Below are positions 1-33,052 of a DNA stretch of 33,052 bases, in pieces. The number at the start of each line of letters is the position of its first letter. Positions within the stretch are counted from its first letter, which is position 1. The notes under the pieces were generated by a model that was given only the letters and a program-made list of their open reading frames with translations, had not been told where the DNA came from and did not search any database. The position numbers and the translations under genes were made by a program. Location of the stretch: positions 1 through 33,052 of the forward strand of contig JAURFD010000017.1 of NCBI GenBank assembly GCA_030827125.1. The letters are read 5' to 3'. This stretch comes from Candidatus Nanopelagicales bacterium. Lineage in GTDB: Bacteria; Actinomycetota; Actinomycetes; S36-B12.

Positions 1-203
1 TCGCCGTCGTCCTGGTGACTCATGATCTGAGCCGAGCCGCCGGACTCGCAGACGAGGTCACGCTGCTCGATCACGGCAAGGTCCTAGCCCAGGGACCCAC
101 CGACACCATGCTCAACGCCGCACATCTGTCCGAGGCGTACGGCGTCCCCGTGCGGGAGGGGCACATTGACGAGTTGCGGCACTTCTGGGTTGCCGGCGAC
201 TAG
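1..203 (+). CDS. ABC transporter ATP-binding protein, C-terminal fragment
   Basis: Only the last 66 or so residues are present; the reading frame enters at base 3 and the gene begins upstream of the window. The fragment starts with hydrophobic residues followed by VTHD, the H-loop (switch histidine) of an ABC ATPase, then the usual tail with LDHGKVLAQGPTDTML. The ending around LSEAYGVPVREG resembles the ATPases of iron-siderophore, haem or cobalamin importers (FecE/BtuD/HmuV type), where this position follows the GxP..vl segment. The protein would couple ATP hydrolysis to a membrane permease encoded upstream. The family call is firm; the substrate is an inference from the tail only. Confidence 0.85.
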   Translation, partial: AVVLVTHDLSRAAGLADEVTLLDHGKVLAQGPTDTMLNAAHLSEAYGVPVREGHIDELRHFWVAGD

Positions 204-230
204 GACGCGAGTCCGGATCACTGTGAATCC

Positions 231-545
231 TCATATCAAAGCGAACACGACGCCGACCGTCGCCAAGCCCACCACACCGGCCGCCATCCACGCGTAGGTG
301 CGCCGCGCCGGGCGTCGACCAGCCTCGGAGCCGTGCTTCGCCAGTCGACGCATTCGCGCCAGCCCAAGACCCAGCATCGAACCGCTCAGGACGACGAGCA
401 CCGAGGCAACAGCCCAGGATTTGTCGAGGACGAAGACCGCCCGCAGAAGGAGGGCGGTGAGCAACGAGATGATGAGCAGCGTCCGACTCCACGCCATCCG
501 GGTACGACTCGTCGGGTCATCAAAACCTGATCCGACCGTCGCCAT
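231..545 (-). CDS. Small DUF202-family membrane protein
   Basis: A 104-residue protein with three hydrophobic stretches (about residues 22-40, 44-63 and 84-104) and a short basic loop after the second. The N-terminal RTRMAWSRTLL matches the DUF202 core (RTxLAWxRT) seen in YidG/YidH-type proteins. It lies three bases behind another DUF202 gene, and such genes are commonly found as adjacent pairs, so the two products may work together in the membrane. The function of the family is not established. ATG start at 545; it is the last gene of the operon beginning with the acyltransferase at 1740. Confidence 0.8.
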   Translation of the reverse strand: MATVGSGFDDPTSRTRMAWSRTLLIISLLTALLLRAVFVLDKSWAVASVLVVLSGSMLGLGLARMRRLAKHGSEAGRRPARRTYAWMAAGVVGLATVGVVFALI

Positions 546-548
546 TGA

Positions 549-929
549 CTAGCCCTCCACGACAAGTGCGAGGGCGACCGCAAGGGCGAGAAGGACGAAG
601 AAGACACCGATGAACGGTACGGCGCGCGTGCGCGGGAGCGGGCGCCCATCGAACATCGCCGCATCTGATCGGCGCCACATGACGATGCCCATGATGGCCA
701 CCATCGCACCGAGCACGATGATGCCGATGGCGAGCAGGCCGATGAGTCGACTGCCCGAGGCGACGGCGACGAACTGATCGAGGGCGACACCACCAGCCAC
801 CAAGCCCAACGCGGTACGCATCCAGGCCAGGAAGGTGCGCTCGTTGGCCAGGATGAAGCGGTAGTCCACCTCGAGTTCGACCTGCTCGAGCCGCACGAGT
901 TCCTCATCCGGATCCCTCGGCTCAGCCAT
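549..929 (-). CDS. DUF202-family (YidH-like) inner membrane protein
   Basis: A 126-residue protein with a charged N-terminus rich in Glu and then the DUF202 signature ANERTFLAWMRTALGL at about residues 28-43, followed by three predicted membrane helices (about 37-57, 62-83 and 104-124). This is the YidH family of small bacterial membrane proteins, whose molecular role is unknown. Its ATG at 929 lies inside the end of the upstream acyltransferase gene (stop at 922), an 8-base overlap suggesting translational coupling; the second DUF202 gene follows after three bases. The neighbourhood hints at a link with membrane lipid composition, but that is only context. Confidence 0.88.
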   Translation of the reverse strand: MAEPRDPDEELVRLEQVELEVDYRFILANERTFLAWMRTALGLVAGGVALDQFVAVASGSRLIGLLAIGIIVLGAMVAIMGIVMWRRSDAAMFDGRPLPRTRAVPFIGVFFVLLALAVALALVVEG

Positions 930-1740
930 CGGTGTCCTCCGACGGGGCTGGCACCGCCTTGCCTCGCTTGGCCGCCTTGGCCGCCTTGCGCGCCGCTCGC
1001 TCCGCCCGCGCTTGTCGATCGAGTTCCTCTGCCTGCTCCAGCGTCGGCGCCGTGCCTCCCAGCCGGCGGGGCACCCACCAGGGTGAACCGGTGACCGGGT
1101 AGCGCGCCACCGTCTCGTCTAGGAGCTCGCGCATCCGGGCGCGCAGCTCTTGCGTCACCGCTTCGGTGTCGTCGCCGCGTTTGGGGTGCATCGGCGTACC
1201 GATGGTCATGGCCACGGTCGTGCCGCGGGAGAAGTCACGGTGGTCGTAGGACAACAGTCGCGCGCCGCCGAACACGCACATGGGAATGAGCGGAACACCT
1301 GCGGCGATCGCGATGCGTACGGCCCCGGACTTGATCTCCTTGACGTCCATAGACCGACTCATCGTGGCCTCGGGGAAGATGCCGACCAGTTCACCGGCCT
1401 TGAGGTAGCGCACCGCATCACGGAAAGACTGCGACCCCTGCTCCCGATCAACGGGGATGTGCTTCATTCCCCGCATGAGCGGGCCCGCCACCGGGTGACG
1501 GAAAATCGAGTCCTTCGCCATGAATCGGACCAGCCGCTTGCCACGCAGGTCGGCCGGAACGCCGGCGAGGGCGAAGTCCAGATAGCTCGTGTGGTTGATG
1601 GAGAGCAACGCTCCACCGACCAGGGGGATGTTGTCTTCTCCGACGATGTCGAAGCGAACACCCAGCCCTCGGAAGAAGGTCTTGGCCACCTTGATGATCG
1701 GGCGGTACGTCGGGTCGCGTCGGAATTCGGCTTCAGCCAC
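922..1740 (-). CDS. 1-acyl-sn-glycerol-3-phosphate acyltransferase (PlsC family)
   Basis: A 272-residue lysophospholipid acyltransferase, which would transfer an acyl chain to lysophosphatidic acid to make phosphatidic acid at the cytoplasmic membrane. The catalytic HX4D box is NHTSYLD (H50, D55). The substrate-binding motif, normally FPEGTRSR, reads FPEATMSRS, a Gly-to-Ala and Arg-to-Met variant. The conserved SGAVRIAIAAGVPLIPMCVFGG block follows. The last 35 residues are rich in Lys, Arg and Ala and probably soluble. Start is GTG at 1740; a TACCGT hexamer lies six bases upstream on this strand, compatible with a leaderless start, and no clear ribosome-binding site is visible. First gene of a three-gene operon with two DUF202 genes. 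Confidence 0.9.
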   Translation of the reverse strand: MAEAEFRRDPTYRPIIKVAKTFFRGLGVRFDIVGEDNIPLVGGALLSINHTSYLDFALAGVPADLRGKRLVRFMAKDSIFRHPVAGPLMRGMKHIPVDREQGSQSFRDAVRYLKAGELVGIFPEATMSRSMDVKEIKSGAVRIAIAAGVPLIPMCVFGGARLLSYDHRDFSRGTTVAMTIGTPMHPKRGDDTEAVTQELRARMRELLDETVARYPVTGSPWWVPRRLGGTAPTLEQAEELDRQARAERAARKAAKAAKRGKAVPAPSEDTDG

Positions 1741-1772
1741 CCCCCGACGGTATCGGCTGGCATGCTCTCCTC

Positions 1773-3149
1773 GTGACTCAACAGTCCGACCCGGGTCCCA
1801 TGGAGCAGAGCGATGACCTGGAGGAATTCATCCTCGAGCTCGGGCGTGCCCAATTGGCCGCCGGCTACCCGGTGGACGACGTGACTCGCAGTCTGCTCGC
1901 GGTCGCCGAGGCCAACGGTCGACCCGATATCGGCATCTTCGTACTTCCGAACGCCGTCCTCCTCGACGATCCGGTGATCGGGCGAGCACGCGTCATTGCC
2001 GAGAACCCGAAAGCGCTTCGGATGGACCAGGCAGCGGCCGTGCACGACATCGCGCAAGAGGCGAAGCACCGTGAGATCACCCCAGCCCAGGGACTCGATG
2101 AACTCGACGACCTGAGCGACCGCGAGCCACGCTTTGCACCCTGGGCCACCATCTTGGGACGCGGACTGGCCGCGGCCGGCTTCGCCCTGGTCTTCCGCGT
2201 GAGCCCCTGGGGCGTCGGCATGGCCTTCGTGTGCGGGCTCTTCGTCGGACTCCTGACCTATGTCACCCGTCGGCATCCCGCGATCCAGCCACTCGTGCCG
2301 CCGCTGGCGGCCGCGGTGTGCGCCTTCGCCGTCTTCGGCTTCGGCTCCCTCATCGATGACAGCGTTCAACCCCTGCGCGTGGTGGCCGCGCCGATGATCA
2401 CCTTGATCCCCGGTGCCGCCATCACGCGAGCAACGCAGGAGTTGGCGAGTGGCCACATCATCTCGGGCGCCGCCCGCTTGGTCTCCTCCATCGTGCAGAT
2501 CCTGGTGCTCACCTTCGGCATTCTGGTGGGTGGGCTGTTGGCGAGTGTCTCGCCGTACGACATTGGCGACCTCACCGAGCAGCGCCTGCCCCTCTGGGTG
2601 GCCTGGATCGGCGCGGGCATCTACGCGGCTGGCCAGGTCTTGGCCTTCAACGAGCCCAAGGGGTCGGTCACCCCGGTGATCACCCTCCTGCTCCTGGCGT
2701 TCAGCGTTCAACAACTCATGGCCTGGTTGACCGACGCGGTGATCGCGGCCGGAGTCGCGGCCGCCGTGGGACTCTTCGTGGCCATCCTCATCCAAGACCG
2801 GAGCAAGCGCGGGACGCCCGCCTTCGTGCTCTTCACACCCGTCTTCTGGCTCCTCGTGCCCGGTTCGTTGGGCCTGGTGGCACTCACCGAGGCCGTGACG
2901 GGGACCGCCAACGACGCCACGGCACAGGCAACCAGCGCAGACGCGCCGGAGAGTCCCAGCATTACGTCATCGCTGCCGTCCTTTGACGATCTGACCTTGG
3001 ATGCGAACTCGTCGGTTCTCCTGGTCTTTGCCGCGTCCATCATCGCGATCACGATCGGAATGCAGATCGCATCCCTGGCCGGCCGCATAGTGCAGCGACT
3101 GCCGGATCTGCCCACTCCGTCGTTCCGCACCCGTCCGCGCAAGGGCTAA
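1773..3149 (+). CDS. Threonine/serine exporter, ThrE family (DUF1212/DUF3815 fused)
   Basis: A 458-residue protein with the two-part ThrE layout: an N-terminal DUF1212-like part (about residues 18-265) and a C-terminal DUF3815-like membrane part (about 280-450). The first 120 residues are soluble and include ELGRAQLAAGYPVDDVTRSL, typical of the conserved cytoplasmic head; about ten membrane helices follow, with an interruption rich in Ala/Thr/Ser near residues 375-400. ThrE of Corynebacterium glutamicum exports threonine and serine by proton antiport. Start: GTG at 1773 is the first start in frame; an ATG at 1800 is an alternative that would drop nine residues. It is divergent from the acyltransferase with only 32 bases between them. 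Confidence 0.88.
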   Translation: MTQQSDPGPMEQSDDLEEFILELGRAQLAAGYPVDDVTRSLLAVAEANGRPDIGIFVLPNAVLLDDPVIGRARVIAENPKALRMDQAAAVHDIAQEAKHREITPAQGLDELDDLSDREPRFAPWATILGRGLAAAGFALVFRVSPWGVGMAFVCGLFVGLLTYVTRRHPAIQPLVPPLAAAVCAFAVFGFGSLIDDSVQPLRVVAAPMITLIPGAAITRATQELASGHIISGAARLVSSIVQILVLTFGILVGGLLASVSPYDIGDLTEQRLPLWVAWIGAGIYAAGQVLAFNEPKGSVTPVITLLLLAFSVQQLMAWLTDAVIAAGVAAAVGLFVAILIQDRSKRGTPAFVLFTPVFWLLVPGSLGLVALTEAVTGTANDATAQATSADAPESPSITSSLPSFDDLTLDANSSVLLVFAASIIAITIGMQIASLAGRIVQRLPDLPTPSFRTRPRKG

Positions 3150-3202
3150 CCACGTCCGACCCATGCCGCGCGAGCGAAGGCAAAGTTCACCGGCGGCACA
3201 GT

Positions 3203-4270
3203 TCAACGACGTGGGCTCGGTGGCGGGCCGCTGGAACCGCGCGATCGCAATTCGGTGGCAACACGACGGTGCACCGACGGACGATCGAGACGATCGATGC
3301 GCTCCATGAGCAGGTCGGCCGCCTGCCGACCCATGTCGGCGAGCGGCTGCGCGACCGTCGTGATGTCGAGTGCCTCCAGCAGTCGCATCCCGTCGTAGCC
3401 CACGATCGAGATATCGCCCGGCACATCGAGTCCGAGATCACGCATCGCGGCGAGAGCTCCGATCGCTGCGAGGTCATTGGCGACCAGCAGCGCGGTGGGC
3501 GGTGGGTCATCCTGGGACGACGAGGCGGCCTCATGCGCTGCCCGATATCCCTGCGACTCAGTGAATCCACCGGGAATGACCCGAGGCTCCAGGCCATGTG
3601 CCGCCATCGCTTCGACGTAGCCATCCCGCCGCGCGTGGGAGATGCGGTTCTCGCCACCCGACAGGTGGGCGATGCTTCGATGACCGAGCGTGACGAGGTG
3701 ATCCACGCCGAGACGCATCCCGAGGCGGTCATCTCCGCTCACCGAATCGACGCGAGCTATCCCGTCCATCTGCCACGTCACCACAGCGGTCGGTACCTCT
3801 GCGGCGATCGCGGCGATATCGTCATCGGATAGCCGATGAGCGATGAGGATGAGCCCCTCGACGCGTGACTCGAGCAGGCGAGTGATCTCCTGCTTCTCCG
3901 TCTGCCGATCGGCATTTCCCGTCACCAGCAGTGTCGAGTAGCCGTGTCGCCGTGCCGCCTCATGCACCCCATCAAGAATCTCGGCGAAGACGGGATTGTG
4001 TAGATCCAGGATATGTACGCCGATGGAGTGCGTCCGCTGCTGAACGAGGCTGCTCGCGGTTCGATTGGGGCGGTAGCCCAACTCCTCGGCGGCGGCGAGG
4101 ATGGCGGCCCGACTCGCCGCCGACACCTTGGGTGAGTCACGCAGCGCCAGGGAGACCAATGACTTCGACACGCCAGCGCGCGCCGCGACGTCGTGCAACG
4201 TCGGCCGCTTGCGTATCGGCTCCGTGACGGTGGGTGGCATGTCGTTCGACCTCGGAGAACTCGACGTCAC
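3203..4270 (-). CDS. LacI-family transcriptional regulator, probable inositol-locus repressor
   Basis: A 355-residue LacI/GalR regulator. The helix-turn-helix is at residues 24-45 (TLHDVAARAGVSKSLVSLAL), followed by the hinge (YRPNRTASSLV) and a periplasmic-binding-protein-like sensor domain (IGVHILDLHNP to about residue 340). Its GTG start overlaps the stop of the upstream dehydrogenase gene by four bases (GTGA), so the two are translationally coupled; an internal ATG at 4240 is a possible alternative start. Sitting beside an inositol operon with a LacI-type palindrome in the divergent promoter (5348-5363), it most likely represses the locus and releases DNA when an inositol-pathway intermediate binds. 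Inositol regulators in other bacteria are often DeoR, GntR or RpiR types, so a LacI type is notable. Ligand unknown. Confidence 0.9.
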   Translation of the reverse strand: MTSSSPRSNDMPPTVTEPIRKRPTLHDVAARAGVSKSLVSLALRDSPKVSAASRAAILAAAEELGYRPNRTASSLVQQRTHSIGVHILDLHNPVFAEILDGVHEAARRHGYSTLLVTGNADRQTEKQEITRLLESRVEGLILIAHRLSDDDIAAIAAEVPTAVVTWQMDGIARVDSVSGDDRLGMRLGVDHLVTLGHRSIAHLSGGENRISHARRDGYVEAMAAHGLEPRVIPGGFTESQGYRAAHEAASSSQDDPPPTALLVANDLAAIGALAAMRDLGLDVPGDISIVGYDGMRLLEALDITTVAQPLADMGRQAADLLMERIDRLDRPSVHRRVATELRSRGSSGPPPSPRR

Positions 4271-5268
4271 TCGACCTCGGACATCGCGACCGGACGCCCC
4301 TCGCGCGCACTGATCTCACAGGCGATCGCGGCAGCCAGCGCTGCCCGCGAGGCCTCCGGTGGGCAGGGGTTCTCACGTATGCCGAGCACGAAGTCCACGA
4401 AAGCACTGGTCTCCGCGGTGAAGGCGGCGCGGAATCGATCCATAAAACCGCGGTAAGGATCGGCCGCCGTCGGTAGATCACCGTCGGCGGGGTGGATCGG
4501 CGTGCGGTGGTTGAGTCCAGCCGTCACCGAGTCCTCCGAACCGAACGCTTCGAGCCGGATGTCGTGACCGACGGGGTCATGACGCGTGCCGCTGATGAGG
4601 ATGGGTACGCCGCTCGCCATCGTGAGGTGCACGGCGACCACGTCGTAGTCATCTGCGGCGGCGTAGTCCGCGTGATGGCGGACCGTGCCTGTCGCGTAGA
4701 CCGTGGCGATCTCGGAATCGCTCAACCAGCGCGCCAAGTCCAGGTCATGCACGAGCATGTCCTTGAAGGTGCCGCCGCTGCCCGCGATGAACTCCGCGGT
4801 GCCGGGAGCAATGTCGTGCGCGGTGAAGGTGAGGCTGTAAAGGACCCCGAGTTCGCCGGATTCGATTCGCTCTTTGACGCCGCGGATGCCAGCATCGAAG
4901 CGCCGCTGGAAGCCGATCTGCATCCCGGTCTTGCCCGCCATCGCGACAAGAGCGTCGGTCTCCTCCAGCGACATCGCGAGGGGCTTCTCGATGAGCAGTG
5001 GCCGACGGTGCTCGGCCAGCGCAGCAATGAGTTCGGCGTGCGTGTCCGTGGCCGTTGTTACCGAGTAGCCGTCAGCCTCGGGCCACTGCGTCGGATCACC
5101 CGGATCCTCCGGCCAGGGCAGCGATGTGCCCCCGACGCTCGCCGCCAGTGCAGCGGCCCGCTCGGCGTTGCGGTTGAGGATGACGATGTCGTCGACCCGG
5201 CCGTCCGCGGCAAGGTCCTCGGCCCGGATCGTGCCCATCCGGCCCGCACCAATCACCGCAATACGCAT
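4267..5268 (-). CDS. iolG: Inositol 2-dehydrogenase-like oxidoreductase (Gfo/Idh/MocA family)
   Basis: A 333-residue NAD(P)-dependent dehydrogenase. The Rossmann motif is IGAGRMGTIRAEDL near the N-terminus, the conserved EKPLAMSLEE carries the active-site Lys, GFQRRFDAG follows, and DMLVHDLDLARWL supplies the Asp/His pair used in inositol dehydrogenases. These features fit oxidation of myo-inositol at C2 to scyllo-inosose. The open frame extends much further upstream, but ATG at 5268 is chosen because the Rossmann strand begins directly after it and AAGGGGAG lies just upstream. It is the first gene of a minus-strand pair with the LacI regulator. Other cyclitol or sugar substrates are possible, since four such dehydrogenases are present in this window. 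Confidence 0.87.
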   Translation of the reverse strand: MRIAVIGAGRMGTIRAEDLAADGRVDDIVILNRNAERAAALAASVGGTSLPWPEDPGDPTQWPEADGYSVTTATDTHAELIAALAEHRRPLLIEKPLAMSLEETDALVAMAGKTGMQIGFQRRFDAGIRGVKERIESGELGVLYSLTFTAHDIAPGTAEFIAGSGGTFKDMLVHDLDLARWLSDSEIATVYATGTVRHHADYAAADDYDVVAVHLTMASGVPILISGTRHDPVGHDIRLEAFGSEDSVTAGLNHRTPIHPADGDLPTAADPYRGFMDRFRAAFTAETSAFVDFVLGIRENPCPPEASRAALAAAIACEISAREGRPVAMSEVE

Positions 5269-5347
5269 GCCCACTCCCCTTCCAGCCCCGGTCCGGTCCG
5301 GGCCACTTGCCCGGCTCACGGCAGTGTGCCACGATTCAGGCATCGGT

Positions 5348-5363
5348 GTTGGAACGTTCCAAC
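5348..5363. promoter_or_regulatory. LacI-type operator palindrome in the divergent iol promoter
   Basis: GTTGGAACGTTCCAAC is a perfect 16-bp palindrome with the central CG step typical of LacI-family operators. It lies between the divergent iolG (start 5268) and iolE-like (start 5381) genes, 17 bases before the latter ATG, where bound repressor would block transcription of the long operon. The regulator encoded at 4270 is the obvious candidate to bind it. Palindrome seen directly; binding inferred. Confidence 0.75.
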
Positions 5364-5380
5364 TGTCCCTCGGGAGACTC

Positions 5381-6295
5381 ATGTCCACCTTCCTTGACCG
5401 CGTCGCGTCCGCCCCCATCTCCTGGGGGATCTGCGAGGTTCCCGGCTGGGGCGCGATGCTGCCCACGCCCCGCGTCCTGCGGGAGATGTCCGGCCTCGGC
5501 ATGCCGGCCACCGAACTCGGTGCCCCCGGCTTCCTGCCCACCTCCCCCGAAGACGTGCGGGCGACTCTGGACGAATACGACATGTCCCTCATCGGTGGGT
5601 TCACGCCACTCGTGCTCCACAACCCCGAGTTCCGCGAAGCGTCCATCGCCGAGGCGCGCCGCGTGGCCGACCTCTTCCAGCGCGCGGGTGCCACGGAGTT
5701 CATCTCCGCGATCGTCTTCGACCCCGACTGGTCAGTGCCGACACCGCTCAACGCTGACGAGCGCAAGCACCTGATGGAGATGTTCGGCATCGTGGACGAG
5801 ATCTGTGCCGCATACGGTCTCGACCAGGTCATGCACTCACATGTTCAGACCGTTGTGGAGACCAAGGACGACATTGACATGGTTCTCAACGGCTGTGACG
5901 TGAACTTCTGCCTCGACACCGGGCACATGGCCATCGGCGGTCAGGATCCGGTGGAGTTCGCCAGGTCAGCCTTCGATCGGGTGGGCCACGTCCACCTCAA
6001 GGACGTCAACCTCTCGCTGGTCCCTCCGGTGCTCGCGCGCGAGAAGTCACTGATGGCCGCCACCCAGGAGGGGCTCTTCACTCCGCTCGGCCAAGGTGAT
6101 GTCGACATCGCCGGCGTGGTGCGGGAATTGGAATCCCGCGGCTACGACGGCTGGTACGTCATCGAGCAGGACACCGCCATCACCGACGGCCTACCCGCCG
6201 AGGGCGAAGGCCCGATGGCGCAGGTCGTGACCTCGCTGGACTACCTGCGCGATGTCGTCGCTCCGACGATTGCCGCCACGGGGTCGGCGCAGTAG
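5381..6295 (+). CDS. iolE: Inosose dehydratase-like TIM-barrel protein (IolE-like, xylose isomerase-like fold)
   Basis: A 304-residue sugar phosphate isomerase/epimerase-type TIM barrel. The N-terminus SAPISWGICEVPGWG matches the opening strand of actinobacterial myo-inosose-2 dehydratases. Candidate metal ligands are visible in the usual order: H152/H154 with E160 (MHSHVQTVVE), D179 and H182 (DTGH), H203/H205 (HVHLKD) and E262 (VIEQD). The expected reaction is dehydration of 2-keto-myo-inositol to the trihydroxycyclohexane-dione. ATG at 5381 is chosen because GGGAG lies 6 bases upstream and the conserved region starts at once; longer in-frame starts run into the operator region. It is the first gene of the plus-strand operon, two bases ahead of iolC. 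The family also includes IolH/IolI-type proteins; the operon position favours IolE. Confidence 0.78.
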   Translation: MSTFLDRVASAPISWGICEVPGWGAMLPTPRVLREMSGLGMPATELGAPGFLPTSPEDVRATLDEYDMSLIGGFTPLVLHNPEFREASIAEARRVADLFQRAGATEFISAIVFDPDWSVPTPLNADERKHLMEMFGIVDEICAAYGLDQVMHSHVQTVVETKDDIDMVLNGCDVNFCLDTGHMAIGGQDPVEFARSAFDRVGHVHLKDVNLSLVPPVLAREKSLMAATQEGLFTPLGQGDVDIAGVVRELESRGYDGWYVIEQDTAITDGLPAEGEGPMAQVVTSLDYLRDVVAPTIAATGSAQ

Positions 6296-6297
6296 TC

Positions 6298-7239
6298 ATG
6301 GCGGTTCCCGAGGTCGTCACCGTCGGTCGGGTCAGTATTGACCTGTACGCCCAGCAAGAAGGGGCGAGCTTCCTCGATCCGCAGACCTTCGCCAAGTCAA
6401 TCGGTGGCTCGCCCACCAACGTCGCGGTCGCAGCAGCACGCCTCGGCCACCGTGCCGCCATCGTCACCAAGGTGGGCGAGGGCTCACTCGGTGACTACGT
6501 CCGCCACCAACTCTCCAGGTGGGGAGTCGACACGACCTACATCGGCACCGGCGATGGGCAAACCCCCGTCGTCCTGGCGGCCTTGGACCCCCCCGAGGAT
6601 CCACAGATCGTGTTCTACCGCGGCGACGCCGCCCCGGATACGCAGATCACCACCGACGACGTCCCCGAGGAAGTCATCCGCACGACTCCGGTGCTGTGGA
6701 TCTCCTTCGGCGCCCTGGCGCAGGGCGCTACCGCTCAGACGTGCGATGCGTGGCTCGCCCTCCGTGATCGGCGGGCGGAGGTGGTCCTCGACCTGGACTA
6801 CCGCCCGAGCATGTGGCCGGACCGTGAGGTCGCGCATGCGACAGCCCTGGCCGCCGTACGCCGTTCCACGGTCGTGGTGGGCAATCGAATCGAGTGCGAG
6901 GTGGCCATCGGCGAGACCGACCCCGATCGGGCCGCGGATGCGCTCCTCGCTGAAGGAGTCCGCCTCGCCATCGTGAAGCGCGGTGGCGAAGGGGTACTCC
7001 TGGCGACCACCGACGGACGCTGGACGGTGCCCCCGCTACCCATCGAAGTGCTCTGCGGCCTTGGCGCGGGAGATGCCTTTGGCGGATCACTCATCCACGG
7101 CCTGCTATCGGGTTGGACGGTCCCCGAGATTGGGATGTTCGCCAACGCCGCGGGGGCGTACGTCGCCACGCAACTGACCTGCTCCGACGCCATGCCGACA
7201 ATCGAGCAGGTCGAAGCGATGATGGCGGAGGGGGCATGA
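6298..7239 (+). CDS. iolC: 5-dehydro-2-deoxygluconokinase (PfkB family)
   Basis: A 313-residue ribokinase/PfkB sugar kinase. The N-terminal VGRVSIDLYAQQEG and the GGSPTNVAVAAARLG block are the substrate-binding and first PfkB motifs, and GAGDAFGG at residues 256-263 is the second motif with the catalytic Asp (D259). VSIDLY plus the SIGGSPTN pattern is characteristic of IolC, which phosphorylates 2-deoxy-5-keto-gluconate using ATP. B. subtilis IolC is of similar length. It starts two bases after the iolE-like stop, and its TGA overlaps the next start (ATGA at 7236-7239). A generic sugar kinase is the alternative, but IolB and IolD in the same operon make IolC the best call. Confidence 0.9.
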   Translation: MAVPEVVTVGRVSIDLYAQQEGASFLDPQTFAKSIGGSPTNVAVAAARLGHRAAIVTKVGEGSLGDYVRHQLSRWGVDTTYIGTGDGQTPVVLAALDPPEDPQIVFYRGDAAPDTQITTDDVPEEVIRTTPVLWISFGALAQGATAQTCDAWLALRDRRAEVVLDLDYRPSMWPDREVAHATALAAVRRSTVVVGNRIECEVAIGETDPDRAADALLAEGVRLAIVKRGGEGVLLATTDGRWTVPPLPIEVLCGLGAGDAFGGSLIHGLLSGWTVPEIGMFANAAGAYVATQLTCSDAMPTIEQVEAMMAEGA

Positions 7240-8156
7240 TGCTGGATCGAGTCGACTATGCGGCACTGTGCGAGGCGCGCGTTCGCGATCCGCAGTCCCT
7301 GCGCCGCGCGCTTGCCGAGCGTCAGCGCCGACCCTTCGTGGGCGATGACGGCAACCTGCTGATCTTGGCGGCAGACCACACCGCACGCGGCATGATCGCG
7401 GTCGGTGACGATCCACTCGCCGTCGCTGACCGCTACACCCTGCTCAACAACCTCATTCGCGGACTCTCCGTGCCCGGTGTTGACGGAGTGATGGCAAGCG
7501 CGGACATCCTGGAGGAACTCGCCTGGCTCGGGGCCCTTGAAGGCCGCATCACCGTGGGGACGATCAATCGCGGCGGCATCAAAGGTGCCGACTGGGAACT
7601 CGACGATCGCATCACGGCGTACGACCCGGATCACCTCGGTGAGGCCGGCGTCGACGCGGGCAAAGTCCTGCTGCGCATCGAGTTCACCGATCCAGGCGTC
7701 GCGCAGACCATCGAGATGTGCGCCGCCGTCGTGACGAGCCTGGCCGATCAGGGCATCCCCGTCATGGTCGAACCACTGCCCTATCTGAAGGATGCCCAAG
7801 GGCGCGCCTACCTCGACACCCGGGACGAGGAACTCATCCGGGCGGTGGCGATCGCCTCCGGGCTCGGCTCGAGCAGTGCCTACACGTGGCTGAAGATTCC
7901 CGCCACCGCCCGGATCGCCGAGGTGGCTGCGGCGACGACCATGCCCATCCTGCTCCTCGGCGGTGACCCGGGGGCGGGCTGGCAGGCGGTCGTCGAGGGA
8001 TGGGCGCAGGCGATGCACGAACCCAATGTGCGCGGCCTGATCCCCGGCCGAACCCTGCTCTACCCCCACGACGGCGACGTCGAGGGGATCGTGCGCACCG
8101 CCGTCGACATCGTGCACGGTGAGATCGGCAATTCCGCGACAACGAAGGACACGTGA
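7236..8156 (+). CDS. Cgl0159-type (beta/alpha)8 aldolase, probable deoxy-ketogluconate-phosphate aldolase
   Basis: A 306-residue DeoC/LacD-like class I aldolase-fold protein of the kind seen in actinobacterial inositol clusters (C. glutamicum Cgl0159 family). Its likely role is cleavage of 2-deoxy-5-keto-gluconate 6-phosphate to dihydroxyacetone phosphate and malonate semialdehyde, the step done by the unrelated class II enzyme IolJ in Bacillus. K220 in the segment TWLKIPATA is a good candidate for the Schiff-base lysine, and the next strand carries LLLGGDPG, fitting the phosphate-binding end of the barrel. ATG at 7236 overlaps the iolC stop by four bases; the longer upstream frame lies inside iolC and is a shadow. 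The aldolase role is inferred from context and fold. Confidence 0.75.
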   Translation: MMLDRVDYAALCEARVRDPQSLRRALAERQRRPFVGDDGNLLILAADHTARGMIAVGDDPLAVADRYTLLNNLIRGLSVPGVDGVMASADILEELAWLGALEGRITVGTINRGGIKGADWELDDRITAYDPDHLGEAGVDAGKVLLRIEFTDPGVAQTIEMCAAVVTSLADQGIPVMVEPLPYLKDAQGRAYLDTRDEELIRAVAIASGLGSSSAYTWLKIPATARIAEVAAATTMPILLLGGDPGAGWQAVVEGWAQAMHEPNVRGLIPGRTLLYPHDGDVEGIVRTAVDIVHGEIGNSATTKDT

Positions 8157-9058
8157 TGAGCTCAGGCCAGAAAGACTCCGGCTGGTACCGACCCCACGGC
8201 ACACTGGCGCACGACGACGGACCCATGTCCATCACCGCTGAGGAAGCTGGCTGGGCCTACAGCGGACTCACCATCATCGACCGTGACTGCGCTCTGGATC
8301 TCGATGACCGTGAGGCGGTGATCGTCCCTCTCTCAGCGCGGGACGTCACCATCCAGGTGACCGTTGACGGCGTGGAGTCGTCGTACGATCTTGCCGGCCG
8401 CGACGGCGTCTTCTCCGCGGTCAGCGACTGGCTCTATGTCACGCGCGGCGCACACATTGACTTCCGAAACGTCTCCGGCGAGGTGGCGATCCTCACCGCG
8501 AAGGCTCGGGCCGATCATCCAGTCGTCTACACCTCTGCGTCCGACGTGCCGGTCGAGGTGCGCGGTGGTGGCCAGGCATCGCGCCAGGTGACCAATATCG
8601 CGACCCCTGATTCCTTCACCGGCGCTGACCGCATCAGCGTGTGCGAGGTCATCACCCCCGGAGGCAACTGGTCCAGTTGGCCGCCCCACCGCCACGACGG
8701 CATTGGGGACTGTCCGACCTCCAACGAGGAGATCTACTACTTCCGCATCGGCACCAAGGACTCTCCGCACGGTGATCCGCTGGGACACGGCCTCTTCCAC
8801 GTCTACACCGTCGATGGATCGGTGGACGAGACCGTCGTCATCTCCGACGGCGACACCTACCTCGTTCCGCAGGGCTACCACGGGCCGACCGCCGCAGCCC
8901 CGGACTATCCGATGTACTTCCTCAACGTGCTCGCCGGACCGGCTCACGACCGCACGATGGCCTTCTGCGACGATCCAAATCACCACTGGATTAGGGGTAC
9001 CTGGGACGAACAGGATGATCGACTCCCCATGACCTCTGCGGAAGGACGTGTGCGATGA
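8156..9058 (+). CDS. iolB: 5-deoxy-glucuronate isomerase
   Basis: A 300-residue bicupin of the KduI/IolB family, which isomerises 5-deoxy-glucuronate to 2-deoxy-5-keto-gluconate. The C-terminal cupin carries the metal-binding block PPHRHDG (H178, H180) followed by NEEIYYFRI (E191/E192), and FHVYTVDG and VPQGYHGPTAAAPDYPMYFLN complete the IolB fingerprint. Length is slightly longer than B. subtilis IolB. The ATG at 8156 shares its A with the stop codon of the preceding aldolase gene (TGATG); a GTG three bases earlier is possible but less likely. The stop overlaps the next gene by ATGA. This is one of the most certain assignments in the operon and anchors the pathway as inositol catabolism. Confidence 0.93.
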   Translation: MSSGQKDSGWYRPHGTLAHDDGPMSITAEEAGWAYSGLTIIDRDCALDLDDREAVIVPLSARDVTIQVTVDGVESSYDLAGRDGVFSAVSDWLYVTRGAHIDFRNVSGEVAILTAKARADHPVVYTSASDVPVEVRGGGQASRQVTNIATPDSFTGADRISVCEVITPGGNWSSWPPHRHDGIGDCPTSNEEIYYFRIGTKDSPHGDPLGHGLFHVYTVDGSVDETVVISDGDTYLVPQGYHGPTAAAPDYPMYFLNVLAGPAHDRTMAFCDDPNHHWIRGTWDEQDDRLPMTSAEGRVR

Positions 9059-10230
9059 AGCGCATCGGAGTAGCTGTTCTCGGCCTGGGCTGGATGGGGC
9101 AGGCCCACTCACGCTCGGTCCTGCGCATCCCTTCGCTCTTCCCTGATCGGTCCTGCGATCCGCACCTCGTCGTCTGTGCGGATACCGAGGCCGAGCGTCG
9201 GGAGCGTGCCGTACGCGACTTCGGATTCGCGCGGGCGACCGCCGACTGGGCCGAGGCCGTGGCCGACCCCGAGGTCGACGCCGTGTGGGTCACCGCACCC
9301 AACATGCTGCACGTGCCGATGATCGAAGCGGCCGCAGCCGCCGGCAAGGCCATCTTCAGCGAGAAGCCGATTGGTGGCACCCCCGCCCAAACCGTGCAGG
9401 CCTACACCGCCGCACAGCGGGCCGGCGTCCTCACCGGGGTTGGCTACAACTACCTGTGGTCACCGCTGGTCATCCACGCTCGCGATCTCATCGCCTCCGG
9501 TGCGCTCGGTGAGATCACGCACTACCGAGGCCGCTTCCTGTCGATGTACGGCTCCGATGAGATGGGGCTGCTGACATGGCGCTTCATGCTCGATCAGGGT
9601 GGCTATGGCGTGAGTTCGGACATCCTTAGCCACTCGGTGTCGCTCGCCCAGTTCCTCGTCGGCGACATCGCCGAGGTCGTGGGCATGAAGCACAACGTCA
9701 TCACGCACCGGCCAATCCCCCAGGGTGCGGCGAGTCACTACGGCCGCGGCCGCCCCGAGGATCCCAAGGGCGAGGTCGAGAACGAGGACTTCGCCTCCAT
9801 GCTGTGTCGCTTCGAGAACGGCGCCACGGGCACCTTCGAGACCTCTCGGACGACCATTGGTCCGGAGAGCCAGAACGCCTTCGAGGTTTATGGCACCAAG
9901 GGCGCGCTCGCCTGGAACTTCGAGCGCCTCAACGAGTTGCAGTACTACCGGCACGATCCGAGCGACCTCAACACCGGCTGGACCACGATCTTCGGCGGCG
10001 ATCGCTTCCCCTTCCACGGAGCCTTCGTGCCCGGTCAGGCCAATGCCATCGGGTTCGAAGACATCGTGGCAACGGAGGATTTTGTGTTCCTCGAGGCGCT
10101 TGCCACCGGTGGGACCTTCACCCCGGGATTCGCTGAAGCCGTCGACGTCGTCAGCGTGCAGCAGGCCCTCATCAACTCCTGGGACTCGCGCACCTGGGAG
10201 CCTGTCACCGATCTGGGAGCGTCCGCATGA
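9055..10230 (+). CDS. Gfo/Idh/MocA-family oxidoreductase in the inositol operon
   Basis: A 391-residue NAD(P)-dependent dehydrogenase, about 55 residues longer than the other family members here. The Rossmann motif is VLGLGWMGQAH at the N-terminus, the conserved EKP is in FSEKPIGGTPAQ, and the C-terminal half has the long insertions (SHYGRGRPEDP and the FGGDRFPFHGAF region) found in the larger cyclitol dehydrogenases. It probably oxidises another inositol isomer (scyllo- or chiro-inositol) or an inosose, feeding the same operon. Start and stop overlap neighbours by ATGA on both sides, so it is translated with iolB and iolD. The precise substrate cannot be read from sequence. Confidence 0.85.
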   Translation: MKRIGVAVLGLGWMGQAHSRSVLRIPSLFPDRSCDPHLVVCADTEAERRERAVRDFGFARATADWAEAVADPEVDAVWVTAPNMLHVPMIEAAAAAGKAIFSEKPIGGTPAQTVQAYTAAQRAGVLTGVGYNYLWSPLVIHARDLIASGALGEITHYRGRFLSMYGSDEMGLLTWRFMLDQGGYGVSSDILSHSVSLAQFLVGDIAEVVGMKHNVITHRPIPQGAASHYGRGRPEDPKGEVENEDFASMLCRFENGATGTFETSRTTIGPESQNAFEVYGTKGALAWNFERLNELQYYRHDPSDLNTGWTTIFGGDRFPFHGAFVPGQANAIGFEDIVATEDFVFLEALATGGTFTPGFAEAVDVVSVQQALINSWDSRTWEPVTDLGASA

Positions 10231-12086
10231 AGTTGACAACAGCCGAGGCGATCGTGCGCTATCTCATCGCTCAACGCGTCATGGTCGAGCCCACTCCGGG
10301 TGCGGATCCGGTGGAGATGCCGCTCTTCCCCGGCGTCTACGCGATCTTCGGGCACGGCAATGTCACTAGCCTGGGCCACTCACTCGAGATGCACCGTGAC
10401 GAGATCCCGGTCTGGCGGGGTCAGAACGAACAGGGGATGGCACTCGCCGGTGTCGCCTATGCCAAGGCCATGCGTCGCCAGCAGATCATGGTGGCGACAT
10501 CCTCCGTCGGCCCCGGGGCGACGAACATGGTCACCGCAGCCGGCGTCGCCATGGCAAATCGCCTACCTCTCCTGCTCATCGCAGGCGACACCTTCCACAG
10601 TCGCCTCCCCGATCCGGTGCTCCAGCAGGTCGAGCACTTCGGTGACCCGTCGACCACAGTCAATGACTCCTTCAAGCCCGTCGTTCGCTTCTGGGATCGC
10701 ATCACCCATCCCGCGCAGGTGTTGAGTTCCCTGCCGCAGGCGGTGGCGATGATGCGCGACCCGGCGGACTGTGGCCCGGCCTTCCTTGGCCTGCCCCAGG
10801 ATGTCGCGGCCATGGCCTATGACTTCCCGGAGGAGTTCTTCGAGGTCACGGTTCACGAGCCGATTCGGCCCCGACCCGACGTGACTCAACTCGATCGTGC
10901 GGTCGAGGCGCTGCGCAATGCCGAGCGCCCGCTCATCATCGCCGGAGGTGGTGTGCACTACTCGCTCGCGGAGTCCAACCTCGCTGAGTTTGCGTTGCGT
11001 CACGGCATCCCCGTGGTGGAGACCGTGGCCGGCAAGTCGAGTCTGCTGGCGGATCATCCCCGCTACGGCGGCCCGATTGGCGTGACCGGTGCGGCAGCCG
11101 CCAACGTGCTCGCCGCCGAAGCCGACGTCGTGCTCGCGGTCGGGTCGCGGCTGGAGGACTTCACCACCGGATCGTGGACGGCATTCGCCCATGATGCCCA
11201 GTTCATCGGCCTCAACGCTGCGCGGTTTGATGCCGTGAAGCACCGTTCGCTCCCGGTCGTGGGTGATGCTCGCGAGGGACTTCGCGACATCAGTGAGCGA
11301 CTCGGTGGCTGGCGCGCGGCGTCCGCGTGGACCGATCGTGGCACGGAGATGCAGCACGATCTCGATCGCTTCATCACCTCGCGTGCTGAGTTGGACGGTG
11401 AAGTCCCCCTTAGTTACGCGCAGATCATCGGAGTGCTGCATGACCAGGCAACCCCCGATGACTACGTCCTCACCGCGTCGGGAGGCCTGCCCGGTGAACT
11501 CAACATCACCTGGAGCAGCCTGGGCATCGGCACGTTCGACTGCGAGTACGGCTTCTCCTGCATGGGCTACGAGGTCTCCGGTGGTTGGGGAGCAGCCATG
11601 GCGCGAGCGAGTGTGACCGACGGCGACGTCTACGTCCTCGTCGGGGACGGTGCGTACCTGATGATGAACTCCGATATCTTCTCCGCCGCACTGAGCGGCG
11701 CGAAGATGACCGTGCTGGTCTGCGACAACGAGGGTTACGCCGTGATTGAGCGCCTGCAGGTGGGTCAGGGTGGCGCGTCGTACAACAACATGCTCCGTGA
11801 CGCCCGCGGCGATAGCGGGGCTCGCGTTGACTTCGCGGCGCATGCTGCCGCGATGGGAGCTCACGCCGTCACGGTCTCCACGGCACAGGAATTGGCGGCG
11901 GCACTCGTCGACGCCCGCACGCGTGCCACGACCTGTGTGATTTCCATGAAGGTGCGCGAATCGGATTGGACCGAGGGCGGCGCCTTCTGGCAGATCGGCG
12001 TACCGGAGGTCAGCGACCGAGCCAGCGTGGTCGAGGCGCGCGGTCGCCTCGATGAAGGTCTGAAGACACAGCGTCGCGGGGTCTGA
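10227..12086 (+). CDS. iolD: 3D-(3,5/4)-trihydroxycyclohexane-1,2-dione hydrolase
   Basis: A 619-residue thiamine-diphosphate enzyme of the acetolactate-synthase superfamily; IolD opens the cyclitol ring to 5-deoxy-glucuronate. The N-terminal PYR domain has WRGQNEQGMALAG with E68 as the probable ThDP-activating glutamate. The central domain begins near residue 225. The C-terminal PP domain has GDGAYLMMNSD (473-483) and VCDNEGY, the Mg/diphosphate-binding motif. MPLFPGVYAIFGHGNV near residue 30 is typical of IolD rather than acetolactate synthase. Length is close to the roughly 640 residues usual for the family. It is the last gene of the operon, starting in an ATGA overlap with the dehydrogenase, and ends 18 bases before the convergent iron permease gene. 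Confidence 0.93.
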   Translation: MKLTTAEAIVRYLIAQRVMVEPTPGADPVEMPLFPGVYAIFGHGNVTSLGHSLEMHRDEIPVWRGQNEQGMALAGVAYAKAMRRQQIMVATSSVGPGATNMVTAAGVAMANRLPLLLIAGDTFHSRLPDPVLQQVEHFGDPSTTVNDSFKPVVRFWDRITHPAQVLSSLPQAVAMMRDPADCGPAFLGLPQDVAAMAYDFPEEFFEVTVHEPIRPRPDVTQLDRAVEALRNAERPLIIAGGGVHYSLAESNLAEFALRHGIPVVETVAGKSSLLADHPRYGGPIGVTGAAAANVLAAEADVVLAVGSRLEDFTTGSWTAFAHDAQFIGLNAARFDAVKHRSLPVVGDAREGLRDISERLGGWRAASAWTDRGTEMQHDLDRFITSRAELDGEVPLSYAQIIGVLHDQATPDDYVLTASGGLPGELNITWSSLGIGTFDCEYGFSCMGYEVSGGWGAAMARASVTDGDVYVLVGDGAYLMMNSDIFSAALSGAKMTVLVCDNEGYAVIERLQVGQGGASYNNMLRDARGDSGARVDFAAHAAAMGAHAVTVSTAQELAAALVDARTRATTCVISMKVRESDWTEGGAFWQIGVPEVSDRASVVEARGRLDEGLKTQRRGV

Positions 12087-12092
12087 CACCGG

Positions 12093-12127
12093 CGACGGGT
12101 TGCGCTACGGGCGCGCAGCCCCCGTCG
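12093..12127 (+). terminator. Hairpin between convergent iolD and iron permease genes
   Basis: CGACGGGTTGCGC pairs with GCGCAGCCCCCGTCG across a seven-base loop, with a two-base bulge and one G-T pair. It begins seven bases after the iolD stop and runs into the 3' end of the convergent permease gene. There is no U-run, as is common for actinobacterial terminators, so the role as terminator is only likely. Confidence 0.4.
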
Positions 12128-12959
12128 GCACCGCTTCGGGCGCCGTTACCGAGGGCTTCGCGGGGCGCGATGCCTTCAGGAACAACGTCAGGACAATGCC
12201 GACGTAGGCACCCCACACGATGACCTGGAGCCACGAGGGCGTCGATGTCCAATTGAAGAAGCCGCGCAGGAGCTCGCCGAACCACGAATCCATCGGCACG
12301 GTGGCGGAGACATCGAAGGCTTTGGCGGCGTCGCCGGGCAGGACGCCGGCCTCCTGGAACTCGTGGACGGCGTAGGACAGGACACCGGCGGCGATGATGA
12401 CCAGGGCAACGCCTGTCCAGGTGAAGAAGGTCGACAGGTTGATGCGCAGGGCGCCACGGTAGAAGAGGTAGCCAAGCACAACGGCCGTTGCGAGCCCGAG
12501 CAACCCACCGATCGCCGCCACGGCCCCCTCACCCGTGGCCTGGCCGGTGGTCCACAGGAACAGGGCTGTCTCGAGACCTTCCCGAACGACCGCGAAGAAA
12601 GCCACGAGGGCGACAGCGGCGACACCCATGCCCACGGCCGTGTCCATCCGGCCGTGCAATTCGCCTTTGATCCCGCGGGCCGCACGCTTCATCCAGAAGA
12701 TCATCCACGTCACGAATCCGACGGCGATGACGGAGGCAACGCCGGCGAAGATCTGCTCGGCCCGCTCACTCAACGCTTCCGAACTCAGCGACAAACCCAC
12801 CGCGAACGCCACGGACAGGATGATCGCGCCGGCCACACCCACCCAGACCCAGCGCAGCTGCGCCCGCCGATCGGTCTTGACCAGGTAGGCGACGAGGATG
12901 CTCACGATGAGGGCGGCTTCGAGGCCCTCGCGCAGTCCGATGAGGTAGTTGGCCAGCAT
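12105..12959 (-). CDS. efeU: FTR1-family iron permease (EfeU-like)
   Basis: A 284-residue membrane protein with about seven helices and the two hallmark REXXE motifs of high-affinity iron permeases: LREGLEAALI in the first helix (R10, E11, E14) and VVREGLETALF in the fourth. These glutamates move iron across the cytoplasmic membrane. No EfeO (cupredoxin/M75) or EfeB (DyP peroxidase) gene lies beside it, which is unusual since actinobacterial EfeU usually sits in an efeUOB operon. ATG at 12959 is set by the promoter: an iron box and a -10 element stand only six bases upstream, leaving no room for a ribosome-binding site and implying a leaderless mRNA. Confidence 0.92.
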   Translation of the reverse strand: MLANYLIGLREGLEAALIVSILVAYLVKTDRRAQLRWVWVGVAGAIILSVAFAVGLSLSSEALSERAEQIFAGVASVIAVGFVTWMIFWMKRAARGIKGELHGRMDTAVGMGVAAVALVAFFAVVREGLETALFLWTTGQATGEGAVAAIGGLLGLATAVVLGYLFYRGALRINLSTFFTWTGVALVIIAAGVLSYAVHEFQEAGVLPGDAAKAFDVSATVPMDSWFGELLRGFFNWTSTPSWLQVIVWGAYVGIVLTLFLKASRPAKPSVTAPEAVPTGAARP

Positions 12960-12964
12960 GGAAG

Positions 12965-12983
12965 CAAGGTAAGGCTTGCCTAA
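12965..12983 (-). promoter_or_regulatory. IdeR/DtxR-type iron box upstream of the iron permease
   Basis: CAAGGTAAGGCTTGCCTAA (plus strand) agrees with the DtxR/IdeR consensus TWAGGTWAGSCTWACCTWA at 17 of 19 positions. It lies directly before the FTR1 gene, so iron-loaded repressor would shut off uptake when iron is plentiful. Confidence 0.8.
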
Positions 12984-12994
12984 CTAAGAGTCAA
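12966..12994 (-). promoter_or_regulatory. Leaderless-type promoter of the iron permease gene
   Basis: On the minus strand TTGACT (12989-12994) and TACCTT (12966-12971) are separated by 17 bp and the ATG follows six bases after the -10. The -10 and most of the spacer lie inside the iron box. Spacing is ideal for a housekeeping sigma factor and places the transcription start at or next to the ATG. Confidence 0.65.
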
Positions 12995-13002
12995 GTCCGC
13001 GC

Positions 13003-13995
13003 TCAGAGGGCGACGGGCTGCCCGGTTTGCGCGCTTTGCGCCGCGGCAGCGGCGATCACGACAGGAGCGCGCCCGTCCGCCAGGGACACTGGTGACTCAC
13101 CGTCATCGAGGACGTAGTCGGTGAAGTAGCGCCACTGATCCCGGTAGGCCACCTCGTAGCGCTCGATGAAGAAGTTGGGCAGTACCGGTTGCCGCGTCTC
13201 ATCGGCGAGGTAGATCTCGCTGCGATTGAGCCGCTCGTTATCCGAGACCGCCATGCCGAGGGATCCGAGGACCTCGACGCGCTGGTCATAGCCGTAGGGC
13301 GCCTCGCGGGAGATGTCGATCGTGGTGATGGCGCCGTTCGCGTGCGTGAGAACTGCCACTGCGACATCGACGTCGCCCGCTTCCTTGATCGCCGGGTCGA
13401 CGAGGTTGGCGCCCTGGGCCCAGACGGAAACGACCGGCGATCCCACGATGAAGGCGGCCATGTCGAAGTCGTGAATCATCATGTCGACCCAGATCCCGCC
13501 GCTGACCTTCACATACTCAATCGGCGGCGGTGCCGGATCCCGGCTGGTGATTCGAGCAAGACGCACATCGCCGAGACGCCCGGCGAGTACGGCGTCGCGC
13601 ACGGCGCGGTGACCGGGATCGAATCGGCGATTGAAGCCCACCATGAAGGGCACCCCGGTGCGGTCAAGGATGTCGGCCGCCCGATCCACTTCCGCCAGAT
13701 CGAGGCTCACCGGCTTCTCGCAGAAGATGGCCTTGCCGGCCTCGGCTGCAGCGATGATGTAGTCGACGTGCGTGTCCGTGGATGTGCAGATCGCAACCGC
13801 ATCGGATGCCTCAATCACCCCCTCCGCCGACAGCGCCGGTACGCCGTACTCGGCCGCGACCGCGGCAGCCGCCTCGGGATTCACATCGTTGACGGCCGAC
13901 AGCACGGCCCGCGGCGTGTGTCGGGCGATGTAGTCCGCGTGCATGCGGCCGATACGTCCGGTACCGAGCACGCCGATACGCAAGGGTTCGGACAC
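13003..13995 (-). CDS. iolG: Inositol 2-dehydrogenase
   Basis: A 330-residue Gfo/Idh/MocA protein and the closest of the four in this window to classical IolG. Visible features are GTGRIGRMHADYI (NAD-binding GxGxxG), CTSTDTHVDYI, FCEKPVSLDLAEVD with the catalytic Lys, GFNRRFDPGHRAVRDAV, and WVDMMIHDFDMAAFIVG with the Asp/His pair. Expected reaction: myo-inositol plus NAD to scyllo-inosose. GTG start at 13995 with AAGGAG seven bases upstream. It follows the dioxygenase-like gene by 27 bases and is probably co-transcribed with it. The gene lies outside the iolE-D operon, with the iron permease between, so it may be regulated separately from the dehydrogenase at 5268. Confidence 0.9.
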   Translation of the reverse strand: MSEPLRIGVLGTGRIGRMHADYIARHTPRAVLSAVNDVNPEAAAAVAAEYGVPALSAEGVIEASDAVAICTSTDTHVDYIIAAAEAGKAIFCEKPVSLDLAEVDRAADILDRTGVPFMVGFNRRFDPGHRAVRDAVLAGRLGDVRLARITSRDPAPPPIEYVKVSGGIWVDMMIHDFDMAAFIVGSPVVSVWAQGANLVDPAIKEAGDVDVAVAVLTHANGAITTIDISREAPYGYDQRVEVLGSLGMAVSDNERLNRSEIYLADETRQPVLPNFFIERYEVAYRDQWRYFTDYVLDDGESPVSLADGRAPVVIAAAAAQSAQTGQPVAL

Positions 13996-14022
13996 GAATT
14001 CGCTCCTTGGGTCGTGACGAGG

Positions 14023-15150
14023 TCAGTGGGTACGGCGTTTGGTCGCGCGCTGCGCGAGGGCCGCGGCGATCTCATCGCGGCTCCAGCGTTCTCGCAGCGC
14101 GCGGCGAACGAGGTCGGCCTGACTCTCCGGTGCTAGTCCGCCAACCGGGGGGTCGCGATCCAGGTTAGTGGGGAAGGCATAGCCCTCGGCCGCGGCCCGG
14201 AGCGCAAGGTCGACGACCTCGTCGTCCGTCTCAGCGAGCAGCTCCTCGTAGATAGCGAGCACCATGCGCTCGCGATCCACGGACTCCATCGCGCGACCGA
14301 AGGCGCTGCTCACCTGCAGGAGATTGACCATCCGCCGGACATCCGCGGTGTGATTGGCTCCGGCGCCATGGATGAGGGCCGGATTGAAGAAGATTGCGTC
14401 GCCCTTGGCGAAGGGGATCTGCACGCAGTTCGCCGTGGTGAATTCCGCGAAGTCCTCGCGGCCCGCGATGAGGTAGCCACCAGGATATTTCTGCGAGTGG
14501 GGCAGCAGCATGGTGGGGCCGGACTCCAGGGGGGTGTCATCGTGGGCCACCGCCGCCTGCAGGGTGAGGACGGGTGACAACGCGTGGACGTGGTCCGGAT
14601 AGCGCTCGATCTGCTCGGGGACCATGAAGCCGAGGTGGTAATCACGGTGCGGCACCTGAGCCGCGCCCCCGGGATTGACGACGTTCACCTGCGCGGTGAG
14701 TTGGTACGCCGGGCCCAGCCAGGCCGTGGAGACCAGATCGATGATCGCGTTGCCGTGGTAGTTGACGAAGACATCAGGTGCCGCGACGGCCAACTTCTCC
14801 AGGGAATTCCAGATCCGGTCGTTCGCACCCGGTTTGGCGAAGTGATCCCCGACCGCCTGCCCGGCGGCGTTCTGCTCGGCGATGATGTCCCGGAAGACGG
14901 CACTGGCGCGATCCACGACCGCGGGCCGCATCGCCCCCCTGACGATGACGACCCCTGGGCCCTCACGGAGAGCTCGTGCGAGTTCGGCGCGTGCCACACC
15001 TCGATCGGCGTCGAAGAGGTCCGCGGCGTCGTAGACGAGAACGTTATGCACGACCTCTCGTGCCAGCGGGTAGTCACCGATGTCCGTCTGCTCGGCCACG
15101 ACCGCAGCAAGATCCTCGACTCGACAGTCAGCGGCACGCATCACGGCCAT
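14023..15150 (-). CDS. Phytanoyl-CoA dioxygenase (PhyH)-family protein
   Basis: A 375-residue protein with a double-stranded beta-helix of the Fe(II)/2-oxoglutarate dioxygenase type. The iron-binding HxD is H168-R-D170 in VPHRDYHLGF; the distal histidine is H261 in LIHGAGANHTADVRRM, where one of the following arginines would bind 2-oxoglutarate. Such enzymes hydroxylate or demethylate small molecules in the cytoplasm. ATG at 15150 is chosen over the longer open frame because the region upstream is the divergent promoter. An inverted repeat ATCCAA/TTGGAT (15151-15156 and 15171-15176) stands directly before the start. Coupling with iolG suggests action on a cyclitol or cyclitol ether; this is inference. 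Confidence 0.85.
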   Translation of the reverse strand: MAVMRAADCRVEDLAAVVAEQTDIGDYPLAREVVHNVLVYDAADLFDADRGVARAELARALREGPGVVIVRGAMRPAVVDRASAVFRDIIAEQNAAGQAVGDHFAKPGANDRIWNSLEKLAVAAPDVFVNYHGNAIIDLVSTAWLGPAYQLTAQVNVVNPGGAAQVPHRDYHLGFMVPEQIERYPDHVHALSPVLTLQAAVAHDDTPLESGPTMLLPHSQKYPGGYLIAGREDFAEFTTANCVQIPFAKGDAIFFNPALIHGAGANHTADVRRMVNLLQVSSAFGRAMESVDRERMVLAIYEELLAETDDEVVDLALRAAAEGYAFPTNLDRDPPVGGLAPESQADLVRRALRERWSRDEIAAALAQRATKRRTH

Positions 15151-15236
15151 ATCCAAGCACGGCACCGGGTTTGGATCGCGTAAGGACCGTGTTATCCCCG
15201 TGGACACCCGGGTCGTCGGCTGGGACCTTCGTTGAC

Positions 15237-16166
15237 ATGAGCTACGCAACGACGCGACGTGGATTCCTTCTCACCGGCCTAGCTGGCGCCTTCACGCTCA
15301 CTGCTGCTGGCACGACCGGCCTGCTCGTGCGCACCTCGCCAAGCCGAGCCGCCGAACTCGCCATCCTGGACGTCACCGGCGACTACGACATCATCGACGC
15401 CCAAACCGGCTGCGAGATGAAGGTGCGAATCCGAAACGGCCTGCGGTACATCACGGCGAATGGGCTGCCCAATCACGAGACCGGGCAGTTCCCGAATCGA
15501 AACAACCCCAATGGGATCTCCGAGCAGAGTTACGGCTTCTCGTTCCCCGTGAACCCGACAAGAAACAAGGGCTACACCAAGTACAACGTCCCGCAGAACT
15601 TCGGCATCGCCATCAACGGTGTCCCCTTCGACCCCTACGCCGCCGAGTGGTGGGGCAACGTGCGGAACGGGGACTGGCAGTACAACGCACTCGGCGGCGG
15701 CATCAATCTCGGTCTCGACGACAACAACGCCCACGTGCAACCCACCGGCGCCTATCACTACCACGGGCTTCCCGAGGGGCTCATCGACACGTTGCCCGAC
15801 ACTCGACACTCGCCACTCGTGGGCTGGGCTGGCGACGGCTTCCCGATCTATCTCAACCGCGGCTACAAGAAGGCCAAGGAGGCATCCAACTCCTACAAGA
15901 CGTTGAAGTCCTCGTACATCCTGCGCACCGGGGCTCGACCCGACGGTCCGGGTGGGAGGTACGACGGGACCTTCGAAGAGGACTTCCGCTATAAGAAGAA
16001 GGCCGGCAATCTCGACCGTGCGAACGGGCGGTTCCAGGTGACGCCGGAGTACCCTGACGGCGTCTACTGCTACATCCTCACCACCGACTGGCCCGTGATC
16101 CCGCGACGGTTCGTGGCAGACGTCGCCAGCACCTTCGTGAGGAATCCCGGGCCGCCACGAGCCTAG
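15237..16166 (+). CDS. Tat-exported YHYH-domain protein
   Basis: A 309-residue protein with a twin-arginine signal: TTRRGFLLTG (R7, R8), a hydrophobic core to about residue 32 and a cleavage-like SRAAEL. The mature part carries the YHYH motif (Y173-H176) in GAYHYHGLPEGL, preceded by NNAHVQPTG, and VGWAGDGFPIY just after it, which together define the YHYH family. These proteins are extracytoplasmic and of unknown function; the histidines suggest metal binding, and Tat export suggests folding with a cofactor in the cytoplasm. ATG at 15237 puts the RR motif at the normal distance from the N-terminus. It is divergent from the dioxygenase gene and convergent with the ABM gene. Confidence 0.87.
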   Translation: MSYATTRRGFLLTGLAGAFTLTAAGTTGLLVRTSPSRAAELAILDVTGDYDIIDAQTGCEMKVRIRNGLRYITANGLPNHETGQFPNRNNPNGISEQSYGFSFPVNPTRNKGYTKYNVPQNFGIAINGVPFDPYAAEWWGNVRNGDWQYNALGGGINLGLDDNNAHVQPTGAYHYHGLPEGLIDTLPDTRHSPLVGWAGDGFPIYLNRGYKKAKEASNSYKTLKSSYILRTGARPDGPGGRYDGTFEEDFRYKKKAGNLDRANGRFQVTPEYPDGVYCYILTTDWPVIPRRFVADVASTFVRNPGPPRA

Positions 16167-16181
16167 GATTCCCGGTCGGGG

Positions 16182-16478
16182 CTAGATGGGCCGTCGGAAC
16201 AGTAGTTCGGTCGGCTCCCGCAGTTTGTCGGCGAGGAAGGCATTGCCCTCGACCACATACGGCAGGCCCATGTGCAGCTCCCACGCCTCGCGGGAAGTGA
16301 AGTTCTCCAACATGTACCAGACGGTGGGGTCCTCATCGCCCACCACCAACTCCATGAAGATATTCCCGGGTTCCTCCCGGGTCGCATCCCTCATCAGTCG
16401 AAGACGATCGGCCACGGCATCGGCCTGCGCCATGTCAGGGCGAATCACAGCCACGAGGAGGATCGGTTCAGTGGACAC
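16182..16478 (-). CDS. Antibiotic biosynthesis monooxygenase (ABM)-domain protein
   Basis: A 98-residue single ABM domain (dimeric alpha-beta barrel). Conserved points are LLVAVIRPDMAQADAVADRL at the start, EEPGNIFMEL in the middle and WYMLENFTSREAWELHMG near the end, matching the Y/W-E-x-W-x-S-x-x-A-x-x-x-H pattern with the histidine. Members act as cofactor-free quinol oxygenases, aldose isomerases or stress proteins of the YgiN type. GTG at 16478 is preferred over an earlier ATG at 16565, which lies inside the GMC oxidoreductase gene. Twenty bases separate it from the GMC stop on the same strand, so the pair is likely one transcript. Substrate unknown. Confidence 0.8.
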   Translation of the reverse strand: MSTEPILLVAVIRPDMAQADAVADRLRLMRDATREEPGNIFMELVVGDEDPTVWYMLENFTSREAWELHMGLPYVVEGNAFLADKLREPTELLFRRPI

Positions 16479-16497
16479 GGAGAGCGATGGTAGCGAA

Positions 16498-18000
16498 TCA
16501 GGCGGGCACGGCCTCGGCGACGCGCAGGGCATTGGCGGCAATGGTGAGTGCGGGGTTCTGCGCACCCGAAGAGGGGAAGAAGCCCGCGTCGACGACGTAG
16601 AGGTTGTCGATGTCGTGACTACGACAGTCCCGATCCACCACGCTGTGCGTGGGATCGTCTCCTGCGGCCAGCGTCCCGCACATGTGCGAGTTCATGGAGA
16701 TGTCGAACCGCTGCTCGAAAATTCCGACGTAGCCAGCTTTGCGCAACACCGACTTTGCCTTGGCAAGCAACAGTTCGTGTCGGTCATAGTTCGTGCGCTG
16801 CCAGGACACCGTGATGCGGCCACGATCATCCAAAACCAGGCGGTTCGCCACGTCCGGGGTGTCCTCCGTCATGACGAGCCACTCCACACTGCGATCAGCC
16901 ATGGGCCGCAACAGGGCGAGTGGGGCCCGGGTGGCGTGCGTCTTCATCATGGACGCTTGCACCTTGCCGATGAGTTGGAGCGTGCCACCGGGATAACCGT
17001 CCCCGAGATCGTCGTAGAAGTCGTTCACGCAGGCGGTTTTCTGGAAGATGACGTCGTTGACCCGCCGCGGATCGATCGCGGCGATATGGGTGTTGTTATG
17101 CACCATGTAGCGGGCGCCCACGAGGCCGGACGAGTTCGCCACGTCACTGCGCAGGAGAACCGCGGCCGAGTTGGCAGCACCGGCCGCCGTGGCAAAGATC
17201 CGGCCGCGCACCGTGAGTTCCTCGACATCCCCTGTCGCCGGATCGGTGCATGTCCCATGCGCCGAGGCGATGCGACCGGTGGCATCGGTCGAAAGTCGCT
17301 CGACGTACGCTCCCGTGACGAGCCGTACCGAACCCGTGGCAAGGGCGGGTTCTAGCGCACACACTTCGGCATCCGATTTGGCTCCCCATCGGCAGGGAAA
17401 CCCATCGCAGGTCCCACAGCGGACACATGCCCCACCAGGGCCGAGATCGACTCCCATCGCTGTCGTTGTCGGATGTAGACCCTGCTCGCTCAGTCGGCCA
17501 AGGGTCTCCGCAATGTACGGCTCGTGAGGCAGCGCCGGGAATGGATAGGGCGAACTGCGCCATGGCTCGAACGGCTGATCCGGCCCGCTGCCGGCCGGTG
17601 TTCCGTGAACGCGATAGAGGCGCTCCGCCTGGACGTAGTACGGCTCGAGATCGGCATAGGTGAACGGCCAGGCTGGTGAGACCCCGGAGGGGTAGCGCGT
17701 CTCTTCGAAGTCGCGCTCACGAAGGCGCGGCAGCGACGACCCGTAGACCTTCGTGTTGCCGCCGACCACGTAGTGGACACCCGGAGCGTATGGCGTCCCG
17801 TCCACGGCGTACCACGTGTCATCGGGCTTGTAGCGGCGCTGGACGAAGACCGCCTCAGCCGAGAAGTTCTCCGGTTCGCGCGGCAATCGCTCGCCCCGCT
17901 CGAGGACGAGGACCTCAAGACCACGTTGTGCGAGTCCATAGGCGAACGTCGATCCGCCCATGCCGCTGCCGATCACGACGACGTCCGCGCTCAACTCCAC
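16498..18000 (-). CDS. GMC-family FAD-dependent oxidoreductase with cysteine-rich insert
   Basis: A 500-residue flavoprotein. FAD binding is shown by VVIGSGMGGSTFAYGL (GxGxxG, residues 11-16) with the acidic residue E34 in LVLERG. The C-terminal domain has SHMCGTLAAGDDPTHSVVD with the active-site His and DAGFFPSSGAQNPALTIAANALR, standard for GMC enzymes (choline or sugar dehydrogenases, cholesterol oxidase). Near residue 195 is a CVRCGTCDGFPC stretch followed by AKSDAEVC, an unusual cluster of cysteines that might bind a metal or Fe-S centre. GTG start at 18000, with AAGGTGAGG upstream. It follows the LivJ-like binding protein by 32 bases. An alcohol or polyol substrate is likely. Confidence 0.88.
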   Translation of the reverse strand: MELSADVVVIGSGMGGSTFAYGLAQRGLEVLVLERGERLPREPENFSAEAVFVQRRYKPDDTWYAVDGTPYAPGVHYVVGGNTKVYGSSLPRLRERDFEETRYPSGVSPAWPFTYADLEPYYVQAERLYRVHGTPAGSGPDQPFEPWRSSPYPFPALPHEPYIAETLGRLSEQGLHPTTTAMGVDLGPGGACVRCGTCDGFPCRWGAKSDAEVCALEPALATGSVRLVTGAYVERLSTDATGRIASAHGTCTDPATGDVEELTVRGRIFATAAGAANSAAVLLRSDVANSSGLVGARYMVHNNTHIAAIDPRRVNDVIFQKTACVNDFYDDLGDGYPGGTLQLIGKVQASMMKTHATRAPLALLRPMADRSVEWLVMTEDTPDVANRLVLDDRGRITVSWQRTNYDRHELLLAKAKSVLRKAGYVGIFEQRFDISMNSHMCGTLAAGDDPTHSVVDRDCRSHDIDNLYVVDAGFFPSSGAQNPALTIAANALRVAEAVPA

Positions 18001-18032
18001 GGCCTCACCTTAGACGGGCGGGCTCGCGGCCA

Positions 18033-19259
18033 TCAGGGAAGTCGAACGGCGCGGGTGGAATCGCGGAGCTTGTTGTCCTTGCCGAACGTGCGCATGAGGT
18101 AGCGGGACGCCTCCGGCTCCCCCTCATCGTTGAGGTCGAGGGGGCCGGTGTAGCCGACATAGGCAATGTCACGCCCTTGCCGCGCAAGCTCGAGACAGCG
18201 CTTCAGGGTCGTGCAGGAGATCCCCCCGGCGGTGACCGACGGCAGGGCCGCCCGGATGCCGTCCGGGGTGATGGCACCCAAGAATCGGCCCGATTGCTCG
18301 GCGGCGAGGATGCTGATGGCGGCCGCGTCGTAGGCCTGCGGGGAGTACGCGAGTTGCGAAGCATCCGGGACGATCCGCAGTACCCGCTTCTTCAGGCTGC
18401 GAGGGACTGCCAGGTCATACGAGACCGTCACTGCGCCCTGGAGCGCACCCTTCTTGATCTTCTTGGGATTGACCTCGTTCGCGGCCCAACTCGTGAGCAG
18501 GACATTCGAGGGCATCCCGCGCGTGATGAGCGCCTGAACGATCGCACTGGTCTTGGTGTCCGTCGCCAACAGGAGTCCGTCTGACGCCGACCGGCGAATC
18601 TTCGCGGCGATCTTGCTCGGTGACTGGCGCTGGGAGTACAGGATGACGACAGCCTGCATGCCGCGCAGTTCCGCGGCGTCCGCCGCCGCGTCTGCCACCT
18701 CGCTCAGCGACCGAGGAGCCACCGCGACTATCCGTCGGACGTCACGCTCATCCGCGATCTTCGTCAGCATGACGCCCTCGAGCGTCGTCGTTGGTGCCAC
18801 GTGGGCGACCAGACCGGCCACGTCAGGGTTAGTCGTCGCCGGCGAAACAAGGGTCCGACCCAGAACGGCATCGACGTTGTCCAACACGACGTCCGACGAC
18901 ATCGGACCGATCAGGGCCTGAGCCCCACGGCCGGAGAGCCTGTCGAGTGTTCGGGCAAAGACATCCGAGTCCGTGTGCCCGGAGTCACCGGGGAGCAGGA
19001 CGATCCGCTCACCGAGAACACCTCCGGCGGCGTTGGCGTCGTCCACAGCGAGTCGCACCGCCGCCTGGGTTGCCGGGCCGTAGGCCTTGAGAGCCCCGGT
19101 ATCGGGAAGGGCGGTGCCCAGCGTGAGGACCTGATCGCCGTCCGCACGGGGCCCAGCATCGACGGAGGGCGCCGGAGCAGCGGTGGCCGGGACGGTGCCG
19201 AGGACTGTCAACGAAGCGCTGAGGCAGAGTGCACCGATCCACACGATCCGCCAACGCAT
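18033..19259 (-). CDS. Branched-chain amino acid ABC transporter-type substrate-binding protein (LivJ-like)
   Basis: A 408-residue secreted protein with a Sec signal peptide (MRWRIVWIGAL, cleavage near ATAAPA, about residue 28) and no lipobox. The mature protein has the type I periplasmic-binding-protein fold of the LivJ/urea family: LGTALPDTGALKAYGPATQAAVRLAVDDANAAGG at the start, LIGPMSSDVV, and YVGYTGPLDLNDEGEPEASRYLM near the end. No LivHMGF genes are beside it, so it is an orphan or serves as a sensor. Start: ATG at 19259, with TACCAT seven bases upstream; the longer frame runs into the divergent dehydrogenase gene. First gene of the minus-strand group with the GMC and ABM genes. Confidence 0.85.
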   Translation of the reverse strand: MRWRIVWIGALCLSASLTVLGTVPATAAPAPSVDAGPRADGDQVLTLGTALPDTGALKAYGPATQAAVRLAVDDANAAGGVLGERIVLLPGDSGHTDSDVFARTLDRLSGRGAQALIGPMSSDVVLDNVDAVLGRTLVSPATTNPDVAGLVAHVAPTTTLEGVMLTKIADERDVRRIVAVAPRSLSEVADAAADAAELRGMQAVVILYSQRQSPSKIAAKIRRSASDGLLLATDTKTSAIVQALITRGMPSNVLLTSWAANEVNPKKIKKGALQGAVTVSYDLAVPRSLKKRVLRIVPDASQLAYSPQAYDAAAISILAAEQSGRFLGAITPDGIRAALPSVTAGGISCTTLKRCLELARQGRDIAYVGYTGPLDLNDEGEPEASRYLMRTFGKDNKLRDSTRAVRLP

Positions 19260-19281
19260 GCTGTCGATGGTACGTGCTGAC

Positions 19282-19295
19282 GGCGATGAATCGCC
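19282..19295. promoter_or_regulatory. Small palindrome in a divergent intergenic region
   Basis: GGCGAT-GA-ATCGCC, with perfect 6-bp arms, lies in the middle of the 51-base gap between the LivJ-like gene and the divergent dehydrogenase gene. It could be an operator for both. The regulator is unknown, and a chance palindrome cannot be excluded in DNA this rich in GC. Confidence 0.3.
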
Positions 19296-19310
19296 TGCTT
19301 GAATGCACGC

Positions 19311-20306
19311 ATGACGCAGGCATTGCAGATCGGGGTCATTGGCACGGGCAATATCGGAACCGCTCATGCGCGATCCCTGGCCCGCGAGGTGTCCGGGGCC
19401 GACGTGGCGTGGCTCTACGACGCGGACACTTCCCGCGCCACCGATCTCGCCGATGAGATCGGGGCACGACTCGCCCCATCGGTGGAGCACCTCGTTGCCT
19501 CGAGCGACGCCGTCGTAATCGCCTCTCCCGATGGGCTGCACCCTGAACAGGCGATGCTGTGCCTGGATGCCCAACGACCTACCCTGTGCGAGAAGCCCCT
19601 CGCGCCGACGACGGAAGAAGCGGCCAACGTCGTGGCCGCCGAGGTCGACCTCGGTCGCCGACTCATCTCCCTCGGCTTCATGCGGCGCTTCGACCCGGGC
19701 TACGTCGCCCTCAAGGAGGGCATTCCCTCGGTCGGTCGTCCCCTTGTGGTCCACAACGTTCACCGGAACACCTCAGCCCCGTACGGTCTGGACACCGCGC
19801 TCACCCTGACCAATTCGGCCATCCACGAGTTCGACATCAACCGCTGGCTCCTCGACGACGAGTACACGAGCGTGCAGGTCGTCACCGGCGAGCCCGGTCC
19901 ACGGACGCCCGACGGCCAGCTCGACCCCCTCCTAGTGATCCTCACGACACGCGGCGGAGCCTTAGTCGAGATCGAGGTCTTCATGAACGCCTGGTACGGC
20001 TATGAGGTGCGCTGCGAGATCGTCGCAAGCGATGGCACCTTGGACATGGGTGACGGCTCGTACATCACGCGGCGGGCGTCCCGACAGGTGGGGCACGACG
20101 TGCCGGAGTTGTGGCTTGGGCGGTTTGAGGATGCCTACCGCCGGCAACTGCAGGCATGGGTCGACGCAACACTCGTAGGCAAGACGTCGGGGGCCACCGC
20201 CTGGGATGGCCTCGTTGCGACCTTGAGTGCGAACGCTGCAGTGGCCGCCATAGGAAACGGGGCGGTCAGGATTGAACTTCCCGACCGCCCCGCCCTGTAT
20301 GCGTAG
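19311..20306 (+). CDS. Gfo/Idh/MocA-family dehydrogenase, inositol dehydrogenase-like
   Basis: A 331-residue NAD-dependent dehydrogenase. GTGNIGTAHARSL is the nucleotide-binding loop, CEKPLAPTTEEA has the catalytic Lys, GFMRRFDPGY follows, and NSAIHEFDINRWLL carries the His/Asp active-site pair, all in IolG-like positions. ATG at 19311 is preferred; a TTG four codons earlier is also in frame. The gene is divergent from the LivJ-like binding-protein gene and convergent with the CUT2 transporter operon, whose probable terminator lies within its last 50 bases. Fourth member of the family in the window; it may act on a different inositol isomer or on the cargo of the adjacent transporter. Confidence 0.87.
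   Translation: MTQALQIGVIGTGNIGTAHARSLAREVSGADVAWLYDADTSRATDLADEIGARLAPSVEHLVASSDAVVIASPDGLHPEQAMLCLDAQRPTLCEKPLAPTTEEAANVVAAEVDLGRRLISLGFMRRFDPGYVALKEGIPSVGRPLVVHNVHRNTSAPYGLDTALTLTNSAIHEFDINRWLLDDEYTSVQVVTGEPGPRTPDGQLDPLLVILTTRGGALVEIEVFMNAWYGYEVRCEIVASDGTLDMGDGSYITRRASRQVGHDVPELWLGRFEDAYRRQLQAWVDATLVGKTSGATAWDGLVATLSANAAVAAIGNGAVRIELPDRPALYA
20258..20292 (-). terminator. Rho-independent-type terminator of the CUT2 transporter operon
   Basis: CGGGGCGGTC and GACCGCCCCG form a perfect 10-bp GC-rich stem with a 15-base loop. On the minus strand it starts 26 bases after the ATPase stop and is followed by TTTCC. It lies inside the 3' coding end of the convergent dehydrogenase gene. Confidence 0.65.
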
Positions 20307-20318
20307 GCCCTGTCCGCG

Positions 20319-21125
20319 CTAGCGGACCGGCGCGAGCTGCTGCTCCTCTTCAGGAACGGTCATGGCGCCGGTCATGATGGCGACCACGTCGTTCATTGTG
20401 TGGCTCTGCGGCGTGACGACGGCGGCACGGCGGCCAAGTCGCTGAATGTGGATGCGATCGGCGACATCGAAGACCTGCGGCATGTTGTGCGAGATCAAGA
20501 TGATGCTCATGCCACGGTCACGCAGGTCCTTGATGAGTTGGAGCACGCGGGCGGACTCATTGACGCCCAGTGCCGCGGTGGGCTCATCGAGGATGACCAC
20601 CTGGCTTCCGAACGTGCCTGCGCGCGCCACGGCTACCGCCTGACGCTGACCACCGGAGAGTGTTTCGACCGTCTGGGTGATGCTCTGCACAGTGAGGACA
20701 CCAAGGTCGCTGAGGCTCTTGGTGGACACCTCGCGCATGTGCTTCTTGTCCAGGCTACGGAAGACTTTGCCGAGGATCCCCTTCTTGCGCACCTCACGAC
20801 CGAGGTAGAGGTTCTCGGAAATGTCCAGTGCCGGGGCCACCGCCAGGGTCTGATAGACCGTCTCGACGCCGTGACTACGTGCGTCGTGCGTGGACTTGAA
20901 GCTCACCTCTTGGTTGTTGACGAAGATCTTGCCCGAGTCGACCTCATGGGCACCGGAGATGCACTTGATCAGCGTGGACTTGCCCGCGCCGTTATCCCCT
21001 ACCACCGCGAGAACCTCGCCGGGGAAGAGCTCGAACTGGCAGTTGTTCAATCCGATGACGCGCCCGAAGGACTTGTTGAGGTCCTTGCCCTGGACGATCG
21101 GCTGCGCTGAGGTCACGACGGTCAT
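20319..21125 (-). CDS. Sugar ABC transporter ATP-binding protein (CUT2, single domain)
   Basis: A 268-residue ATPase with one ABC domain. Walker A is GDNGAGKST (43-51), the signature is LSGGQRQ (156-162), Walker B is VVILDEPTAALG (176-187), and the H-loop is in ILISHNMPQVFD. Most CUT2 importers use a fused two-domain ATPase (RbsA, about 500 residues); this half-size form is the FrcA type, which would work as a homodimer. ATG at 21125 overlaps the permease stop (ATGA), so it is translationally coupled to it. With the binding protein and permease it makes a complete sugar or polyol importer. Last gene of the operon. Confidence 0.9.
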   Translation of the reverse strand: MTVVTSAQPIVQGKDLNKSFGRVIGLNNCQFELFPGEVLAVVGDNGAGKSTLIKCISGAHEVDSGKIFVNNQEVSFKSTHDARSHGVETVYQTLAVAPALDISENLYLGREVRKKGILGKVFRSLDKKHMREVSTKSLSDLGVLTVQSITQTVETLSGGQRQAVAVARAGTFGSQVVILDEPTAALGVNESARVLQLIKDLRDRGMSIILISHNMPQVFDVADRIHIQRLGRRAAVVTPQSHTMNDVVAIMTGAMTVPEEEQQLAPVR

Positions 21126-22204
21126 ATCTTCACCTTCCGAATCCACTGGTCGACGGCGACGGCGGAGATCACGAGGACGCCGATGGCCAAGACGCGGTAT
21201 GCCTGGTCCAGACCGGCCAGTGAGAGGCCGAAGTCAAGGATGATGATGATGAACGTACCGATCAGGGTTCCCACCAGTCGGCCGCGTCCACCAAAGAGTG
21301 AGGTTCCACCGATGACGACCGCGGTAATCGTCTCGAGGTTGATTTCTGGGGCGACATTGGGGCTTGCTGAGCCGAGGCGGCCGATGGTGATCCAGCCAGC
21401 GATGCCGATGATGAAGCCCGCCGTCAGGTACACACTGAACAGGACCCGCTTGACGTTAATACCGGAGAGCTCCGCGGCAGTGGGATCGTCACCCACGGCG
21501 TAGACATGCGTGCCCCACGCCGTGCCGCGCAGGACGTAAGCCATGACCACGTACACGATCAGCATCACGACCAGCCCGATGGTGAAACCGAAGGGCCCGA
21601 TCTGGAAGTCCTTGCCCATGATGCCCATGACATCTTGGGCGCCTTCGAACTCCTTACCCTGGATGGTGCGGGCCTTGAAGATGATCAGCGTCAGTGCCGT
21701 GAAGATGCTCAGCGTGCCCAGGGTGACGATGAACGGCGGCAGATTGAATCTGACGATCAAGAAGCCGTTGACGCCGCCGGCCAGGGTCGCTACTGCGACA
21801 CCGATGATGACCGCCAGATACGGGTTCTGACCCGCCATGAAGGTCACATTCGACGCCGTGGCCGATACCGCAAGGTTGGCCATAACCATCTGACCGAAGA
21901 CCATGATGGCGCCGATGCTCAGGTCGATGCCGGCCGTGAGGATGACGATCGTCTGCGCGACAGCCAAGGTTCCGATGATGACGGTCTGCTGCAGCATCAG
22001 TGAGATCGTTGCCGGCTTGGCGAAGTTCTCCAGGGAGCCGACGTCGAATCCGAATCCCAGAATCGCGAAGATCACGATGAGGACGACGAGGACGATAAGT
22101 GGACTGAGCCACGGGTAGCGGTGCAGGGCGTGCTGGACCTTTTGCATCGGGGTCGCGCTGTTGGCGAACTCCTCGGCAGCGGTCGTGCGGGCGGTCTCGC
22201 TCAC
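21122..22204 (-). CDS. Sugar ABC transporter permease (CUT2, RbsC/FrcC-like)
   Basis: A 360-residue membrane protein with about nine or ten helices after a 45-residue soluble N-terminus. It has the RbsC-family blocks TAGIDLSIGAIMVFGQM (helix 3 region) and YAVGDDPTAAELSGINVKRV, the cytoplasmic coupling segment that contacts the ATPase, then ITAVVIGGTSLFGGRGRLVGTLIG near the end. GTG start at 22204 with GGAGG five bases upstream. It probably forms a homodimeric channel for a monosaccharide or cyclitol. It follows the binding-protein gene after a 114-base gap with a strong hairpin and overlaps the ATPase start. Confidence 0.92.
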   Translation of the reverse strand: MSETARTTAAEEFANSATPMQKVQHALHRYPWLSPLIVLVVLIVIFAILGFGFDVGSLENFAKPATISLMLQQTVIIGTLAVAQTIVILTAGIDLSIGAIMVFGQMVMANLAVSATASNVTFMAGQNPYLAVIIGVAVATLAGGVNGFLIVRFNLPPFIVTLGTLSIFTALTLIIFKARTIQGKEFEGAQDVMGIMGKDFQIGPFGFTIGLVVMLIVYVVMAYVLRGTAWGTHVYAVGDDPTAAELSGINVKRVLFSVYLTAGFIIGIAGWITIGRLGSASPNVAPEINLETITAVVIGGTSLFGGRGRLVGTLIGTFIIIILDFGLSLAGLDQAYRVLAIGVLVISAVAVDQWIRKVKI

Positions 22205-22252
22205 AGGAACCTCCGACGGTGTGGGTAGGGGAAGACTAGCGGGAGACGCGAA

Positions 22253-22284
22253 GTGGGGCGGCCTTCTTGCGAAAGCCGCCCCAC
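22253..22284 (-). terminator. Intercistronic hairpin between binding-protein and permease genes
   Basis: GTGGGGCGGC and GCCGCCCCAC form a 10-bp stem, extended by three more pairs past one mismatch, with a four-base loop. No U-run follows. Such hairpins after a binding-protein gene usually act as a partial terminator or 3' stabiliser, giving more binding protein than permease. Confidence 0.6.
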
Positions 22285-22318
22285 CTCGTTGTCAACTAAT
22301 TACCGCTCGGTGCGTGGA

Positions 22319-23485
22319 TCAGCCCCAGGCGTTGTCGATGCAGTACTGCGCCGACTCCTGCGGAGCAGATGTCACGGTGTCCATCGGCATGTCGGTGCAC
22401 AGGGTGACACCGGTGTCGAAGAACTCGCCGTTCGCGGAGGTGTTCTGCGGAGCCGCACCACCGTTGGCGATCGAGGCGATGGCCTCGACGCCGAGCGAAG
22501 CCATACGCAGCGGGTACTGCTGCGAGGTGGCCTGGATGTCGCCGGCCTTCACAGCCTCGACGCCGGCGAGACCGCCGTCGACCGAGACGATGATGACGTC
22601 CTCGCCGATCGTCTTGCCAGCAGCCTTGAGGGCCTCAGCGGCACCGAAGGCAGTCGGCTCGTTGATCGTGTAGACGACGTTGATGTCGCCGTTGGCAGCG
22701 AGGCACTTCTCCATGCCGGCGCGGCCACCCTCCTCGTTGGCACCCGTGGCCTCGAGGCAGACGATCTCGTAGTCGCCACCAGCGCCCGTGGTGTAGGAGC
22801 CGGACTTCGCGGGGCTGGTCATGTCGGCCAGGTCGGGAACCTCAACACCGAGACCGGTGAGGAAGCCATTGGCACGGCAGTAGTCGACCGACACAACGCG
22901 ATCGTCGAAGATAACGAGCTCGGCGATGGTCGCCTTCTCGCCATTGAGCCAACCAGCGGACCACTGACCAATGGCCTCACCAGCGAGGCAGTTGTCGGTC
23001 GCGAAGGTGATGTCGACCACGTCCGGCGGATCGGTCGGGGTGTCAAGAGCGATGACGTAGAGGCCAGCGGCGCGGGCCTTCTCGATCGCGGCGTTGACGT
23101 TGACCGACATCGGGGTGATCAGGATGCCAGCGTCGCCGCGGGCGATGGCCTGCTCGATAAGGTCGATCTGGCCCTGGTCGTCACCTTCCTCCTTGCCGGA
23201 GCCGATGGTGATCTCAACACCGTTGGCCGCTGCGGCCTCCTTCGCGCCTTCCTGCATGGCGACGAAGAACGGGTTGGTCGAGTCCTTGGTGATCAGGGTC
23301 ACCTTGACCGGCTCAGCAGGAGCCTCAGACGAGGACTCCGAGGAACTCTCGGAGCTGCTGCTGTCGGACGAGGCGCTGTCAGACGAACCGCTGTCGCTCG
23401 AACCGCCACAGGCGGCAAGACCGAGCGCCAGCACACCGGCGGACGCCACGAAGGCGAGGCGCCGGCCGCCAAATGCACGTGCCAT
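22319..23485 (-). CDS. Sugar ABC transporter substrate-binding lipoprotein (CUT2, FrcB/IbpA-like)
   Basis: A 388-residue lipoprotein: the signal peptide ends in the lipobox LAAC with C26 as lipidation site. Residues 27-57 are a Ser/Asp/Glu-rich flexible linker. The type I binding-protein fold follows, with ITKDSTNPFFVAMQEGAKEAAAANGVEI, a ribose/fructose-binding signature, DAGILITPMSVN, ALDTPTD and VVYTINEPTAFGAAEALKAAG. Several cysteines (for example DNCLAGEAIG and VDYCRANGF) may form disulphides outside the cell. ATG at 23485 with GGAGA eight bases upstream. First gene of the transporter operon, divergent from a LacI regulator. Myo-inositol is a plausible ligand because of the iol genes nearby, but fructose or another sugar cannot be excluded. 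Confidence 0.9.
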   Translation of the reverse strand: MARAFGGRRLAFVASAGVLALGLAACGGSSDSGSSDSASSDSSSSESSSESSSEAPAEPVKVTLITKDSTNPFFVAMQEGAKEAAAANGVEITIGSGKEEGDDQGQIDLIEQAIARGDAGILITPMSVNVNAAIEKARAAGLYVIALDTPTDPPDVVDITFATDNCLAGEAIGQWSAGWLNGEKATIAELVIFDDRVVSVDYCRANGFLTGLGVEVPDLADMTSPAKSGSYTTGAGGDYEIVCLEATGANEEGGRAGMEKCLAANGDINVVYTINEPTAFGAAEALKAAGKTIGEDVIIVSVDGGLAGVEAVKAGDIQATSQQYPLRMASLGVEAIASIANGGAAPQNTSANGEFFDTGVTLCTDMPMDTVTSAPQESAQYCIDNAWG

Positions 23486-23607
23486 GAAGAATCTCCTCTT
23501 CCATGGGGGTCAGGGTGACCCCGGGGGTCTACGAAAGGTGTCGCGATCTAGCCCTAAGCGCAAGGTGGGCGCACTGCCCGTTACGCAATCGTTCTGGGGC
23601 TGAAACC

Positions 23608-23621
23608 TTGACAACGTTGTC
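23608..23621. promoter_or_regulatory. LacI-type operator overlapping a -35 box, divergent transporter/lacI promoter
   Basis: GACAACGTTGTC (23610-23621) is a perfect 12-bp palindrome with the central CG of LacI operators. It overlaps TTGACA (23608-23613), a perfect -35 element for the lacI gene on the plus strand, so the regulator at 23690 probably represses itself and, from the same site, the divergent transporter operon. Confidence 0.65.
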
Positions 23622-23689
23622 GTGAGGCCTTTCTATGGCCCTAGCCACACTCCCGTCAACCCCTAGAACCCGAAGGTCTCCGCTCCGTT

Positions 23690-24754
23690 ATGGCTTCGTT
23701 ATCCACCCCTGAGGGGACCGCCACCACCCGGCGGCGCCCCACCCTTCGAGATGTTGCTGCCCTCGCCGGGGTCAGCTTCAAGACCGTCTCCCGGGTGGTT
23801 AACGGGGAGCCGGGGGTCTCAGCGCCCGTCGCCGAGCGCGTTCGCGCCGCCGCGGAGCAGATCGGATTCCGCCCCAATGCCGCGGCGACAGCACTTCGCA
23901 GGGCGGACGGAAGAACCGCCACGGTCGGCGTCCTACTCGAGGACACCGGCAACCCGTTCTTTGCAGCCCTGCTCCGCGGAGTTGAGGACACCGTGCGCGC
24001 CCGTGGCGTCGCAGTGTTCTCCTCCAGCACGGACCTTGATATCGCCCGCGAACGCGATGTCGCCGCCAACTTCCTCGCTCGACAGGTCGACGCCCTCATC
24101 ACGGCACCGTCGCAGGCCGACGCCGCCCACCTCGAGGCACTGCGGGACGCCGACATCACCGTCGTCCTCGTCGACCGGCCCGTCAATGACTCGATGACGC
24201 CGTCCGTGATCACCGACAACCGGCAGGGCACACGTATCGGCGTACAGCACCTCATCGATCAAGGGCACCGGCGCATCGGCTACGTCGGCCGCGACCCGTC
24301 GATCTACACCTCCCAGGAGCGCTACGCCGGCTACGTCGAGGCGATGAAATCTGCGGGCATCCCGGGTGATGATCACCTCGTGCATCGCGTGGGGGCAACG
24401 CGATCCAGCGCCGCGGAGCAGGTGAACGCGCTGCTGGATCTCGCCGAGCCCCCCACGGCCATCTTCACCGCACAGGACATCATCACGATGACGGCTGTTG
24501 GCGTGCTGCAGCGGCGCAGTCTCGCAGATCAAGTGGCCCTGGTCGGATTCGATGATTTCGAACTTGCCGATCTACTCCAGCCTGGCATCACCGTTGTCGC
24601 GCAGGACCCTTACCGCATCGGCGTGATCGCCGCGAGCCTCGCGCTCGGCGACGACTGCTCCGGCGATGAGCATCCGGTTGATGGTCAGCACGTCGTCCGG
24701 ACCCAACTCATCGTCCGCGGGTCCGGCGAGATTCCCCCTCCCCCCTCCCGTTGA
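23690..24754 (+). CDS. LacI-family transcriptional regulator, probable transporter repressor
   Basis: A 354-residue LacI/GalR regulator. The DNA-binding domain is at residues 18-39 (TLRDVAALAGVSFKTVSRVV), the hinge follows at FRPNAAATALRR, and the sensor domain starts with VGVLLEDTGNPFFAALLRGVE and includes DRPVNDS and VALVGFDDFELADLLQPGITVVAQDP, the usual effector and dimerisation blocks. ATG at 23690. It is divergent from the CUT2 transporter operon and shares its promoter region with a LacI-type palindrome. The recognition helix (SFKTVS) differs from that of the iol regulator (SKSLVS), in line with the different palindromes. Its stop codon lies inside a palindromic repeat. Confidence 0.9.
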   Translation: MASLSTPEGTATTRRRPTLRDVAALAGVSFKTVSRVVNGEPGVSAPVAERVRAAAEQIGFRPNAAATALRRADGRTATVGVLLEDTGNPFFAALLRGVEDTVRARGVAVFSSSTDLDIARERDVAANFLARQVDALITAPSQADAAHLEALRDADITVVLVDRPVNDSMTPSVITDNRQGTRIGVQHLIDQGHRRIGYVGRDPSIYTSQERYAGYVEAMKSAGIPGDDHLVHRVGATRSSAAEQVNALLDLAEPPTAIFTAQDIITMTAVGVLQRRSLADQVALVGFDDFELADLLQPGITVVAQDPYRIGVIAASLALGDDCSGDEHPVDGQHVVRTQLIVRGSGEIPPPPSR

Positions 24755-24811
24755 GTGGCGAGTTGTTGACTGCTTTTCGCCCAAAATCCGTCAACAACTC
24801 GCCACTCAACG
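24749..24811. repeat. Palindromic repeat, copy 1
   Basis: A 63-base element with perfect 22-bp arms (24749-24770 and 24790-24811; core GAGTGGCGAGTTGTTGAC) around a 19-base loop containing TTTTC/AAAA. The stop codon TGA of the LacI gene (24752-24754) is part of the 5' arm. A second copy with the same arms but a different loop lies at 26203-26262. Possible roles are a bidirectional terminator or a small mobile palindromic element; no transposase or target-site duplication is evident. Confidence 0.9.
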
Positions 24812-24847
24812 ATGTATCGGCGGTGGAGCGGACCTAACCTGGCGGGC

Positions 24848-26206
24848 ATGGGTGTGTGCTTGCATCGCGGACGGCGCACCGCCGTCTACGTCGGGGCGCT
24901 AGTTTTCGCTACCGGATCGCTGGGAACGATCCCGACCACCGCTACGGCGTCGCCGGAGCATGCGCCATCCCACAGTGCAACGGCAGAAGTGTCCGGAGCA
25001 ACTCCATCGAGACTGACTGCAACAGGTTTGACGCGGGCGAACGATGGCCGATCACTCTCCGACGTCGGCATCACGGCGAATGCGAGCCTTCGCACCACGC
25101 CCGCACGCTACGCCCCCGGCACACCTCTCGACATTCGAGTCGCCGGAACCCTCGACATCAATGCCACGGCCAACGCGGTCTGCCACGGACTCGAACTCAC
25201 TGTCATGCGAGGAGCCATTCGACTCGGCGGTCGGCTCAGTTCACCAGACCGTTCCCCCATCATCGCTGGAGAGACACGCGTCGAGCCGGTTAACCTCGCC
25301 TTCGATCTTCCCGTCGACGACGTACCGACCACGGGGAATATCTCCGTCGACATAGCCCTGCAGTGCTCGCCCGTCATCGATGGCACGTGGGACTTTCCAG
25401 GAGAATCTTCCGTGGTCGCGACGACGACGATCCGGGCTGCGAGCGGCACCGTCATCGTCACCCCAGGCTGGGTTTTCCCGGATGCCGACGACGCCAAAGA
25501 GGCCCGTGTCACCGCGGGGACGACCGGTGGCAAGTCAACGATCCGAGTGAAGCGCGGCACCAAGACGGTGTGGACCAAGAAGACGTCTAAGTCACGCATC
25601 AACCTCGCGATCCCAACTTCGACGCTCTCGAAGTCCGGTACCTACACCGTCCTCGTGCGCGGCGATGGCAAGACCGCGCGCACGACGTTCCGTGTGAGTA
25701 AGGGTTGGGCACCCCTGATGAGCGAACCCGCCCATTGGGAGCGCTGCTCAACGATCACGTGGACCTACAACGACGCTCAAGCTCCTCGCGGCGGCGATAG
25801 GCAGATGATCGAGGACCTCACCAGGACCTTCGATCTCTACGAGCGACTGACCGGACTGACCTTCGTGCGCGTGAAGGAAGGTCCAGGGGACATCGTTATC
25901 GACTGGGCGAATCTCTCCGGTCAGGCCGATGGCTGGGGTGGGGCTTCGGGGTACGCCGGCATCCTCAGTGGCGGCAGCCTGACGCTGTCAACCACCAGTC
26001 GGTGGGCCAAGACCCCTGGTGACGGTGTGGACGGTCGAGGCGCACTGCTCAATCACGAGGTCGGACACACGCTTGGCCTCGGCCATGTCACCAACGACCG
26101 CGAATTGATGTTCCCGATCCACACTGGGGGCGTATCACCGCTGACCCCGCAGAAGGGCGACATCGCCGGGCTTCGTGAGTTGTACGCACCAGCTAACTGC
26201 CCGTGA
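24848..26206 (+). CDS. Secreted metzincin-like zinc metalloprotease (matrixin-type)
   Basis: A 452-residue exported protein. The signal peptide runs from RGRRTAVYVGALVF to about TATAS (residue 35). Residues 60-280 look like beta-rich adhesion or Ig-like domains (repeated Thr/Val strands, KSGTYTVLVRGDGKTARTTFRV). The C-terminal catalytic domain has HEVGHTLGLGH (H403, E404, H407, H413), the HExxHxxGxxH zinc site of metzincins, and a Met in RELMFP that could form the Met-turn. The function would be cleavage of extracellular proteins. ATG at 24848 is chosen over ATG 24812, which abuts the palindromic repeat, because TAACCT sits seven bases upstream and the signal peptide begins directly. Flanked on both sides by the palindromic repeat. 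Confidence 0.85.
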   Translation: MGVCLHRGRRTAVYVGALVFATGSLGTIPTTATASPEHAPSHSATAEVSGATPSRLTATGLTRANDGRSLSDVGITANASLRTTPARYAPGTPLDIRVAGTLDINATANAVCHGLELTVMRGAIRLGGRLSSPDRSPIIAGETRVEPVNLAFDLPVDDVPTTGNISVDIALQCSPVIDGTWDFPGESSVVATTTIRAASGTVIVTPGWVFPDADDAKEARVTAGTTGGKSTIRVKRGTKTVWTKKTSKSRINLAIPTSTLSKSGTYTVLVRGDGKTARTTFRVSKGWAPLMSEPAHWERCSTITWTYNDAQAPRGGDRQMIEDLTRTFDLYERLTGLTFVRVKEGPGDIVIDWANLSGQADGWGGASGYAGILSGGSLTLSTTSRWAKTPGDGVDGRGALLNHEVGHTLGLGHVTNDRELMFPIHTGGVSPLTPQKGDIAGLRELYAPANCP

Positions 26207-26262
26207 GTGGCGAGTTGTTGACTGTTTATCGGCCGAAATCCGTCAACAACTCGCCACTCAAC
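26203..26262. repeat. Palindromic repeat, copy 2
   Basis: GAGTGGCGAGTTGTTGAC (26205-26222) pairs perfectly with its complement at 26242-26259; the 3' arm matches copy 1 for three further bases. The loop TGTTTATCGGCCGAAATCC differs from copy 1 at four positions. The protease stop TGA (26204-26206) overlaps the 5' arm, as in copy 1. It lies between convergent protease and OsmC genes, so it could terminate both. Confidence 0.9.
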
Positions 26263-26270
26263 AGGGAGTG

Positions 26271-26813
26271 TCAGGCGAAGGTGATGGTGGTTTCCACAGG
26301 GATAGTTGAACGCAAGGTGTGCCCCACCGGTGAGGTCTGCAGAACATGCTCGTGCAACTCCGCCAGTTCGGCCGACGTAGCGCTGCTCTGCAACTTCACA
26401 TCCACCGCGATGTCATCGAATCCGGCGTGCCCACCGGGGCGCAGTCCGAGGAAGGTGTGCAGATCGAGGTTGCCGGAGATGTCGATGCTGAGTTCGTCAA
26501 TCTCGATTCCGCGCGCCGTGGCATTGGCGGCGTACCCCACGGCCAGGCAATTGCCCAGAGCCGCGAGCACCTGCTCCACCGGGTTGGGAGCCGAGTCAGT
26601 GCCACCGAGTGCGGCCGGCTCGTCGGAGGGAATGGGATCGAATGAGCGCACCTTTGCCTCACTGCGGAAGGCGCCGAGCCAGGTGACGCGTGCGCGCCAC
26701 GTCGTTGCGCTCTTGCTGGAATCGGTGGAAACCGCCTGAATGAGATTGCCCACGGCTTCGATATCGACATCGTTGAGCAACGTGGCGGCTTCGGTAGAGG
26801 TGTTGACGGACAT
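26271..26813 (-). CDS. OsmC-family protein under a SAM riboswitch
   Basis: A 180-residue OsmC-fold protein. Residues 75-98 contain SAPNPVEQVLAALGNCLAVG, the conserved helix with the active cysteine (C89). The second cysteine of peroxide-reducing OsmC/Ohr enzymes is replaced: the usual C-P-V reads TSPVGHTL with S161. A thiol peroxidase role is therefore doubtful; a thiol- or acyl-binding or sulphur-handling role is possible. ATG at 26813 has AAAGG seven bases upstream. The frame is open further up and would add MSSCCAPSHTSKGTT with tandem Cys codons, but no ribosome-binding site supports that. The mRNA carries a SAM-I aptamer about 190 bases before the start, tying expression to S-adenosylmethionine level. 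Confidence 0.87.
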   Translation of the reverse strand: MSVNTSTEAATLLNDVDIEAVGNLIQAVSTDSSKSATTWRARVTWLGAFRSEAKVRSFDPIPSDEPAALGGTDSAPNPVEQVLAALGNCLAVGYAANATARGIEIDELSIDISGNLDLHTFLGLRPGGHAGFDDIAVDVKLQSSATSAELAELHEHVLQTSPVGHTLRSTIPVETTITFA

Positions 26814-26999
26814 GGTGGTTCCTTTCGACGTATGTGAAGGGGCGCAGCAGGACGACATTCGCGTCTGCCGACGCAGGGAATATGGGTTCGCGGTCAATGC
26901 CGCGGGAAGTCAATGAAATCCCACTGATCTCGGGCTATCGGGCATGCCGACAGCGCATCAAGTCAGTGGCGCATACAGGGTTCCATCGCAAGGCCTCTC
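26814..26999 (-). other. Long leader between SAM riboswitch and OsmC gene
   Basis: This 186-base stretch holds no convincing gene. On the minus strand it contains a long-range pairing CCACTGA/TCAGTGG (26963-26969 with 26921-26927), a GCGTC/GACGC stem-loop (26861-26874) and the ribosome-binding site AAAGG (26821-26825), which could pair with the nearby CCTT at 26837-26840. No U-run terminator is seen, so control is more likely at translation or by Rho than by intrinsic termination. Structure is read by eye only. Confidence 0.45.
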
Positions 27000-27131
27000 G
27001 CTCATCTTTCTCCTGCACCGTGCAGGAGACGGAGGTGGCACCACTCCGCGTCGGGCCTTGCGGATGCAAGACGATCGCGGCAGGTTGCCGGGGCTTCATC
27101 GGGCCGTATCCCTCTGCCCCTCTGGATGAGG
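27000..27131 (-). ncRNA. SAM-I (S-box) riboswitch aptamer
   Basis: Read on the minus strand, all core S-box blocks occur in order: P1 CTCATC, then CAGAGGGGCAGAGGGA (kink-turn and P2), ACGGCCCGATGAAG, CCCCGGCAACC, a P3 stem closed by CCGCG/CGCGG with an inner CTTGC/GCAAG, then GGTGCCACCTCC, a P4 hairpin CTCCTGC/GCAGGAG, and AGATGAG closing P1. These match the SAM-I consensus (GAGGGA, GGCCC-ATGAA, CGGCAACC, GGTGC-A--TCC). It senses S-adenosylmethionine and normally switches genes off when SAM is high. The target is the OsmC-family gene at 26813. Confidence 0.95.
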
Positions 27132-27149
27132 TATTCAGTTGTGGGGATG

Positions 27150-27179
27150 AAGATACCCGACCGCACGCATGGTTGTCAC
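27150..27179 (-). promoter_or_regulatory. Probable promoter of the riboswitch-OsmC transcript
   Basis: On the minus strand GTGACA (27174-27179) and TATCTT (27150-27155) are 18 bp apart, resembling -35 and -10 boxes. Transcription would start near 27143, about a dozen bases before the P1 helix of the riboswitch, a typical distance. Confidence 0.5.
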
Positions 27180-27225
27180 GCGGGTGTCCCCGGCGTCACG
27201 CGACGGTTCCGGCTAGCCTGACAAC

Positions 27226-28119
27226 ATGCTGTCCGCGGCCGCGCTCGTTGCCCTACAGCAGCGGTATCCCGGGCTTATCGACAAGCCCATCGCACCGTTC
27301 ACGCTCCAGGGCCAGTCCTTCGATACCGACACCAACCCGGTCGTCATGGGCGTGGTGAATTTGTCCCGCGACTCCACCTACCGCGAGAGCGTCGCACTGA
27401 CGCGCGAATCGGCGATCCGCAAGGCACGTGTGCAATTCGCCGAAGGCGCGCACGTCATCGACATCGGTGCTGAATCCAGCCGCGGTGACGCGGCCCGCGT
27501 GGACAGCGCTTCGCAAATCGCACAACTGGTTCCGGTGATCGAGCAACTGTCGAGCGAGGGCATCCCGGTCTCGGTCGAGTCCTACGACGCCAACGTCGTC
27601 GCCGCCTGCCTCGCAGCCGGGGCATGCATGGTCAACATGACCAGCCGCGATCCGGGCGACGCGATTCTCGAGCAGGTGGCCGCCGCGGGCGCCGCGGTGA
27701 TCTTGTGCTTCCTCCCCGGTGAGCACGCGCGTGACGGGGCGTCCTACACCTTGCAGGATGATCCGATCCCGCAACTACTCGAGTACTTCGCCGATCGCGT
27801 TGCGCGGGCGCGCGAACTCGGCGTGACCTCGATGGCCATCGACCCGGGCCTGGGCTTCTACTACGGGCCGCACGTGTCGCAGCCGGTGAAACAGCGTCAC
27901 CAGGGCCAGACCCTGCTCCACTCGTTCCGCCTGCGGGAGTTGGGTGTCCCCATCTGTCAACTCATGCCGCACGGCTTCGACTTCTTCGAGGACCGCTACC
28001 GCGTCGGTGAGCCCTTCTTCACCGTGCTTGCCCGTCTCGGAGGTGTCGGTGTTTACCGCGTTCACGAGGTGCCCGAGGTCGTTCGCGTGCTGAGGACGAT
28101 GAACGAGTTGTCGATCTAA
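27226..28119 (+). CDS. Dihydropteroate synthase-like pterin-binding-fold protein, atypical active site
   Basis: A 297-residue TIM barrel related to dihydropteroate synthase. Recognisable motifs are MGVVNLSRDSTY (41-52, for MGxxNxTPDSF), VIDIGAESSRG (for DxGGESTRPG), VSVESYDANVVAACLAAGACMVNM (for the SVDTxK...NDI strand), AIDPGLGFYYG (for DPGxGFGK, pterin-binding Asp kept) and YRVHEVPEV (for RVHDV). The SRKxxxG motif with the lysine that binds pterin and p-aminobenzoate is replaced by LMPHGFDFFED. It may thus not make folate; it could be a pterin-binding or other methyltransferase-like protein. ATG at 27226 with TAGCCT six bases upstream and no clear ribosome-binding site. Divergent from the riboswitch transcript. 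Confidence 0.75.
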   Translation: MLSAAALVALQQRYPGLIDKPIAPFTLQGQSFDTDTNPVVMGVVNLSRDSTYRESVALTRESAIRKARVQFAEGAHVIDIGAESSRGDAARVDSASQIAQLVPVIEQLSSEGIPVSVESYDANVVAACLAAGACMVNMTSRDPGDAILEQVAAAGAAVILCFLPGEHARDGASYTLQDDPIPQLLEYFADRVARARELGVTSMAIDPGLGFYYGPHVSQPVKQRHQGQTLLHSFRLRELGVPICQLMPHGFDFFEDRYRVGEPFFTVLARLGGVGVYRVHEVPEVVRVLRTMNELSI

Positions 28120-28130
28120 TGGAGTGAGCT

Positions 28131-28895
28131 ATGCCCGTTGTCCGTCGTACCGCCCTCGCCCTGTCCACGGCACTCATTGCCGCGGCCACTCCGGTCGCCG
28201 TGCTGTCACCATCGCTCGCCTCGGCCGCACCGCCCTCGATCATCGATCCCCCCGCGATCGGCGCATGCTGGAATGCGACGTACAAGCAGGCCAACAACTC
28301 GATGTTCAAGGGCGCGTCCGTCGAGTGCACGACACCGCACACAATCGAGATCGCCGCCAATCTCGACGTCCCAGCCGATGTCGCTGTCAAGGGCCCCAAG
28401 AGTCGCGACCTGCATCTGTTTGTCGATGCCCGCTGCCAGGTGGCCGTCAATGAGTACGCCGGCGTTGAGCAGCCCACAACCGCGGGGCAGGGCACACGCA
28501 CGTGGGCCTTCTGGTTCACTCCCAACAGCAAGGAGTGGAAGGCGGGCAACCACTGGGTGAGTTGCGCGGCCGGCTCGGTGCCGAAGTCCTACACGGCGAT
28601 GCGCACCAAACCCCGTCTGGTGGCAGTGTCCAACTCAATCGCTGGATCACCCGGCCGCAGCAAAGCCCTCACTTTTACGACGGACTACGGCACGGGCACG
28701 CTGGTCTCACGCAAGCCCATGACGACGATGGCTGGACGCCCCTATCCCGGCAGCGCTGGTCTGCAAAAGAAGGCGTGGAAGTTCTGCGAGAAGACCGTGG
28801 GGTCCAACAAGTACTTCTGGTACGGCCCCAGTGAGGCCGAATGGGTCGCCGGCTGGACCGCCATCACCTGCTGGAGCACCAAGAAGTCCACCTAG
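28131..28895 (+). CDS. Secreted septum formation-family protein
   Basis: A 254-residue exported protein with a Sec signal (RRTALALSTALIAA, cleavage near ASA at residue 32). The mature part resembles the actinobacterial septum-formation domain: GACWNATYK, then VECTTPHTIEIAANL (C-x2-PH-x2-E), DARCQVAVNEYAG, and TPNSKEWKAGNHWVSCAAG. A second half-repeat appears at the C-terminus, with AWKFCEKTVG, then WYGPSEAEWVAGWTAITCW. Conserved cysteines probably form disulphides outside the cell. The biochemical function of the family is unknown. ATG at 28131 with GGAGTGAG upstream; it follows the pteroate-synthase-like gene by 11 bases, so the two are probably co-transcribed. Confidence 0.78.
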   Translation: MPVVRRTALALSTALIAAATPVAVLSPSLASAAPPSIIDPPAIGACWNATYKQANNSMFKGASVECTTPHTIEIAANLDVPADVAVKGPKSRDLHLFVDARCQVAVNEYAGVEQPTTAGQGTRTWAFWFTPNSKEWKAGNHWVSCAAGSVPKSYTAMRTKPRLVAVSNSIAGSPGRSKALTFTTDYGTGTLVSRKPMTTMAGRPYPGSAGLQKKAWKFCEKTVGSNKYFWYGPSEAEWVAGWTAITCWSTKKST

Positions 28896-29012
28896 TCCGC
28901 GGGGATGGTGCGCACTAGTGGTAGCCATGCCGCGCACCAAGGACCCACATGCCATGTACTGCCCCGGTTGGTGCCAAAGGCGCACGGTCACGCCTGCCGC
29001 TAGGGTCGGCGC

Positions 29013-30197
29013 GTGGCCGCCTCCGACGTCATCGTGATCGGTGGTGGCGTCGTGGGCCTGGCCCTCGCCGACGCCTGGCTGGCCCGGCATCCGGGGTCGG
29101 CCGTGACGGTGCTGGACAAGGAGCCTCACCTCGCGGCCCATGCCTCCGGTCGCAACTCCGGTGTGCTGCACGCGGGCTTCTACTACGCCCCGGACTCACT
29201 CAAGGCCCAGCTCACGCGGCGTGGCAACCAGATGCTCCGTGCCTTCTGCGATGAGCGTGGAGTGGACGTTCGCGATACCGGCAAGGTCGTCGTGACCACC
29301 TCGGCCGAGCAACTTCCCCGTCTCGATGACCTTTACGCGCGCGGCATCGCGAACGGCGTTCCGCTGGAGATGATCGATGAAGCGGGATTGCGCGAACTCG
29401 AGCCGCTAGCGCGGACCCATGGGCGCGCCCTGTGGTCACCCTCGACCGCAGTCGCTGATCCCGCCGCGGTGGTGCACGCCCTAGCCGATCGCGTGGCAGA
29501 GCGGGGCGGTCAGGTGCTGCTGGGCATGCCAGCGGTGGCCGCGGGTCCGGGGTGGGTGCGCACGCCCACCGAGACGTTCAACACCGGGCACATCATCAAT
29601 GCCGCCGGGCTCTACGCCGACACGGTGGCCCACTGGTTCGGCGTCGGGGAGGACTACCGGATGCTGCCCTTCAAGGGTCTGTACTGGTATTCCTCGTGGC
29701 CGGCCGGACGACTACAGCGCCACGTTTATCCCGTGCCCGATCCACGCAACCCCTTCCTCGGCGTCCACCTCACCGTGACAGTGCACGGACGTGCCAAGGT
29801 CGGTCCGACCGCGATTCCCTCGCTGTGGCGCGAAGACTACGGCGGGCTCGGCGGCTTCAACGCACGGGAGAGCGCACAGATCGCTGGTCTGTATCCGCGG
29901 TTCGCCCGCAGTCCGCACCACGACGTGCCCGGCTTGGTGCGCACCGAGTTGCCGAAGTATTCACGGCGCTACCTGGTCAATCAAGCGGCAGCGCTGGTAC
30001 CAAGCGTGCGGCCGCAGGACTTCCGCGAGCGCGGTCGACCAGGAGTGCGCGCTCAACTACTTCACGTGCCGACCGGCAAACTCGAGATGGACTTCGTCGT
30101 CCGAGGCGGAGAGCGGTCCACGCATGTGCTCAACGCGGTATCGCCGGCCTGGACCTCAAGTCTGGCGATGGCTGAGTGGATCGTCGCACGCATCTGA
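29013..30197 (+). CDS. lhgO: FAD-dependent oxidoreductase, L-2-hydroxyglutarate oxidase-like
   Basis: A 394-residue DAO-family flavoprotein. The Rossmann motif is VIGGGVVGLALADAWL (G10, G12, G15), the acidic residue is in VLDKEPHLAAHASG, and GRNSGVLHAGFYY is the signature of L-2-hydroxyglutarate oxidase/dehydrogenase. Further matches are INAAGLYADTVAHWFG and MLPFKGLYWY in the substrate domain. It would oxidise L-2-hydroxyglutarate to 2-oxoglutarate, a metabolite-repair step. Start is GTG at 29013, with TAGGGT six bases upstream and no ribosome-binding site, so a leaderless transcript is possible. Convergent with the P450 gene, 46 bases apart. Other 2-hydroxyacid substrates are possible. Confidence 0.85.
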   Translation: MAASDVIVIGGGVVGLALADAWLARHPGSAVTVLDKEPHLAAHASGRNSGVLHAGFYYAPDSLKAQLTRRGNQMLRAFCDERGVDVRDTGKVVVTTSAEQLPRLDDLYARGIANGVPLEMIDEAGLRELEPLARTHGRALWSPSTAVADPAAVVHALADRVAERGGQVLLGMPAVAAGPGWVRTPTETFNTGHIINAAGLYADTVAHWFGVGEDYRMLPFKGLYWYSSWPAGRLQRHVYPVPDPRNPFLGVHLTVTVHGRAKVGPTAIPSLWREDYGGLGGFNARESAQIAGLYPRFARSPHHDVPGLVRTELPKYSRRYLVNQAAALVPSVRPQDFRERGRPGVRAQLLHVPTGKLEMDFVVRGGERSTHVLNAVSPAWTSSLAMAEWIVARI

Positions 30198-30243
30198 GAT
30201 GCGCCTTGCTGTCACCTCATCGTGCGCACGCAACCGCGCTTGG

Positions 30244-31425
30244 TCAGCGCGAGTTGATCCGCACAATCACGTTGGTCGGCCGGCGAAATGCAAAGCCGCT
30301 CGGCGGGGTGAACGTCACCAGGTCCATCGTCGGCCACGCGGTGAGCATCTCCTCCACCGCGATTACGGTCTGCATCCGGGCAAGATGTACGCCGAGGCAG
30401 TGATGTTCGCCAGAGGAAAAACTCAAACCGTGCCGGGAATTCGGCCGATGAATGTCATAGCTCAGCGGGTCGCTGAATACGGCCGGGTCACGGTTGGCCG
30501 CGATCACCGAAACGCCGACGAACTCGCGTGCGTCGATCTCCACGCCGGCCAGCGTCAGCGGCTCCTGAGTCCACCGCTCCATGAAGGCCACCGGGGGCAT
30601 CCACCTGATCGCCTCATCAACGGCACCGACGAGAAGTGCGGGCTCGGCTCGCACCTGGGCCATCGCATCCGGATGTTGATGGAGCAGCATCAGCGTCGTT
30701 AACACCGACGCCTGGATTGTTTCGATGGCACCGAACATCACCACGCGCAATTGCGCGGCGATCTCCTCCGGCGACAGGTCCGAGTCCTCAACGACCTTCG
30801 ACCGCGAGAGTCCCTGCAACAGCAGTTCGGTGAGCTCCGCACGCGCAGCATCGGCACGGCGTACCGGCTCGGGATCACCGGTGTATTCCATTGCGGCAGC
30901 GAACACGGCATAGAAGCCATCGACACGCTCAATGTCATCAAGGGGTAGACCGATGACCTGCGCGGCGACGCCAACCGCGAAGGGAGCGGCGAAGGCCTCG
31001 GTCAACTCAACCTCACCGGAGATTCGCGAGATCAACTCTCGCGCGTACGACCGGATGGACTCACCGAAGAGTCGCTCAGCCTCACGGGCCCGGAACGGCG
31101 CCTCGAAGGGCTGACGATATCGCTCGTGCTCGGCCCCATCGACCGTGAGCATCATCCGGCCCAGAGAAGCTCGCACCATGTTCTGCTCGGCCTCGACGGT
31201 GGCACCGGACTTGGGCAGCAGGACCTGTCGTGCCGGTTCACGTGCGGTCACCAGCCACCCGCCGATCGCGGGCAGCCACGTGACCGGCTCACGCTCTCGC
31301 AGGTCATCGAGCACGTGCTCGCGACCAGCATCCTCAAGGTCGGCCAACGTGACGGCAGCGCCGACGGGGAAGTCCCGTCGGCGCTGCTCGTCTTGCTCGT
31401 TGGTGATCTGAACCTGGTCGAGCAA
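30244..31425 (-). CDS. Cytochrome P450
   Basis: A 393-residue bacterial class I P450. The haem ligand is C343 in FSSGEHHCLG (FxxGxHxCxG). The ExxR salt bridge is E271-R274 (DEAIR). The I-helix has MFGAIETIQAS, where the usual A-G-x-D/E-T is GAIET, keeping the acid and Thr needed for oxygen activation. The C-helix region is DGAEHERYRQPFEAPF. No ferredoxin or reductase gene lies beside it. Start is taken as TTG at 31425, four bases after the permease stop, with GGTGAG upstream; no ATG or GTG is available before the conserved region. Co-transcribed with the amino-acid permease; substrate unknown. Confidence 0.88.
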   Translation of the reverse strand: MLDQVQITNEQDEQRRRDFPVGAAVTLADLEDAGREHVLDDLREREPVTWLPAIGGWLVTAREPARQVLLPKSGATVEAEQNMVRASLGRMMLTVDGAEHERYRQPFEAPFRAREAERLFGESIRSYARELISRISGEVELTEAFAAPFAVGVAAQVIGLPLDDIERVDGFYAVFAAAMEYTGDPEPVRRADAARAELTELLLQGLSRSKVVEDSDLSPEEIAAQLRVVMFGAIETIQASVLTTLMLLHQHPDAMAQVRAEPALLVGAVDEAIRWMPPVAFMERWTQEPLTLAGVEIDAREFVGVSVIAANRDPAVFSDPLSYDIHRPNSRHGLSFSSGEHHCLGVHLARMQTVIAVEEMLTAWPTMDLVTFTPPSGFAFRRPTNVIVRINSR

Positions 31426-31428
31426 GGG

Positions 31429-32949
31429 CTAGCTCACCAGGTCGGCAATCGCATCGACGTTCTCGGTGCGACGGCGTAGGGCACCTACCGCAATGCCGAT
31501 ACCGAAGACAATGAACGGCAGCAGCACCAAGAACCAGCCCAGCGGGTTGAGCGCCCAGGCCTGAACCGTGGGATCGCTGCCGTCGGCGGCTGTGCCGGCG
31601 AAGATGGCGAAGCGGCTCATGAGCAGGTAGGCACCGAGCGCCAACCCGATCGCCGCAAGGATCGGCGCAATCATCGTGTGCCAGATGCGCGTGTCCTCCT
31701 TCGTACGCCGGAAGTAAGCGACCACCGCGATACTGACAAGGATCTCCACGATGACGATCGCAAGAACCGCGATCGCCGATGACCAGTAGAACAAGTTCAG
31801 GACCGGATCGAGGTCAAAGACCACGAAGAGCACCACGACGATGAACGTGATGGCCGACACCGTGAGAGATCCGTTGCCCGGTGCGCCAAAGCGGTTCGTG
31901 TGATCGAGCCGCTGACTGAAGACGCCGGAGCGACCCATGGCAAAGAAGTAGCGGGCTGCGGAGTTCTGGAATGCAAGCAGACCGGCAAACAGCGAGGTCA
32001 GGACCAGCCAACTCATCACGGTTGCCATCCAGTCACCCACGTACTCGGCGGCGATCGAGAACAAGACGGCCGCCGGGTCGACGAGCGGTTCGCCGTCGAC
32101 GGAACTGCGCTCAAGGATCTGATCGATGACCTGCGTCGAGCCCAATGCCGTGACCATGGCGAAGGTCACGAACGCGAAGAGCAGGCCGATCAAGATGATG
32201 GCGGTGTAGGTCGCGCGCGGCACAGTCTTCTTCGGTTCGCGTGACTCCTCGCCGTAGATGGCAGTGGCCTCGAATCCGATGTAGGACGCGAAGGCAAAGG
32301 CCAGAGCGATACCGGCAGTGCCACCGATGCCTCCAGCTAGCACGGCGTTCGGCGCAAACGAAGCACCCAGGTCGATGCCTTCCGGGCCACCCTTGACGAA
32401 TACGGCGATCGCCACGATGACCAGAGAGAGCAACTCCAGCGTGAGCAGCACGCCGAGCAATTTGGCGCCGATGTCGACCGAGAGCACAGACAGGATCAAT
32501 ACGGCGACCCACGCGAAGAGAATCCACGCCCACCACGGCAAGGCGATCCCGAACTGAGCCAATTCGGCCCCCATGACGGCGCCGAAGAAGCCGTAGATCG
32601 CGAGTTGGATTGTCAGGTAGGCCATCAAGGATGTGAACGCCGAGCCCACACCCACGTTGATGCCGAGTCCACGGCCCACGTAGGCAAAGAACGCGCCCGC
32701 ATTGGTCACGTGCTGGCTCATAGCCGCGTAGCCCACGCTGAACAGCAGCAGGATGACGCCGACCAGCAGATAGGCACCGGGCACGCCGGCTCCGTTGCCG
32801 AGGACGGAGGCCACGGGAACAGCTCCCGTCATGCCAACCAGCGGTGCAGCGGCGGCCACCACGAAGAACACGATGCCGAGGACGCCCATGCGTCCCTTGC
32901 TCAGTGAAGTGTCAGGAGTCTCTTGGGGAGCCGGTTGGAGATCGGCCAT
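31429..32949 (-). CDS. APC-superfamily amino acid permease
   Basis: A 506-residue membrane protein with about twelve helices. The first helix has FFVVAAAAPLVGMTGAVPV, the APC unwound-helix region, and the middle has FASYIGFEATAIYGEESREPKKTVPRATYTAI, the highly conserved E-E-S-x-x-P-x-x-x-x-P-R-A segment of amino acid permeases. ATG at 32949 with GGAAGG upstream. It imports an amino acid or amine by proton or exchange coupling; the substrate cannot be read. First gene of a two-gene operon with the P450, so the permease may supply or export a compound handled by the P450. A GTGA-N6-TCAC site lies 60 bases upstream. Confidence 0.9.
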   Translation of the reverse strand: MADLQPAPQETPDTSLSKGRMGVLGIVFFVVAAAAPLVGMTGAVPVASVLGNGAGVPGAYLLVGVILLLFSVGYAAMSQHVTNAGAFFAYVGRGLGINVGVGSAFTSLMAYLTIQLAIYGFFGAVMGAELAQFGIALPWWAWILFAWVAVLILSVLSVDIGAKLLGVLLTLELLSLVIVAIAVFVKGGPEGIDLGASFAPNAVLAGGIGGTAGIALAFAFASYIGFEATAIYGEESREPKKTVPRATYTAIILIGLLFAFVTFAMVTALGSTQVIDQILERSSVDGEPLVDPAAVLFSIAAEYVGDWMATVMSWLVLTSLFAGLLAFQNSAARYFFAMGRSGVFSQRLDHTNRFGAPGNGSLTVSAITFIVVVLFVVFDLDPVLNLFYWSSAIAVLAIVIVEILVSIAVVAYFRRTKEDTRIWHTMIAPILAAIGLALGAYLLMSRFAIFAGTAADGSDPTVQAWALNPLGWFLVLLPFIVFGIGIAVGALRRRTENVDAIADLVS

Positions 32950-33008
32950 GGGGAACCTTCCCGTCAGGGGGCCGCCTCGCCTCGTACGGCCCCTAATGAT
33001 CGATGAGG

Positions 33009-33022
33009 GTGACGCACATCAC
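33009..33022. promoter_or_regulatory. CRP/GlxR-like palindrome upstream of the permease operon
   Basis: GTGACGCACATCAC has GTGA and TCAC half-sites six bases apart, the core spacing of Crp/GlxR sites (TGTGA-N6-TCACA), but the outer T and A are missing. On the minus strand TTGACC lies just upstream of it. Binding is inferred only. Confidence 0.35.
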
Positions 33023-33052
33023 TAGCCGGGTCAAGCACATTCGACAAATTCG

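Follow-up and report, generated by a model that had tools for sequence, protein, structure and literature searches.

The osmC gene of a Candidatus Nanopelagicales bacterium (Actinomycetota) lies behind a SAM-I riboswitch, and it is probable, to a moderate degree, that this is a sulfur-limitation gene under two-stage RNA control, in which the riboswitch is combined with a leader ORF carrying methionine and cysteine (Met/Cys) codons. We analyzed a window of 33,052 nucleotides, contig JAURFD010000017.1 of assembly GCA_030827125.1, and compared its osmC locus with those of related genomes. In a more specific version, to which we give an even chance, the direct target of the riboswitch would be the Met/Cys leader ORF itself. 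SAM would then gate a sensor of charged Met- and Cys-tRNA, making a two-input control of osmC(-metY); the leader, together with its hairpin, would belong to a family of sulfur amino-acid attenuators that serves not only osmC but also metY/metZ, sulfurtransferase, and sulfonate uptake genes in Acidimicrobiia and their relatives, and the single-Cys OsmC would handle sulfur as a partner of homocysteine synthesis. The aptamer, its conservation, the Met/Cys-biased leader ORF, the covarying hairpin behind it, and the same hairpin at other sulfur genes were all computed. The SAM arm of the proposal rests on an established riboswitch class, and the leader arm on codon bias, covariation, and shared targets.

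An earlier note on this DNA had read a complete S-box aptamer on the minus strand with a stand-alone OsmC-fold gene downstream, and both readings were borne out (Table 1). RF00162 matched at full length (model positions 1 to 108; E 9.7e-16), with a score well above its gathering score of 44.4. The osmC ORF, 185 nt from the aptamer, matched PF02566 with 68.5 bits (cut-off 27.5), and the flanking ORFs are convergent and divergent. RF00162 was the winner among the SAM clan models, ahead of SAM-IV and SAM-I-IV; therefore, we classify the RNA as SAM-I, possibly with an added pairing that resembles PK-2. By covariance model it is a SAM-I riboswitch, for which SAM binding and SAH rejection are predicted. 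A search of its own genome (2.6 Mb, 97.2% complete) at E up to 0.001 found no second RF00162 copy. The ATG at 26813 was taken as the best start of osmC because AAAGGAA lies ahead of it, and the upstream TTG start of the ORF list was set aside in its favor.

Table 1. Features of the osmC locus in the window (positions on the 33,052-nucleotide stretch)
Feature	Position	Strand	Basis or remark
Convergent ORF beyond osmC	24812-26206	+	Peptidase_M10
OsmC-family protein, 180 aa, single Cys (C89), Ser161 in the place of the second Cys	26271-26813	-	PF02566
osmC Shine-Dalgarno AAAGGAA	26819-26825	-	Sequence
Hairpin CCACTGA...TCAGTGG, its 5' arm containing the leader ORF end and stop; then GATTTCATT	26921-26969	-	
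Predicted leader ORF MEPCMRH*	26963-26986	-	Read from sequence; 3/3 genus members with osmC
GGCCTTGCG, putative partner of the P3-arm segment	26987-26995	-	Ends just before the leader start codon
SD-like GAGAGG, overlapped by GGCCTTGCG	26994-26999	-	
SAM-I (S-box) aptamer with long P3 arm	26999-27132	-	RF00162, 73.9 bits
P3-arm segment CGCAAGGCC, complementary to the ribosome site after P1	27054-27062	-	9 Watson-Crick pairs
Promoter-like GTGACA-18-TATCTT	27150-27179	-	Consensus scan 9/12, 0.2 expected in shuffles; weak
Divergent gene behind the riboswitch, DHPS-like pterin-binding protein	27226-28119	+	Pterin_bind; TIGR01496 122.4 bits, under its cut-off of 162.6

Besides the window genus, a further Nanopelagicales genome and many genomes titled Acidimicrobiia keep the pairing of S-box and osmC. 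In a family sample of 59 genomes, close osmC orthologues with an S-box upstream were found in three members of the window genus (G000, the window genome, G036, and G051; 3/3), while G005 also carries a close orthologue on a contig that ends ~170 nt ahead of osmC; the other five genus members in this sample have neither an osmC orthologue nor an S-box. The earlier note had staked its reading on a conserved aptamer before orthologous osmC genes. Among 80 named relatives, the best of 197 that were confirmed, 21 carry such an aptamer upstream of osmC and in the same orientation, and so do no fewer than 24 of 32 osmC genes of the window type in a class sample. Chance occurrence of the S-box is therefore rejected. 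Those 21 loci, all uncultured or metagenome records, account for every RF00162 match above cut-off in the 80, so that 59 are without one, including the isolate records (Gordonia, Nocardia, Saccharothrix, and others). The class sample consists of 296 genomes from the class of the genome carrying locus L084, including L057, L059, L069, L081, L103, and other Acidimicrobiia-titled records, with osmC type membership set at E up to 1e-60. Its figure of at least 24 comprises 22 S-boxes among the matches listed, L179, where the aptamer is visible upstream, and one osmC gene split over two contigs with overlapping ends. No S-box was found at the remaining eight genes of the class sample, three of which are without a visible leader too, nor at the osmC of G071 (L061) in the window's order. 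In the window and all but one of the 21 named loci, about 185 to 300 nt separate the S-box from osmC. As a separate observation, locus L112 also carries an SAH riboswitch (RF01057, 56.7 bits; 644-734 of that locus, minus strand) ~1.8 kb from its S-box and osmC, on the opposite strand.

Between the aptamer and osmC, a short ORF containing codons for Met, Cys, or both was recognized by eye in all but one (L112) of 33 S-box/osmC leaders, namely, the 21 named loci, the window, ten from the class sample, and the split gene. Outside the window genus, this leader usually starts about 60 to 80 nt after the aptamer, behind a Shine-Dalgarno (SD) sequence, and its Met/Cys codons stand directly ahead of a strong hairpin (for example, SCCCSRV, HVCSMCCPRSRV, and, in the S-box-less L123, VMCMCMPCSRV); in L103 and L116, the codons near the hairpin include Met but not Cys. 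The codon bias was counted in 20 non-redundant leaders, which remained of 36 after removal of similar ones, the 36 including eight without a nearby RF00162 or on a cut contig and three of a second osmC type. Met or Cys occupied 61 of the 180 positions in the nine codons before the hairpin, compared with 26/160 and 6/160 in the other frames of the same leaders; 2000 sets of shuffled leaders averaged 10.4 and never exceeded 21. None of ten leader peptides tested matched an NCBIfam model. In L054 and L055, an alternative leader ORF beginning MSERPC was discarded, on the grounds that its AUG falls within P1 and that no SD was seen. In the window, the leader has 7 codons, 3 of them Met or Cys counting the start, and its sixth codon is Arg, versus Cys in the two genus relatives (MEPCMCH* and MNPCMCH*). 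A leader-peptide attenuator is thus suggested by a codon bias that is strong in the relatives, with translation of the 7-codon window copy being predicted.

The hairpin itself covaries. Across 35 sequences, 92.4% of the cells of helix A:B are paired and 6 of its 12 pairs have changed on both sides, the 5' strand having been located by motif in the alignment, which limits the variation on that side; slid versions of the same hairpin pair in only 35% to 46% of cells. For the whole structure, covariation was 0.172 versus 0.114 in shuffled alignments (0/500, in shuffles that ignore relatedness). A second helix, B':C, is 72.7% paired, with several rows seemingly misaligned, and no weight is placed on it. 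An attenuator should have a conserved RNA structure at its codon run or behind it; in the relatives this is the covarying A:B helix, and in the window a hairpin with a fold z of -4.0 (-3.9 and -5.5 in its two genus relatives). The window leader and hairpin may be seen as a diverged member of the group, with weaker support drawn from these three related sequences. A classical transcription attenuator with a terminator and U-tract is not supported, since a scan of the window leader gave no intrinsic terminator and TTTT follows the hairpin in only 2 of the 35 relatives (L117 and L188).

A covariance model built from the osmC leaders, R1, located the same structure at other sulfur genes. In a set of 27 genomes, picked because the majority have the system, R1 gave 33 matches at E up to 1e-3; by construction, 22 of these are members of the model. 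Among the non-members, three belong to osmC genes of the window type (the two ends of the split G188 gene, and L124, which had been left out of the model) and three to the second osmC type (L218, L221, and L224). Others lie before (i) a rhodanese-like gene followed by a partial sulfite reductase match (L219, with the leader VVSCCCGCC), its identity being read from the sequence, with no NCBIfam match at E 1e-20; (ii) a 3-mercaptopyruvate-sulfurtransferase-like gene under its family cut-off (L220); (iii) an ssuA gene above cut-off, then an ssuC-like permease (L223); and (iv) an O-succinylhomoserine sulfhydrylase above cut-off (L225, with the leader MCMCLM). The eleventh non-member is G169:C11, and a metY leader (L222) scored E 0.00102. 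An S-box accompanies the R1 matches at L218 and L221 to L224, and none was found at L219, L220, or L225; the leader/hairpin module is therefore independent of the riboswitch. Leader and hairpin without a nearby RF00162 also occur at osmC itself (L060, L117, L123, L199, L200, and L201), and L113 likewise gave no RF00162 on a contig that begins about 70 nt before the leader. In the window's order, R1 matched in 2 of 166 genomes (G005 and G076) and not in G000; in the scan of the 27 genomes, R1 did not recover its own member L081 in G173. In L124 (2819-2861), the 5' hairpin strand (GCGCTCCCGGGTGTCCCAGCC) is tandemly repeated, which repeats RSRVSQP in the leader peptide.

How the riboswitch might reach the leader is suggested by complementarities around the ribosome sites. 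The P3 arm of S-boxes in the window's family contains (C/T)(G/A)AGGCC, which is complementary to GGCCT(C/T)(G/A) in the ribosome site that directly follows P1, and a Watson-Crick run of at least 7 between the two was found in 18 of the 21 long-arm S-boxes (of 33 S-boxes in the 59-genome family sample), with shuffles giving at most 4. Both sides have changed together, as TGAGGCC/GGCCTCA, CGAGGCC/GGCCTCG, and CAAGGCC/GGCCTTG. This predicted pairing resembles the PK-2 of SAM-IV, for which the available part of one report served as comparison (PMC6890682). Also in the window's family, 13 plus-strand S-boxes (L025, L028, L030, L032, L033, L036-L042, and L044) run into the start of a threonine-synthase-like ORF, of which that of L032 alone was checked by family (PALP), and there too the P3 arm is complementary to the ribosome site. 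A different helix appeared when the stretch after P1 was folded in the 28 osmC leaders (among them L112) that come from outside the window genus: in 21, the minimum-energy fold pairs the first SD after P1 with an upstream anti-SD, mostly CTCC, and in the other seven this masking helix was not seen. The masked SD is that of osmC itself in L112 and that of the leader ORF in the other 20.

Pairing between the leader and the osmC ribosome-binding site was also stronger for true than for swapped partners (0/5000 permutations, which ignore relatedness; mean z -0.9; n = 33), and this advantage of the own partner points to translation control. L056, L112, L119, and L178 had been excluded from the test in advance; L075 was dropped because it had no start, and, apart from L087 and L102, so were leaders lacking the hairpin motif. 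The window genus showed no such pairing (z 1.0, -0.1, and 0.6).

From these observations, we infer masking, stalling, an output step, and their two-input logic, and propose that control would proceed in two stages: (i) the SAM-I riboswitch would act on translation, so that with SAM bound the ribosome site of the leader ORF is masked, in the window through the predicted pairing of the P3 arm with the leader start region and in Acidimicrobiia-type relatives through the anti-SD helix. At high SAM, the leader start would stay masked, the second sensor unread, and osmC expression low, and at low SAM the leader would be opened. (ii) If Met and Cys are then plentiful, the ribosome would pass and the structures re-form. 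Since the Met/Cys codons lie directly before the conserved hairpin, a shortage of charged Met- or Cys-tRNA would stall the ribosome on them and shift the folding, and osmC would be expressed. The output is likely to be the freeing of the osmC ribosome site; avoidance of early termination is less likely.

The same locus could be read more simply, as a SAM-I switch that controls osmC directly by termination or masking, with an ordinary spacer, a fortuitous leader ORF, and no sensing of amino acids. L112, which lacks a leader ORF and has its S-box immediately at the ribosome site of osmC, would fit this reading, as would the presence of the 7-codon ORF in only three related sequences in the window genus. 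However, a fortuitous ORF would not be expected to show a Met/Cys bias far above shuffles or to end in a hairpin that covaries, and the osmC loci with leader and hairpin but no RF00162 mark these as a separate conserved module; the long gap kept between S-box and osmC also speaks against an ordinary spacer. On balance, we regard a plain switch as unlikely. Distinctly improbable, in our judgment, is a leader ORF that merely couples translation to osmC, in a manner resembling termination-reinitiation, with the riboswitch setting leader translation and no sensing of Met or Cys. The leader frame does reach the osmC start in L057, and in the available text of a study of Mycobacterium tuberculosis, B12 riboswitches act together with upstream ORFs, one of which must be translated for downstream expression (PMC11260477). 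Yet the leader stop lies about 50 to 125 nt from osmC in most loci (about 150 to 195 nt in the window and L054), which is far for reinitiation, and the Met/Cys codons are clustered just ahead of the hairpin.

OsmC is best known as a peroxidase, and OsmC proteins are usually filed as stress peroxidases, of which the Ohr/OsmC type uses a catalytic Cys pair. The window protein has no second catalytic Cys. The first (C89) is invariant in all 96 aligned relatives, the window included, and the second position is Ser in 95 of the 96, the remaining row being truncated; two paralogous OsmC-family proteins of the same genome (L020 and L023) have Cys there. The alignment also shows this Ser in 2opl (E 7.8e-16), the nearest solved structure by sequence. 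The missing second Cys speaks against a two-Cys peroxidase mechanism and is compatible with a one-Cys peroxidase. A defensive role, concerning the protein only, would have OsmC act against peroxides or disulfides and be induced when sulfur is short because thiol defenses fail. This we consider somewhat unlikely: the first Cys is kept in 96/96, and the authors of work on SAR11, in the part of their report available, call OsmC a peroxidase and suggest that it answers osmolyte loss in low sulfur (PMC5069961), but the replacement of the second Cys and the position of metY after osmC in 19 loci both stand against it. We favor a role in sulfur supply, in which OsmC probably handles reduced sulfur for homocysteine synthesis of the MetY type.

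The earlier note had proposed that OsmC works in sulfur or methyl metabolism and not in peroxide defense; its sulfur reading is supported by the conserved S-box and by metY, as well as by the S-box of the second osmC type and the Ser in place of the second Cys. A metY match in the same orientation begins 12 to about 230 nt downstream of osmC in 19 related loci (L057, L075, L080, L081, L084, L087, L103, L105, L108, L113, L117, L119, L123, L183, L185, L188, L199, L200, and L201). That of L057 is more distant (37% to 40% identity), and the four checked by family (L075, L087, L105, and L108) lie above the TIGR01326 cut-off. In the window genus, metY lies elsewhere, and each of the 11 genomes has it whether it carries osmC or not, so that a link in presence between osmC and metY inside the genus was rejected; none of the three osmC-bearing members has metY beside osmC. 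Other S-box genes in related genomes resemble metH, metY, and thrC. The second osmC type likewise bears an S-box and stands upstream of a flavoprotein gene.

Several further observations concern these sulfur genes. The second-type osmC genes with an S-box are L159, L160, L165, L172, L218, L221, and L224, with the flavoprotein gene adjoining in those seen; six of the seven, L172 excepted, have a Cys/Met leader by motif, and two of the flavoproteins match TIGR04046 under its cut-off. In L149 (406-1449, minus strand) and L207 (after 1590), S-boxes control ORFs that are similar by eye, the one in L149 containing RRNVHLVGTMPADDAADAFRLF; the L149 protein (347 aa) gave no Pfam match at E 1e-5 and no NCBIfam match at E 1e-10 and would thus be a family-less protein in a predicted SAM regulon. 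The S-box leader of L152 (after 1584) holds a tiny ORF, MGQQQEACC*, with two terminal Cys codons, and the ORF behind it resembles the metH of L146 by eye. In the window's own genome, a PAPS-reductase family search gave one match, fitting CysH or CysD alike.

Taken together, SAM-I control, the Met/Cys leader, and metY place a single-Cys branch of OsmC in methionine and cysteine supply, as in SAR11 with SAM-V, and the pairing offers a direct, testable handle on the function of this branch. If the proposal is true, a metabolite riboswitch that gates a leader sensing tRNA charge would be a compact two-input RNA circuit. We found no report of such a circuit, or of a SAM-I riboswitch nested with a Met/Cys leader, in the open-licence literature, mostly at title and abstract level.

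Canestrari 2020 reportedly described polycysteine leader attenuators of mycobacteria. Those leaders are similar to ours in being actinobacterial ORFs with Cys codons before sulfur genes, where ribosome speed sets downstream expression; as far as the available texts go, the system described here differs in its covarying hairpin, its Met as well as Cys codons, its osmC/metY targets, and its upstream SAM-I switch. Mycobacterial Cys leader ORFs before sulfur genes have been described (PMC9031893, PMC13236596), and mycobacterial leader peptides have been predicted, with no conserved terminator hairpin in the part of the source available (PMC1262725). That source also presents the LEU element of Actinobacteria, a leader ORF and pseudoknot before leuA, in which the codon run pairs with the SD of the target (PMC1262725). 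There, as here, a leader codon run lies near alternative RNA pairings in Actinobacteria, whereas the LEU element concerns leucine, has another sequence and fold and, in the text available, no riboswitch, and the corresponding pairing of codon region and SD is statistically suggested here.

A parallel in gene and ligand comes from SAR11. In Candidatus Pelagibacter ubique, a SAM-V riboswitch precedes osmC, which, according to the available part of that report, is the most up-regulated gene under sulfur limitation (PMC5069961). A SAM riboswitch ahead of osmC is thus common to both systems, although riboswitch class and phylum differ, and a Met/Cys leader ORF goes unmentioned in that part of the text (PMC5069961). 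A second input related to methionine tRNA has its counterpart in Xanthomonas, where a SAM-I riboswitch responds to uncharged initiator tRNA as well; that platform, as described in the available text, binds the tRNA directly, whereas we propose a translated leader ORF (PMC7270179). The B12 riboswitches of M. tuberculosis likewise combine a switch with a short ORF in Actinobacteria; their ligand is different, and the accessible portion of the report makes no claim of sensing through Met/Cys codons, which is what we propose for the leader described here (PMC11260477).
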